A stretch of 64,000 nucleotides of DNA from Bordetella flabilis (GTDB lineage: Bacteria; Pseudomonadota; Gammaproteobacteria; Burkholderiales; Burkholderiaceae_B), in contig NZ_CP016172.1 of NCBI RefSeq assembly GCF_001676725.1, positions 5,766,001 to 5,830,000 on the forward strand. The letters run 5' to 3'. The position numbers and the translations under genes are program-made. This document shows positions 1-64,000 of the stretch, piece after piece (position 1 is the first letter of the stretch; the number at the start of each line of letters is the position of its first letter). The notes under the pieces are model-generated. The model had not been told where the DNA came from. It saw nothing but the letters and a program-made list of their open reading frames with translations, and searched no databases.

Positions 1-762
1 AAGATGCCCGTGCTGCACGGCACGATGCGGATGCATGTTATGGATTTCGTAAGCGGCCCGCGCGGGGACCTCCCGCCGTTCGCTCCACCACTGGTCCTCG
101 GGCGCCGCATTGAAGAAGCGGAGGTCCATATCCGCCGGGAATCCCGGAAAAGACTGCTCCAGCCAGGCCTGCCCGTAGGCGGACCCCATGCGCGCCATGC
201 GTTGCGGCCAGTCCGGAGGAATGGCGTCGAAGCCGGCCGGCGGCGTATTGGCATCCGGCCTGGATATGCGCTGCCTCGGCGACTCCACGTTGGGCAAGGG
301 CACGACATCCATGCCGTTGATCCGCCGTGGCGCGCTGCCGATGCCCAGCGGATTTTCGGCGCATTGCGGACCGCCGCGTGCGTGCCGCCAATCCACGCGC
401 ATCGCATCGAAAGGGGCCGGCGCCGTGGCATGCCCGTCCAGCCAGTACCGATCGCCGAATACCAGCAGCGATTTCTCCAGGCCCCCGACGTGCGCGCGCA
501 CCGCGCAAGCGGTCTTGTCGGCCTGATGGGCGGTATAGCCCTGGCCGCTGACCAGGAACTCCGGGCACGGCTTCGGGATACCGAGGTCCAGCAGACCGCC
601 AGCCTCTTCGGCCGCGAGCTGCCACAGCGCCTGCTCGGTCAAAAGTACAGGCTGCGCGTCCAGTGTTGCCATGGCGAGCACGGCGGTACCCAGCATATCG
701 ACGCCTTGCCAGCGATACGGCCGCATCAGCAGGCTGAGCCTGGCGGGTTTTACGACACGCAT
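1..762 (-). CDS. DUF2169 domain protein of a VgrG island (partial, runs off the window)
   Basis: On the minus strand the frame is open from an ATG at 762 to the window edge (254 codons, no stop), so the 3' part is missing. The N-terminus reads MRVVKPARLSLLMRPYRW, followed by PCPEFLVSGQGY near residue 70 and a Trp/Pro-rich second half (PPDWPQRMARMG). This pattern fits DUF2169, a family encoded beside VgrG in type VI secretion islands and thought to help load effectors, often fused to pentapeptide repeats further on. The gene follows vgrG and a small membrane-protein gene on the same strand, which supports one vgrG operon. The upstream CAGGCGG is only a weak ribosome site. Family call from sequence and context; the function is inferred. 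Confidence 0.75.
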   Translation of the reverse strand, partial: MRVVKPARLSLLMRPYRWQGVDMLGTAVLAMATLDAQPVLLTEQALWQLAAEEAGGLLDLGIPKPCPEFLVSGQGYTAHQADKTACAVRAHVGGLEKSLLVFGDRYWLDGHATAPAPFDAMRVDWRHARGGPQCAENPLGIGSAPRRINGMDVVPLPNVESPRQRISRPDANTPPAGFDAIPPDWPQRMARMGSAYGQAWLEQSFPGFPADMDLRFFNAAPEDQWWSERREVPARAAYEIHNMHPHRAVQHGHL

Positions 763-880
763 GCAACCGCCTGAAGTAGTTCGACCCCAATCCGGGGTTG
801 TGCTGTCCGCGCCACCATCGCCTGCCGTTTCCGGCACTGCGACGACAAACGCCGGACCATTGGACGACCGCCTGCGCGCA

Positions 881-1285
881 TCATTCCGTGTGCTGGTCCA
901 CGACCACTTCGCGCGTTCGCACGTCCATGCGGACCCGGATGTCGCGGCCTTCGGAGAAGTCACCGAAACGCGTCGGCGATAGCGGCACGCTGATTTCCGT
1001 TTCGAACGGCGTGGCCGCCATCGGGTGCACGGACAGCCGCAGCTTCCAGATGAAGTATTGCTCCGCCCCGAGCCGCGCGCCGGTATCGAGCGACTGCAGG
1101 ATACGCGCGGTGGCGGGCATTCCATTGCGTTGGATGGCATGCTGCGCGCGCGCCGCCTGGGCCTTGCGGTCGTTGTGCCGCCATACCGAATATATGGCCA
1201 GGGCGGCTTCCGCCGCGATCACGATCGCGACCGCGATCGACCACCCCGCCCAGTCAGGCAATCCCCAGCGTTCCATGATGCCCAT
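881..1285 (-). CDS. Small single-pass membrane protein of the vgrG operon, unknown function
   Basis: A 134-residue protein. One hydrophobic segment covers about residues 11-34 (WAGWSIAVAIVIAAEAALAI), followed by a basic stretch (WRHNDRKAQAARAQ) and a soluble tail of about 95 residues ending in short beta-type stretches (DIRVRMDVRTREVVVDQH). Start ATG 1285 is chosen because GGGAGG lies 10-15 bases upstream; ATG 1276 is possible. It lies 36 bases after vgrG and before the DUF2169 gene, all leftward, so it is probably co-transcribed. Similar short membrane proteins occur in VgrG islands and could be immunity proteins or accessory factors. I do not recognise a named family. Confidence 0.65.
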   Translation of the reverse strand: MGIMERWGLPDWAGWSIAVAIVIAAEAALAIYSVWRHNDRKAQAARAQHAIQRNGMPATARILQSLDTGARLGAEQYFIWKLRLSVHPMAATPFETEISVPLSPTRFGDFSEGRDIRVRMDVRTREVVVDQHTE

Positions 1286-1321
1286 TGTTGTCGCGCCTCC
1301 CGTGTCGGTCCTGCCGTACGG

Positions 1322-3688
1322 TCAGATGATGGTGAACAGGCCGGTGAGCAGGCTTTTGGCGCCCGCGGTTTCGGTCGTGAGGCCTGTGTTGCGGTACTCG
1401 ACCGCGCCCATCTTGGTTGCGGTCGCGAAGATGTCCATCTTGACGGTGGTCAGGTCGACCTTGGAGATGGTCACCCCCAGGTTGGAGCGCCAGATCGCGG
1501 CGTTGGCCAGTCCCATCGTGGCCTGCGCCACGGTCAGGTTCAGGCCGAACGGCGTGGCCTTGAGCCAGCTTTTCGTCGACAGGTCCTTGACCTGCTTGCC
1601 ATTGAGCACCACGTCCGTGTCGCTGGTAATGGTGATGGGCTGCGGCGCGGTGATGTCGATACCGGCGCTGGACGAAGTCATCGTGATCTGGTTGGCCGCC
1701 GTCGCATCCATGCCGGCGGCCGTCGACGCCATCGTGACCTGGCCCTGCGCCTTCAGGTCCATGCCCGCCCCCACGGATTCGACGTGGACCTGGCCTTGCG
1801 CCTTCTCCGTCAGTGATCCGGTCTGCACCTGGTGCAACGCGTCTCCGGACGTCACCTGCACCTCTTCGCCGTCGTTCAGCGTTTCGATGAAGGCGCCCGT
1901 CACGTTGCGGCGCTCGCCGCCGGCCGCGATGGTGGTATCCAGGCCCTGGTCGAACTTCTCGGTGGTCATACCGCCCGACACATGCAGGATGCGGGCACCG
2001 TTGACGGTATAGGTCTCGTCGTTGGTTACGGTGACCTCGCGGGTCTTGCCGACCGTCAGCAGGTCGGTACCCTGCACATGGGTCACGCGCGCGCCGCCGA
2101 TCAGGGTCGTGTCGTCGACACCGATGGTCGTCGCGCGGCTGCCTTCGACCGTACGCTGTTCGTCGGCCTCGACCTCGGTGCGCATATTGCGCTCCGCATG
2201 CACCCAGATCTCTTCCTGGCCCGGCTTGTCTTCGAATACGAAGGCATTGGCGGTGACGGGCGTGCCATCCTGCGAACGCGACAGAAAGCCACTTTGCGTG
2301 GCGTTGGCCGGCAAATCCCAGGGTGGCATGTTGGCGCCGTTGAACACCCGGCCGATGACGATGGGCCGGTCGGGATGGCCGCCAATGAAGTCCACCACCA
2401 CTTCGTCGCCGCGGCGCGGCAGTTGCAGGCCGCCGAAGCCGCCGCTTGCCCAGGGGCTGGACACACGCACCCAGCATGAGCTGTTTTCGTTCTTCTGGCC
2501 GTACCGGTCCCAATGGAACTGGACCTTGATACGCCCATACTGGTCCACCCAGATCTGCTGGCCTTCCTTACCGACGACCGTGGCGGTCTGCGGACCGTGC
2601 GTGTAGGCGGGTGGCGTAGTACGCGGCGCGCGGAACTGCACGCTGGACGGCAAGGCAGTGAATGCGACGTCGAACACCAGCGGTTCGGACACGCCCGTGG
2701 CATAGCCCGCTTCGCGTATGTGGTAGCGCGCCGCGACGATCAGGTAGTCGCGGTTCTCGCTCGCGCGGGGATGGTTGCGCAGTTGCAGGCGATAACCCGG
2801 GGCGATGGCCCGCGCATTGCAGCGGCCTGCCACCTGCTCCTGGCGGCACTGCAGATCCTCCAGCCGGACACGGGTGTAGTGCTCGCCCTGGTCCGGATCG
2901 GAATAGCCGCCCAGCCATTCATACATCTCAAGCTTGCCGTCGTCGTAGGCGCCGGGATTCATCCGCCTGGCGTCCAGGCTGGCCGCCGGCCGCTTGAAGT
3001 CGAAGTCGCTGGTTGCAAAGCCGCTCGGGGTGATCTGCTGCGCGGGCTCCCACGCGCTGACATATTCCTCGCGTGGCACCGTGACGCGGTCCGGCCCGTA
3101 GTAGGGGAGCGCTTCGCATCCGGGGCAGGCGTCGTGCTGCATGATGTCGTCGGTCAGCACCAGGGTGTGCCGGCCCTGCTCATGGCGAAACCAGTAATAG
3201 ATGCCCTCGTGTTCCATCAGCCGGCTGATGAAGGCGAAGTCGGTTTCCTGGTACTGCACGCAATATTCCCAGCGCCGGTACGTGCCGGACAAGCGCCATT
3301 CCACCGGGAAGGCGTAGTCGCGCAATACCTCCTTGAGCACGTCGGGGACGCTTTTGTTCTGGAATATCTTGCTGTCCGACGTCTGTGTCAGGTACCAAAG
3401 CCAGGGCCGCACGGTGGCACGGTAGATGTAGTCGCGCGAGGTCGCACTCTCGCGGCCCACCAGGGTGCAGCGGGCGATCTGGCCGTTCAGATAACGCGGG
3501 CCGGCGACGGCGGCGATTTCCAGCGTCAGCGGCTTGCCCAGGAGCTGCCTCATATCGAGCGCATAGGTGTCGGCCAACAGCGTCACCTCGAACTCGAACA
3601 ACTCCGACAACGCTTCCGTTCCGGCCATGGAACGAAAACGCAGCGTGTCCCCGGGAAGGGGCGTATGGGCAATAACGGTACGATCCAT
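1322..3688 (-). CDS. vgrG: Type VI secretion spike protein VgrG (TssI)
   Basis: A 788-residue VgrG, the trimeric spike at the tip of the T6SS tail tube that punctures target cells. The N-terminal gp27-like part contains the family hallmark QETDFAFISRLMEHEGIYYW near residue 160. The gp5-like OB region follows (CWVRVSSPWASGGFGGLQLP near residue 410, then GDEVVVDFIGGHPDRPIVIG). From about residue 510 the chain is a repetitive Thr/Val/Gly beta-helix needle (VEGSRATTIG, repeated QGQVxx motifs) ending GLFTII. No clear enzymatic C-terminal extension is visible, so it is probably a structural rather than an effector-fused VgrG. ATG 3688 is preferred over an earlier in-frame ATG at 3742 because GGGAG precedes it and the family motif DRTVIAHTPL starts here. 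Confidence 0.93.
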   Translation of the reverse strand: MDRTVIAHTPLPGDTLRFRSMAGTEALSELFEFEVTLLADTYALDMRQLLGKPLTLEIAAVAGPRYLNGQIARCTLVGRESATSRDYIYRATVRPWLWYLTQTSDSKIFQNKSVPDVLKEVLRDYAFPVEWRLSGTYRRWEYCVQYQETDFAFISRLMEHEGIYYWFRHEQGRHTLVLTDDIMQHDACPGCEALPYYGPDRVTVPREEYVSAWEPAQQITPSGFATSDFDFKRPAASLDARRMNPGAYDDGKLEMYEWLGGYSDPDQGEHYTRVRLEDLQCRQEQVAGRCNARAIAPGYRLQLRNHPRASENRDYLIVAARYHIREAGYATGVSEPLVFDVAFTALPSSVQFRAPRTTPPAYTHGPQTATVVGKEGQQIWVDQYGRIKVQFHWDRYGQKNENSSCWVRVSSPWASGGFGGLQLPRRGDEVVVDFIGGHPDRPIVIGRVFNGANMPPWDLPANATQSGFLSRSQDGTPVTANAFVFEDKPGQEEIWVHAERNMRTEVEADEQRTVEGSRATTIGVDDTTLIGGARVTHVQGTDLLTVGKTREVTVTNDETYTVNGARILHVSGGMTTEKFDQGLDTTIAAGGERRNVTGAFIETLNDGEEVQVTSGDALHQVQTGSLTEKAQGQVHVESVGAGMDLKAQGQVTMASTAAGMDATAANQITMTSSSAGIDITAPQPITITSDTDVVLNGKQVKDLSTKSWLKATPFGLNLTVAQATMGLANAAIWRSNLGVTISKVDLTTVKMDIFATATKMGAVEYRNTGLTTETAGAKSLLTGLFTII

Positions 3689-3798
3689 TCCGACTCCCAA
3701 CGGACCGCACCGCCATGCGCGGCGACCCCGGTCCTGGTTCAAGCCATGGATGGCTTTGGACCGGTGATGCTAGGAGCCGGGAATGTCAGCGGTGTTTC

Positions 3799-3817
3799 AT
3801 TAACAATCCTTATCATT
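3799..3817. promoter_or_regulatory. Possible Fur-type AT-rich operator between vgrG and gntR
   Basis: In a GC-rich background the 19 bases here read, on the minus strand, AATGATAAGGATTGTTAAT. This resembles overlapping NATWAT hexamers of a Fur box, though it is far from a perfect match. It lies 110 bases upstream of vgrG and 76 bases upstream of the GntR gene, so it could serve either. Iron control of T6SS genes is known in other proteobacteria. Assignment here is a weak inference. Confidence 0.25.
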
Positions 3818-3892
3818 TTTTACCTCTGGGAGCCTGGGCCGTGCGTTCCGGTATAGTCGGCCACTTCACGACGCGTTCACGAGCCGACGACC

Positions 3893-4636
3893 ATGCCCAG
3901 CGCCCGCGATCTGGTGTACGGGGAACTCCGCCGCCGCCTCATGTCAGGCGCCTTCCTGCCCGGTCAGCGCCTGCGCGAGGAGCACATCGCCAGCGAACTG
4001 GCGGTCAGCCGTACGCCCGTGCGCAATGCCATCGGACGTCTCGCCGCAGAGGGCCTGGTCAAGCGCGACGGCCGGCGCGGCACGGTTGTGCTTGGATGGT
4101 CGGATCGCGACATCAACGAGGCCTTCGAGCTGCGCTTGCTATTGGAGCCTTACGCCGCACGCGTGGCCGCCGTGCAGGCGACGCCCGCGCAGATCGATGC
4201 CCTGGAAGACCTGAACCAGGGAATGCTCGAGGCAGTCGAGTCGTATGACCCGCAGCAGCCGGGCGGCTTGGACGAGTCGGGCCCGTTGGCCGAGTCCGCC
4301 GGCGACGACCGCGTGGCCCGGATTCAGTACTACAACAATCGTTTCCACCATGCGCTGATCGAGGCCGCGCAGTCGGCGCGCGTGCGCGCGCTGGTGGACA
4401 ACCTGCTCGATATGCCGATCACCATCGGCTCGTTCTATTTCTACACGCGCGAGGACATGCTACGCAGCGTGGAGCATCACCGGCAGATCATCGCGGCCCT
4501 GCGGGCCAGCGACCCGGCCTGCGCGGAAGCCGCGATGCGCTTGCACCTGACCGCCACGCACCTGCTTTTCCGCAGACAGCGCAATACGCCGGCGCACCCG
4601 GGCGCTCCCGCCGATAGTGACGCGCCGATGACCTGA
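3893..4636 (+). CDS. GntR family (FadR/FCD subfamily) transcriptional regulator
   Basis: A 247-residue regulator. Residues 1-68 are the winged helix of GntR proteins (LREEHIASELAVSRTPVRNA, then GLVKRDGRRGTVV as the wing). Residues about 85-225 form an FCD ligand domain with the expected histidines (NRFHHALIEAA, EHHRQIIAAL, AMRLHL), which in relatives bind a metal and a small carboxylate. It faces the Bug receptor and oxidoreductase genes convergently and may control them: a palindrome of the size GntR dimers bind lies just upstream of the oxidoreductase (6729-6747). A loosely conserved insertion of about 20 residues (YDPQQPGGLDESGP) interrupts the helical domain near residue 120. Effector unknown. 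Confidence 0.88.
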   Translation: MPSARDLVYGELRRRLMSGAFLPGQRLREEHIASELAVSRTPVRNAIGRLAAEGLVKRDGRRGTVVLGWSDRDINEAFELRLLLEPYAARVAAVQATPAQIDALEDLNQGMLEAVESYDPQQPGGLDESGPLAESAGDDRVARIQYYNNRFHHALIEAAQSARVRALVDNLLDMPITIGSFYFYTREDMLRSVEHHRQIIAALRASDPACAEAAMRLHLTATHLLFRRQRNTPAHPGAPADSDAPMT

Positions 4637-4715
4637 CGGGCCCGGCGCTCCATCTACGGCCGCATGCCTCGCCGCAATAGCCGGGCCGGGCAATCCGCAT
4701 GCGCCTGTCCACGCC

Positions 4716-5684
4716 TTACTGCTTGGGAATGCCCGCTTCCTGCACCACCTTGCCGAAGGTTTCGTAGTCGGCGCGATAGCGCCTGGCCAGATCCTGCGGC
4801 GTCCCCTTCATTACGCTATAGCCGGCATCCTGCAGCTTCTGCGTGACCTCGGGCTTGTCCAGCGTGCGGTTCAGGGCGGTGTTCAGTTGAGCGACGATAT
4901 CGTCAGGGGTCTGGCCCGGCGCCATCAGGCCCCACCAGATGGTTTGCGTGATGGACTTGAAACCGCTCTCCGCGAAGGTCGGTACGTCAGGCAACGCGGG
5001 CGAGCGCTCTTCGGCCACAACGGCCAGGGCGCGAACCTTGCCGCCGCGGATCTGCGGCAACAGGGATGCGACCGAGCCGGTGTAGAGATCGATGCGGTGG
5101 CTCATCAGGTCGGGGAAAGCCTGCGCCCAGCCACGATACGGGACATGCATAAGCTCGATGCCCGCCGCCTTGCGCCACAGATAGCCGATGAGATCGCCGC
5201 TGCCGCCGATGCCCGGAATGCCCAGCGACACACGCCCGGGTTTCGCCTTGGCCGCCTGGACCACATCATCCACGGTCTTGTACGGCGAGTCAGGCAGCAC
5301 GACGAACACGCTGGGCGAGGATGCGACAAGACCGACGGGCTTGAAGTCCTTGAAGGTGTCGTAGGGCAGCTTGTTGTACAGCCAGGGATTGAGGACGATG
5401 TTGTCGGTCTGCGCCATGACCAGCGTGTGGCCATCCGGCCTCGCGCGCGCCGTCGCGTCCAGCGCCAGGTTGCCGCCGGCGCCAGGCTTGTTTTCCACGA
5501 CGATATTCCAGCCAGTGTCCTGGCCGATGGCTGTACCGACCATGCGCGTCAATGTGTCCGTACCGCCGCCAGGCGGGAACGGCGAGATGAAAGTGATGGG
5601 GCCGCTCCCGAGGTCGGCCGCGCCGGCGGTCGCCGTGCAGGCCAGCAGCGCCGCGGTGGCGGCCATCCGTTTGAATGCGCGCAT
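4716..5684 (-). CDS. Bug family tripartite tricarboxylate (TctC-type) periplasmic receptor
   Basis: A 322-residue periplasmic solute receptor. Residues 1-22 are a Sec signal peptide (KRMAATAALLACTATAGA). The mature part starts with the Bug signature ITFISPFPPGGGTDTLTRMV, then VVENKPGAGGNLAL, and later MHVPYRGWAQAFPDLMSHRI, where bound carboxylates are gripped through water-bridged main-chain contacts. Bug genes are strongly expanded in Bordetella and relatives, and many are orphans without TctAB membrane partners, as here. ATG 5684 has GAGGAAG upstream; frames reaching back to 5798 lack a signal peptide start. The oxidoreductase gene follows on the same strand 132 bases upstream, suggesting a shared carboxylate pathway. 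Ligand unknown. Confidence 0.9.
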   Translation of the reverse strand: MRAFKRMAATAALLACTATAGAADLGSGPITFISPFPPGGGTDTLTRMVGTAIGQDTGWNIVVENKPGAGGNLALDATARARPDGHTLVMAQTDNIVLNPWLYNKLPYDTFKDFKPVGLVASSPSVFVVLPDSPYKTVDDVVQAAKAKPGRVSLGIPGIGGSGDLIGYLWRKAAGIELMHVPYRGWAQAFPDLMSHRIDLYTGSVASLLPQIRGGKVRALAVVAEERSPALPDVPTFAESGFKSITQTIWWGLMAPGQTPDDIVAQLNTALNRTLDKPEVTQKLQDAGYSVMKGTPQDLARRYRADYETFGKVVQEAGIPKQ

Positions 5685-5816
5685 TGTCTTCCTCACTGTG
5701 CGTTTCTGTACTTGTTTCTGTACTTGGTTGGGACGCTTCGACATCCAGTGCATGGACCCGGACTGGCCAGCCCCGCCGGAACCTGAAGTCGGGATCATCG
5801 CAGCTCCAGGGCAGCC

Positions 5817-6713
5817 CTACGCGGATGCCCGCCCAGATTTTCCGCTGGCCAGCGTCGCCAGCCATTCCAGCCGCGCGGGAACGGTGTCCGGGAGGTCGAG
5901 CCGCGCGCCGGCTGCATGAGCGGCTTCGATGCCATGCGTCGTACGGGCGAACAGGCGTTCCACGCCGTCGAGGACCAGGGGCTGCAGGCCCGCGTCGATC
6001 AGTTGCTCGCGCGCCTCGCGCACCTCGGCCAGGCGGCGCGGCGCGTGCAGGACGTGCGAGCGCAGGAACGAGTCCATGAACGTCGTCAGGGGCGTGCGAT
6101 CGATATCGGCCAGCACCTCGTACAGCGCATCACGCAGGCCCATGCTTTCGGCGGCCACCAGGCATTCGACGGTCAGGCTTTCCATGCCCTTGGTCATGAT
6201 GCTGCGCAGCAGCTTCAGGCGCACCGCGTCGCCGGCCTGGCCGGCAATGGCACGCGCCGGGGCGCCGCTGTCGCGTGCGAAGGCGGCGGCGGCTTCGGCG
6301 CCCGTTCCCGCGCACAGCAGCGGTGTGCGATCGCCCAATAGCGCAATGGCGCCCATGATCGCCACGTCGGCGAAAGGTATGCCGTCGCCGGCCGCGACGG
6401 TCGCGGCCGCACGCATGTCGGCCGCGCCCGCGGTGGTGAAGTCCGCGTACAGCGCGTCCGCGCGCAGGTAAGGCAGCGCCTGTTCCGCCACCCCGCGTGC
6501 GGCATGGCCGTAGACAGCCGAGACGACGATATCGGCGTCGGCCAGCCAGGCGCCCGGCGCCGCATGCAAGGCGGCGCCAAAGCCGCGGGCGAGGGCCTGC
6601 ATGTCAGGGTCCTGGCGGATTTCACAGATGGCGTAGATCGCATGCCCCGCCTTGCGCCAGGCCGCCGCGTAGCACTGGCCTACCTCTCCACATCCAATGA
6701 GGGCGATTTTCAT
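5817..6713 (-). CDS. NAD(P)-dependent oxidoreductase, 6-phosphogluconate/3-hydroxyacid dehydrogenase-like with DUF1932
   Basis: A 298-residue protein. Residues 1-130 form a Rossmann fold beginning MKIALIGCGEVGQCYAAAW with the GxGxxG-type dinucleotide loop at residues 7-12. Residues about 185-255 match the helical DUF1932 domain (KLLRSIMTKGMESLTVECLV). Proteins with this layout oxidise or reduce small hydroxy acids. The gene precedes the Bug receptor on the same strand, and the pair is flanked by a GntR/FCD regulator. I infer that all three act on one imported carboxylate. Start ATG 6713 is the only good choice, 15 bases downstream of the palindrome at 6729-6747. Confidence 0.82.
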   Translation of the reverse strand: MKIALIGCGEVGQCYAAAWRKAGHAIYAICEIRQDPDMQALARGFGAALHAAPGAWLADADIVVSAVYGHAARGVAEQALPYLRADALYADFTTAGAADMRAAATVAAGDGIPFADVAIMGAIALLGDRTPLLCAGTGAEAAAAFARDSGAPARAIAGQAGDAVRLKLLRSIMTKGMESLTVECLVAAESMGLRDALYEVLADIDRTPLTTFMDSFLRSHVLHAPRRLAEVREAREQLIDAGLQPLVLDGVERLFARTTHGIEAAHAAGARLDLPDTVPARLEWLATLASGKSGRASA

Positions 6714-6728
6714 GTCAAAAGTACATTA

Positions 6729-6747
6729 ATAAAACAATCCGTTTTAT
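6729..6747. promoter_or_regulatory. 19-bp palindrome, candidate GntR-type operator
   Basis: ATAAAAC - 5 bases - GTTTTAT: two perfect 7-base inverted arms 15 bases upstream of the oxidoreductase start codon, in an AT-rich pocket. Size and position fit a dimeric repressor site, and the nearby GntR/FCD gene (3893-4636) is the natural candidate. The link is inference. Confidence 0.45.
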
Positions 6748-6964
6748 ATCCCCGCGCACTCCGAGCTCGCCACCGGGTGTAACCCTTATAGGAGATACAA
6801 AATTTATACATTGCGAGGCCAGGCGCTGCGTCTCTACCCTGCAACGCCAGGGGGCGACAATAGAGCATCGAATCACGCCTTGTCTGCGCCCAAGGGGCAA
6901 GACACAATATGTCGCGTTTTACACACCCACGGCCGCCGTGGCGCACTTCACTGGGATCTACGAC

Positions 6965-7360
6965 ATGACCGTTCCATTCCGCCTCGCCGCGCTCTCCCTG
7001 GCCGCCGTCCTGGCCGCTTGCACGACGCCGCCGGCCGCCACCCCGTCCGGCCCGCCCAGCCAAGCCGCCCTGGATGCCTTGGCCCAGGTCCGGCAGGCCT
7101 ACCTGGCCGGCAAGTACGGCGATGTGATCCGCGGCGTGGCGACATCCGACGCGCTGGCCGAAGCGCCTGCACAGGTTCGCGTCGAGGCCTGGAAACTGCA
7201 GGCTTTCAGCTATTGCGTGGCCGGCTACCGGGTCTTGTGCGAAGAAGACTTCGCGCGCATTCTTCAGGTCGACCCGAAATTCGAACTCGCGCCGGCGGAG
7301 ATCGGGCATCCGCTGTGGGGCCCTGCCTTCCAGCGGGCCAAGGCCGCCCAAGGACGTTGA
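6965..7360 (+). CDS. Predicted lipoprotein, TssQ-like T6SS-associated family
   Basis: A 131-residue secreted lipoprotein. The signal peptide MTVPFRLAALSLAAVLAACT ends in the lipobox LAAC, giving a lipidated Cys at residue 18. The mature part is a short helical, TPR-like domain (QAYLAGKYGDVIRGVA; a two-Cys stretch YCVAGYRVLCEEDF; DPKFELAPAEIGHPLWGPAF). The motif GHPLWGPAF and the central Cys pair resemble TssQ-family lipoproteins found with T6SS clusters of Burkholderiales. ATG 6965 begins the signal peptide; a start 27 bases earlier would add residues before it. The gene is about 3.3 kb from vgrG, so the T6SS link is plausible but not proved. The MEKHLA gene follows 32 bases later. Confidence 0.6.
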   Translation: MTVPFRLAALSLAAVLAACTTPPAATPSGPPSQAALDALAQVRQAYLAGKYGDVIRGVATSDALAEAPAQVRVEAWKLQAFSYCVAGYRVLCEEDFARILQVDPKFELAPAEIGHPLWGPAFQRAKAAQGR

Positions 7361-7392
7361 CCGGCGCGCCCGCTTCATGGAAGGACCTGGAC

Positions 7393-7854
7393 GTGGATTT
7401 ACCGTTGTACGCAGATCCGGCTTTTTTTCAGCTGCTGGCCGGCAGCTATGCTCGCCTTCTGGGCCGTCCGCTGGTCGCTGAACCTCTGCCCGCCGAGGCT
7501 GCCAGCCACTGGCTGTACGAGGAAGCCCCCTTTGCCGTGCTCGCGCACAACACCGATGCCGATCCGCGCTTCATCTACGGCAACAAGGCCGCGCAGCGCC
7601 GCTTCGAATATTCCTGGGACGAGATCACACGCCTGCCGTCCCGGCTGTCGGCCGAGGCGCCCAACCGCGAGGAACGGCAGCGCTTCCTGGAGCGCGTGCA
7701 ACGCATTGGCTACGAAGAGGGTTATCGCGGCGTGCGCATTACCAAGTCGGGCAAACGCTTCATGATCGAGCAGGCCACCTTGTGGCAGTTGCGCGACGAT
7801 AGCGGCATGCTGCACGGCCAGGCGGTGATCATCCCGCGCACCGCCGACCTTTGA
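7393..7854 (+). CDS. MEKHLA (PAS-like) domain protein
   Basis: A 153-residue cytoplasmic protein built almost entirely of one MEKHLA domain, a PAS relative first named in plant HD-ZIP III factors and found as stand-alone proteins in bacteria. Visible family features are YADPAFFQLLAGSYARLLGR at the N-terminus, PFAVLAHNTDADPRFIYGNK near residue 50 and GYEEGYRGVRITKSGKRF near residue 110, ending in a beta strand (GQAVIIPRTADL). The start is a GTG at 7393 with GGAAGGA about 10 bases upstream; no in-frame ATG fits better. It probably binds a small ligand or flavin-like cofactor, but its role is unknown. Confidence 0.75.
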   Translation: MDLPLYADPAFFQLLAGSYARLLGRPLVAEPLPAEAASHWLYEEAPFAVLAHNTDADPRFIYGNKAAQRRFEYSWDEITRLPSRLSAEAPNREERQRFLERVQRIGYEEGYRGVRITKSGKRFMIEQATLWQLRDDSGMLHGQAVIIPRTADL

Positions 7855-8090
7855 GCACAAGCAGGTGCGCCGGCGCGCCTGTCCAGCCAGCGACGAGGAA
7901 TATTCCCACGCGGACACCCGCGCGGGCCGCCCACCGTATGGGAAGGACGCCGACAGACGACATCGACCCGCCTGCATAGACTCGGGCCTACCTCGCAGCA
8001 ATCCCGCGCTGGTCGCCGGCATCCTCGGCGACCCCTACCGCCACCCGCCATCTTCGGGTGCCGGCAACGCGACGGTACGGTAACCCGACC

Positions 8091-9638
8091 ATGACAAACC
8101 CCTCAGTCCCGCCGTCCCCGGCCATCGGCAAGGTGGGCAGCAAACGGTTCACGACAACGGCCGAGTCCCCGATCAGGCCGCCCGCCTCGGCCGGGAGTCG
8201 GCTCAAAGGCAGCGTCATGGGAGGTGTAAAGCGCCTGTTCCGGGCGGCGATGCAACCCGCCCTGCCTCGCGCCGGCGCGCCCTTGCGGCAGGCGCGACGT
8301 TGCCTGGACGATGGCTACGAGCGGTTCCTGAAGACCATGCTGGAGCCGGACCACGTGTACGGCCCCCGCGCGATCGCCGCGCTGGCCAGCCTGCTGCAGG
8401 CCGAGCAAGCATACGGCGCTGCCGGCGGGCGCCTGGCCACGCTGCACCCGAATGCCGATGCGGTGGCATACCGGCCACCCTTGGAGGCATTCAGCTTCAC
8501 CGACCTGCTGGCGCTGCGGCAGCGCCTGCCTCAGGCCGCGGTACCGGACCCGCACGGCGACGCCATCGTCGCGTACGCACGGGACGCCATCGAGCAGGAG
8601 ATCGCGATACGCGAACGACCGTTCCGCGCGGTAATCGCATTGCTCTTGCATAGCACTCCGTCCAGAACAGAACTGGATCCGGCGCTGCGCGCGCTGGCCA
8701 CTGCGGTCAGCCGGCGCGAACGGCACGGCGAACATCCCGCGCGCTTTCTCGGCGGCCTGATCGGCAGGCTGGCAAACGAAGAACTTGCCGCCATCGCGGC
8801 GGCGCTGGCGGGGCCCTCCGTCCGGACATGGCCAGCCCTTCCTCCGCATTCCGGCGGCCATACCAGTGTCGCGATCTCGGCGCCGGATGGCGGCGCCCAG
8901 GCCTGTGCGCGTGCCCTCAAGGACGCCGTCGACGCGTGCATGCGGTCACGTCTGGTGGTCCGGGCGCGACTGGCCTTCAAGGACGGCCTGGAAACCGCTC
9001 GCCCTCCGGCGCTGGTCGTGCAGGCGGTGCTGAAGGAGCTGCTGCAGGGAGCGACGGCCATGCAGGGACAGTCCGTGTCCGGCAGCGCGGCCCTTTCCGG
9101 CCAAGTGGCCGTGCTGTTTGCCAAAGCCCTTGCCGGAGACGGCAGTGTGGACGTGCGCCCGTACACCGGCGTGCTGGACCCCGCGCAGCTCGACGCCTTC
9201 GAAGCGCACCTGCCAGCATTGACCAGCGCTCGACGCAGGCAGGTACAGCAGGCCATCGATTCGGTGCGCCGCAGCCGTGCCCGCGGCGTACCCATGCCCC
9301 GGCCGCAAGCCGGCCCCGGCTTCCCCGCGATGGAAGGCATCAGCATGCAGGCGGCGCGCATCCTGGCCCGGCTGCTCGCCCGGCGGCGTACCGAGTCCGT
9401 GCCGCAGTCGCCACCTCCGGACCCCGCGCTGGCATCCCATTACACGGCAAGGTTCGGCATGCAGACGCTGAAACGCATGTCCTTGAACATCACGCCACAC
9501 GCGAACGGCGATTTCGACGTGTCGGTGACCACGCAGCTGGACCCCGGTTTCGCCGACCAACCGGTTTCCCTTACCTATACCGCGCGCATCGCGCCGGATA
9601 CCCGCACCCTGAAAGGCGCGTTCCGGCACCAGCGATAA
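8091..9638 (+). CDS. Hypothetical 515-residue protein, possibly a secreted effector
   Basis: Not a family I can name. The first 55 residues are rich in Ser, Thr, Pro and basic residues and look disordered (MTNPSVPPSPAIGKVGSK). The middle is mostly alpha-helical with loosely recurring units of the type 'D-L-x-A-L-R-x-x-L-P' (FTDLLALRQRLPQ near 140; LDAFEAHLPALTSARR near 370) and AIAAALAGPS. The C-terminal 60 residues are predicted beta (GDFDVSVTTQLDPGF). No signal peptide or membrane segment is seen. A disordered polar N-terminus followed by helical repeats is typical of type III effectors, but no chaperone or secretion gene is adjacent. ATG 8091 is preferred; it lacks a strong ribosome site and an upstream frame reaches 8058. 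Confidence 0.6.
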   Translation: MTNPSVPPSPAIGKVGSKRFTTTAESPIRPPASAGSRLKGSVMGGVKRLFRAAMQPALPRAGAPLRQARRCLDDGYERFLKTMLEPDHVYGPRAIAALASLLQAEQAYGAAGGRLATLHPNADAVAYRPPLEAFSFTDLLALRQRLPQAAVPDPHGDAIVAYARDAIEQEIAIRERPFRAVIALLLHSTPSRTELDPALRALATAVSRRERHGEHPARFLGGLIGRLANEELAAIAAALAGPSVRTWPALPPHSGGHTSVAISAPDGGAQACARALKDAVDACMRSRLVVRARLAFKDGLETARPPALVVQAVLKELLQGATAMQGQSVSGSAALSGQVAVLFAKALAGDGSVDVRPYTGVLDPAQLDAFEAHLPALTSARRRQVQQAIDSVRRSRARGVPMPRPQAGPGFPAMEGISMQAARILARLLARRRTESVPQSPPPDPALASHYTARFGMQTLKRMSLNITPHANGDFDVSVTTQLDPGFADQPVSLTYTARIAPDTRTLKGAFRHQR

Positions 9639-9712
9639 AAAAACCCACCTGGCGGCCGACCCAAGCACGGACGTATGTCCGGGTTTGAATGCAGCCCACA
9701 CAGGTGGGTCGG
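9635..9712 (-). terminator. Terminator downstream of rpoC
   Basis: Arms ACCCACCTG (9643-9651) and CAGGTGGGT (9701-9709) pair over a 49-base loop that holds a smaller hairpin around GGACGTATGTCC. Read leftward, the stem is followed at once by seven T residues. It lies between the converging ends of rpoC and the hypothetical gene. Confidence 0.75.
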
Positions 9713-9758
9713 TACCGGGACACGACCGCATTGCAGTCGTGTCCGGTCAGGGGGTGCC

Positions 9759-18118
<8,360 letters not shown>

Positions 18119-18187
18119 GAGCACTCCGACTCGAGGTTGCATGGGCCGTCAACCACGGCCCGGGGTGATACGGATTCTGATACGACT

Positions 18188-18231
18188 CCAGGAAACCCCA
18201 CTGAACCCCACTTCCAACTAGGGTTTCCTGG
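18188..18231 (-). other. Perfect 11-bp stem-loop in the rplL-rpoB spacer
   Basis: CCAGGAAACCC (18188-18198) and GGGTTTCCTGG (18221-18231) are perfectly complementary with a 22-base loop and no T-run. It lies between the attenuator and the rpoB start. In E. coli this spacer carries an RNase III processing hairpin; a similar role is inferred here. Confidence 0.55.
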
Positions 18232-18237
18232 AAACGC

Positions 18238-18274
18238 AAAAGCCCGGGGACTGCAGACTTCGCTGTCCCCGGGC
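18238..18274 (-). terminator. Attenuator hairpin between rplL and rpoB
   Basis: GCCCGGGGAC (18242-18251) pairs perfectly with GTCCCCGGGC (18265-18274). Read leftward from rplL it is followed by TTTTGCGTTT. This is the position of the partial terminator that lowers rpoBC output relative to ribosomal proteins in many bacteria. The strong stem with a short broken T-run suggests incomplete termination. Confidence 0.7.
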
Positions 18275-18289
18275 AACTGGCAGAAGGTT

Positions 18290-18670
18290 TTACTTGACTT
18301 CGACCTTGGCGCCAGCTTCTTCCAGCTTCTTCTTCGCAGCTTCGGCGTCAGCCTTGGCAACGGCTTCCTTCACGGCCTTCGGAGCACCGTCGACCAGGTC
18401 CTTGGCTTCCTTCAGACCCAGACCGGTCAGCTCGCGCACGGCCTTGATGACGCTGACCTTGTTCGCGCCAGCTTCGAGCAGCATGACGTTGAATTCGGTC
18501 TGCTCTTCGGCGGGCGCGGCAGCGCCACCGGCGGCGGGGGCAGCCACGGCCACGGCGGCGGCAGCAGCCGACACGCCAAACTTCTCTTCCAGATCCTTGA
18601 TCAGTTCCGACAGTTCGAGAACGGTCAGGCCAGCGATGGCGTCAAGGATTTCAGCTTTGTTAAGTGCCAT
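18290..18670 (-). CDS. rplL: 50S ribosomal protein L7/L12
   Basis: 126 residues. N-terminal dimerisation domain ([20 protein letters not shown]), an Ala/Val/Pro/Gly-rich hinge at about 35-58 and the C-terminal factor-binding domain ([30 protein letters not shown]). It forms the flexible ribosomal stalk with L10 that recruits elongation factors. It follows rplJ by 76 bases in the operon, and an attenuator follows. Confidence 0.99.
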
Positions 18671-18746
18671 TTTCTAAGAACTCCAGATAGGGTAATGCCA
18701 GGTTCGGTGTCGCTCGTCGTACAGCGAAGTCCGTGAAAACGGGGGC

Positions 18747-19271
18747 CTAGGCCGCCGCCTTCTGGTCGCGCACGGCAGCGAGGCCGCGGGCGAACTTGGT
18801 CGGAACTTCGTTGAGCGTACGGGCAAATTGCGCAATCGGGGCCTGCATGGTGCCCAGCAGTTTCGCCAGCAACTCTTCGCGGGAGGGCAGGGAGGCCAGG
18901 GCCTTCACGCCTTCCTGGTTCAACAGGTTGTTGGGCAGCGAGCCCCCCTTGATGACCAGCTTGTCGTTGGTTTTGGCGAAATCAGCGAGCACCTTGGCCG
19001 ACGCAACCGGATCAGCGCTGATACCGTAGATCAGCGGACCGGTAAGCTGCTTGGACAGCGACTCGAAAGCCGTGCCGTTTACAGCGCGACGAGCCAGCGA
19101 GTTCTTGAGAACCCGCAGGTACACGCCCGATTGACGCGCATTCTTGCGCAGTACGGTGACGGAGGCGACGTCCAGACCACGGTACTCGGCGATAACAATC
19201 GATTGGGCCTTGGCGACTTGCGCCGAGACTTCCTCGATTACCACCGCTTTCTCTTGGCGATTGAGACTCAC
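18747..19271 (-). CDS. rplJ: 50S ribosomal protein L10
   Basis: 174 residues, starting [20 protein letters not shown], with the conserved [18 protein letters not shown] and [23 protein letters not shown] segments. L10 anchors L7/L12 dimers to 23S rRNA. In E. coli L10 (with L7/L12) represses its own mRNA by binding the leader, and a 277-base leader is present here as well. Confidence 0.99.
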
Positions 19272-19548
19272 GGTTTGAACACTCCATCAAAAGACGTTCT
19301 GGAAGGGATTCCGAAACGTCAACCGAATGCGGCGCCTGGTCGAGTTCTTCAGAAAAGAAATCTTCCATGGGACGCCGTCTACGCTGGATCCGAACCGGAA
19401 AGGCTTCGGGATTAAGCGCGGCGCCGATGGGATGGCATTTCCTTGCGGAGACACCCGGATATCGGCGACTTGCTCCAGCGGTCTTTGACAGCAACGTCCG
19501 TAAAAAACCGGACGCAGCCCAAAGTTCTGTTTGCTCGCGACGCCCCGA
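19272..19548 (-). promoter_or_regulatory. rplJ leader, probable L10 autoregulatory RNA
   Basis: A 277-base gap between rplA and rplJ in an otherwise compact operon. Read leftward it contains a GCGTCCGG / acggacg stem around a T-run near 19500-19520 (possible partial terminator) and the stretch AGCGTAGACGG near 19370-19385, which resembles the L10-binding leader of E. coli. Length and position match known L10 leaders; the detailed fold has not been computed. Confidence 0.5.
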
Positions 19549-20253
19549 TCAGGCAGCAGGCGTCGTGAGCGAAGCGAGTTCGACGCGCGCACCGCCACCC
19601 ATCGTGGACGACACGGCGAGCTTGCGCAGGTACACGCCCTTGGCAGCGGCAGGACGCGCCTTTTGCAGGGCGTCGACCAGCGCGGACAGGTTGGTTTGCA
19701 ACTGCTCCACGCCGAAAGAGGCGCGGCCGATGGTGGCATGCACGATACCGGCCTTGTCGGTACGGTATTGCACCTGGCCAGCCTTGGCGTTCTTCACCGC
19801 GGTGACCACGTCGGGCGTGACCGTGCCGACCTTAGGGTTCGGCATCAGGCCGCGGGGGCCCAGGATCTGGCCCAGGGCGCCGACGACACGCATGGTGTCG
19901 GGGGACGCGATGACCACGTCGAAATTCATTTGACCGGCCTTGATGCTGTCTGCCAGGTCTTCCAGGCCGACGATATCGGCGCCGGCGGCCTTGGCGGCCT
20001 CGGCCTTGTCGCCCTGGGCGAACACGGCCACACGCACGCTCTTGCCGGTGCCGGCGGGCAGCACGACCGAACCGCGGACCAGTTGGTCCGACTTCTTCGG
20101 GTCGATGCCCAGCTGCACAGCCACGTCGACGGATTCGTCAAACTTGGCGGTGGCGGTTTCCTTGATGAGGCTGAGGGCCTCGGCGACCGGGTACAGCTTG
20201 GTACGGTCGATTTTTTCCCGCAGGGCGGCGGTACGCTTGGACAGTTTTGTCAT
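19549..20253 (-). CDS. rplA: 50S ribosomal protein L1
   Basis: 234 residues, the usual length. Conserved elements are [40 protein letters not shown] and the RNA-binding [18 protein letters not shown]1 forms the mobile L1 stalk that helps release E-site tRNA, and it represses the rplKA message in other bacteria. It starts 2 bases after the rplK stop, indicating coupled translation. Confidence 0.99.
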
Positions 20254-20255
20254 GA

Positions 20256-20687
20256 TCAGATCCCCTCAACCGTGATGCCCATGCTGCGGGCGCTGCCAGC
20301 GATGGTGCGCACCGCGGCGTCCAGATCCCCCGCCGTCAGGTCGGGTTCCTTGGTCTTGGCGATTTCCTCGGCCTGGGCGCGCGTCAGCGTACCGACCTTG
20401 TCGGTATGCGGCTTGGGCGAACCCTTCTGCACGCCGGCGGCCTTCTTGATGAGGACCGTCGCGGGCGGGGTCTTCATGATGAAGGTGAAGCTCTTGTCCG
20501 CGAACGCCGTGATGACCACGGGAATCGGCAGGCCGGGCTCCATACCCTGCGTCTTGGCGTTGAACGCCTTGCAGAATTCCATGATGTTCAGACCGCGCTG
20601 ACCCAGCGCCGGACCGATCGGGGGAGAGGGATTCGCCTTACCAGCCGGCACTTGCAGCTTGATAAAGCCGACGATCTTCTTCGCCAT
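20256..20687 (-). CDS. rplK: 50S ribosomal protein L11
   Basis: 143 residues: [20 protein letters not shown] with the conserved [20 protein letters not shown] segment and the C-terminal rRNA-binding domain ([19 protein letters not shown]). L11 binds the GTPase-associated centre and is needed for RelA activation. It lies 70 bases after nusG and 2 bases before rplA. Confidence 0.99.
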
Positions 20688-20757
20688 GCTTTGCTCCTTG
20701 CGGGTTCAAACGCCCACCGCACGCGGCGGGCTCCCCGGGGTGTTGAGGACTACGGGA

Positions 20758-21282
20758 TCAGGTCTTTTCGACCTGGCTGAAATCGAGTTCGACGGGTGTC
20801 GCGCGGCCGAAAATGGTGACCGACACGTGCACCTTGCTTTTCTCGTAGTTCACTTCTTCGACGTTGCCGTTGAAGTCTGCGAACGGACCTTCCTTGACGC
20901 GAACCATTTCGCCGACCTCGAACAGCACCTTGGGACGAGGCTTCTCGACGCCCTGGTTGCGGATGTTCTCGACCTCTTTATCCGAGATCGGGGTCGGCCG
21001 GTTGCCCGAGCCACCCAGGAAGCCGGTGACGCGGTTGGTGTTCTTGACCAGGTGCCAGGTTTCGTCCGTCAACTCCATCTCGACCAGGACATAGCCCGGG
21101 AAAATGCGACGTTCCGAAATCGACTTCTGGCCGCCCTTCATTTCGACGACTTCCTCGGAAGGCACGAGGATTTCGCCGAAGGACGTTTGCAGGCCGGCGC
21201 GCTCGATACGTTCGAGCAGTGCCTTGTGGACGCTTTTCTCCATGCCGGAATACACATGGACGACATACCAACGTTTGCTCAT
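20758..21282 (-). CDS. nusG: Transcription elongation/antitermination factor NusG
   Basis: 174 residues. The N-terminal NGN domain ([38 protein letters not shown]) binds RNA polymerase, and a KOW domain lies at the C-terminus ([19 protein letters not shown]). NusG increases elongation, couples to S10 and supports Rho. Ten bases separate it from secE, the standard pair. Confidence 0.99.
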
Positions 21283-21292
21283 TCGCCGTCCC

Positions 21293-21673
21293 TTATTTCC
21301 AGCCCAGCAGCAGGCCGTAGATGATCCATTCGATCCCCTTGTCGAGCACCCACATGAAGATGCCCATGATGGCCACGAACGCGAAAACGATCCCCGTCAT
21401 CTGGGTCGTTTCCTTGCGGGTGGGCCAGGAGACACGCTTGACTTCGTTGTAGGACTCGTTGGCAAAGCTCAACGTGCGCCGGCCCGGCTCGCTGAACCAC
21501 GCGATGACGGCGGCAAGGACGAGCCCGCCCACGAATACCCCGATCCGGGCGGCCATGGGCTGGGTGCTGAGCACGGAGAAGCCAACGATGCCAGCAATGA
21601 TGACAAGCACCGCCAAACCGAGCTTTACACGATCGGCGGTACTGGTTACGGTTTCGACGCTGGTATTAGACAT
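21293..21673 (-). CDS. secE: Preprotein translocase subunit SecE
   Basis: 126 residues with three membrane spans as in proteobacterial Sec[37 protein letters not shown] and [20 protein letters not shown]. The cytoplasmic signature [15 protein letters not shown] precedes the last span, which clamps SecY. ATG 21673 (MSNTSVETV) is preferred; an in-frame ATG at 21694 would add seven residues. It lies 73 bases after tRNA-Trp. Confidence 0.96.
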
Positions 21674-21746
21674 TTTGCGCAGCAAGCCCGCCATGAACGC
21701 GCAGCTTGCGATGATTTCCGGCAGGCCAGGTAGAGGAATGCGGGTT

Positions 21747-21821
21747 GGCAGGGGCAGTAGGAATCGAACCTACAACCTTCGGTTTTGGAGACCGACGCTC
21801 TGCCAATTGAGCTATACCCCT
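21747..21821 (-). tRNA. tRNA-Trp (anticodon CCA)
   Basis: On the minus strand the molecule starts AGGGGTATAGCTC and ends CCCCTGCCA with an encoded CCA. The acceptor stem pairs AGGGG with CCCCT, the anticodon loop reads CTCCAAA, and the T loop is GGTTCGATTCC. It lies between tuf and secE, the usual betaproteobacterial position. Confidence 0.97.
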
Positions 21822-22163
21822 CTAGTCACGCACGACCGTATCTTTACTTGCATACGACCGCTAGAGACCCTTTACCCTCGCTTCCTGGTCAGGCTATGAA
21901 GCCCAAAAGCGGGTTTCAACCGGTCCGGGTCCACCCCTTCCGACAGCCTGTCGGCTTACGAACGGGCAGCCTGGTGGCTGGAACCTACTCGCCTCGCTCG
22001 ATTCCCTGCTCGCCACTTGCCTGAGCCTGACTTGACCAAACCCGGCGTTATGCCGGGGCCAGTCGTTTCGCAGTCGGCCTGGCAGTTTGACCTGGCTTCG
22101 ACCCAGCACTTTGATACTGAGCCAGAAATCGGGTCCAAGAGGACGGCGGCGCGGCACGAGCCC
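21822..22163. other. Spacer between tuf terminator and tRNA-Trp
   Basis: No gene. It must hold the promoter for tRNA-Trp-secE-nusG and possibly rplKAJL. On the minus strand a TTGAAA is followed 17 bases later by TAGCCT (about 21894-21922), a poor -10, so the promoter is not convincingly located. A CCGACAG/TGTCGG hairpin is present near 21949-21963. Confidence 0.4.
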
Positions 22164-22196
22164 AAAAACGAAGGATGGAACCTTGCGGAACCATCC
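22164..22196 (-). terminator. tuf terminator
   Basis: Read leftward: GGATGG, an inner loop with a small GC stem, CCATCC, then TTCGTTTTT. The six-base outer stem (22173-22178 with 22191-22196) and the five-T run lie about 80 bases after the tuf stop. A second GC-rich hairpin (GGCGGG...CCCGCC, 22237-22260) sits closer to the stop but lacks a T-run. Confidence 0.6.
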
Positions 22197-22273
22197 ATAA
22201 TACTACTTTTCTCGCCGCTTTGTACAGAGAAATCTTGGCGGGATCCCGGGGGACCCCGCCGCGGCGGCGTGGA

Positions 22274-23464
<1,191 letters not shown>

Positions 23465-23516
23465 GGCTGACTCCTGACTGGATGTGCGGATCTGACTCGA
23501 AGTGAAGACAAATGCG

Positions 23517-23591
<75 letters not shown>

Positions 23592-23706
23592 GGTAAATCT
23601 TGGCTTACTGCTTCCTGCCGTACTACCTGGCGCCCGCCGTGCCTGGCACGACCTGACACCTTGTCCTGCGAGATGCGCGTCCCGCTGTTGCGCATCCGTT
23701 ATAACC

Positions 23707-23780
23707 TGGAGCGGGTGAAGGGAATCGAACCCTCGTCGTAAGCTTGGAAGGCTTCTGCTCTACCATTGAGCTACACCCGC
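23707..23780 (-). tRNA. tRNA-Gly (anticodon TCC)
   Basis: Starts GCGGGTGTAGCTC and ends CACCCGCTCCA (CCA encoded). Anticodon loop CTTCCAA within AAGC/GCTT, so TCC; the outermost pair of that stem is non-canonical. T arm GAGGGTTCGATTCCCTT. Middle member of the Tyr-Gly-Thr cluster. Confidence 0.97.
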
Positions 23781-24050
23781 GGCGTACCGTTTCCCATCCT
23801 GCCCCGCCTACATCAGACTCGCGTCTACCGCCCGCGGCATACCGCCAGATTCGACCTGCGCGATCGATGCATACCCCCAGACACTGCAAATCCAGGCCAA
23901 CTGCGCCTGGATTTTGGAGAAGTGCCTGCCGCTTGCGCGACCGGGCACCGGCCTGGCTACTGCTGCGTCAATCACTGCGCGAACGAAGAATCGACTGAAT
24001 GATCCGACGGGACCGTCACCTGTCAGGGAGACCGGTCCTGGCGCGGTCTC

Positions 24051-24137
24051 TGGTGGAGGGGATTGGATTCGAACCAATGTAGGCGCAAGGCCAACAGATT
24101 TACAGTCTGCCCCCTTTAACCACTCGGGCACCCCTCC
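24051..24137 (-). tRNA. tRNA-Tyr (anticodon GTA)
   Basis: An 87-base type II tRNA with a long variable arm. It starts GGAGGGGTGCCCGAG and ends CCCCTCCACCA. The anticodon loop is CTGTAAA (GTA), followed by the variable-arm stem TTGGCC...GCGCC. First gene of the Tyr-Gly-Thr-tuf transcript. Confidence 0.97.
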
Positions 24138-24152
24138 AGCGGAGAACTTGAA

Positions 24153-24181
24153 ATTATGGTGACTTTCGAAACCGATGTCAA
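24153..24181 (-). promoter_or_regulatory. Sigma-70 promoter of the tRNA-Tyr/Gly/Thr-tuf operon
   Basis: Minus strand: TTGACA (24176-24181, perfect -35), exactly 17 bases, then CATAAT (24153-24158, one change from TATAAT). The -10 ends about 15 bases before the tRNA-Tyr 5' end. This is the best promoter match in the window, as expected for stable-RNA and EF-Tu expression. Confidence 0.85.
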
Positions 24182-24206
24182 ATTGGCCCCGCAAGAAATG
24201 GGCCAA
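24180..24206 (-). terminator. Terminator after the iron alcohol dehydrogenase gene
   Basis: Read leftward: TTGGCCC, ten bases, GGGCCAA, then TTT. It sits 36 bases after the dehydrogenase stop, and its end abuts the -35 box of the tRNA-Tyr promoter, insulating the two units. The T-run is short. Confidence 0.5.
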
Positions 24207-24241
24207 GGGGACCGGCGGCGGTACTGGTCCGGTCCGACTGG

Positions 24242-25432
24242 TCAGCGTGGATCGGGGGCAACGCGCGCATCCGCCCGGCCCGCGATGGCGGCACGGAAGA
24301 TGGCCGCGTACTGCGCCGCGTCGAAAGCCACCGGGTTGGTCCCCGCCGAAGGGTCGGCTTGCGCCATGCGGCCCACCAGGTCGGCGTCGCCGTCATGCAG
24401 GCCGATATCGGCGAGCGTGTGCGGAATGCCGATGCGTTCACGCAGTTCCAGGATCCAGGCCTGTACGCCCTCGGCCGAGGCGCCGGGCAAGGCCAGGTAC
24501 CGCGCCAGCGCTGCCAGCGGGGCCTGCAGGGCATGCGCGTTGGCCTGCACCACGTATGGCATCAGGACGGCATTGAGCAGCCCGTGGTGCGCGTCGTAGA
24601 GCGCGCCCAGGGGATGCGCCAGCGCGTGCATGGCGCCCAGTCCCTTCTGGAACGCCGTCGCCCCCATACAGGACGCCACCAGCATATGGTGGCGCGCCGC
24701 CAGGTCGCCGGCGTCCGCCACGGCGCGGGGCAGATAATGATTGACCAGGCGCATGCCCTCCAGCGCGATGCCTGCCGCCATCGGGTGATGAAACGGAGAA
24801 CAATAGGCTTCCAGGCAGTGGGACAGTGCGTCCATGCCGGTGGCGGCGGTGACCGAGGGGGGCAGTCCGGTCGTAAGCGTCGCATCCAGGATCACAATGG
24901 CCGGCAACACGCGGGGATGGAAGATCAGCCGCTTCAGCCGCGCGTCCTCATCCATGATGACGGCCACCCGTCCCACTTCGGAGCCGGTCCCGGCCGTGGT
25001 GGGTATGGCCACCACGGGCGCCATACCTTCGACCTTTACGCGCATATGGTTGTCGCCGACGTCTTCGAAGTCCCATAGTGGCCTGTCCTGCCCAACCATG
25101 AGTGCGATGGCCTTGCCAGCATCCAGCGCGGACCCGCCGCCGAAGGCGACCACGCCGTCATGGCCACCACGGCGATAGGCCGCCACGCCGGCCTCGACAT
25201 TGCGTCCCGTCGGATTGCCCTTGATTTCGTGGAACACACTGCAACCCAGGCCGGCGGCGCGACAGGCCGTCGCGGCCTGCTCCACCATCGGCAGCGCCGC
25301 GATACCGGGGTCCGTGACGATCAGTGGCCGCTTCATGCCGAGCGCGGCGCAGTGTTCGGGCAGTTCGGATATCCGCCCGGGCCCCACCTTGATGGCGGTC
25401 GGATAGTTCCAGTTCACGTGAGGCAGGTCCAT
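24242..25432 (-). CDS. Iron-containing alcohol dehydrogenase
   Basis: 396 residues of the Fe-ADH family. The N-terminal nucleotide domain has FGGGSALDAGKAIALM near residue 92 and PTTAGTGSEVGRVAVI near 138. The metal site is in the helical C-terminal half (MDALSHCLEAYCS; MHALAHPLGALYDAHHGLLN with the ligand histidines). It oxidises an alcohol to an aldehyde with NAD(P). ATG 25432 has GAGGAAA upstream and begins the conserved MDLPHVNWNYPTAIKVGPG. It follows an aldehyde dehydrogenase and a glutamine-synthetase-like gene on the same strand, so the three probably act in sequence on a glutamylated amino alcohol or amine. The substrate is not deducible. Confidence 0.9.
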   Translation of the reverse strand: MDLPHVNWNYPTAIKVGPGRISELPEHCAALGMKRPLIVTDPGIAALPMVEQAATACRAAGLGCSVFHEIKGNPTGRNVEAGVAAYRRGGHDGVVAFGGGSALDAGKAIALMVGQDRPLWDFEDVGDNHMRVKVEGMAPVVAIPTTAGTGSEVGRVAVIMDEDARLKRLIFHPRVLPAIVILDATLTTGLPPSVTAATGMDALSHCLEAYCSPFHHPMAAGIALEGMRLVNHYLPRAVADAGDLAARHHMLVASCMGATAFQKGLGAMHALAHPLGALYDAHHGLLNAVLMPYVVQANAHALQAPLAALARYLALPGASAEGVQAWILELRERIGIPHTLADIGLHDGDADLVGRMAQADPSAGTNPVAFDAAQYAAIFRAAIAGRADARVAPDPR

Positions 25433-25496
25433 GATGGTTTCCTCGTGGGCGGCGGCGCCTGCCATGCCGGACATGACAGCAGGCAACGCGCGTCGC

Positions 25497-26885
25497 TCAG
25501 GCCATGCGCAGATGGAAGGATTTCGGGCGGGTCAATTGTTCGTAGCCCAGCACGGATAGCGACACACCGCGTCCGCTGTCCTTGACACCTGTCCATGCCA
25601 GACCGGGATCCAGGTAGTCGCAGCGGTTCATGAAGAACGTGCCGGTGTGTACTCGCTGGCCGATGCCGATGGCGGCCTCTCGATCGCGCGTGTAGACCGC
25701 GGCGGTCAGGCCATACGGGCTGTCGTTCATCAGCGACACCGCTTCATCATCGCTGTCGACCGGCATCACGCCCACGACGGGTCCGAAGCATTCGTCGCGC
25801 ATGATGCGCATGGTGTGGTCGACGTGGGTGAGCAAGGCCGGCGCGACATAGGCGCTGCCCGCGCGCGCCGCCGGGAAATAGGCGGCATCGGCGACATTGC
25901 GCGCGCCCTGGCGCACCGCCTGTTCCACCACCTCTCGCACACCCTGCGCGGCAGCCGCACGAACTACCGGTCCCAACGTCGTGGCGGGGTCGCGGGGATC
26001 GCCCAGCACATAGCGGTTGGTCAGCACCGCCGCCTGTTCGATGAAGGCATCGTGCACGCGCCGCGCCACATAAATGCGCTGTATGCCGCAACACGACTGG
26101 CCGGCATTGAAGAATGCGCCGTCCACCAGGGATTCCGCAGCAGCCTCGATATCGGCGTCTCCGCGGACGTATGCGGGATCGTTGCCGCCCAGCTCCAGGC
26201 CGACCCCGATGAACCGGCCCGCCGCGCTCTCTTCCACGGCACGCCCGCCGCGGACCGAGCCGGTAAAGGATACGAAACCGACCTCCGGCGCGCGCACCAG
26301 CCGCTGCGTGGTGGCATGATCGGCATGCACGTACGAAAAAACGCCGGCAGGCAGGCCCGCTTCCATGAATGCCGTGTGCATGAGCTCGGCGCACAATGGC
26401 GTTTGCTCGGAGTGCTTCAGGATCACCGCGTTGCCCGCCATCAGCGCGGGAACGATGCTGTTGACGGCGGTGAGCAATGGGTAGTTCCAGGGTGCGATCG
26501 TCAGCGTGACGCCGATGGGCTCGCGCCGGATGAACCGCTCGCGGTCGCTGCCGGGCGCCGCGGCCACCGGCTGCAGGGCATAGGGTGCGATTGCGATCAT
26601 ATGCCGGGCGCGTGCGGCGAAGCCGTCCACTTCGAGCGGCGCGTGACGGCTGGGCCGTCCCATCTGCGTCGTGATGGCCTGCGCGATGTCGGATTTGGCG
26701 GCGACGAATCGCTCCACCGCCTGTGTCAGCACGCGGGCACGTTCAAGGACGTCGACGTCCTGCCATTGCCGTTGCGCCGCGCACGCCTGATGCAGTATCG
26801 CCTGGATCTGTTGCTCGTTCGCGTATGGCCTGCGCACGGCTTCGCGGCCGTCTATGGGGCTGATGGTGATGAATTCCTGTGACAT
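25497..26885 (-). CDS. Aldehyde dehydrogenase
   Basis: 462 residues of the NAD(P)-dependent ALDH superfamily. Motifs: the Asn region TIAPWNYPLLTAVNSIVPAL near residue 130, the general base in GLELGGNDPAYV near 230 and the catalytic Cys in NAGQSCCGIQRIYVARR near 265 (two adjacent Cys). The C-terminal ECFGPVVGVMPV motif is intact. It converts an aldehyde to the carboxylic acid. Encoded between the ligase gene and the iron alcohol dehydrogenase, 64 bases before the latter, so it likely oxidises the aldehyde the dehydrogenase makes. Start ATG 26885 begins MSQEFITISPIDG, the usual ALDH N-terminus. Confidence 0.92.
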   Translation of the reverse strand: MSQEFITISPIDGREAVRRPYANEQQIQAILHQACAAQRQWQDVDVLERARVLTQAVERFVAAKSDIAQAITTQMGRPSRHAPLEVDGFAARARHMIAIAPYALQPVAAAPGSDRERFIRREPIGVTLTIAPWNYPLLTAVNSIVPALMAGNAVILKHSEQTPLCAELMHTAFMEAGLPAGVFSYVHADHATTQRLVRAPEVGFVSFTGSVRGGRAVEESAAGRFIGVGLELGGNDPAYVRGDADIEAAAESLVDGAFFNAGQSCCGIQRIYVARRVHDAFIEQAAVLTNRYVLGDPRDPATTLGPVVRAAAAQGVREVVEQAVRQGARNVADAAYFPAARAGSAYVAPALLTHVDHTMRIMRDECFGPVVGVMPVDSDDEAVSLMNDSPYGLTAAVYTRDREAAIGIGQRVHTGTFFMNRCDYLDPGLAWTGVKDSGRGVSLSVLGYEQLTRPKSFHLRMA

Positions 26886-26927
26886 ACGGGCCGGCTCCGG
26901 GATACGCGAGACTGCAATGACGTCGAG

Positions 26928-28313
26928 TCAGATGATCTCGAAATAGCGCGCCAGTTCCCAGTCGGTCACATGGCGGCGGAACATGCGTTCTTCCCATTCG
27001 CGCGTGGCGGCGTAGTGCTCCACGAAGGCATCGCCGAACAGCCCGCGCGCGGCCTCGGACCCCTTCAGGCGCTGGGCCGCTTCCCACAAAGTGGTCGGCA
27101 GCTTGAGCGCCTCGGGAAAGCGCTGCTCGTAAGCGTTGCCCTGTACAGGCTGCTCCGGGCGCAAATCCTTTTCGATGCCATACAAGCCGGACGCCAGTGC
27201 GGCCGCGAGCGCGAGATAGGGATTGGCGTCGGCCGATCCGATGCGTACTTCGACGCGCTGCGATTTGTCCGTGCCGGGAATGAGCCGTATGGCGGTCGTG
27301 CGGTTTTCCACGCCCCAGGTCGCGTCCAGTGGCGCCCAGAACCCCGGCACGAGCCGCGAGTAGCTATTGATGGTCTGCGCGTACATCGCCATGAATTCCG
27401 GCATATAACGCTGCACGCCGGCCAGGAAGGCCGCTTGCGTGGCGCTCATCCCGTGCGGCTGCTCGGCATCATGAAAAGCCGATTTCCCGGTGGCGCGATC
27501 GCGCAGCGATACATGGATATGGCCGCTCTGCCCGGAATGCCTCGGCGACCATTTCGCCATGAAGGTGGCCATCAATCCATTCTGCTGCGCCAGCGCTTTC
27601 GCAAAGGTCTTGAACAGGAATCCCTTGTCCGCCGCGGCGGCCGCGCCGTCCACACCGAGCGCGGCCTCGAGTACGCCGGGGCCGGTCTCGGTATGCAGCC
27701 CTTCGATCGGCATGTCCATGCGTTCGCAGAGATCCAGCAATTGCCGATAGAAGTCGCCGTTGACGGTGCTGCGCAGCATGGAATAGCCGAAGTTGCCTTC
27801 GGTCCAGGTCTGCAGGTTGCGATAGCCTTTCTCGCGCACCGATTGCGGCGTTTCCCGGAACATGAAGAATTCATACTCGAGCGCGGCGAAGGCGTCGTAA
27901 CCCATGCCCTGCGCGCGGTCGATGACGCGATGAAGCAGTCGGCGCGGACAGACTTCAGCGGCCGGACCCGTGAAATCAGCGAGGAAGAGCAGCATGTCCT
28001 GCCCGCCGGGGCCTTTTTCCAATGGCAACCGCCGGCAGGAAGCGGGATCGATCTGCACCTGGGCATCCGGATAGGCAGTATGCCAGCCGGTGTACTTGCC
28101 GTTGTCGTAAAGCTGGTCGTCGATATCCCAGCCGAAAACTACGTCGCAGAACGCCAGACCCGACGTCAGCGCGGAAAGGAACTTATCCTTGCGCAGGTAC
28201 TTGCCGAGCATCAGCCCATCGATATCCGACAAGCCCACCTTGATATGCGTCAGTGGGCTGGCCTGCACCAGCCGCGCGGCATCGTCCGCTGTTCTCACCC
28301 CTTCTGCTTGCAT
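26928..28313 (-). CDS. Glutamine-synthetase family ligase (gamma-glutamyl amine synthetase type)
   Basis: 461 residues with the glutamine synthetase fold: a beta-grasp N-terminus with VGLSDIDGLMLGKYLRKDKF, then the catalytic barrel with ALEYEFFMFRETP, HTETGPGVLEAAL near 215, SGQSGHIHVSL near 275 and NPYLALAAALASGLYGIE near 385. The closest functional group is PuuA/IpuC-type enzymes that join glutamate to an amine rather than to ammonia, since true GlnA differs in length and motifs. ATG 28313 starts MQAEGVRTADDAARLV; the longer frame to 28625 is untypical. It leads an operon with aldehyde and alcohol dehydrogenases and is divergent from a DeoR regulator 136 bases away. The exact amine is unknown. 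Confidence 0.85.
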   Translation of the reverse strand: MQAEGVRTADDAARLVQASPLTHIKVGLSDIDGLMLGKYLRKDKFLSALTSGLAFCDVVFGWDIDDQLYDNGKYTGWHTAYPDAQVQIDPASCRRLPLEKGPGGQDMLLFLADFTGPAAEVCPRRLLHRVIDRAQGMGYDAFAALEYEFFMFRETPQSVREKGYRNLQTWTEGNFGYSMLRSTVNGDFYRQLLDLCERMDMPIEGLHTETGPGVLEAALGVDGAAAAADKGFLFKTFAKALAQQNGLMATFMAKWSPRHSGQSGHIHVSLRDRATGKSAFHDAEQPHGMSATQAAFLAGVQRYMPEFMAMYAQTINSYSRLVPGFWAPLDATWGVENRTTAIRLIPGTDKSQRVEVRIGSADANPYLALAAALASGLYGIEKDLRPEQPVQGNAYEQRFPEALKLPTTLWEAAQRLKGSEAARGLFGDAFVEHYAATREWEERMFRRHVTDWELARYFEII

Positions 28314-28408
28314 GGCCCGACCACCTTTACGTTGAGTCAAAACCGCTAAGCGTCGGCGGGCATGGAGCCCGGCGCGTCGTCCAATCGAGTCTAGACACCT
28401 TGGCTCAA

Positions 28409-28418
28409 GTTTGCAAAC
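28409..28418. promoter_or_regulatory. Palindrome in the ligase-deoR divergent spacer
   Basis: GTTTGCAAAC, a perfect 10-base palindrome, lies 31 bases before the DeoR start codon and 96 bases before the ligase start, in a 136-base intergenic region. It is a candidate operator for the regulator; short palindromes also occur by chance. Confidence 0.3.
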
Positions 28419-28449
28419 ATAGCGCGCGACGCGGAGGCAGCGAACGACC

Positions 28450-29238
28450 ATGTGGCAGGAAGAGCGGTACCAAAGGATAAGGAAGATGCTCGCGGCCCTG
28501 CACAGCGTGTCGACAGACCGTATCGCCAGTGAACTGGGCGTTTCTCGCGAGACGGTACGACGGGATCTCATCGCCCTGGAAGAGACGGGTGCTTTGCGCC
28601 GTACGCACGGCGGCGCGACGTCCACCGACCCGGCGGATGCGACGCCGCTGGCGCAACCGGTTTCGCTGGCGCCGCGCGGCGATGGACGTCACCCCCGCGC
28701 CATTACGCGTGCCGCGGCCGGCTTGCTGTCGAACGGGCAGACGCTGTTCATGGAAGCCGGCGACATGGCGCTGCACATGGCGGATGCGCTGACTGTGCTG
28801 CACGGCCTGACCTTGATCACCAATTCGTTCGAGGCCGCGATGCGGGTCTGCGCCAGTACGCAGCATGCCGCGCATGGCAATCGGGCCGTGGTGCTGGGCG
28901 GCGTGGCGTACGGTCCGCTGGCCGCCACGCTGGGAGACCAGGCAATCAACGAAATCCACCGCTACACCGTCGATGCGGCCCTGCTCTTCCCTAGCTGGGT
29001 GGAAGCCCGGCATGGCGCGACCCATGGCGAACTGGAACGCGCGGAAGCGGGGCGCGCCATGGCGGCCAATGCGCATCGCGTCATCGTGCTGGCCGACGAT
29101 GAACGGATAGGACGCAGCGGCAGGGTTTCGTACTGCGCCGCCGATCGTGTGACCACGCTGGTGACAAACCGCAAAGCCGAGGCCACGGAAGGCTATGACG
29201 GCCTGGCGGCCGCGGTGGGCAACGTGGTACTGGCGTAG
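28450..29238 (+). CDS. DeoR family transcriptional regulator
   Basis: 262 residues. The N-terminal helix-turn-helix spans about 5-57 (VSTDRIASELGVSRETVRRD, then ALRRTHGG, the DeoR signature). Residues 75-235 are the DeoRC sugar-isomerase-like sensor domain (FMEAGDMALHMADAL; LTLITNSFEAAMRV; VLADDERIGRSG). It reads divergently from the ligase/ALDH/ADH operon and probably represses it. The substitution of the usual 'D-G/S-GTT' phosphate loop by MEAGDMALHM suggests a ligand other than a classic sugar phosphate (inference). Confidence 0.88.
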   Translation: MWQEERYQRIRKMLAALHSVSTDRIASELGVSRETVRRDLIALEETGALRRTHGGATSTDPADATPLAQPVSLAPRGDGRHPRAITRAAAGLLSNGQTLFMEAGDMALHMADALTVLHGLTLITNSFEAAMRVCASTQHAAHGNRAVVLGGVAYGPLAATLGDQAINEIHRYTVDAALLFPSWVEARHGATHGELERAEAGRAMAANAHRVIVLADDERIGRSGRVSYCAADRVTTLVTNRKAEATEGYDGLAAAVGNVVLA

Positions 29239-29395
29239 CAGCGGTCGCGAGCAGCGCGGCGCCTGTCGCTGAAGCCGGTTTGCGCGTCATCGTCGTAGCG
29301 CAGCCGATCCTCCAGGCTGAGCCTGGCATAGCGGGCTGCGAGTCATGGACCCGGCAGGGCACAGGCTGCCCGGTGCGCCGCACACGGCTTGATCG

Positions 29396-30421
29396 CTACT
29401 GCGCGTCGAACCAGGACTGCAGCGTCGCGCGGTCGTTGGTGGACATGAGCGCCAGCATCAGCAGTACGCGTGCTTTCTGGGGGCTTAGTGCGGCCGCGGC
29501 GATAAAGCCAAGTTCATCGTCGTCCACTTCGACGCCGCGTCCGACATATCCGCGTCCCGTGCGCGAAGCACGCACGACGGCCACGCCCCGCGCGGCTGCG
29601 TCCGCGAGCGCGCGCATCGCCGCGGCGCTGGCATTGCCGTTGCCGACGCCGGCCAGCACCACGCCCTGGTAACGAGCCGCCATGAATTCGGCCACGTCGG
29701 CCTGCATATCGGCATGCGCATGCAGGACGCCCACGCGCGGCCATTGCGCGGGCTCTGCCAATGGCATGCGCGGCCGCGCTCCCCATACGCCGCCGTGCGA
29801 ACGCGGCGGTTGGTAGAACAGCGGCATGTCACCTTCCATGACCCCCGCAATGCCACGATCGGGCGAAGCAAAGGCGGCCAGGCCCGAGGCCGCGATTTTT
29901 TGCACGCGGAGGGCGTCATGAATGTGTTCGTTCATCAGGACAAGCGCGCCGCGATCGCGTGCACTGGCATGTCCGGCCAGTGCCACGGCGGCGTACAGAT
30001 TGGCCGGACCGTCGGCCCCCAACGCGGTGGCGGGTCGCATGGCGCCCGTCAGGACCAAGGGCTTGCCTGGAGGAATGACAAGGTCGAGGAAATACGCCGT
30101 CTCTTCGATCGTATCGGTACCGTGGGTGATCACGATACCGTCGACCTGTTCGTCTTCGCACAACGCCGCCACGCGCGTTGCCAGGGCATGCCATATATCG
30201 TGTCGCATGTCCTGGCTGCCCACGCTGGCGATCTGCTCGGCTTGCAAGGTGGCGATCGCCGCCAATCCCGGCACGGCCGCCAGCAGCTGGTCGATGCCGA
30301 AGGCCCCGGCGGCATAGCTCGTACCGTCGCCCGGCGTCGACGTGCCGGCAATGGTGCCGCCGGTTGCCAGAACGGCGATGCGCGGCAGGCGCGATGCGGT
30401 GCGTTCTGCCTCAGGCATCAT
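29396..30421 (-). CDS. L-asparaginase (type II-like, cytoplasmic)
   Basis: 341 residues. The nucleophile threonine lies in AVLATGGTIAGTSTPG near residue 21 and the second catalytic motif in ITHGTDTIEETAYFLDL near 98; LVLTGAMRPATALGADGPAN follows. The enzyme hydrolyses asparagine (and perhaps glutamine) to the acid plus ammonia. No signal peptide is visible, so it is probably cytoplasmic. The start overlaps the 3' end of parB by 11 bases, making it the distal gene of the mnmG-parAB operon. The neighbouring gamma-glutamyl ligase unit is convergent through deoR, and a link is only speculative. Two tandem ATGs at 30421 and 30418 are equally possible. Confidence 0.92.
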   Translation of the reverse strand: MMPEAERTASRLPRIAVLATGGTIAGTSTPGDGTSYAAGAFGIDQLLAAVPGLAAIATLQAEQIASVGSQDMRHDIWHALATRVAALCEDEQVDGIVITHGTDTIEETAYFLDLVIPPGKPLVLTGAMRPATALGADGPANLYAAVALAGHASARDRGALVLMNEHIHDALRVQKIAASGLAAFASPDRGIAGVMEGDMPLFYQPPRSHGGVWGARPRMPLAEPAQWPRVGVLHAHADMQADVAEFMAARYQGVVLAGVGNGNASAAAMRALADAAARGVAVVRASRTGRGYVGRGVEVDDDELGFIAAAALSPQKARVLLMLALMSTNDRATLQSWFDAQ

Positions 30422-31331
30422 CCAATACGCCCGACAGCCCCTGCTTTTCCAGCAAGGCGTTCAGGTGTTCCCAACCGTGGAAGTCGATGATGATCTGCCC
30501 GCGTTCGCGTGCGCCCACCTTCAGGCTCACCCGTGTGCCAAGAAAATCCGACATGGCTTCCTCCAGCCGCGCGACGTCGCGCGAGCCGTTCAGGCCTTTC
30601 TTGCTGCGCAGCGTGGTTTCGCTTTCCTTGGCGGTCTTGGTCACCAGCTTTTCCGCATCGCGCACCGAAAGTCGCTTGGCGATGATCTGGTTTGCCAGCT
30701 GTATCTGCGTGGCGCCGTCCACCGCCAGCAATGCCCTGGCGTGCCCCATGTCGATGTCGCCAGCCAGCAGCATTGTTTGCACGGCCGGTGCAAGATTGAG
30801 CAGACGCAGCAGATTGCTGGTCGCCGAGCGCGATCGCCCGATCGCCTGCGCCGCCTGCTCATGGGTCAGGCCGAACTCATCCAACAGCCGGCGGACGCCC
30901 TGCGCCTCTTCGAGCGGGTTCAGGTCTTCGCGCTGGATGTTCTCGATGAGCGCCATCACGGCGGCTTTCTCATCGGGAACATCGCGCACGAGCACGGGAA
31001 CCTCTTTCAGCCCGGCGAGCTGCGCCGCCCGGAAACGGCGTTCACCCGCGATGATTTCATATTGGCCGGAGGCGTTGTCGCCCAGTGCCCGCACCAGGAT
31101 GGGCTGCATGATGCCCTGCGTGCGTATGGACTCTGCCAGTTCGTTCAGCGCGCCCTCGTCCATGCGGGTGCGCGGCTGGTATTTGCCGGCGCGCATCCTG
31201 GATACCGGCAGGACATTGGGCGGACCGTCCTCTTTCGGCGCGGACTTGCCCAGCGTTTCGATGGCGGGCATATCCGCGCCCAGCAGCGCGTCCAGTCCGC
31301 GTCCCAGTCCTTTCGGTTTCTTGGTGGCCAT
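30411..31331 (-). CDS. parB: Chromosome partitioning protein ParB (CTPase clamp)
   Basis: 306 residues, typical of chromosomal ParB. The N-terminal CTP-binding domain has KYQPRTRMDEGALNELAESI and the GERRFRAAQLAG motif near 105. The helix-turn-helix domain contains LTHEQAAQAIGRSRSATSNL near 165, which reads parS, and a C-terminal dimerisation tail follows. ParB loads at parS, slides as a clamp and nucleates the partition complex. Five candidate parS sites lie 4-7 kb away at 35.6-37.4 kb. It is separated from parA by a GNAT gene rather than lying directly next to it. Confidence 0.97.
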   Translation of the reverse strand: MATKKPKGLGRGLDALLGADMPAIETLGKSAPKEDGPPNVLPVSRMRAGKYQPRTRMDEGALNELAESIRTQGIMQPILVRALGDNASGQYEIIAGERRFRAAQLAGLKEVPVLVRDVPDEKAAVMALIENIQREDLNPLEEAQGVRRLLDEFGLTHEQAAQAIGRSRSATSNLLRLLNLAPAVQTMLLAGDIDMGHARALLAVDGATQIQLANQIIAKRLSVRDAEKLVTKTAKESETTLRSKKGLNGSRDVARLEEAMSDFLGTRVSLKVGARERGQIIIDFHGWEHLNALLEKQGLSGVLDDA

Positions 31332-31363
31332 ATATAGTTTCCCAGCGTGCCCTTGCGGGCCGC

Positions 31364-32164
31364 TCAGTTATGTTGATGCGTCCGATACCAGTACGCGTAC
31401 TGATCGACGAAACCCAGCGTCGCGTACAGCGACCGTGCTGCCGTATTGGCGTATTCGACTTGCAGGTAGGCGGTACGCGCGCCGGCGTCGCGGCCGATGC
31501 CCAGGAGCCGGTCCGCCAACTGGCGCGCATAGCCGCGCCGCCGTACGTTTTCGCGCACCACCACGTCGAATATGCCGACGAGATCGCCGTCCATCACCGC
31601 CATGCCCGCAGCCACGCAGGCACCCGTTTCGTCGCTTGCCAGCAGACGGACGCAGGGCACGGCAATAGAGGCGAGACGCTGCGCATGCTCGGCGACATGC
31701 TCGGGCGCATAGTCGCGCAACGTCCCTGTTACCCGCGCGAACCGCGCGGGATCGGCTTGTTCGTATCGTAGCGTCTGACGCGCCGGAGCGGGAGCGGGCT
31801 GCGGCAGGGACTGGGCCATGACGCAGGTTTCGTCGGTGCGTTGGAATCCGCGTGCCGCGAGTTGGCCGTCCAAGGCGTCATCGGGTCCGGCCGAAGTCAG
31901 CCTGAAGATGAGCGGCTGCGCGGCGCGCGCATAGACGCCCGCGCAGAAGCGCAGCTTTTCGTCCAGCTCGCGTCGGGCAGGGCCGATCACATTGATGCTG
32001 CGCGCCCGCCGGGCCTTGGCCGGGGCCCACCGTACCAGCCAGCCGTCATAGAGCATCTGCTCGCGCACCACGGTCGCGTTCAGCGCGGCTTCCTCGACAC
32101 GAGCCGACAAGGCTGCCGCGGCCAAGGAGACGGATTCCATCTTCGCCGATGCGTGGCTCTGCAT
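31364..32164 (-). CDS. GNAT family N-acetyltransferase between parA and parB
   Basis: 266 residues. The N-terminal 120 residues are a degenerate GNAT-like half (YDGWLVRWAPAKARRARSIN). The C-terminal half is a full acetyltransferase domain with the acetyl-CoA loop VVRENVRRRGYARQLADRLL near 205 and the end motif AARSLYATLGFVDQYAYWYR. It starts 4 bases after the parA stop, so it is translationally linked to parA. The substrate is unknown; the N-terminal YDGWLVRWAP motif is shared by GNAT enzymes of this type in many proteobacteria. Insertion in the parA-parB pair is the notable point. Confidence 0.85.
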   Translation of the reverse strand: MQSHASAKMESVSLAAAALSARVEEAALNATVVREQMLYDGWLVRWAPAKARRARSINVIGPARRELDEKLRFCAGVYARAAQPLIFRLTSAGPDDALDGQLAARGFQRTDETCVMAQSLPQPAPAPARQTLRYEQADPARFARVTGTLRDYAPEHVAEHAQRLASIAVPCVRLLASDETGACVAAGMAVMDGDLVGIFDVVVRENVRRRGYARQLADRLLGIGRDAGARTAYLQVEYANTAARSLYATLGFVDQYAYWYRTHQHN

Positions 32165-32168
32165 GGCT

Positions 32169-32969
32169 TCAGTCGGCCAACGCCTTGACCCGTTCGATCA
32201 TCTCCGCGCCGAACGAAATATAAGCCTGTGCGCCGCGCGATGTGCGGTCGTACACCACGCCCGGCATCCCGTAGCTAGGCGCCTCGGCCAGACGCACATT
32301 GCGCGGCACGACCGTGGCGAACACCTTGTCGCCGAAATGCGCTTCCAGCTGTGCCGAAACCTGCTGCTGCAGCGTCATGCGCGGATCGAACATCACGCGC
32401 AGCAAACCGATGACGCGCAGCTGCGGATTGATGTTGTGATGCACGCGCTTGATGGTATTGACCAGGTCGGATAATCCTTCGAGGGCGAAGTATTCGCACT
32501 GCATGGGAATGATGACACCATGCGCCGCGGCCAAGCCGTTCAAGGTGAGCAACGACAGCGTTGGCGGGCAGTCGATCAGGATGAAGTCGTATTCCTCCAT
32601 GACCGTTTCCAGGGCCGTCCGCAGTTGCCGTTCGCGAGCCTCCATCTGCACCAGGTCGATCTCCGCGCCCGCGAGTTCGCGGTTGGCCGGCAATACGTCA
32701 TAGCCGCCCACTTCGGACCGCACACGCGCTTCGGCGATGGTGACGTCGCCGATAAGTACCTGGTAAAGATTCGATTGCAGGCCGGCCTTGTCGATGCCGC
32801 TGCCCATGGTCGCATTGCCTTGCGGATCCAGGTCCACCAGCAGTACGCGCTTGTCGTGCGTGGCCAGGCCCGCCGCCAGGTTGATGGCGGTAGTGGTTTT
32901 GCCGACACCGCCCTTCTGGTTCGCGATGCAAAAAACACGGGCGGATTTGCGGGGCACTGTTTGGTTCAT
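32169..32969 (-). CDS. parA: Chromosome partitioning ATPase ParA (Soj type)
   Basis: 266 residues. Deviant Walker [21 protein letters not shown] near residue 14, the switch [20 protein letters not shown] near 40 and the Walker B-like [20 protein letters not shown] near 115. ParA binds DNA nonspecifically as an ATP dimer and moves ParB-parS complexes; the short form without an N-terminal HTH is the chromosomal type. It lies 12 bases after rsmG and 4 bases before the GNAT gene. Confidence 0.98.
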
Positions 32970-32981
32970 GGATTTCCTTGA

Positions 32982-33656
32982 CTACGCGCCGGCGCGGCGC
33001 ATCCAGACGAGGCATCGCTGCGCGTCCAGCTCGGGCACGTCTATGGGGTCTATCCGGGCGACTTGCCACCGGCCCGCGGCATGCAGCTGGGCGATCTCGT
33101 CGTCCGGAACCTTGCCCTTCAGGGCGACGAGGGTACCATCTGGCGCCACGTGCTGTCCTGCCAGGCGGGCGAAGTCGTCCAGCGCGGCGAATGCGCGCGA
33201 GGTGACGACATTGCAGCCCCCTGGCGGCAATTGTTCCACCCGTGCGTGTTCGGCCGTGAGATTGCGCAACTTGAGGGTCGCGGCAGCCTGCCGTATGAAG
33301 GCGGTTTTCTTGTCCACGGCGTCGATGCAGGTCACCTCCCACTCGGGCCGCATGATCGCCAGGATCACACCGGGCAGCCCGGCGCCCGCCCCGATATCGT
33401 AGAGCCGGCCCTGGGCCGGCATGGCGGCATCCAGCGGGTTCACCACGGCCAGGCTGTCGAAGACATGTTGCACCAGCATCTGGCCGGCGTCGCGTATGGC
33501 GGTGAGGTTGTACGTGCGGTTCCAGCGCTGCAACAGCGCAAGGTAGGCCAACAGCTTGTCGGCCTGATCGTTCGTGACGGCGAGCGACAGCGCCGCGCAC
33601 GCACGCCGAAGCCGCGCGTCCTCGGGGCCGTGGGGCGGGGCCTGCTGCGGCTTCAT
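32982..33656 (-). CDS. rsmG: 16S rRNA (guanine-527-N7) methyltransferase RsmG
   Basis: 224 residues. Class I methyltransferase with the SAM loop [20 protein letters not shown] near 72, preceded by the RsmG N-terminal helices ([20 protein letters not shown]). It makes m7G527 in 16S rRNA; loss gives low-level streptomycin resistance in other bacteria. Its ATG overlaps the mnmG stop (ATGA, 4 bases), the classic gidA-gidB coupling. Confidence 0.98.
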
Positions 33657-35569
33657 GCCGCGCGTTTGCGCGAGCCGTAGTGCAGGCGCTTGAGATGTAT
33701 GAGGAGCAAGGAAATCGCTGCAGGCGTGATGCCCGATATCCGCGCCGCCTGCCCTATGGTTCCGGGCCGATGGGTCTTGAGCTTCTGCCGCACTTCGAAA
33801 GACAGGCTCAGGACCGTGTCGTAGTCCAGGTCGTCGGGAATGGCCTGGCTTTCGTGTGCCATGTGCTTCTGCACTTCGTCCTGCTGGCGGGCGATGTAGC
33901 CGGCGTATTTCACCTGGATTTCGACCTGCTGAGCCGCCTCGGGGTCGTCCAGGCCCGGACCGGCGACGGGTGTGCCATCCGGCAGCGCGGCGTCCATCAG
34001 GGAACGATAACTCACGTTGGGACGCTTCAACAGGTCCGCTAGTGAGTACTCACGCTCTATCTGCTGGCCCAGTAGCGGCTCCGCAACTTCCGGAGGTAGA
34101 ACGCGTGGCGTGACCCACGTCGCGCGCAAGCGCTGGATTTCGTTTTCAACGATATCGCGCTTGCGTTCGAAAGCTTCCCAACGCCTATCATCGACCAAGC
34201 CTAATTTGCGGCCGATTTCAGTCAAACGCATATCTGCATTGTCTTCGCGCAGACTCAACCGATACTCCGCACGCGAGGTGAACATGCGATACGGCTCCGT
34301 CACACCCCGCGTGATCAAGTCATCGACCAATACGCCCAGGTATGCCTCATCGCGCCGCGGTGTCCAGCCTTCGCGGTCCAGGGCGGCAAGTCCGGCATTC
34401 AGCCCTGCCAAGAGGCCCTGGGCGGCGGCTTCCTCGTAACCGGTAGTTCCGTTGATCTGTCCAGCGAAGTAAAGACCGGAAATCGCGCGCGTTTCGAGCG
34501 ACGTACGTAATCCACGTGGATCGAAGTAGTCATATTCGATGGCATAGCCGGGACGCAGAATATGTGCGTGCTCCAGGCCGGGCAAGGAATGGATGAGATC
34601 GAGCTGTACGTCGAACGGCAGGCTGGTGGAAACGCCGTTGGGATAGACCTCGTGGGTATCCAGCCCTTCCGGTTCGAGGAAAACCTGGTGTGACGCCTTA
34701 TCCGCGAATCGATGAATCTTGTCCTCGATCGACGGACAATAGCGCGGACCGACACCCTCGATAACGCCGCTATACATCGGCGAACGGTCCAGGCCGCCGA
34801 GAATGATCTCGTGGGTGCGGGCATTGGTATGGGTGATCCAGCAAGGCAGTTGCCGAGGATGCAGTGCCGCGCTACCCATGAACGAAAATACCGGAACCGG
34901 ATCGAGGTCGCCAGGCTGCTCCTCCAATACGCTGTAGTCGATGGTTCGGCCATCGATACGGGGCGGGGTGCCCGTCTTCAGGCGACCCTGCGGCAGCTTC
35001 AGCTCTTTGAGTCTTTGTCCCAGCGAGGTGGCGGGAGGATCTCCGGCACGGCCAGCCGAGTAGTTTTGCAGGCCCACATGGATCAACCCGTTCAGGAAAG
35101 TTCCGGCCGTGAGCACGACCTTGCGTGCGCGGAATCGGAGACCGATCTGGGTGACCGCACCGACCACGCGGTCTCCTTCCACCATCAGGTCATCCACGGC
35201 TTGTTGGAATATCCACAGGTTCGGTTGATTTTCGAGCCTGGAACGTATGGCCTTCCGGTATAGAACACGGTCGGCCTGCGCACGCGTCGCCCGTACCGCT
35301 GGACCCTTGGAGGCATTCAATATGCGGAACTGGATTCCCGCCTCATCCGTGGCCAGCGCCATCGCGCCACCCAGGGCATCTATTTCCTTGACCAGATGTC
35401 CCTTGCCAATACCCCCGATGGAGGGATTGCAGGACATCTGTCCCAGGGTCTCGATGTTGTGGGTAAGCAAGAGAGTGCGGGCGCCGATGCGCGCGGACGC
35501 CAGGGCTGCCTCGGTGCCGGCGTGGCCACCGCCCACCACAATGACGTCGAACTCGCGGGGATAATCCAT
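33653..35569 (-). CDS. mnmG: tRNA uridine-5-carboxymethylaminomethyl modification enzyme MnmG
   Basis: 638 residues. FAD-binding N-terminus [20 protein letters not shown], the GidA signatures [20 protein letters not shown] and [20 protein letters not shown], and the C-terminal MnmE/tRNA-binding helical domain. With MnmE (47553-48914) it forms cmnm5U34 in tRNA. ATG 35569 starts [15 protein letters not shown], which is the family start; frames back to 35623 are not coding. First gene of the mnmG-rsmG-parA-GNAT-parB-asparaginase series. A TATAAT box lies at 35601-35606 and a parS site overlaps its upstream promoter region. Confidence 0.98.
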
Positions 35570-35600
35570 GGGATATGCAGGAAAAAGAGCTTGAGTCGGG

Positions 35601-35606
35601 ATTATA
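35601..35606 (-). promoter_or_regulatory. -10 box of the mnmG-parAB operon promoter
   Basis: A perfect TATAAT on the minus strand, with the expected transcription start about 25 bases before the mnmG ATG. No good TTGACA is found 17 bases upstream. The upstream element would fall just before parS1 (35627-35642), which covers roughly -33 to -48, suggesting that ParB binding could affect this promoter. Confidence 0.6.
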
Positions 35607-35626
35607 AAGGTTGGCCGGCACACGGG

Positions 35627-35642
35627 TGTTTCACGTGAAACA
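35627..35642. other. parS site 1 (perfect consensus)
   Basis: TGTTTCACGTGAAACA, a 16-base perfect palindrome identical to the chromosomal parS consensus bound by ParB. It lies 58 bases upstream of the mnmG start codon, within the operon promoter. Confidence 0.93.
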
Positions 35643-35691
35643 GCGAGGGGTCGGATGTTGGTAATTCAGCAATAGCTTGAACCGAGCACGA

Positions 35692-35707
35692 TGTTCCACG
35701 TGAAACA
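35692..35707. other. parS site 2
   Basis: TGTTCCACGTGAAACA, one change from the parS consensus, 50 bases from the end of site 1. Confidence 0.9.
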
Positions 35708-36213
35708 TCGCCCTTGAGCATTGCCGAGCCCAGTGCGCCGCCGGCTGCCAAACGCGCGCCCTCACAGCGAGCGGCAAAGGCATGAAACCTGGCCGGAGTG
35801 ACGCCGGCGGAAAGCGCTAAGCAGTGTATGGCCATTGGGGGCCTTACCCCACCATATCATCGCATCGCATATGGAGACTACGTATCCAGAGACAAGACGT
35901 ACGTTGCTTCGGATTGCCGTCCCAAGGTCACCTCGGGCGTTCGGTCAGCACTTCCGTACGACGACTGCATGTACCTGGTCAAAGAATGGAGGCGGGCGCT
36001 CCATCCCGTCTCCGTGAAGACTCTCCCTCCGAAATCACCAGAGGCGTACGAGCCTGAGCACGCCATGGTGGTAGCCGTGGCTCCTTAAGGCACTGCTCGG
36101 TGTCGGCTAACGGCGGTGCAACGGGAAATGTTCTCTCAGTCAGGCTGCGATTGCCGCCATTGCTCAGCGCCACGGTGGGCCGACTGCGAGACAGCTTCTG
36201 CCACTGGGCTTGA

Positions 36214-36229
36214 TGTTCCACGTGGAACA
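36214..36229. other. parS site 3
   Basis: TGTTCCACGTGGAACA, a perfect palindrome with two symmetric changes from TGTTTCACGTGAAACA. Confidence 0.8.
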
Positions 36230-36298
36230 GGCCGGCCACCTGTAGACAAAGGCTCTGCAAGAACGATGCTCTGACGCCACATTCAATAACAGTGGCAT

Positions 36299-36314
36299 TG
36301 TTTCACGTGGAACG
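36299..36314. other. parS site 4
   Basis: TGTTTCACGTGGAACG, two changes from consensus, 70 bases after site 3. Confidence 0.72.
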
Positions 36315-37358
36315 TACCAACCGCTGCAAGGCCACCTCAATTCAACGACCTGACACGGCTCCGGAGAACGCCTACCAGCCGTGGAACCGGCACCACTGAA
36401 TTTGCTATGTGACCCGCCGGGCATAGCCGCGGTGTGGAGGTGGATCGTCCAGAGAGGGGCGGGATACTCCGGCAGCATCCAGGCAATTCGCAGCCCAAAG
36501 CAACAACCCCACCAAGGCATACACGCAAGACCATAGACAGTCGACTTTTCTTGAAAGGCCAACCGCAGCGGTTTCGGCGAAGGCCGGGGCGAACGCCGCC
36601 TTGCGACCGTTGCGGGTGTGGCAAGCAGGTCCATTCGAGGCCAATTCCAACCCCGAACAGGCTATACGCGGCCGACGACGAGCGTGGTCCCAAGCCCAAG
36701 GCCAAGGAGAGTATTTCTCGTAACCCAGCTGAAAGATAAGGGATTGCAGGTCTCCGCCTTGCAGCACCGCTGTATACGAAACCGTGGCGAGTATGGTCGG
36801 ATCCTCTGACGGCCAAGGTTCGCATCGCGCAGGCACGGGGAGCTACTGAGGATTCTCCGATCGGGCCATGGCCACAGAAACTACAGTTGTTCGCGTATGC
36901 CCCAAGCTCCTAAACAATGCTCCGGCACGCACGCTCGCCGTTTTCGAGCCAGGAAGGTTAAGAGAGCACGCTCCGCAGTGTGTAGTTCGAAACTCTGCAG
37001 ACTTCGAACGATACCTTGCCGCTTCGGAAGAACGCGCTGTCTCGCTGCGTCGCCGCCCAGCCGGCGGTACGATTCAGTGGAGACGGACATGGGGTGCCGG
37101 GTAGTACCCCGGACGCCGGCTCAACCGTCGTGGTCAGCCAGCTTCCAATAGGCAGGTCCCGAACGCCTCAACGATAGCATTCCATCACGAATCACATCAC
37201 GCGCTGCAAGCTTCGGGCGACCAACCTCGCCTTGGCACTGAAATCACGGGCCGCACACCCGCACGACGCTAGCTTGATTCTTCGCCGGCGCCTGACCCCA
37301 GGATCTACGCGCAAAGCAAGGCGTGCGTCAATTCGATCAGACCTGTCGGGATGGGAAA
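36315..37358. other. Gene-free stretch between parS sites 4 and 5
   Basis: About 1 kb in which every open frame is short, overlaps others and lacks a ribosome site or protein-like composition. No RNA gene, repeat or insertion sequence is seen. It probably serves as ParB spreading space or origin flank. Confidence 0.5.
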
Positions 37359-37374
37359 CGTTCCACGTGAAACC
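37359..37374. other. parS site 5
   Basis: CGTTCCACGTGAAACC: the core TTCCACGTGAAAC is kept but both outer bases differ. Weakest of the five. Confidence 0.6.
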
Positions 37375-37515
37375 CTCTCACACCTTAGCCCTAGGACGCA
37401 CGGCCTACAGATGGGCATCCCGCCACAGAGCGGATGTCGAGCGTGTTGCCCGATTGCCGCGCGTCGCGACATATATCAGCCCCTGGGGCGCACCCGGTAC
37501 TACCGAAGAGGGGAT

Positions 37516-37888
37516 ATATCCACAGGCACGCCGCTTCTCTCATATGAGAATCGCAGGACGCCAGAAACTGGGGATAGAGTTGTGAACAACATTCGCCCAG
37601 CCGCTCGCTACGCAGCGAGCATCCCGTGTGGAGCAGCCTGTAAGGGCATGCCAAAACTACAATAAAACGCCCGTTCACCGCGGCAGTTTTACAAGGGAGA
37701 TATAAGAACTACGCGTCCACGAGCGGGCGGGTCATCACCGGTGCAAACGCGATGCTAAGTAATGTCAAGCGGTGCTGTGTATAACCTTCGGGGGGCGAGG
37801 CCGACATCAAGGGCGTCGCCCTGATCTGGCCATCCCAGACGCACGGTTTTCCCATACTGTCCAGTGATTATCCACAGAATTATCCAAG
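37516..37888. other. DnaA-box cluster A (candidate origin element)
   Basis: Within 370 gene-free bases: ATATCCACA (37516-37524, plus), TTGTTCACA (37581-37589, minus), TTATACACA (37776-37784, minus), a perfect TTATCCACA (37868-37876, plus) and a weaker TTATCCAAG (37880-37888). It sits between the parS group and the cold-shock gene. No strong AT-rich unwinding tract is adjacent, so this is more likely an accessory DnaA-binding cluster than the unwinding site. Confidence 0.5.
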
Positions 37889-37899
37889 GCCAAACAGAA

Positions 37900-37931
37900 C
37901 GCCCCAATAGCCGGGCAGGGCCACTGGGGCG
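37900..37931 (-). terminator. Possible terminator after the cold-shock gene
   Basis: CGCCCCA (37900-37906) pairs with TGGGGCG (37925-37931). Read leftward it is followed by TTCTGTTTGG, an imperfect T-tract, about 50 bases after the stop. Confidence 0.4.
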
Positions 37932-37980
37932 GAAAGGGCGGCGTCTGCCACCCGAGCAATAACGGTATAGGTTTAAGCGC

Positions 37981-38187
37981 TTAGAGCGGCCGGATTTCGG
38001 CGGCTTGCGGACCTTTGGGGCCGTCCTTCACTTCGAACTCCACATCCTGGCCTTCGTTCAAGCTACGGTATCCGCGCCCCTGGATTGCCGAGAAATGCGC
38101 GAAGACGTCGACGCCACCGGCCTCGGGGGTAATAAACCCATAACCCTTATCGGCGTTGAACCACTTCACCTTGCCCTTCTGAACCAT
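37981..38187 (-). CDS. CspA family cold-shock protein
   Basis: 68 residues, one cold-shock domain: [20 protein letters not shown] with RNP1 KGYGFI and RNP2 VFAHFS, ending [11 protein letters not shown]. It is a single-stranded nucleic-acid chaperone. Its leader is long (about 150 bases from a predicted promoter at 38344-38372), as for cold-inducible csp mRNAs. It lies alone in the origin-proximal region between DnaA-box cluster A and a divergent aminotransferase gene. Confidence 0.95.
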
Positions 38188-38343
38188 TTGTATAGCGTCC
38201 TATAAAAACACAAAGCTATGCGCGGTGTGATTCAAGGACGCTGAGGCGAACCGTGTGGGGATCCACAGTGCCCAGCAACGCGGTGCGAGCCGGTGGTCTG
38301 AAGCGAAACGAGACAGCGCTGACTTGAATACAACAGCGAAAAG

Positions 38344-38372
38344 AGCATACTCAGCCGCCGATCCGCGGACAA
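38344..38372 (-). promoter_or_regulatory. Predicted promoter of the cold-shock gene
   Basis: Minus strand TTGTCC (38367-38372), 17 bases, TATGCT (38344-38349). It predicts a 5' leader of about 150 bases, typical of cspA-type genes. A run of nine or more T/A bases lies just upstream (about 38391-38402), a possible UP-like element. Confidence 0.5.
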
Positions 38373-38419
38373 ATAGTTGTTTACCCGTATGTCGTTTTTT
38401 TTTAACTTGGCTCACAAGT

Positions 38420-38448
38420 TTGCGTCGATAACGTTACGTCCCTAATTA
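38420..38448 (+). promoter_or_regulatory. Possible promoter of the aminotransferase gene
   Basis: TTGCGT (38420-38425), 17 bases, TAATTA (38443-38448), 90 bases before the start codon. Both hexamers deviate from consensus. Confidence 0.35.
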
Positions 38449-38538
38449 ATCGGGTGCATGGGCAGACATGGCACGACAGCAGGGCACAGGATGGTGGGAT
38501 ACTTTCACACCCTCGACCGTAAACCCTAAGCACGCAAT

Positions 38539-39705
38539 ATGATCCGCTCCAAGCTGCCTGACGTCGGTACCACTATCTTCACCGTCATGAGCCGCCTCGC
38601 GCTCGAACACAAGGCCATCAATCTGGGGCAGGGTTTTCCGGACTTCGACCCCGCTCCCGCGCTGCTTGATCTCGTTTCCAAGGCCATGGCTCAGGGGCAC
38701 AACCAATACCCCTATATGCCTGGCGTGGCGCCATTGAGGCAAGCCATTGCCGCCAAGACGCGCGAACTATACGGCCACGCATACGACCCCGAAACGGAGA
38801 TCACGGTCACCAGCGGCGCGACCGAAGCGCTGATGGCCACCATACTTGCCGCCGTCGACAGCGGCGACGAAGTCGTCGTCATCGAACCCTGCTACGACTC
38901 CTATTTACCGGCCATCCGTCTCGCCGGAGGCACTGCTGTGCCGGTACCGCTGCGCGCGCCCACGGCAGAGGATCCTTACTACCGTATCGATTGGCAGCGC
39001 GTGCGCGACGCCATCACGCCGAAGACGCGCCTGCTGATGCTGAATTTCCCGCATAACCCCACTGGCGTGATCCTGGGCGAAAAGGATCTGGATGCGCTGG
39101 AGAAAATCGTACGCGATACGGGAATATTGCTGGTGTCGGACGAGGTGTACGAACACATCGTGTTCGACGGCCAACCGCACGCCAGCCTGGCCCGCAGACC
39201 GTTGCTCGCCGAACACGCCTTCGTCATTTCGTCCTTTGGCAAGACTTACCACACCACCGGATGGAAGATCGGCTATTGCTGCGCGCCACGTCACTTGACG
39301 GCGGAACTGCGCAAGGTGCACCAGTTCATGGTGTTCACCGTGTCTTCCCCCATGCAGTTCGCATTCGCCGAATATATGCAAGACCCGCGACCGTACCTGG
39401 AGCTACCGGCTTTTTACCAAGCGAAGCGGGACCGGCTGCGCGATGGCCTCGCGTCGACGCGCTTCCGCGCGCTGCCCAGCCCCGGTACGTTCTTCATGAT
39501 GGCCGACTACAGCGCGATCTCCGACCGGCCAGAGGCAGAGTTCGCGAGGTGGCTGACGACCACACACGGCGTCACGGTAATTCCCATATCGGCTTTCTAT
39601 GGCGCACCCGACGCACCTGACTCCAACCACAAGCTCATCCGCTTCTGCTTTGCAAAGCGCGACGAGACATTGGACCAGGCGCTTGAACGATTGCGCAGCG
39701 TATAG
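38539..39705 (+). CDS. PLP-dependent aminotransferase, class I/II (methionine aminotransferase type)
   Basis: 388 residues of fold type I. Visible: INLGQGFPDFDPAPALLD near residue 28, the NxPxNPTG motif as LNFPHNPTGVILGEKD near 170, and the PLP lysine in SSFGKTYHTTGWKIGYCCAP near 236, ending HKLIRFCFAKRDETLDQALE. The GQGFPDF and TGWKIGY motifs are those of the MtnE/YbdL and kynurenine aminotransferase group, which transaminates methionine or aromatic amino acids with 2-oxo acids. Monocistronic: a clean stem-loop terminator follows. First rightward gene right of the parS region. Confidence 0.92.
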   Translation: MIRSKLPDVGTTIFTVMSRLALEHKAINLGQGFPDFDPAPALLDLVSKAMAQGHNQYPYMPGVAPLRQAIAAKTRELYGHAYDPETEITVTSGATEALMATILAAVDSGDEVVVIEPCYDSYLPAIRLAGGTAVPVPLRAPTAEDPYYRIDWQRVRDAITPKTRLLMLNFPHNPTGVILGEKDLDALEKIVRDTGILLVSDEVYEHIVFDGQPHASLARRPLLAEHAFVISSFGKTYHTTGWKIGYCCAPRHLTAELRKVHQFMVFTVSSPMQFAFAEYMQDPRPYLELPAFYQAKRDRLRDGLASTRFRALPSPGTFFMMADYSAISDRPEAEFARWLTTTHGVTVIPISAFYGAPDAPDSNHKLIRFCFAKRDETLDQALERLRSV

Positions 39706-39736
39706 CCCGCTGTATACCCGCATCCTGAGCGGCCTC

Positions 39737-39767
39737 AAAGGGACAGCATATAGCTGTCCCTTTTTAT
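39737..39767 (+). terminator. Rho-independent terminator after the aminotransferase gene
   Basis: AAAGGGACAGC (39737-39747) and GCTGTCCCTTT (39753-39763) form a perfect 11-bp stem with a 5-base loop followed by TTTATTT. The A-rich left arm makes it workable in both directions. Confidence 0.88.
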
Positions 39768-40004
39768 TTCAGGTTGGAATGGCAAGCTCGATACGGGGCT
39801 CGGACGCGGCGGACCATGGCACTGGCCCCTGTGCATAAGCGCTGGGCAGCCGGTTGTGCATAGTGTGTGGATGCGTCCGGAACAAGAGCCCGAAAACGCC
39901 GGCGCGGAGAACTTGTCCAGTTTGGTGTATCCACGAGAACAGACTTAATGCACAAGCCGTATCGAGCCTAAGCCCAAGGCCGGCCTCGCAATTTTGACGT
40001 TGTG

Positions 40005-40065
40005 CAGTTATCCACAGTCCTAATCATTACCACTCTTTTTATATAGAAAAGAAGAAGTGAAAAAC
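40005..40065 (+). repeat. Left arm of a 61-bp inverted repeat (DnaA box plus AT tract)
   Basis: It begins CAGTTATCCACAGTCC, continues through TCATTACCACTC into TTTTTATATAGAAAAGAAGA and ends GTGAAAAAC. Compared with the right arm it has only about six substitutions and two single-base gaps, and the central 22 bases are identical. Confidence 0.9.
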
Positions 40066-40618
40066 AAGCTGGCGCGCCATCTGCCGGTTTCCCAATCACC
40101 GCAGAACGCCAATGGAGACAGGCTCCTCCTCCGAAGCAGCATCCCGACATCGCTGGACTGCCACGGTCCATCAAACAGCGCGGACAGCTCCTGGGCGCTT
40201 TTCTGGCGCCTACTCGACCCGGGACCATACAGTCCATCGGACTTCGCTGACGACGTGTCAAAGGGACGGAGAGCGCAGCGAATGGCAACGGGGACCGTGA
40301 GGCGAGCCGGAGTATTCCTGCATGACGTACCCCAAGCGATGTGCAGGAACTCCGAAGTCCGTGGCAACGACGCGCCGCTCCGAAGAACCGACCGCGCCAG
40401 CACAACACGCGTCGTCTGTCGCTCAACAGCCTCTGAGCCTCCTGGGCGGCTCCGGACGACCATCGCCTATCCGCACCCCTGTTCGGGGCTGTTCGGCCCT
40501 CCTGGGGCCGCAAAACGCTTCCTGGGGGCCGGCGTATCGGAATCTCCGCTCCCAAGAGGCGCCCGTGCGCGCCCGGGATTCGCCAATCCAAAGGCGCGCG
40601 CGCCGATGGCTTATTGAT
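40066..40618. other. 553-bp spacer between the inverted arms
   Basis: GC-rich sequence unlike the AT-rich arms. Open frames cross it on both strands, including one that starts with GTG inside the left arm and ends just before the right arm. The predicted peptides are rich in Arg, Pro, Ser and Thr, show no fold or family, and have no ribosome site. I treat it as non-coding. No transposase remnant is seen. Confidence 0.5.
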
Positions 40619-40679
40619 GTTTTCACGTCTTCTTTTCTATATAAAAAGACTGGTAATGGATAAGGACTGTGGACAAGTG
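40619..40679 (-). repeat. Right arm of the 61-bp inverted repeat
   Basis: On the minus strand it begins CACTTGTCCACAGTCC, then TCCATTACCAGTC, the shared core TTTTTATATAGAAAAGAAGA and CGTGAAAAC. The DnaA box is the TTGTCCACA variant where the left arm has TTATCCACA. Confidence 0.9.
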
Positions 40680-40985
40680 GCATAACCCGGCAAAATCGCG
40701 CGTCATCAAGGCCTTGCGAGGTTTTTCGCATGTGTACCAACTCTGTTTGGGGGTACGCGCCACCATGAGCAACTTTCGCGCGAGGCTGCCGGGGCCGGTC
40801 TTATACCCATTGGGTCCACAGGGTGTGCACAATCCCACGTCATAGAGGCTGTCCACAGGAGGATCGCAGCGGCCGGATATGGATGGCATACCGGTTCGGC
40901 ATGGATGCGCGCCGCCGCAAGCCGTGCCGAGGCCTCGTCCCGGTATACCGCGGGAACGACAACCGCCATCGAGGCTGAGGCGGAA

Positions 40986-41444
40986 TCAGCCCTGGTTGAA
41001 TACTTCGGCGAACTCGTCGGAAAAAATATCGGCCAGCGCGACCCGCAGGGCCGCGGCACGCTCGACGCCATACGCGGCTTCGAAGCGGTCCTGTGCCAGG
41101 CGCCAGAGCCGAGTCGCTTCGGCCAGCTTGCTGCGCCCTTTGGCGGTCAACTGTACGCGCCGGCTGCGCCCGTCATGTTCGTCGCGGATTTGCACCACAT
41201 AGCCGTCGCGTTCCAGTGGCTTGAGGTTATGCGCGAGCGCCGACCGGTCCAGTACCATGGCATGCGCCAGTTCCGTCATAGTCGGCATGCCGGCACGTTC
41301 TATGTGCAGCAGGATGGAACGCTGCGAGACGCGCAGGCCGGAGGGCGCCAGCACGTTGTCATAGAGCTGCGTGACCCGCCGCGTTGCCTTGCGCAGCGCG
41401 GCGCCATTGCAAACCCCGGGATCTTTGGAATCGGATTTTGGCAT
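40986..41444 (-). CDS. MarR family transcriptional regulator
   Basis: 152 residues with the MarR winged helix: LRVSQRSILLHIERAGMPTM, then MTELAHAMVLDRSALAHNLK (recognition helix) and the wing RDEHDGRSRRVQLTAKGRSK. MarR dimers usually repress a divergent transporter and respond to small aromatics. It is divergent from a MATE exporter gene, with palindromes between the two, so control of that exporter (and perhaps the nitroreductase) is likely. Confidence 0.92.
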   Translation of the reverse strand: MPKSDSKDPGVCNGAALRKATRRVTQLYDNVLAPSGLRVSQRSILLHIERAGMPTMTELAHAMVLDRSALAHNLKPLERDGYVVQIRDEHDGRSRRVQLTAKGRSKLAEATRLWRLAQDRFEAAYGVERAAALRVALADIFSDEFAEVFNQG

Positions 41445-41551
41445 GTCGGTTCGATGGCAGGCGCACCAGCGCGGATACCTGACCGGGTGTACGGGCCGTG
41501 TGCATCATTCTAGCCCCCCACTGCATTGACCCTGCAGGCCCATGGGGGTAC

Positions 41552-41580
41552 ATTGGCCAATATAGTTGCATATGCCAATA
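41552..41580. promoter_or_regulatory. Palindromic operator region between marR and the MATE gene
   Basis: A perfect ATTGGCCAAT (41552-41561) runs into an imperfect inverted repeat TATAGTTGCATATGCCAATA (41561-41580) with TTGCATATGCCAA at its centre. Size and place in the 162-base divergent spacer fit a MarR-dimer operator, probably serving both genes. Confidence 0.5.
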
Positions 41581-41606
41581 TTCCGGCGGCCGGCCGCTGC
41601 TTCTCC

Positions 41607-43076
41607 ATGTCCCCCACTTCCCCCGTCGAAGCTTTACCCCTCGTAGCCAACCCGCGGCTGCGTGCAATGCTCGAAGCACCGGTGGCGTCCACCCTGGTTC
41701 GCTTGAGCTGGCCGAATATGCTGATGATGCTGGCGCAGTCCTCCACCGGCCTGATCGAAACGTGGTTTCTCGCGAAGCTCGGCACGGATGTGCTGGCGGG
41801 CGTCGCGGTGGTGATACCGGTGCTGATGCTGATGCAGAACATGTCGCAGGGCGCCATGGGTGGAGGTATATCGTCGGCCATCGCCCGCGCGCTGGGCGGC
41901 GGACGGCAGCGCGAGGCGGATGCGATGGCGCGCCATGCCGTGGTGCTGAATGCGGCCATCGGGCTGGTGTTCACGCTGCTTATCCTGGTGTTCGGCCGGT
42001 CTTTGTTCCGATTGCTTGGCGCCGAAGGCGTGGCGCTGGAGGCCGCGACCGCATACGGGCACGTGATATTCGCGGGCCTGGTGCTGATGTGGGTCATGAA
42101 CGCGTTGGCCAGCATCGTACGAGGCACCGGCAACATGCTGGTGCCCGGAGCGGTGATATGTGGAGGCGCGTTCCTGCTTATCCCCGTGTCCCCCTGCCTG
42201 ATATTCGGGATAGGGCCGATGCCGCCGATGGGCGTGGTCGGAGGGGCATGGGCGCTGCTGCTCTACTACGCGGCGGGCGTCGCCATCCTCGGCGGCTACT
42301 GCCTGAGCGGCCGTAACGCAGCCCGGCTGGTCGCGGGCAGGATCCAATGGTCCTCGATGCGGGGCATCCTGGCGGTGGGTGGCTTCGCCTGCCTGAACCC
42401 CGTCCTGACCAATACCCTGATCGCCGTGACGGCCGCGCTGGTCGGCGCCTACGGCGGTACCGCGGCATTGGCCGGCTACGCCACCGCGGCGCGTCTGGAA
42501 TATCTCCTGATGCCGCTGGCTTTCGGCCTGGGCGCGCCGATGGTGGCGATGGTAGGAGCCAATATCGGCGCCGGGCAAACGGAACGGGCTCGACGCATTG
42601 CACTCGTGGGCGGCGCCATGGCTTTCGTGCTCGCGGAAGCGGTGGGGATCATCGCCGCGACCTGGCCGTATGCCTGGCTGCGTTTGTTCGGCACCGATGA
42701 ACATCTGCTCCTAGCCGGGGCCACCTACCTGCGCATAGTCGGGCCGTTCTATGGTTTCTTCGCGCTGGGGTTTTCCTTGTACTTCGCCTCGCAGGGGGCA
42801 GGACGCCTGAAGTGGCCCTTGCTGGCGGGCGGCGCGCGGTTGTTCGTGTACGTCGGCCTGGGCGGTGCGGTGTTGTCGGTAACGCGCTCGCTACCCGCGT
42901 TCTATGTGACCGGCGCGGTGGCCATGGTGCTGTATGGCGGCATCGTCGCCTGGTCCGTTGTGGCGCGCACCTGGTTCAAGGCGGGATCGCGTTCGGCGAA
43001 GGTTGCGTCGGTGTCGCCGGGGTCATCGAAGAGGACCGGACAGCAGGCCGGCGCGGATACCCAGGCGCGTGGATAG
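41607..43076 (+). CDS. MATE family multidrug/toxin efflux transporter
   Basis: 489 residues with about 12 membrane spans in two homologous halves. Typical MATE elements are RLSWPNMLMMLAQSSTGLIE at the first span, MNALASIVRGTGNMLVPG in the first half and GLGAPMVAMVGANIGAGQTE in the second half. It exports drugs or metabolites using H+ or Na+ gradients. ATG 41607 (MSPTSPVEAL) is chosen because an earlier frame start at 41526 would run through the presumed operators. The C-terminal 35 residues are a polar Ser/Lys/Gly tail. The divergent MarR gene is the probable regulator. Confidence 0.92.
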   Translation: MSPTSPVEALPLVANPRLRAMLEAPVASTLVRLSWPNMLMMLAQSSTGLIETWFLAKLGTDVLAGVAVVIPVLMLMQNMSQGAMGGGISSAIARALGGGRQREADAMARHAVVLNAAIGLVFTLLILVFGRSLFRLLGAEGVALEAATAYGHVIFAGLVLMWVMNALASIVRGTGNMLVPGAVICGGAFLLIPVSPCLIFGIGPMPPMGVVGGAWALLLYYAAGVAILGGYCLSGRNAARLVAGRIQWSSMRGILAVGGFACLNPVLTNTLIAVTAALVGAYGGTAALAGYATAARLEYLLMPLAFGLGAPMVAMVGANIGAGQTERARRIALVGGAMAFVLAEAVGIIAATWPYAWLRLFGTDEHLLLAGATYLRIVGPFYGFFALGFSLYFASQGAGRLKWPLLAGGARLFVYVGLGGAVLSVTRSLPAFYVTGAVAMVLYGGIVAWSVVARTWFKAGSRSAKVASVSPGSSKRTGQQAGADTQARG

Positions 43077-43242
43077 TACGGGGACAGGCGCGTTTCAGGG
43101 TCGCATCCCAGGCAAATCCATCGCGGGGGGGAAGGCGATGCGCGAGCCGGCCGCGACCGGGCGCATAATGTTTTCCGCCCCACCCAACGCCATCCGTCGC
43201 CAGCCGGATGGGTTGGGCATCACACCGCAGGAGGAGCAGCGC

Positions 43243-43923
43243 ATGGATGTCCCGCACCACATCGTCGACGAAGCGATTCGGTCGCGCCGCAGCGTGCGCG
43301 GCTTTCTGCCGACACCGGTGCCCATGGAGACTGTGAAGGAGATCCTGTCGGTTGCATCGCACGCACCCAGCGGCAGCAATATCCAGCCGTGGAAGGTGCA
43401 TGTCATTACCGGGCGCACGCGCGAGGAACTGTCGGCGGCGTTATTGCAGGCACACGCGCGCCGGGAACCGGAGCTGCGCGAGTATGAGTACTATCCCGTG
43501 CGATGGCGCAGCCCGTACATCGAACGGCGGCGGCAGACCGGTTGGGGCCTATACCAGACGGTGGGTGTCGCCAAGGGAGACCGGGAAGGCTCGGCACGCC
43601 AGCATGCGCGCAACTATGTTTTCTTCGGCGCGCCGGTGGTGTTGATGTTCTGCATCGACAACGATCTGGAGAAAGGAAGTTGGCTCGACTTCGGCATGTT
43701 CGTGCAGAACATCATGATATCGGCGCGCGGACACGGCCTGCATACTTGTCCACAGGCCGCTTTGGCCAACTATCCCGAAATCGTCAAGTCGCGCCTGAAT
43801 ATCGGTCCGGACCAGACCCTGGTGTGCGGCATGTCCATGGGTTACGAAGATCCCGACTGCGTGGCCAACCGGTTCCGGCCGCCACGCATCGGTCTGGACG
43901 ACTTCGTGACTTACCACGACTGA
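43243..43923 (+). CDS. Nitroreductase family protein
   Basis: 226 residues. FMN-binding nitroreductase fold: VDEAIRSRRSVRGFLPTPVP at the N-terminus, SHAPSGSNIQPWKVHVITG near 40, LDFGMFVQNIMISARGHGLH near 150 and TLVCGMSMGYEDPDCVANRF near 190. It catalyses NAD(P)H-dependent reduction of nitro compounds, quinones or enones. ATG 43243 has a strong GGAGGAG eight bases upstream; frames extending to 42934 overlap the MATE gene and are not coding. It follows the MATE gene by 166 bases on the same strand and may share MarR control. Confidence 0.92.
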   Translation: MDVPHHIVDEAIRSRRSVRGFLPTPVPMETVKEILSVASHAPSGSNIQPWKVHVITGRTREELSAALLQAHARREPELREYEYYPVRWRSPYIERRRQTGWGLYQTVGVAKGDREGSARQHARNYVFFGAPVVLMFCIDNDLEKGSWLDFGMFVQNIMISARGHGLHTCPQAALANYPEIVKSRLNIGPDQTLVCGMSMGYEDPDCVANRFRPPRIGLDDFVTYHD

Positions 43924-43945
43924 GCCGTGGCGTTGCCAGCGCCGG

Positions 43946-45148
43946 TCAGGCGGGGGCAGGAATCGCGCGCGGCCGCAGCGCGACGAGAATCATCAAGGTC
44001 GCCAGCAGCAGGGCCAGCCCGCTGGTGGCGAATACACCCCCGGCTCCGCTGACGTCGAAGATCGCGCCCCCCACCGCCGCACCCAGGGTAATGGCCAGTT
44101 GGACCGCCGCGACGATCAGGCCGCCGGCGCTCTCCGCCTCGTCAGGCACGGTACGCGTGATCCAGGTCGACCATCCCACCGGTATCGTGCCGAAGGCGAA
44201 TCCCCACAGCGCGACCATGGCGGCGTCCGCGAGCGGCGAACTGCCCATGGCGACCAGTCCCAGGCCCAGTACACCCATGAGCAGGGGCATCAGGGCCAGC
44301 GTCAGGCGCAGATTGCGCTCCAGCATCAGCCCGGCCACCGACGTGCCGAGGAAGTTGGCCGCGCCGAAGCCCAGCAGGATGGCCGAAAGCGTGCTGACGC
44401 CCACGCCGGTCACCGTCTCCAGGAATGGCCGCAGGTACGTGAAGAACGCGAAATGGCCAGTGAACACGACGATGACGGCGAGCATGCCGAAGCCGATCCC
44501 TGGACGCCGCAGCACCTGAACCAGCGTGCCCAGACGAGTCAGCCCGCTGGGCGCCATTCGCGGCAGGGTGAGCAGTTGCGATACCAGCGACACCACGCCC
44601 AATACGGCGGCAAGCAGGAAGACGTTGCGCCAGCCGATATGCGCGCCGAGGTAGCTTCCCACCGGCGCGGCGACGATGGTGGCGGCCGAGACTCCGGTGA
44701 AGATAATGGACAAGGCGCGCGGGACCATCGGCTCCGGCACCAGGCGCATGGCCGTGGCTGCCGACATCGTCCAGAAGCCGCCGATGGCAACGCCGAGCAG
44801 GACGCGGCCCAGCAGGAGGGCACCGAGGTTGGGCGCGACCGCGACCAGCACGTTCGAGCAGATCAGCAGCACGGAGAACGCCAGGAGCAGATAGCGGCGG
44901 TCCATGCGCCGGGTAACGGTGGCGATGAGCAGGCTTGTGACCAGCGCCACGGCCGCCGTCGCCGTCACGGCCTGCCCAGCCAGGCCTTCGGTAATTTTGA
45001 GGTCGGCAGCCATGGGCGTCAGCAGGCTGGCGGGCAGGAACTCTGCCGTGACCAACCCGAACACGCCCAGCGCCATGGAGAAGACCGCGCCCCACGCCGG
45101 CCGCGCGTGACCGGGACCTGCCGCGGTGTTCCCTGTGTCTTGATGCAT
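43946..45148 (-). CDS. MFS transporter, AraJ/DHA1-type exporter
   Basis: 400 residues with 12 predicted membrane spans. The N-terminal half carries FGLVTAEFLPASLLTPMAAD and the DHA1 motif A region TRRMDRRYLLLAFSV; motif C type residues (GVSAATIVAAPVGSYLGAHI) mark an antiporter/exporter. Substrate unknown (drugs or sugars in relatives). AAGGA precedes the ATG. It is divergent from the AraC gene by 81 bases, so that protein is the likely regulator, and it converges on the nitroreductase with 22 bases between. Confidence 0.92.
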   Translation of the reverse strand: MHQDTGNTAAGPGHARPAWGAVFSMALGVFGLVTAEFLPASLLTPMAADLKITEGLAGQAVTATAAVALVTSLLIATVTRRMDRRYLLLAFSVLLICSNVLVAVAPNLGALLLGRVLLGVAIGGFWTMSAATAMRLVPEPMVPRALSIIFTGVSAATIVAAPVGSYLGAHIGWRNVFLLAAVLGVVSLVSQLLTLPRMAPSGLTRLGTLVQVLRRPGIGFGMLAVIVVFTGHFAFFTYLRPFLETVTGVGVSTLSAILLGFGAANFLGTSVAGLMLERNLRLTLALMPLLMGVLGLGLVAMGSSPLADAAMVALWGFAFGTIPVGWSTWITRTVPDEAESAGGLIVAAVQLAITLGAAVGGAIFDVSGAGGVFATSGLALLLATLMILVALRPRAIPAPA

Positions 45149-45229
45149 CGGTATTCCTTTACGAGAAAACTTTCATAAGTGCGCAGGATAGGCTAGAGTT
45201 TCCGGACGATCCATGCCATGGAGTCCGGA

Positions 45230-46237
45230 ATGTTTGATCGAACGTCCGAATCGCCGGCACAATGCCCGAACGAACCGGCGATGGGCGACCTGGTGAGCGA
45301 GCTGCTGCTGGGAATGCGCCTGTTCGGCGTCCAATATCGCCGCGTACAGATGCCGCCCCCTTTTGGCGTGCGCTTCGGTGCGGCGCAGGGGCGCGCGCAA
45401 TTCCATTTTGTCGCACAAGGGCCCGTCTATCTGCGAACGGCAAGCGGTGCGATGCATGCCCTTCAGGCTGGCGATGCGGTTCTGCTGCCGCATGGGCGGG
45501 CGCATGAGCTCCTGTCCTGGCCCGACATCGCCACCCGCGATATCGCGACCTTCGAAACGCTGAAGCTTTGCGAGACCGTGTGCGCGGTGGTGGGCAGCGG
45601 CCGGGCCAGCGGTCCGCGCGACCCGTTGATATTCAGCGGCTGCATGGAGTTCGACCTGGGCGGCATGCATCCCCTGGTGGCCCTGATGCCGGAAGTCATG
45701 CTGGCCGGCACGCTGCTGGACCGATACCCGGAAATCCTGCCCATGCTCGAAGCCATGGCGCGCGAAGCGCGCGACGAGCGTGCTGGCTACGCGGGCATAC
45801 TCGCGCGCCTCGCCGACGTGGTGTCCGCCTTCATCGTGCGCGGCTGGGCCGAATGTGGCTGCGGCGATGCGGCCGGCTGGGTCGAGGCCCTGCGCGACCC
45901 GCGCCTGGGCCGCGTCATCGTCGCCCTGCATCGGGAGCCGGGCCGCAACTGGACGGTGGCCGATCTGGCGGAAAGAATGGGCAGTTCGCGCTCCGTCTTC
46001 GCCGAACGTTTCCTGGCGGTGACCGGCATGACCCCGCTGCGCTACCTGACCGAACTGCGCATGCGGCTGGCGGCGCAATGGATACGGGATGGGCGCGTGT
46101 CGATCGAAGCCGCCGCCGAGCGCCTCGGTTATGGATCGCAGGCTGCGTTCAGCCGCGCCTTCAAGCGCGTCATGGGACATCCGCCCGGCGCCGTGCGGGT
46201 GGCGTCGAGCGCGACGCGCGAGGCGCAGGCCGCATGA
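45230..46237 (+). CDS. AraC family transcriptional regulator
   Basis: 335 residues. The N-terminal cupin-type domain (FHFVAQGPVYLRTASGAMHA; QAGDAVLLPHGRAHELLSW) is of the AraC_binding/Cupin_6 kind. Residues about 230-325 are the AraC double helix-turn-helix (WTVADLAERMGSSRSVFAER; then AAERLGYGSQAAFSRAFKRV). A start at 45230 is favoured by GGAG six bases upstream; ATG 45218 would add four residues. Divergent from the MFS exporter it probably activates. Confidence 0.92.
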   Translation: MFDRTSESPAQCPNEPAMGDLVSELLLGMRLFGVQYRRVQMPPPFGVRFGAAQGRAQFHFVAQGPVYLRTASGAMHALQAGDAVLLPHGRAHELLSWPDIATRDIATFETLKLCETVCAVVGSGRASGPRDPLIFSGCMEFDLGGMHPLVALMPEVMLAGTLLDRYPEILPMLEAMAREARDERAGYAGILARLADVVSAFIVRGWAECGCGDAAGWVEALRDPRLGRVIVALHREPGRNWTVADLAERMGSSRSVFAERFLAVTGMTPLRYLTELRMRLAAQWIRDGRVSIEAAAERLGYGSQAAFSRAFKRVMGHPPGAVRVASSATREAQAA

Positions 46238-46366
46238 CGAGTGCCTGCCGTCGAAGCGTAAATTCCGACTTTGCGACTGGCCGGAGCGCGGTGGCGGCCC
46301 GGATACCGGCCCGCCCGCACGCCTGCCTGATATAGACCGGACACCTTGGCGAAAAGGAACAGCACC

Positions 46367-47515
46367 GTGGCTCACAGTGCCATTGCGATTTCCCCCGCAC
46401 ACGCGCGGGCCATCTGGCTGCGCGCGCAGGGGCTCGATTCGGAAGCGTCTTTCGGCGACGGCCCCGCCGCCGTGAACCGCGTGGTGGAACACCTGGGTTA
46501 TGTGCAGATCGACACGATCAATGTGATAGAGCGCAGCCACCATCACATCCTGTATACGCGCATTCCTGCATACCGGAGAGCCGACCTGGAGCAGGCGCAG
46601 TCGGTGGACAAGTCGGTATTCGAGTATTGGACCCATGCGCTGGCCTACGTGCCGATCTCGGCCTACCGCTATTTCGTTCCGGCAATGGACCGCATGCGCA
46701 GGCAGCCGCATCAGGGGTACGCCTCCATCGACGCCAAGGACTACCGTGGCCTGCTGCGGCGCATCCGCGATGAAGGCCCGTTGTCCATCCGCGATATCGA
46801 CGACGACGTCCTGGTGGAAAAGACCCATCCTTGGGACAGCCGCAAGCCTTCACGGCGCATCATGCGTTTCGGCTTCTTCTGCGGCGACCTTGCGGTCAGC
46901 AAGCGCGTCGGCATGGTGAAGGCCTACGACTTGAGCAGGCGACACTTCGGATGGCGTACCCGTCCACGGCCGGCCACGGAATCCCAGTACGCCGCCTATC
47001 TGCTTGCGCGCGCGATGCGCGCGCAAGGCATCGTCAGCGTCGATTCCATCTGCTACGGCGACGTGGGCTTCAAGAAGCAGGTGCTGGCCTTGTGCGAAGC
47101 CGCGGCCAGGCGCAAGCGCTTGCTGCCCGTGACCATACAGGGCAGCGAGCAGATACGCCATTGGGCCGATCCCGGTTTGCTCGATACGGTCGACGCTTCG
47201 GCGCCGGATCACGCGCGCGTGCACATCCTGTCGCCCTTCGATCCGCTGATCATCCAGCGCAAGCGGCTGAAAATGATGTTCGGCTATGAACACCGGTTCG
47301 AGGCCTACGTGCCGCCGGAAAAGCGGGTGCTGGGGTATTTCGCGCTGCCGGTACTGGCCGACGGCGAGATCGTCGCGGCGGTGGATTTGAAGATGGACAG
47401 GCAGGCGGGGAAGTTGTTGGAAAAGAAGTGGACGTGGTGCGTCCGGCCAAGGGCCGGACTGAAGGCACGCATCGATGATGCCTTGCAGGCGTTCGAGCGG
47501 TTCCACTGCACGTAG
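46367..47515 (+). CDS. YcaQ/AlkZ-type winged-helix DNA glycosylase
   Basis: 382 residues of the HTH_42 superfamily (YcaQ, AlkX, AlkZ), which unhook interstrand crosslinks or remove alkylated bases. The catalytic QxD motif is visible in LGYVQIDTINVIERSHHHIL near residue 45, the exact form of the YcaQ branch. Further conserved stretches are FEYWTHALAYVPISAYRYF and the C-terminal LSPFDPLIIQRKRLKMMFGY and FALPVLADGEIVAAVDLKMD. GTG 46367 with AAGGA upstream is preferred over a TTG at 46346. It stands alone between AraC and the convergent mnmE gene. Confidence 0.9.
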   Translation: MAHSAIAISPAHARAIWLRAQGLDSEASFGDGPAAVNRVVEHLGYVQIDTINVIERSHHHILYTRIPAYRRADLEQAQSVDKSVFEYWTHALAYVPISAYRYFVPAMDRMRRQPHQGYASIDAKDYRGLLRRIRDEGPLSIRDIDDDVLVEKTHPWDSRKPSRRIMRFGFFCGDLAVSKRVGMVKAYDLSRRHFGWRTRPRPATESQYAAYLLARAMRAQGIVSVDSICYGDVGFKKQVLALCEAAARRKRLLPVTIQGSEQIRHWADPGLLDTVDASAPDHARVHILSPFDPLIIQRKRLKMMFGYEHRFEAYVPPEKRVLGYFALPVLADGEIVAAVDLKMDRQAGKLLEKKWTWCVRPRAGLKARIDDALQAFERFHCT

Positions 47516-47552
47516 GGCCAATCAGCCGATCGGCCAGCGTGGACCCGTCGCA

Positions 47553-48914
47553 TCACTTCCCGATGCAGAACCGCGAAAAAATCTCCCCCAGCAGGTCGTC
47601 GCTGCTGAACTCGCCCGTGATCGCCGCCAGGCTCTCGTGCGCCAGGCGCAGCTCTTCCGCGAACAGATCCAGCACGCGGTCATCCTGTTCGGCGTGGACC
47701 GTCGCCAGCGCAAGATGTTCCTCTGCCTGTTGCAGCGCCCGCAGATGACGCTCGCGCGCGAGCCAGGGCGATTCCGCGCCGGGATTCCAGCCGGCGATGT
47801 CCAGCAGGGCCTTGCGCAGTGCGTCCAGCCCCTCGCCCGTCCGCGCGGAAATGGCCATGTCGACGTTGCCCGCGCGCGCGCCGTTCCCTCGCAGGTCGAT
47901 CTTGTTCAGGACTTTCAGCACCGGCGTACCGGCGGGCAGGCGGGCGGCAATGCCGGCATCCAGCGACTCATCGGCCGCCGCCGTCGCATCCTGGAGATGC
48001 AGAATAACGTCAGCCCGCTCGATTTCCTTCCAGGTGCGGGCGATGCCGATCTGCTCGACCGGGTCATCCGTTTCCCGTAGTCCGGCCGTATCGACCACAT
48101 GCAGCGGGATGCCGTCCAGGTGGATTTCCTGCACCACTTTGTCGCGCGTGGTGCCGGCGATGGGCGTGACGATGGCCACTTCGTCGCCGGCCAGCGCGTT
48201 CAGCAGGCTGGATTTGCCGACGTTCGGCCGGCCCGCCAGGACCACATGCAGGCCTTCGCGCAGGATGACGCCCTGGCGGGTCTGCGCGATGATCGCGCGC
48301 AGGTCCGTGGATAGCGCCTCCAGAAGCGGACGCGCCTGGTACTTCTCCAGGAAGTCGATCTCCTCTTCCGGAAAATCCAGCGTCGCCTCGACCAGCATGC
48401 GCAGGTGCACGATGCGGTCCGCAAGCGCGTTGACCTTGGTCGAGAACACGCCCGACAAGGACGCCATGGCGCCGCGTGCGGCCGCATCCGAGGTGGCTTC
48501 GATGAGGTCGGCTACCGCTTCGGCCTGTGCCAGGTCGATGCGGCCATTCAGGAAGGCGCGTTGCGTGAATTCGCCGGGTTCGGCGATGCGCAGGCCCAGG
48601 TCGCGGCCGGCATCCAGGCACAGCTGCAGGACACGCCGCAGCACTGCAGGACCGCCGTGTCCCTGCAGTTCGAGTACGTCCTCGCCGGTATAGGAATGCG
48701 GCGCGGGAAAGTACAGCACGATGCCTTCGTCCAGCAGTTCGCCATCGTCCGTCCTGAATGGCAACAGGTGCGCGTGACGCGCGGCCAGGTCACGCTGGAA
48801 AAGGCGACGCACCAGTGTGGATAGCCGTGCACCGGAAACGCGCACGATGCCCACGCCGCCGCGTCCGGGCGCTGTGGCGATCGCCGCGATGGGGGCTGAC
48901 ACTATGGGGGACAT
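47553..48914 (-). CDS. mnmE: tRNA modification GTPase MnmE
   Basis: 453 residues. The N-terminal folate-binding domain ([20 protein letters not shown]) is followed by the GTPase domain with [16 protein letters not shown] near 222, the G3 VDTAGLRET and NKIDLRG, and the C-terminal helical domain ending in the canonical CIGK. It acts with MnmG (33653-35569) to make cmnm5U34 in tRNA. In many bacteria mnmE follows yidC near oriC; here yidC, rnpA, rpmH and dnaA are absent from the window. ATG 48914 fits the family start; a TTG further upstream is unlikely. Confidence 0.98.
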
Positions 48915-49020
48915 ATAACTGAAGGGGCTAGGCAATAAGGGAATATAACCGTTGCGCCCGGCATCTTTGCTGGGTATGTTGCGCCGTGGAGTTCAGCTAA
49001 AACGTGATCAGGAGCCATTT

Positions 49021-50622
49021 ATGTCTTTCCGGTTAACCCGGGCGTTCGCGGGCGGCGTGGCTGCCCTTGCAATCGCCTTCAGTGCCCACGGTACGGCCAT
49101 GGCGCGGGACCTGACGGTCGGCTTGAAGACCGAACCCAGCTCACTGGACCCGCAGTATCACTCCCTGACGCCCAATACACAGATCGCGTTGACGATCTTC
49201 GATCCGCTGGTGCGCGCGGACAAGGAGCTCAAGCCCACGCCGGCGTTGGCCGAGTCGTGGACCGTGGACGGCAATGTGTGGACGTTCAAGCTGCGGCCGG
49301 GGGTGAAGTTCTCCGACGGCACGCCTTTGACGGCCGATGACGTGGTCTTCACCTTCGAACGCGTGCCCAAGGTGCCGAACAGCCCTTCGCCCTTCACGCT
49401 TTACCTGAAAGACGTGGCCAAGACCGAAGCGGTGGATCCGCAGACGGTGCGCATCACAACCAAGGGGCCGTCGCCCCTGCTGCTGCCCAATCTGGGGCAA
49501 CTGCCTATTCTCTCCAGGAAGGCGGCTTCCGGTCCGGCGCCGGAAGGCAAGACGACCACCGAACTCAATAGCGGCGACGGCCTGGTGGGTACCGGGCCGT
49601 ACAAGCTGGTGTCGTGGCGCCGTGGCGCGGAGCTGGTGCTCGCGCGCAATGACAACTATTGGGGCAAGAAACCGGCTTGGGACAAGGTGGTCTACCGGCC
49701 CATGACCAATGCGGCGAGCCGCGTCGCCGCGCTGCTGGCCGGCGACGTCGACCTGATCGAGGATCCTCCCACCGACGACCTGCCGCGCCTGAAGAAGGAC
49801 AAGAACCTGACCATCCAGGAGACGCCCTCGGTGCGGGTGATGTACGTGGCGATGGACCAGTTCGGCGAGCCGAGCCCGGGCATTACGGACGCCGACGGCA
49901 AGCCCCTGGCGAAGAATCCGCTCAAGGACAAGCGGGTGCGTGAAGCCCTGTCGCTGGCCATCGACCGCAAGGCCATCGAGGAGCGTGTGATGGGCGGTGT
50001 CGCCAAGCCGGCCGGCAACCTGCTGCCCTATCCCATGTTCGGGGCGTCCAAGGCGCACGCCGACGCGCCCAAGCCCGACGTGAACAAGGCCAAGCAGTTG
50101 CTGAAGGATGCCGGCTATCCCAATGGTTTCTCCATCACCCTGGGTGCGCCGTCGGGCCGCTACATCAACGACTCCAAGGTCGCGCAGGCCATCGCATCGA
50201 TGTGGACCCGCATCGGCGTGAAGACCGCGGTGGAAGCCTCCGCCCCGCCGGTGTTCTTCAAGAACCGCGACTCGTACAAGTACAGCGCGTACCTGGCGGG
50301 CTGGTCCGTCACCAGCGGCGAGATGTCCAACGCGCTCGGGTCGCTGGCGGTAACCCCTGATCCCGCAAAGGGGCTGGGAACCACCAACCGCGGGCGTTAT
50401 TCGAATCCGAAGATGGACGAGCTGTACATGCAGGCCGCCACGACGATGGACGACGCCAAGCGCGCCGAACTCCTGTCCAAGGCGGCGGACATGGTGATGG
50501 ACGACTATGGCATCCTGCCGGTCCATTTCGAGCTGTCGGTCTGGGCGATGAAGAAGGACGTGTTCTACCCGGGCCGTTCCGACCAGATGACGCAGGTGCA
50601 GGACGTGACCCTGAAGAAGTAG
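49021..50622 (+). CDS. Dipeptide/oligopeptide ABC transporter substrate-binding protein
   Basis: 533 residues of the SBP_bac_5 family. Sec signal peptide at 1-28 (FAGGVAALAIAFSAHGTAMA), then DLTVGLKTEPSSLDPQY, PALAESWTVDGNVWTFKLRP and VKFSDGTPLTADDVVFTFER, the invariant motifs of DppA/OppA-type receptors. It captures peptides or related compounds in the periplasm for the permeases that follow. ATG 49021 has AGGAG upstream. The transport genes run rightward as receptor, two permeases and two ATPases, then two amidohydrolases. Confidence 0.95.
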   Translation: MSFRLTRAFAGGVAALAIAFSAHGTAMARDLTVGLKTEPSSLDPQYHSLTPNTQIALTIFDPLVRADKELKPTPALAESWTVDGNVWTFKLRPGVKFSDGTPLTADDVVFTFERVPKVPNSPSPFTLYLKDVAKTEAVDPQTVRITTKGPSPLLLPNLGQLPILSRKAASGPAPEGKTTTELNSGDGLVGTGPYKLVSWRRGAELVLARNDNYWGKKPAWDKVVYRPMTNAASRVAALLAGDVDLIEDPPTDDLPRLKKDKNLTIQETPSVRVMYVAMDQFGEPSPGITDADGKPLAKNPLKDKRVREALSLAIDRKAIEERVMGGVAKPAGNLLPYPMFGASKAHADAPKPDVNKAKQLLKDAGYPNGFSITLGAPSGRYINDSKVAQAIASMWTRIGVKTAVEASAPPVFFKNRDSYKYSAYLAGWSVTSGEMSNALGSLAVTPDPAKGLGTTNRGRYSNPKMDELYMQAATTMDDAKRAELLSKAADMVMDDYGILPVHFELSVWAMKKDVFYPGRSDQMTQVQDVTLKK

Positions 50623-50650
50623 TCACACGCCGTAGTGGAGTGGCATCACC

Positions 50651-51625
50651 GTGCTAGCGACCATCATTCGCCGGCTGCTGCAGACCCTCGTCGTCATGCT
50701 TGTCATGTCGGCGCTGGTCTTCGGCGGCATTTACCTCGTGGGCGACCCTGTCGCCATGATGGCCAGTCCCGACGCGACCGAGATCGAGCGCGCCGCGATC
50801 CGCCAGTCGCTGGGACTGGACCTGCCCTTGTGGCATCAGTACCTGATCTTCATCGGCAAGGCCATACATGGCGATTTCGGCAATAGCTTCCTGACCGGCG
50901 AACCGGCGATGCATCTGATCCTGGATCGCATGCCGGCGACCATGGAGCTCGCTGTCGTGGCCATGCTGATGTCCCTGCTGATCGGCATCCCGCTCGGAAT
51001 CCGTGCAGGACTGAAGCCGCAGTCGGTCGGGTCGCGGGCCATCATGACCGGCTCGGTGCTGGGCTTTTCCCTGCCCAACTTCTGGGTGGGCCTGATGCTC
51101 ATCATGGTGTTTGCCGTGACGCTGGGCTGGCTGCCCGCCAGCGGGCGCGGACCCACGGTGGCGCTGGGCGACTTGCGCTTGAGCACCCTGACCGCCGGCG
51201 GCTGGGCTCACCTGATCCTGCCCGCTGCGACCATCGCGCTGGCCAAGTGCGCGACGATCATACGCATCACGCGCGCCGCCACGCGCGAGGCGCTGCCCAT
51301 GGACTACATCAAGTTCGCCCGCGCCAAGGGCCTGTCGGAATCGCGTGTGCTGCGGGTGCACCTGCTCAAGAACATCCTGATTCCCATCGTGACCGTGGCC
51401 GGACTGGAATTCGGCCAGGTGGTCGCCTTCGCCGTGGTCACGGAATCGGTCTTCTCCTGGCCGGGCATGGGCAAGCTGCTCATCGATTCCATCATCAACC
51501 TGGACCGCCCCGTGGTGGTCGCGTATCTGCTGCTTATCGTGTTCTTCCTGGTCATGCTGAACCTGGTGGTGGACATCGTCTACACCGTGCTCGACCCCCG
51601 TGTACGACTGGACGGCCGCCGATGA
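50651..51625 (+). CDS. Peptide ABC transporter permease (DppB type)
   Basis: 324 residues with six membrane spans. It starts at a GTG (MLATIIRRLLQTLVVMLVMS) and carries LGLDLPLWHQYLIFIGKAIH and the EAA loop ALPMDYIKFARAKGLSESRV near 216, then FSWPGMGKLLIDSIINLDRP. It forms the channel with the DppC-type partner, whose ATG overlaps this stop (ATGA). Confidence 0.94.
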   Translation: MLATIIRRLLQTLVVMLVMSALVFGGIYLVGDPVAMMASPDATEIERAAIRQSLGLDLPLWHQYLIFIGKAIHGDFGNSFLTGEPAMHLILDRMPATMELAVVAMLMSLLIGIPLGIRAGLKPQSVGSRAIMTGSVLGFSLPNFWVGLMLIMVFAVTLGWLPASGRGPTVALGDLRLSTLTAGGWAHLILPAATIALAKCATIIRITRAATREALPMDYIKFARAKGLSESRVLRVHLLKNILIPIVTVAGLEFGQVVAFAVVTESVFSWPGMGKLLIDSIINLDRPVVVAYLLLIVFFLVMLNLVVDIVYTVLDPRVRLDGRR

Positions 51626-52554
51626 CGACAACCGCTTCCCCGCAAACCGTCCCCGCGCCCGCCGCGTCCGTGACCAAGGAGCAGGGCCCCTGGCGCCGTT
51701 TCTTTGGCGATTTCTTCGCCAGCAAGCTCGCGACCCTGGGCCTCGTGGTGCTGCTGCTGATGGTGGGTTCGGCCGTGCTGGCGCCGTGGATCGCGCCGCA
51801 GGACCCTTATGACATCGGCAACCTGGACATCACGGACGCCAAGCTGCCGCCCGGCAGCGAAAGCATGTCGGGCGACATGACCTATTGGCTGGGCTCCGAC
51901 GGACAGGCGCGCGACGTCCTGTCGGCCATCCTGTATGGCCTGCGCACCAGCCTGATGGTGGGCTGTATTTCGGTGTTCTTCGCCTTCGTCATCGGCGCCA
52001 CGGTGGGGTTGGTGGCGGCCTATTTCGGTGGCCGGATCGATGCGCTGCTGATGCGCATCGCGGACATCCAGTTGTCTTTCCCGGCCATCCTGGTCGCGCT
52101 GATTCTGCTGTCCATCCTGGGTACCGGCGTGGATAAGGTGATCATCGCGCTTATCGTCGTGCAGTGGGCCTACTTCGCGCGTGCTGCGCGCGGCGCGGCG
52201 CTGGTGGAGCGTAGCAAGGAATACGTCGAGGCGGCGCGCTGCATGTCGCTCGGATGGGGCCGCATCCTGCGGCGTCACCTGTTGCCCAACTGCATGCCGC
52301 CGCTGATCGTCATCGCCACCATCGACCTGGCCCATGCAATCGCCCTCGAAGCGACGCTCTCCTTTCTGGGCGTAGGGGTGCCGGTCACCGAACCGTCGCT
52401 GGGCATGCTGATCGCCAACGGCTTCGAATTCCTGTTGTCGGGCCGCTATTGGATTTCCTTCTTTCCCGGCGTTGCGCTCGCGATTGCCATCATTGCCATC
52501 AACCTGGTGGGCGACCATCTGCGCGACGTGCTGAACCCGCGCAATGCGATGTGA
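51622..52554 (+). CDS. Peptide ABC transporter permease (DppC type)
   Basis: 310 residues. A polar N-terminus of about 30 residues, then the first span ATLGLVVLLLMVGSAVLAPW, DDPYD-type APQDPYDIGNLD, a long periplasmic loop ending YWLGSDGQARDVLSAILYGL and the EAA motif EYVEAARCMSLGWGRILRRH near 205. The C-terminal VALAIAIIAINLVGDHLRDV is typical. Starts within the dppB stop. Confidence 0.94.
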   Translation: MTTTASPQTVPAPAASVTKEQGPWRRFFGDFFASKLATLGLVVLLLMVGSAVLAPWIAPQDPYDIGNLDITDAKLPPGSESMSGDMTYWLGSDGQARDVLSAILYGLRTSLMVGCISVFFAFVIGATVGLVAAYFGGRIDALLMRIADIQLSFPAILVALILLSILGTGVDKVIIALIVVQWAYFARAARGAALVERSKEYVEAARCMSLGWGRILRRHLLPNCMPPLIVIATIDLAHAIALEATLSFLGVGVPVTEPSLGMLIANGFEFLLSGRYWISFFPGVALAIAIIAINLVGDHLRDVLNPRNAM

Positions 52555-52564
52555 GGGACGAGCG

Positions 52565-53578
52565 ATGACAACGACGAACGTCCAGCCCGTCCCGGCTGCC
52601 GCGCCGGCGCCCATTCTCGACGTAGTGGGCCTGCAGACGCACTTTTTCACGCGCGCCGGCGTGGCCAAGGCCGTGGACGGCGTGGACCTGCGGCTGCAGG
52701 CCGGTGAAATCCTGGGACTGGTCGGCGAGTCGGGTTCCGGGAAAAGCATTACCGGCTTTTCGCTGATCGGCCTGGTGGACGAACCCGGCCGTGTGGTGGG
52801 AGGATCGATACGCTTCGATGGCCGTGAACTGCGCGAGGCGACGCCGGAGCAGATGCGGGCCTTGCGCGGCAACGATATCGCCATGATCTTCCAGGATCCG
52901 ATGATGACGTTGAACCCGGTCCTGCGGGTCGATACGCAGATGATCGAAGCCATCCAGGCGCACTCCAACATGGCCACCGCCGCAGCGCGTGCGCGTGCGC
53001 GCGACGTGCTGGCCATGGTCGGCATCCCTTCGCCGGAAGAACGCCTGCGCGCCTATCCTCATCAGTTGTCCGGCGGCATGCGGCAACGCGTGGCCATCGC
53101 CATCGCCTTGTTGAACGGACCGCGCGTCATCATCGCGGACGAACCCACCACGGCGCTGGACGTCACCATCCAGGGCCAGATCCTGTACGAGGTACAGAAA
53201 CTGTGCCGGGAAACCGGTACGGCCCTGCTGTGGATCACCCACGACCTGGCGGTGGTATCGGGCCTGGCCGACCGCATCGCGGTGATGTACGCGGGCCGCG
53301 TGGTGGAGACCGGCACGACGCAGGATGTCATCGGACGTCCGTTGCATCCCTATACCCACGGGCTCATGCGGTCCATTCCGACCCCCGACACGCGCGGCCA
53401 TGACCTGGCCTCCATCCCGGGCATGACACCCTCCCTGCTGAAGCTGCCCGAAGGCTGTGCCTTCCGCACGCGCTGCCCGCGTGCCACCGACGCCTGTCTG
53501 CGCGCGCCCGAATCCGTGGAGTGGCAGCCCGGCCACTGGGTGCGCTGTTGGCACGCCGGCGAACGGGAGGCGCGATGA
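52565..53578 (+). CDS. Peptide ABC transporter ATP-binding protein (DppD type)
   Basis: 337 residues. Walker A GLVGESGSGKSITGFSLIGL near 45, signature LSGGMRQRVAIAIALL, Walker B VIIADEPTTALDVT and the C-terminal oligopeptide-type extension with CAFRTRCPRATDAC. It powers import with the DppF-type subunit. GAGGGACG precedes ATG 52565. Confidence 0.95.
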   Translation: MTTTNVQPVPAAAPAPILDVVGLQTHFFTRAGVAKAVDGVDLRLQAGEILGLVGESGSGKSITGFSLIGLVDEPGRVVGGSIRFDGRELREATPEQMRALRGNDIAMIFQDPMMTLNPVLRVDTQMIEAIQAHSNMATAAARARARDVLAMVGIPSPEERLRAYPHQLSGGMRQRVAIAIALLNGPRVIIADEPTTALDVTIQGQILYEVQKLCRETGTALLWITHDLAVVSGLADRIAVMYAGRVVETGTTQDVIGRPLHPYTHGLMRSIPTPDTRGHDLASIPGMTPSLLKLPEGCAFRTRCPRATDACLRAPESVEWQPGHWVRCWHAGEREAR

Positions 53579-54651
53579 GCACGGACGCCACCCCCATCCT
53601 GTCGCTGCGCGGCGCGGAAATGCGCTTCGAGCAGCCGGTCGACCTGGCCGGCCGCATCGCCAACCTGTTCGGCGCGGGTCTGCGCAGGACGGTGGTTCAT
53701 GCCGTGGCCGGCGTGGACCTGGACGTGCTGCCGGGCGAGGTCATCGGCGTGGTCGGCGAGTCGGGTTGCGGCAAGTCCACGCTGGGCCGGATGATCAGCG
53801 GCATACTGCCGCCGACCGCGGGAACGATCGCCTACGACGGCAAGCCGGTCGCCGGCATGGACGAGCGGCAGCGGCGTGCCTATGAACTGGGCGTGCAGAT
53901 GATTTTCCAGGACCCCTACGCATCCCTGAACCCGCGCATGCGCGTCGAAGAGATCATCGGCGAGGCGCCCATGGTGCACGGCCTGGTGAGCCGCCGGGAC
54001 CGGCGCGCGTATGTCGCGGAGCTGATGCGCCAGGTGGGTCTGGAGGCCGCCTATGCGCAGCGCTACCCGCACCAGTTTTCCGGCGGGCAGCGCCAGCGCA
54101 TCGGGATCGCGCGCGCATTGGCGCTCAAGCCCCGGGTCATCGTGTGCGACGAAGCCGTGGCGGCGTTGGATGTTTCGATCCAGGCCCAGGTGCTGAACCT
54201 GTTCGCGCAGTTGCGCCGCGAGCTGGACCTGACCTATCTGTTCATCAGCCACAACCTGGGCGTGGTGAGCCATATCTCCGACCGCGTGGCCATCATGTAC
54301 CTGGGCCGTATCGTGGAGCTGGCCACGACGGACCAGGTCTTCAAGGGCGCGAATCATCCGTACACCCAGGCGCTGCTCAAGGAGCTGCCGACGCTGAACC
54401 CGCAGCGCCGCAGCTTCCAGCCGATCAAGGGCGAACTGCCTTCGCCGCTGTCCCCGCCGCCGGGGTGCACCTTTCACCCGCGCTGCCCGCATGTCATGGA
54501 GCGCTGCCGCCAGGAGCGGCCGCTGCTGCGGGAGGTGGCGCCAGGCCAACTTAGCGCCTGCCATCTGAATGACCTTGCGGGCTCCGCCGTGGCGCGGCCT
54601 GTCGCCGTGTCGGTGCCCGTGTCCCAACGTGCCGCCCCCCTGCCAGGCTGA
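53575..54651 (+). CDS. Peptide ABC transporter ATP-binding protein (DppF type)
   Basis: 358 residues. Walker [21 protein letters not shown] near 60, signature [19 protein letters not shown], Walker [19 protein letters not shown] and the C-terminal Cys motif [15 protein letters not shown]. The N-terminus has a longer lead-in ([20 protein letters not shown]) than DppD. ATG overlaps the DppD stop by four bases. Confidence 0.95.
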
Positions 54652-54657
54652 ACGACC

Positions 54658-55518
54658 ATGCGCACCGTCGATACTGCCTTTGCCCCGTACATCCGCGTCG
54701 AGCCGCGGGGCCGGCCGTTGCCGCTGGTCTGCGATTCCCCCCATAGCGGCGTGACGTATCCCGGGGATTTCGGCTACGCACTGGACCCGCGCGTGCTGCG
54801 CACCGGTGAAGACACACATGTCGACGAATTGTGGCGCGCCGTTCCGGACGTGGGCGGGACGCTGATCCTGGCCCAATTCCCGCGCACCTACATCGATCCT
54901 AACCGGGAGCCGGACGATATCGATCCGGACGTGCTGGCCGGCGCGTGGCCCGGTGTGCTGAATCCCTCGGAGAAAAGCCGGCTCGGGCACGGACTGATCT
55001 GGACCAGGGCCGGCGGCCAACCCGTCTATGACCGCAAGCTGCCGGTGGCCGAGGTCCAGCATCGCATCCAGGCGTATCATCAGCCTTACCACGCGGCGCT
55101 CAATCGTGACATCGAGGCGGCCTACCGCCAGTTCGGCGCCGTATGGCACCTGAACCTGCACTCCATGCCGAGCAATTCCTACGAGGTGATGCAGGTCGAC
55201 AGCGAACGGCCGCTCGCCGATTTCGTGCTGGGCGACCGCGACGGCACCACGTGCGAGCCCGAGTTCATCGACGTGGTGGAACGTTCACTGCGCGCCAGTG
55301 GCTATACGGTGGCGCGCAACGATCCCTTCAAGGGCGTGGCGCTGATCGCGCGGCTGGGTAATCCGTCGCAGCGGCGCCATAGCCTGCAGATCGAGATCCA
55401 CCGTGGCCGCTACATGGACGAGGCGAGCTTCGAGAAAAGCCCGGCCTTCCCGGCCATGCAGGCTGCACTGACCAAGGCGGCGCAGGACGTCGCGTTATAC
55501 ATTCAAAGGCAATTATGA
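54658..55518 (+). CDS. N-formylglutamate amidohydrolase
   Basis: 286 residues of the FGase family: PLVCDSPHSGVTYPGDFGY near 22, DTHVDELWRAVPDVG near 53, FPRTYIDPNREPDDID near 75 and HLNLHSMPSNSYEV near 165. It hydrolyses N-formylglutamate or related N-acyl amino acids to formate (acid) plus the amino acid, as HutG/DUF family enzymes do in histidine breakdown. No hut genes are nearby; co-linearity with the peptide importer and an M20 amidohydrolase suggests action on imported N-acylated amino acids or peptides. It starts 6 bases after the ATPase stop. Confidence 0.9.
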   Translation: MRTVDTAFAPYIRVEPRGRPLPLVCDSPHSGVTYPGDFGYALDPRVLRTGEDTHVDELWRAVPDVGGTLILAQFPRTYIDPNREPDDIDPDVLAGAWPGVLNPSEKSRLGHGLIWTRAGGQPVYDRKLPVAEVQHRIQAYHQPYHAALNRDIEAAYRQFGAVWHLNLHSMPSNSYEVMQVDSERPLADFVLGDRDGTTCEPEFIDVVERSLRASGYTVARNDPFKGVALIARLGNPSQRRHSLQIEIHRGRYMDEASFEKSPAFPAMQAALTKAAQDVALYIQRQL

Positions 55519-56714
55519 AAACCCTGGAAGAAATCGAGCGCTCGCACGGCGAGCTCACGGCCATACGCCGGGATATCCATGCGCATCCCGAACTCGCCTT
55601 CGAGGAAACGCGTACTTCGTCGCTGGTCGCGGAGAAATTGCGCGGCTGGGGCATCGAAGTCCATACCGGCTTCGGCAAGACCGGCATCGTAGGGGTGCTG
55701 CGCGGCCGTGCAGGCGGCAAGACGATCGGCCTGCGTGCCGACATGGATGCCCTGCCCATGCCGGAACATAATCGATTCGCCCACAAGTCGACCGTTCAGG
55801 GCCGCATGCACGGCTGTGGGCACGACGGACATACGACGATGCTGCTGGGCGCCGCGCAATACCTGGCGGCGCATCGCGACTTCGACGGGACCGTGGTGTT
55901 CATCTTCCAGCCCGCGGAGGAAAACGGCAACGCCGGCGCGCGGGCCATGATGCAGGACGGGCTGTTCGACAAGTTTCCGTGCGACGCGGTGTTCGGCATA
56001 CACAATATGCCCGGCATGCCCGCCAATCAGTTCGGCATCCGCCCCGGCCCCACCATGGCCTCCAGCAACCGCTTCACCATCACGATCAAGGGCGTGGGCG
56101 GCCACGCCGCCCAGCCCCACAAGACGGTGGATACCATCGTCATTGCGTCGGAAATGGTTGGCGTCCTGCAAACGGTGGTATCGCGCACCAAGAATCCGCT
56201 CGATACGGCCGTGCTGTCCGTCACGCAGATCCATGCCGGCGATGCGTTCAACGTGATCCCCAGCGAAGCCGTCCTGCGCGGCACGGTGCGGACGTATACC
56301 ACCGCCGCCCTGGATACCATCGAGGACGCGATACGCCGTGTGGCCACGACGCTGCCGCAAGTCTACGGCGGCTCGGGCGAGCTCGACTTCGTCCGTGCCT
56401 ACCCGCCGCTGGTGAACTGGGAAAAGGAAAGCGAGTTCGCGGCCCAGGTCGCCGAAGCGGCCTTCGGAAAGGAAAACGTCGATCGCGCCATTCCCCCTTT
56501 CATGGGCGCGGAGGACTTTTCATTCTTCCTGGAAAAGGTGCCGGGCTGCTATATCTTCCTGGGCAATGGCGAAGGCGACCACCGGCTCGACACCTACCAT
56601 GGCATGGGGCCGTGCACGCTGCACAACCCCAATTACGACTTCAACGATGCGCTGCTGCCCGTGGGCGCGACGTATTGGGTAAAGCTGGCGCAATCCTTCC
56701 TGGCGGCGGCGTGA
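55515..56714 (+). CDS. M20 family amidohydrolase (hippuricase/N-acyl amino acid hydrolase type)
   Basis: 399 residues of the M20D peptidase/amidohydrolase family. Metal-binding motif GRMHGCGHDGHTTMLLGAAQ near 100, PAEENGNAGARAM near 135, and the dimerisation-domain motif IKGVGGHAAQPHKTVD near 185; the C-terminal histidine-bearing PFMGAEDFSFFL is present. It removes acyl groups from amino acids in two-metal catalysis. The ATG overlaps the previous stop by four bases, so it belongs to the transporter operon; a GC-rich hairpin follows at 56720-56746. Confidence 0.93.
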   Translation: MKTLEEIERSHGELTAIRRDIHAHPELAFEETRTSSLVAEKLRGWGIEVHTGFGKTGIVGVLRGRAGGKTIGLRADMDALPMPEHNRFAHKSTVQGRMHGCGHDGHTTMLLGAAQYLAAHRDFDGTVVFIFQPAEENGNAGARAMMQDGLFDKFPCDAVFGIHNMPGMPANQFGIRPGPTMASSNRFTITIKGVGGHAAQPHKTVDTIVIASEMVGVLQTVVSRTKNPLDTAVLSVTQIHAGDAFNVIPSEAVLRGTVRTYTTAALDTIEDAIRRVATTLPQVYGGSGELDFVRAYPPLVNWEKESEFAAQVAEAAFGKENVDRAIPPFMGAEDFSFFLEKVPGCYIFLGNGEGDHRLDTYHGMGPCTLHNPNYDFNDALLPVGATYWVKLAQSFLAAA

Positions 56715-56719
56715 TCCAG

Positions 56720-56746
56720 GATGCAGGCCCTGCCCGGGCCTGCATC
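56720..56746 (+). terminator. Hairpin after the M20 amidohydrolase gene
   Basis: GATGCAGGCCC and GGGCCTGCATC pair perfectly (11 bp, 5-base loop) just after the stop. No T-run follows, so it may act as a Rho-dependent stop signal or mRNA end protector rather than an intrinsic terminator. Confidence 0.45.
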
Positions 56747-56905
56747 GCTATATGAGTATCGGGTCTGTTCAAACGCCCAATACTTCGTTTGCCCGGCAAT
56801 AGACGCCGCCCATAATCGCTACTCCAAGGTGCGGGCCCGCCGGATTTCCGATCCGACTGGCCTGCACAGCGCCGATGACGGCGCATGACCAGGAGTGGCA
56901 TCAAT

Positions 56906-57799
56906 ATGTCTACAGCGACCGCGCTGCGCGGGGATGTGCTCGCCAGCCAGGACTTCGTCATTCGTAAGCTGGACGGTGCTTTCGGTGCCGAAATCCTCGG
57001 CCTCGACCTCGGCGCGACCCTCGACGATGAAGACTTCGCGCGCGTGCACGCGGCGCATCTCGAACATCATCTGGTGGTTTTTCGCGACCAGCGCATCACG
57101 CCCCGGCAGCACATCGACTTCAGTCGCCGCTTCGGCAAGCTGATGATCCATGTGTTGCACCAGTACCATCTGCCCGGCCATCCCGAAATCCTGACGGTGT
57201 CCAATATCATCGAGGACGGCAAACCCGTGGGCCTCGGCGACGCCGGCAAGTACTGGCATTCGGACATCTCGTACAAGGCGCTGCCCAGCCTGGGTTCGCT
57301 GCTGCATGCGCAGGAGCTTCCCGCCGAGGGCGGCGATACCCTGTTCGCCGATATGCACCTGGCGTATGACACCTTGCCGGCGCACCTGCGCAAGGCCGTG
57401 GACGGCAAACGCGCCGTGCATTCCTATCTGGCCAAGTACGGCCAGATGCAGAAGGACGGCAACTGGCGGCCTCAACTGAGCGAGCAGCAGCTGGCCCAGG
57501 TGCAGGAAGTGGTTCACCCCGTGGTGCGCACCCATCCCGAGTCGGGCCGCAAGGCCTTGTTCGTCAGCGAAGGCTTCACCACCCGTATCGAAGGCCTGCC
57601 CGAAGACGAAAGCGCGGCCTTGCTGGAGGCACTCTTCGCGCACAGCATCAAGCCGGAACATGTCTATCGGCATCGCTGGCAGCCGCATGACCTCGTGTTC
57701 TGGGACAACCGCTCGTTGATTCACCTGGCAGCGGGGTGTCCGCCCCACCTGCGTCGCAAGCTCTATCGCACGACGATCGAAGGCGACGCGCCGTATTGA
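56906..57799 (+). CDS. TauD/TfdA family Fe(II)/2-oxoglutarate dioxygenase
   Basis: 297 residues. Iron ligands His and Asp in KYWHSDISYKALPSLGSLLH near 113 and the distal His in VFWDNRSLIHLAAG, with the 2-oxoglutarate-binding Arg near the C-terminus (HLRRKLYRTTIEGDAPY). Relatives desulfonate taurine or cleave aryloxyacetates. ATG 56906 is used because AGGAG is found 11 bases upstream; ATG 56885 is possible. The taurine-type ABC importer follows, so the substrate is probably a small sulfonate or related acid, but no sulfite-handling gene is adjacent. Confidence 0.93.
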   Translation: MSTATALRGDVLASQDFVIRKLDGAFGAEILGLDLGATLDDEDFARVHAAHLEHHLVVFRDQRITPRQHIDFSRRFGKLMIHVLHQYHLPGHPEILTVSNIIEDGKPVGLGDAGKYWHSDISYKALPSLGSLLHAQELPAEGGDTLFADMHLAYDTLPAHLRKAVDGKRAVHSYLAKYGQMQKDGNWRPQLSEQQLAQVQEVVHPVVRTHPESGRKALFVSEGFTTRIEGLPEDESAALLEALFAHSIKPEHVYRHRWQPHDLVFWDNRSLIHLAAGCPPHLRRKLYRTTIEGDAPY

Positions 57800-57894
57800 C
57801 CGGCGTCATCGCCGGGCGGCGGTCCGTGTGGCGCTCGCATTGCGACACGGCGCCATGGCTCAAGCCTTTCCTAAGCAAGCTGCACAGGATCACC

Positions 57895-58938
57895 ATGTCA
57901 CTGTCCATTTCGTCACGCGAACGCGTGGCACGCATCGTTTCGGCCACGCTGCTCGCGCTCGTACTGGCCGTGCTGGCGCTGATCTCTCCCACGCCGGCGT
58001 TGGCGGAAGGCCGCCTGCGCATCGCCGAGCAATACGGCATCGTCTATCTGCTGCTGAATGTCGCGCGAGACCGGCAATTGATCGAAAAGCACGGACGGGA
58101 GGCCGGTGTCGATATCAAGGTCGAATGGCTCAAGCTATCCGGCGGGGCGGCGGTCAACGACGCATTGTTGTCGGGCTCCATCGATATCGCCAGCGCAGGG
58201 GTCGGGCCTTTGTTGACGCTCTGGGACCGTACGCGCGGCAGGCAGAACGTCAAGGGTGTCGCGTCGTTGGGCAACTTTCCTTACTACCTGGTGAGCAATC
58301 GCCCGGAGGTCAAGACGATCGCGGACTTCACGGACAAGGATCGCATCGCCGTCCCGGCGGTGGGCGTGTCGGTGCAGTCGCGCATCCTGCAGATGGCCTC
58401 GGCGAAACAATGGGGTGCGTCGGAGTACGCGCGCCTGGACAAGCTTTCGGTGGCCTTGCCCCATCCCGACGCCACGGCTGCGATCATCGCGGGGGGTACG
58501 GAGATCTCCGCACATTTCGGCAATCCTCCATTCCAGGAGCAAGAGCTCGCGGGCAATCCCAAGGCGCATATCGTTCTGAACTCCTATGACGTGCTGGGCG
58601 GACCGGCATCGGCCACGGTGCTGTTCGCCACGGAGCGGTTTCGCACGGACAACCCGAAGACCTACAAGGCCTTCCAGCAGGCGTTGGCGGAAGCTGCGGC
58701 CTTCATCACGGCGCATCCGGACCAGGCCGCGGACATCTACACGCGGGTGGCGGGCGGAAAGCAGGATCGCGCGCTGCTGCTAGGCGTCATCAAGGATCCC
58801 CGCGTGCAATTCAAGGTCGTGCCGCAGAACACCTACCAGCTGGCTCGCTTCATGCACGAAGTCGGTGCGATCAAGAACAAGCCCGACAGTTGGCGCGATT
58901 ACTTCTTCGACGATGCGCTGACGGCGCAGGGCAGCTGA
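57895..58938 (+). CDS. Nitrate/sulfonate/taurine-type ABC transporter substrate-binding protein
   Basis: 347 residues with a long signal peptide (residues 1-37; LLALVLAVLALISPTPALA). The mature part starts EGRLRIAEQYGIVYLLLNVA and contains ALLSGSIDIASAGVGPLLTL and FTDKDRIAVPAVGVSVQSRI, typical of NMT1/SsuA-like receptors. It binds the ligand for the ATPase and permease that follow. An AGGA lies upstream of ATG 57895; longer frames reach into the dioxygenase gene. Confidence 0.9.
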   Translation: MSLSISSRERVARIVSATLLALVLAVLALISPTPALAEGRLRIAEQYGIVYLLLNVARDRQLIEKHGREAGVDIKVEWLKLSGGAAVNDALLSGSIDIASAGVGPLLTLWDRTRGRQNVKGVASLGNFPYYLVSNRPEVKTIADFTDKDRIAVPAVGVSVQSRILQMASAKQWGASEYARLDKLSVALPHPDATAAIIAGGTEISAHFGNPPFQEQELAGNPKAHIVLNSYDVLGGPASATVLFATERFRTDNPKTYKAFQQALAEAAAFITAHPDQAADIYTRVAGGKQDRALLLGVIKDPRVQFKVVPQNTYQLARFMHEVGAIKNKPDSWRDYFFDDALTAQGS

Positions 58939-58939
58939 C

Positions 58940-59764
58940 GTGGCGTTTCCCACACCCACGATCGCGCTGCCCGACGCGCCGGCACAGCCGCTGCTCACCG
59001 TGGATGGCGTCTCGCTGGAATACCGGTCCGACGGAGGCCGCGTACGCGCCACGCATGACGTCGGCTTCGAGGTCTATCCGGCGGATCGCTTCATCCTGCT
59101 GGGTCCTTCGGGCTGCGGCAAGTCGACTCTGCTCAAGGCGGTGGCGGGCTTCCTGGAACCGGCGCAAGGCAGCATACGGCTGGACGGACGTGTCATTACG
59201 GGTCCGGGACCGGACCGCATCGTGGTGTTCCAGGAGTTCGACCAGTTGCCGCCCTGGAAGACCGTGCTGCAGAACGTCATGTTCCCCCTGCTCGCTTCAC
59301 GCACGCTCAAGCGCGGCGAAGCGGCCGATCGGGCGCACCATTACCTGGACAAGGTCGGGTTGGCGCCCTTCGCGCATGCTTATCCGCACACCTTGTCCGG
59401 CGGCATGAAACAGCGCGTCGCCATCGCACGCGCACTGGCCATGCAGCCGCGTATCCTGCTGATGGACGAGCCCTTTGCCGCCCTGGACGCCCTGACGCGC
59501 CGCAAGATGCAGGAGGAATTGCTGACGCTATGGGAAGACGTGCGCTTCACGCTGTTGTTCGTCACGCATTCCATCGAGGAGGCGCTGCTGGTGGGCAGCC
59601 GGGTGTTGCTGCTGTCGCCGCATCCGGGCCGCGTGAGGGCAGAACTGAACGCCCATCAGTACGGCATGCACAGCGCGGGCTCGGCCGCTTTCCAGGCCAG
59701 CACGCGGCGCATCCATGAATTGCTGTTCGACCACGTGCCCGACGATCGGCGCGCCGCGGCGTAA
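58940..59764 (+). CDS. Sulfonate/taurine-type ABC transporter ATP-binding protein
   Basis: 274 residues. Walker [21 protein letters not shown] near 55, Q-loop VVFQEFDQLPPWKTV, signature LSGGMKQRVAIARALA and Walker B ILLMDEPFAALDALTRRKMQ. The GTG start lies one base after the receptor stop. Order receptor-ATPase-permease is that of tau/ssu operons. Confidence 0.93.
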   Translation: MAFPTPTIALPDAPAQPLLTVDGVSLEYRSDGGRVRATHDVGFEVYPADRFILLGPSGCGKSTLLKAVAGFLEPAQGSIRLDGRVITGPGPDRIVVFQEFDQLPPWKTVLQNVMFPLLASRTLKRGEAADRAHHYLDKVGLAPFAHAYPHTLSGGMKQRVAIARALAMQPRILLMDEPFAALDALTRRKMQEELLTLWEDVRFTLLFVTHSIEEALLVGSRVLLLSPHPGRVRAELNAHQYGMHSAGSAAFQASTRRIHELLFDHVPDDRRAAA

Positions 59765-59788
59765 GCGCACGCGCGAGGAATGCCATCC

Positions 59789-60676
59789 ATGTCCCAGCTC
59801 CACACCCCCGATGCCGGATTGCCGCCGGTGCGCCCCGAGTTCGAACGTGTCCTGCCCGCGCTGGGAGACGCGCCGGCACAGATTGCGCTGCCCTTGCATC
59901 AACGCATCTGGCGGCATGCGGCCCTGCGCAAGGCTGTCATCCTTGCTGTGTTGGCCGCGCTTTGGGAACTGGCCGCGGGGGTCACCGACAACCCGCTGTT
60001 GCTGCCCGGCTGCATCGAAACGGCGCACGCCTTCGCCCAGGGCTTGCTGGACGGCGAACTGGCCTCGCACGCGGCGCGTTCGCTGGCGGTGCTCCTCAAG
60101 GGTTACCTCGCCGGCGTTGCGCTGGCTTTTGCGCTGACCGCCCTGGCCGTGTCCACGCGGCTGGGACGCGATACCTTGTCCACCCTGACGTCCATGTTCA
60201 ATCCCCTGCCGGCGATCGCGCTGTTGCCGCTGGCGCTGCTGTGGTTCGGCCTGGGGGAGGGCAGCCTGGTTTTCGTCCTGATCCATTCCGTGCTGTGGGC
60301 CCTGGCCGTGAATGCCTACGCGGGTTTCCTTGCGGTGTCCGACACCCTGCGCATGGCGGGCCGCAACTACGGTTTGCGCGGTCCGCGCTACATGGTCCAT
60401 ATCCTCGTGCCGGCGGCCCTGCCCGCGATACTGGCGGGCCTGCGCATCGGCTGGGCCTTCGCATGGCGTACCCTGATCGCGGCCGAGCTTGTATTCGGCG
60501 CCTCCAGCGGCAAGGGCGGCCTGGGCTGGTACATCTACCAGAACCGCAACGAGCTTTACACCGACCGCGTCTTCGCCGGCCTGGCGGCCGTGGTAATCAT
60601 CGGCCTGCTCGTGGAGGCACTGGGCTTCGATACCATCGAACGGGTGACGGTGCGTCGCTGGGGAATGCAGCGCTAA
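59789..60676 (+). CDS. Sulfonate/taurine-type ABC transporter permease
   Basis: 295 residues with about six spans: AVLAALWELAAGVTDNPLLL, ARSLAVLLKGYLAGVALAFA, MFNPLPAIALLPLALLWFGL and the EAA-like loop AGRNYGLRGPRYMVHILVPA near 190. ATG 59789 is favoured over ATG 59780 because GAGGA sits 9 bases before the former but abuts the latter. It ends 7 bases from the convergent acyl-CoA dehydrogenase. Confidence 0.92.
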   Translation: MSQLHTPDAGLPPVRPEFERVLPALGDAPAQIALPLHQRIWRHAALRKAVILAVLAALWELAAGVTDNPLLLPGCIETAHAFAQGLLDGELASHAARSLAVLLKGYLAGVALAFALTALAVSTRLGRDTLSTLTSMFNPLPAIALLPLALLWFGLGEGSLVFVLIHSVLWALAVNAYAGFLAVSDTLRMAGRNYGLRGPRYMVHILVPAALPAILAGLRIGWAFAWRTLIAAELVFGASSGKGGLGWYIYQNRNELYTDRVFAGLAAVVIIGLLVEALGFDTIERVTVRRWGMQR

Positions 60677-60683
60677 GCCGCCG

Positions 60684-61832
60684 TCACCCCGGCCGCTGCG
60701 AAAAAGTCCGTTCGAACACGCCTTCGGCGATGCGGTTCTTCAGGATTTCGATGGACCCGCCCGCGATCATCCAGCCACGGCAGCGGCGCACGCAGTATTC
60801 CACCAACGATTCACGGCTGTAGCCCATGCCGCCCAGTACCTGCAGGGCTTCGTTGGCCACGTCGAAGCCCGTCTGGTTGCAATACGCCTTCGCGATGGCC
60901 GTCTCGGTGGCCGACGGAAAGCCGGTGTCGGCATTGCAGGCCGCGCGGTACAGCAGCAACTGTCCCGCATCCAGCTTGATGCGCATGTCGGCGAATTTCC
61001 ATTGCAGGCCCTGGAATTCGCACAGCAGGCGGCCGAACTGCTTGCGCTGCTGCGCCCAGCTGCGGGCCTCCTCGTAGGCATAGCGGCCCAGCGCCAGGGA
61101 GCGCGCCGTGTTGCCGATGCGCTCGACGTTGAACCCGGCGATCTGCTTCTTGAAACCACCCTCGCCCAAGACCACCATGTCGTCCGGCACGTGCACATTG
61201 TCGAAGAAGATCTCGGCCCACTCCTCGCCCGACATGAAGGCGGACCGCTTGCCCAGCCGCACGCCCTCCGCGCGTGTGTCGATGAGGACCGAACCGATTC
61301 CCCGCGTGCCTGGCCCGAAGCGGACATAGGCCAGGATTACGTCGGCGTGCGGGCCATGGGTAGTGAAGATCTTCGAGCCGTTGATGCGCCAACCGGCGCC
61401 ATCGCGGGTCGCCGTGGTCTTCAGTTCGGTGACCGCCGACCCGGCGTCGGGCTCCGTCATGCCCACCGAGATCAAGGCCTCGCCGGCCAGCAGGGGGCGC
61501 AGGTATTTTTCCTTCTGCACCGCGTTGCCGTATTCGGCCAGCACGCGGATGGGGCCGAAGTTGCCCGCCTGCACCACGTCGGCGCTGCGCGGGCACACCG
61601 ACGCGACCGTCTCGATCGCAATGACGGCGTCCATCAGCGAACCGCCAATGCCGCCGTTTTCCTCGGCGATGGTGATGCCCAGCAGGCCTTGCGCGGCCAT
61701 GGAGCGGGCGACGTCCCAAGGGTATTCGTTGGCGTGCGCGCGCTCGCGGGCGCCGGCGCGCAGCTCGTTTTCGGCATAGCGGCGTACGGCGGCCTGGAAA
61801 TCGCGTTGCTCGGGGGTAAGGTTGAAGTCCAT
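60684..61832 (-). CDS. Acyl-CoA dehydrogenase
   Basis: 382 residues of the three-domain ACAD family: N-terminal helices (LTPEQRDFQAAVRRYAENEL), the middle FAD segment SVGMTEPDAGSAVTELKTTA near 128 and KIFTTHGPHADVIL, and the C-terminal part with QFGRLLCEFQGLQWKFADMR and the end motif GYSRESLVEYCVRRCRGWMI near 340 then GSIEILKNRIAEG. It removes two hydrogens from an acyl-CoA, passing electrons to ETF. It follows the acyl-CoA synthetase gene by 30 bases on the same strand, so both likely handle one acyl chain. Confidence 0.93.
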   Translation of the reverse strand: MDFNLTPEQRDFQAAVRRYAENELRAGARERAHANEYPWDVARSMAAQGLLGITIAEENGGIGGSLMDAVIAIETVASVCPRSADVVQAGNFGPIRVLAEYGNAVQKEKYLRPLLAGEALISVGMTEPDAGSAVTELKTTATRDGAGWRINGSKIFTTHGPHADVILAYVRFGPGTRGIGSVLIDTRAEGVRLGKRSAFMSGEEWAEIFFDNVHVPDDMVVLGEGGFKKQIAGFNVERIGNTARSLALGRYAYEEARSWAQQRKQFGRLLCEFQGLQWKFADMRIKLDAGQLLLYRAACNADTGFPSATETAIAKAYCNQTGFDVANEALQVLGGMGYSRESLVEYCVRRCRGWMIAGGSIEILKNRIAEGVFERTFSQRPG

Positions 61833-61862
61833 GCTGCGTTCCTTGGAGAAATGTTCCCGGGC

Positions 61863-63947
61863 CTACGCCAGGCGCATCAGGCCGTCCACGGCCACGACGC
61901 CCCGGGCGCGCACGAAGAGCGGATTGATTTCAGCTTCCGCGACCTGCACGTCGCGCGCCAGCGCCAGGCGCGAGAAGGCCACGATGGCGCTCGCCAGCGC
62001 ATCGCAGTCGCCGCGCGGCAGCCCCCGGAAGCCTCGTATCAGGCGAGTGGCGCGTACTGCCTCGATCATGGCGTGGGCGCTGTCCAGGTCCACGGGCGCC
62101 AGTCGGATGGCGACGTCGGGGCTCAATTCGGCGGCGATGCCGCCCGCGCCCAGCACGACGATGGGGCCCACCAGCGGATCGTTGCGGTAGCCGAGGATCA
62201 GTTCGAGCAGCTTGTCCTCCATGGCCTGTACCAGGATGCCCTCCACGCGGGCCTGGGGCGCATGCTGCCGCACGTTATCCAGCATGGCCGATATCGCGGC
62301 ATGCAGTTGCGTCGCGTCCTGGATGCCGACGCGCACCGCGCCCGCGTCCGTCTTGTGCATCAGATCCCGGGAAGAGACCTTCGCCACGACGGGATAGGCG
62401 ATGCCATGCGAGGGATCGCGTGGCTGGATCACCACGCAGGGCGCCACCGGAATGCCCAACGATTCAAAGACCTCGCCGGCTTCGTGTTCTGTCAGTACCC
62501 CGTGGCGCGGCACCGCGTCGGGCCAGTCGTAGGGACGGTCATCCACGACCGCTGTCGCCGGGCTGCGCTGGAACAGGACGGCCAGCGCGTCCGCGCAGGC
62601 CTCGGGCGTGCGAAATGCCGCGATGCCGTGCTGCCGCAACAAGGCCAGCGATGCGGGCGCTTCCGGCGCGAGGAAGGCCGCCACGGGCTTGTCGTCAGGC
62701 TTGTGGGCCTGTACCAGCGGGTTGACCGCCAGGTCCGGATGGAACTGCGCCGACGAGCCGATGACGCTCAGCACCGCGTCGCACCAGTCGGCCAGCAGCA
62801 ATTGCTCCAGCAGGTCCTTGTACTGGGCGCTGCTGGCTGCCAGCGTCAGGTCGATGACCGGCGTTTCCCGGATGCGCAGCCCGCGGCCCGCCATGTGCGC
62901 GACAAAGGCCGCGGGCGGCGCGGCCGCCACCAGGCCCCGCATGCCCAGATTGTCCACCACCGTTGCGGCGCCTCCGCCAGTCGTCGTAATGACCGCGACG
63001 CGCGGCGGCTGGCTGGCGCGTACCTGCGCGTCGCCATAGCGCGACACCAGCGGAACGATCTCGAACAAGGTCTCCAGGCACTGCACCCTCATCACCCCGT
63101 GCGCGCGAAAGAACGCATCGACGGCGGCGTCGTTGCCTGCCATGGCGCCGGTATGCGACTGGGCCAGGGCATCGCCCTGCTCGGAGCGGCCCAGCTTGTA
63201 GGCCACGACCGGCTTGCCTGCCGCCCGTGCACGGCGCAGCGCGGCGGCCAGGACCGGCGCCTTGCGCAGCGTTTCCAGGAACAAAAGGATGACGCGGGTG
63301 TGCGGGTCGTCGACCAGGGCATCGACGACCTCGCCCACGCTGATGTCGCTTTCATTGCCCACGGACACGGAGCTGGCAAAGCCGAAGCCGCGTGCGGCTG
63401 CCCGCGACAGCAGGGACCCCATCATGGAGCCGCTCTGCGACACCAGGCTGATATCGCCGGCGACCAGGTCGTCGGCTTCGAAGGCGGCGTTGACGGAAAT
63501 GATGCCGCCCGTATGCAGGTTGGCGCTGCCTATGCTGTTGGGGCCCAGCACGCGCAGGCCGTGCCGGCGCGCCTGTTCGATCAGCCCGTCCTGGCGCGCC
63601 TGCCCTTCGGGCCCGGCCTCCGCAAAGCCGTCGGAGTAGATGGTGACCACGCGCGCGCCTGCCGCCGCGCATGGAGCGAGCAGGGGCAGAACCTGGTCGC
63701 CCGGGATCATTACGAAAACGTGGTCAACGGGCTCGGGCAGCGCGTCGAGCGCGGCATACGCCCGTTCACCCAGTATCTCGTTGCGCGCCGCATTGATGGG
63801 ATAGATCTGCCCGGTATAACCGTGCTTGCGCATGAAGCGCAGAGGCCTCGCGGTGTTCTTGCGCACGTCGCCAGACGCGCCTACCAGCGCGATGCTGCGC
63901 GGGGCCAGCAAAGCCTGTCCGAACGAAATATCGGTTTCACGGTTCAT
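61863..63947 (-). CDS. ADP-forming acyl-CoA synthetase (acetate--CoA ligase family)
   Basis: 694 residues, a fused alpha-beta enzyme. Residues 8-140 are the CoA-binding domain (LLAPRSIALVGASGDVRKNT; YPINAARNEILGERAYAALD), 150-300 and 310-450 the ligase_CoA halves (SLVSQSGSMMGSLLSRAAAR, with the phospho-acceptor histidine in SHTGAMAGNDAAVDAFFRAH), and 470-690 the ATP-grasp lobe (VAKVSSRDLMHKTDAGAVRV; LVGPIVVLGAGGIAAELSPD). It interconverts acyl-CoA + ADP + Pi and acid + ATP + CoA. First gene of the pair with the dehydrogenase. Start ATG 63947 is 4 bases from a tandem 14-bp repeat. Confidence 0.9.
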   Translation of the reverse strand: MNRETDISFGQALLAPRSIALVGASGDVRKNTARPLRFMRKHGYTGQIYPINAARNEILGERAYAALDALPEPVDHVFVMIPGDQVLPLLAPCAAAGARVVTIYSDGFAEAGPEGQARQDGLIEQARRHGLRVLGPNSIGSANLHTGGIISVNAAFEADDLVAGDISLVSQSGSMMGSLLSRAAARGFGFASSVSVGNESDISVGEVVDALVDDPHTRVILLFLETLRKAPVLAAALRRARAAGKPVVAYKLGRSEQGDALAQSHTGAMAGNDAAVDAFFRAHGVMRVQCLETLFEIVPLVSRYGDAQVRASQPPRVAVITTTGGGAATVVDNLGMRGLVAAAPPAAFVAHMAGRGLRIRETPVIDLTLAASSAQYKDLLEQLLLADWCDAVLSVIGSSAQFHPDLAVNPLVQAHKPDDKPVAAFLAPEAPASLALLRQHGIAAFRTPEACADALAVLFQRSPATAVVDDRPYDWPDAVPRHGVLTEHEAGEVFESLGIPVAPCVVIQPRDPSHGIAYPVVAKVSSRDLMHKTDAGAVRVGIQDATQLHAAISAMLDNVRQHAPQARVEGILVQAMEDKLLELILGYRNDPLVGPIVVLGAGGIAAELSPDVAIRLAPVDLDSAHAMIEAVRATRLIRGFRGLPRGDCDALASAIVAFSRLALARDVQVAEAEINPLFVRARGVVAVDGLMRLA

Positions 63948-63951
63948 GGAA

Positions 63952-64000
63952 TGTACGTGATCAGGTGTACGTGATGGGTTGTACGTAACGCGTAATACGT
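63952..64000. repeat. Tandem 14-bp TGTACGT repeat upstream of the acyl-CoA synthetase gene
   Basis: TGTACGTGA at 63952-63960, TGTACGTGA at 63966-63974, TGTACGTAA at 63980-63988 and a decayed AATACGT at 63994-64000, all at a 14-base period. The array touches the window edge, so more copies may follow. It ends 5 bases before the start codon on the minus strand and could overlap the promoter or ribosome site. Confidence 0.7.

Follow-up and report, generated by a model that had tools for sequence, protein, structure and literature searches.

The analysed window, a stretch of bacterial DNA 64,000 nucleotides long, very probably contains the chromosome replication origin of a Bordetella/Achromobacter-like bacterium. 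This origin is likely to be duplicated, with two paralogous and complete E. coli-type oriC units lying about 0.55 kb apart, and there is an even chance that either unit would be able to fire. The first-pass annotation had proposed a candidate oriC made of two head-to-head units, each with a DnaA box and an AT tract, and this proposal gained support from the presence of the unit in 79 of 80 related loci and from a switch of strand composition in two relatives.

The two units lie in a gap of 1,282 bp (39705–40986) between a class I/II aminotransferase gene (38539–39705, plus strand; ORF list, Pfam and protein search) and a gene for a MarR-type regulator (40986–41444, minus strand; ORF list, Pfam and an 86.8% identical neighbour in genome G008). 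The gene order on either side agrees with that of G008 and, as had been stated, no gene is recognised between the aminotransferase end at 39705 and the MarR end at 40986. The left unit, hereafter copy A, being proximal to the aminotransferase gene, occupies 39828–40066 on the minus strand (nhmmer profile hit 40054–39828, E 5.9e-37), and the right unit, the distal copy B, occupies 40618–40860 on the plus strand (profile hit 40629–40859, E 1.2e-44). Each comprises about 235 bp and consists, in order, of an AT-rich DUE, an R1-like DnaA box, a box array and an R4-like box. The putative DUEs, delimited by sequence, GC content and AT-rich columns in an alignment of 70 units, are located at 40019–40066 on the left (minus strand, 27% GC) and at 40618–40658 on the right (plus strand, 29% GC). 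Box matching placed a perfect R1-like box, TTATCCACA, at 40008–40016 (plus strand) in the left unit and one with a single mismatch, TTGTCCACA, at 40668–40676 (minus strand) in the right unit, so that both nonamers claimed for the arms of an inverted repeat were found. The R4-like boxes are TTATGCACA on the left (39830–39838, minus strand, one mismatch) and CTGTCCACA on the right (40849–40857, plus strand, two mismatches). The DUEs are separated by a spacer of 551 bp (40067–40617) in which an ORF/Pfam test recognised no gene.

The inverted repeat of about 61 bp with some six differences, from which the earlier proposal started, was recovered as two arm pairs offset by one base: 40025–40063 with 40620–40658 (39 nt, 95% identity) and 40005–40025 with 40659–40679 (21 nt, 86% identity). 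The best 39-nt inverted match in the gap has 37 of 39 positions identical, while the maximum over 200 dinucleotide shuffles was 31. The arms are real but constitute only the inner ends of the 235-bp units, so the extent of the homology had been underestimated. Three boxes with at most one mismatch from TTATCCACA are present in the 1,282-bp gap (39830, 40008, and 40668), whereas 200 shuffles gave 0.135 on average; such clustering of DnaA boxes beyond chance is expected of an oriC. Among the further box-like nonamers said to flank the repeat, the one at 39830 stands with one mismatch, and the remaining ones are two-mismatch matches. The AT tracts of both arms fall to 25% GC over 40 bp, and the only lower 40-bp site in the 64-kb window, among the sites listed, is near 6706; an AT-rich DUE adjoining a DnaA box, another property of an oriC, is thus present twice. 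The spacer, described as GC-rich, is not unusually so, its GC content being 65.2% compared with a window mean of 64.5%.

Other identities of the region were considered as well. A coding spacer was rejected, since Pfam found no match in three ORFs tested in or across it. A plasmid or phage origin was rejected on the basis of a blastn search with 39700–40990, which gave no match at E 1e-5 in collections of 72,556 plasmid and 50,697 phage records. An RNA element was likewise rejected, no Rfam family reaching its gathering score in a scan of 30–46 kb.

To describe the unit in related bacteria, both window units (260 bp each) served as the seed of a profile, which was iterated on 80 loci retrieved with the aminotransferase protein as query. 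In 79 of these loci the unit of about 235 bp was present and lay, as in the window, downstream of the aminotransferase gene, in agreement with the expectation that the repeat should recur in relatives; the sole exception, L009, stops after 15,935 bases, short of the position, about 16,700, where its kin carry the unit. With a score above 70, 91 units were counted, 67 loci having one and 12 having two; weak opposite-strand hits overlapping found units (E 0.0085 to 1.3e-10) and one weak partial plus-strand hit in L037 (E 0.0007) were left out of this count. All 91 units are on the plus strand relative to the aminotransferase gene and start at most 8.4 kb downstream, the distance being about 5.5 kb in most Achromobacter and Bordetella. 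The right unit of the window therefore has the usual orientation, and the left one is reversed with respect to the units of the 79 loci; compared with the 80 loci, an opposed pair downstream of the aminotransferase gene is found only in the window. The record titles of the 12 two-unit loci all name Alcaligenaceae genera or "Alcaligenaceae". As a side observation, the titles of three MAG-derived loci, L069, L071, and L072 (Methylopumilus, Bordetella parapertussis, and Lautropia mirabilis), do not fit their aminotransferase identity of 66–67% and gene order, and these labels may be wrong.

Of the 93 units, 70, including the two of the window, were aligned. The order along this alignment is the DUE, the box TGTGGATAA, weaker boxes and a terminal TTATCCACA; among the 68 non-window units the first box is perfect in 65 and the last in 58. 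None of the six units of the window, G008, and G009 has a perfect R4-like box, while 58 of the 68 non-window units do; we do not claim that its loss was caused by duplication, as the pattern comes from one set of three genomes. Trio-like triplets were counted on one strand, in a count of our own following the criterion of PMC8287927, which asks for three or more DnaA-trio motifs no farther than 16 bp from a box. The left window unit has four and the right three, and at least three were found in 57 of the 68 non-window units versus 35% of shuffles. Since 35% of shuffled upstream sequences pass and both units of G009, with one and two triplets, fall short, the trios of the window units provide weak evidence.

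The nearest genomes compared with the window are G008 and G009, with identities of 88.7% and 88.9% for the aminotransferase and 91.8% and 92.1% for MnmG. In the genus nearest to the window, that of G002, all six genomes examined contain two units, always in tandem. Among relatives of G001, 191 of 299 had a unit match at E ≤ 0.001. Arrangement was tallied from 150 listed matches in 112 genomes, reaching to about E 1e-22; two units were present in at least 38 of the 112 among the matches listed, and such counts are lower bounds because matches were listed only to about that E-value. In 34 of the 38 two-unit genomes among the matches listed, both units are on the same strand of one contig and start no more than 4.3 kb apart. 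As these genomes are related to each other, their pairs do not count as independent events. A second opposed case was found in G038 (L140, 7999–9774), where head-to-head units 1.3 kb apart flank the aminotransferase gene, and in G165 the two units are on two different contigs. In the profile searches that include the six genomes of the genus, only the units themselves were found, apart from one weak extra hit each in G004 and G005. Judging from these matches, two copies are usual in the window's nearest genus, and the orientation of the left unit is what is special about the window. In G166 (C23, 165239 and 238451) and G047 (C4, 90105 and 178605), the two units are opposed and enclose dnaA, at distances from each other of 73 and 88 kb; an inversion may possibly have given each of these chromosomes two origins at separate places.

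Comparison of species pairs indicates, at the sequence level, that both copies have been kept and are more conserved than the DNA between them. For G001/G002, G008/G009, and G006/G007, identity was 90, 66, and 80% in copy A and 79, 68, and 77% in copy B, while the spacer from A to B had 54, 43, and 44%, two shuffled controls giving 43 and 41%. In the closest pair, G001/G002, the flanks are conserved too (74% before A and 83% after B), and therefore this pair alone is no proof of constraint; the flanks of G008/G009 have 49% identity before A and 47% after B. The units thus appear as conserved islands of their gap in comparison with relatives.

The history of the pair was addressed with a tree of 31 units and 200 bootstrap trees. 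The left window unit groups with copy A of G008 and G009 with support of 89/85, which is moderate and under the starred level of the tool, and the seven A and seven B copies, 14 units in all, form one common group (95/87). For G001, G002, G006, and G007, copies A (99/99) and copies B (95/93) form separate groups, copy B of G009 is placed beside the A copies of the window, G008, and G009 (81/61), and the right window unit has no settled place. A recent duplication or an assembly copy was rejected, since the two window units share only 57% identity, and the nearest match of the left one is a copy A from another species (that of G009, 64%). Given that the left unit is placed with the copies A of G008 and G009, and that it, unlike the right unit, departs from the usual orientation, the simplest history would be a tandem pair in which copy A was inverted in place, and the mirror form is probably such an in-place flip. 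Position, with two units in six of six genomes, suggests one old duplication for the whole genus; a single ancestral duplication could not be established, however, as neither the seven A copies nor the seven B copies ever formed one group in the 200 bootstrap trees.

Independent information on the location of the origin came from the strand composition of two relatives, G007 and G008, whose chromosomes were scanned in twenty evenly spaced 20-kb samples each. The sign of the GC skew changes across the units in both. Forward and reverse KOPS motifs numbered 3:35 to the left of the units and 38:9 to their right in G007; in G008 the corresponding counts were 1:25 and 30:2. A switch point was then fitted to GC and AT skews at third codon positions, with 521 and 471 ORFs for the two relatives. 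For G008, the best fit was at 5,506,000, with the units at 5,504,700–5,505,582 and a loss of only 0.2 lnL at 5,505,000. For G007, it was at 5,234,000, about 22 kb from the units (5,255,515–5,256,519); points within 2 lnL extended over 5,232,000–5,264,000, and the units at 5,256,000 had −2.2 lnL. The dnaA gene, whose distance from the units is about 27 kb in G008, 67 kb in G007, and about 27–71 kb across six genomes of the genus, was 8.2 lnL worse than the optimum in G008 and 12.1 lnL worse in G007, so an origin at dnaA was rejected. The minimum of the cumulative GC skew was at 5,505,000 in G008 (187 kb examined) and at 5,166,000 in G007 (−846, versus −810 at 5,256,000; 320 kb examined). Close to the units the signal is less regular: the first 20-kb sample to their right has a left-type GC skew in both G007 (−0.012) and G008 (−0.032), and the 20-kb pieces adjoining them show mixed KOPS orientation. 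In the window itself KOPS are few and run in the opposite direction (5:0 left, 1:4 right), and the skew is weak within 64 kb. The switch is thus placed at the site in relatives G007 and G008 only, with a precision of about 22 kb or better. The annotation had made its proposal dependent on the skew minimum and on the distribution of the repeat; in both relatives the switch is at or near the units and not at dnaA, and the repeat is conserved rather than scattered.

The neighbourhood is also of the kind expected near an oriC. The origin-linked gene mnmG/gidA (33653–35623, minus strand; ORF list and Pfam) is 4.2 kb away, and an exact parS-like palindrome, TGTTTCACGTGAAACA, is located at 35627–35642, with near-matches at 35692, 36214, and 36299. 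These sites form a row upstream of mnmG (35627–36314), another being seen by eye at 37361, and several parS-like sites also occur in the corresponding stretches of G007, G008, and G009. A third group of DnaA boxes, found by box matching at 37516–37888, comprises ATATCCACA at 37516 (plus strand), TTATACACA at 37776 (minus), TTATCCACA at 37868 (plus), and TTATCCAAG at 37880 (plus). Its first three boxes have nearly equal spacing in G008 and G009 (260–262 and 92–93), and it is perhaps an accessory DnaA site.

The E. coli oriC consists of a DUE, the box R1, a box array and the box R4. Each unit resembles this compact type in that, within about 235 bp, an AT-rich DUE is followed by a box of the form TGTGGATAA, an array and, at the far end, a box of the TTATCCACA type, and differs in that two units share one intergenic region and, in the window, face each other and have imperfect R4-like boxes. 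The bipartite origins of B. subtilis, H. pylori, and other Epsilonproteobacteria, as treated in part of PMC5043019, have box clusters flanking dnaA, with unwinding in oriC2; they are similar in having two DnaA-box clusters per origin that DnaA could bridge, whereas the window units are paralogous, each with its own DUE-like tract, and have no dnaA between them, dnaA in the genus being tens of kilobases away. Putative double origins have been reported from DoriC (Gao 2015, PMC4403523), with four organisms in Table 1 and a large duplication in M. bovis BCG. They likewise involve two predicted oriCs per chromosome, but the cases in the part of that paper considered are two dnaA-linked regions or a distant second site, with no paralogous pair within 1 kb. 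The basal unwinding system, in the part of PMC8287927 considered, is comparable in the triplets near the box of both window units and of most others, and unlike the window arrangement, where it is present twice and in opposed orientation. Among the best-ranked titles, the literature on multiple, duplicated or head-to-head oriC and on Bordetella or Alcaligenaceae oriC contained no recognisable account of such pairs, two-site symmetric initiation on a bacterial chromosome was not announced in the titles or abstract starts of the best-ranked papers, and the parts considered of PMC12342881 and PMC10225481 have no bearing on duplicated oriC in Alcaligenaceae.

The most economical mechanism would be two self-contained unwinding sites, either of which could start a round of replication. 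Each unit would nucleate its own DnaA assembly, extending from the R1-like box into the adjoining DUE and opening it; in each round the chromosome would start at one unit or the other, and the pair would act as a redundant or higher-capacity origin. Since each unit would be self-contained, orientation should matter little and a flipped copy could persist. It is quite possible, although on balance improbable, that a single unit does the work of oriC and that the second is a decaying copy or, like datA/DARS, serves the control of initiation by binding DnaA, as a regulator or for titration. This alternative retains the origin and disputes only that either unit can fire. It is serious because, of the two window units, the left alone has a perfect first box and neither has a perfect last one; the copies also differ in that the right window unit has TTGTCCACA, copy B of G009 has TTTTCCACA, and copy B of G008 sits on a long branch, while R4-like boxes are imperfect throughout the window, G008, and G009. 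Yet both copies have kept an AT-rich DUE, for which a pure titration site would have no use, and their conservation between species is similar.

Joint action of the pair as a mirror-image origin, with both DUEs opening in one event and each loading one helicase for one fork, seems unlikely: the head-to-head geometry of the window and, around the aminotransferase gene, of G038 would suit it, but the DUEs are separated by DNA of ordinary GC content, and as most two-unit relatives are tandem, opposition or joint firing is not needed in general. Equally doubtful is the broader idea that Alcaligenaceae repeatedly keep two working units and that the flip in the window's lineage produced a mirror origin, in which each opposed DnaA assembly would set one fork. 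An origin elsewhere in the vicinity, at dnaA or at the 37.5–37.9 kb cluster by mnmG, with the units as accessory DnaA sites, is very improbable. The fit at dnaA is 8–12 lnL worse; the conserved box spacing of the cluster argues for the latter position, and skew is unable to separate points 2–4 kb apart, but the mnmG–csp stretch gives only short or weak blastn matches to three relatives and contributes none of the AT-richest 40-mers listed for the window, whereas conservation within the gap is concentrated in the units. That the repeat arose by chance or is mobile, and has no origin function, is hardly credible; transposition can produce inverted repeats, though no result of this analysis favours it, and such a reading is contradicted by the conserved place in the related loci, the inverted match never reached in shuffles, the lack of plasmid or phage blastn matches at E 1e-5, and the low copy number of the unit, no more than a few in any genome searched.

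The preferred reading, a duplicated origin with two units each potentially able to fire, bears on the expectation that a bacterial chromosome has one oriC, as the window holds what appear to be two complete start signals face to face. Predictions of a single oriC per chromosome, as the arrangement suggests, may merge or miss such pairs. A conserved pair, mostly tandem and mirrored here, would constitute a natural experiment on whether initiation is shared between unwinding sites less than 1 kb apart. It also bears on whether the orientation of oriC matters for the loading of bidirectional forks, and raises the question of how firing once per cycle is maintained with two DUEs.
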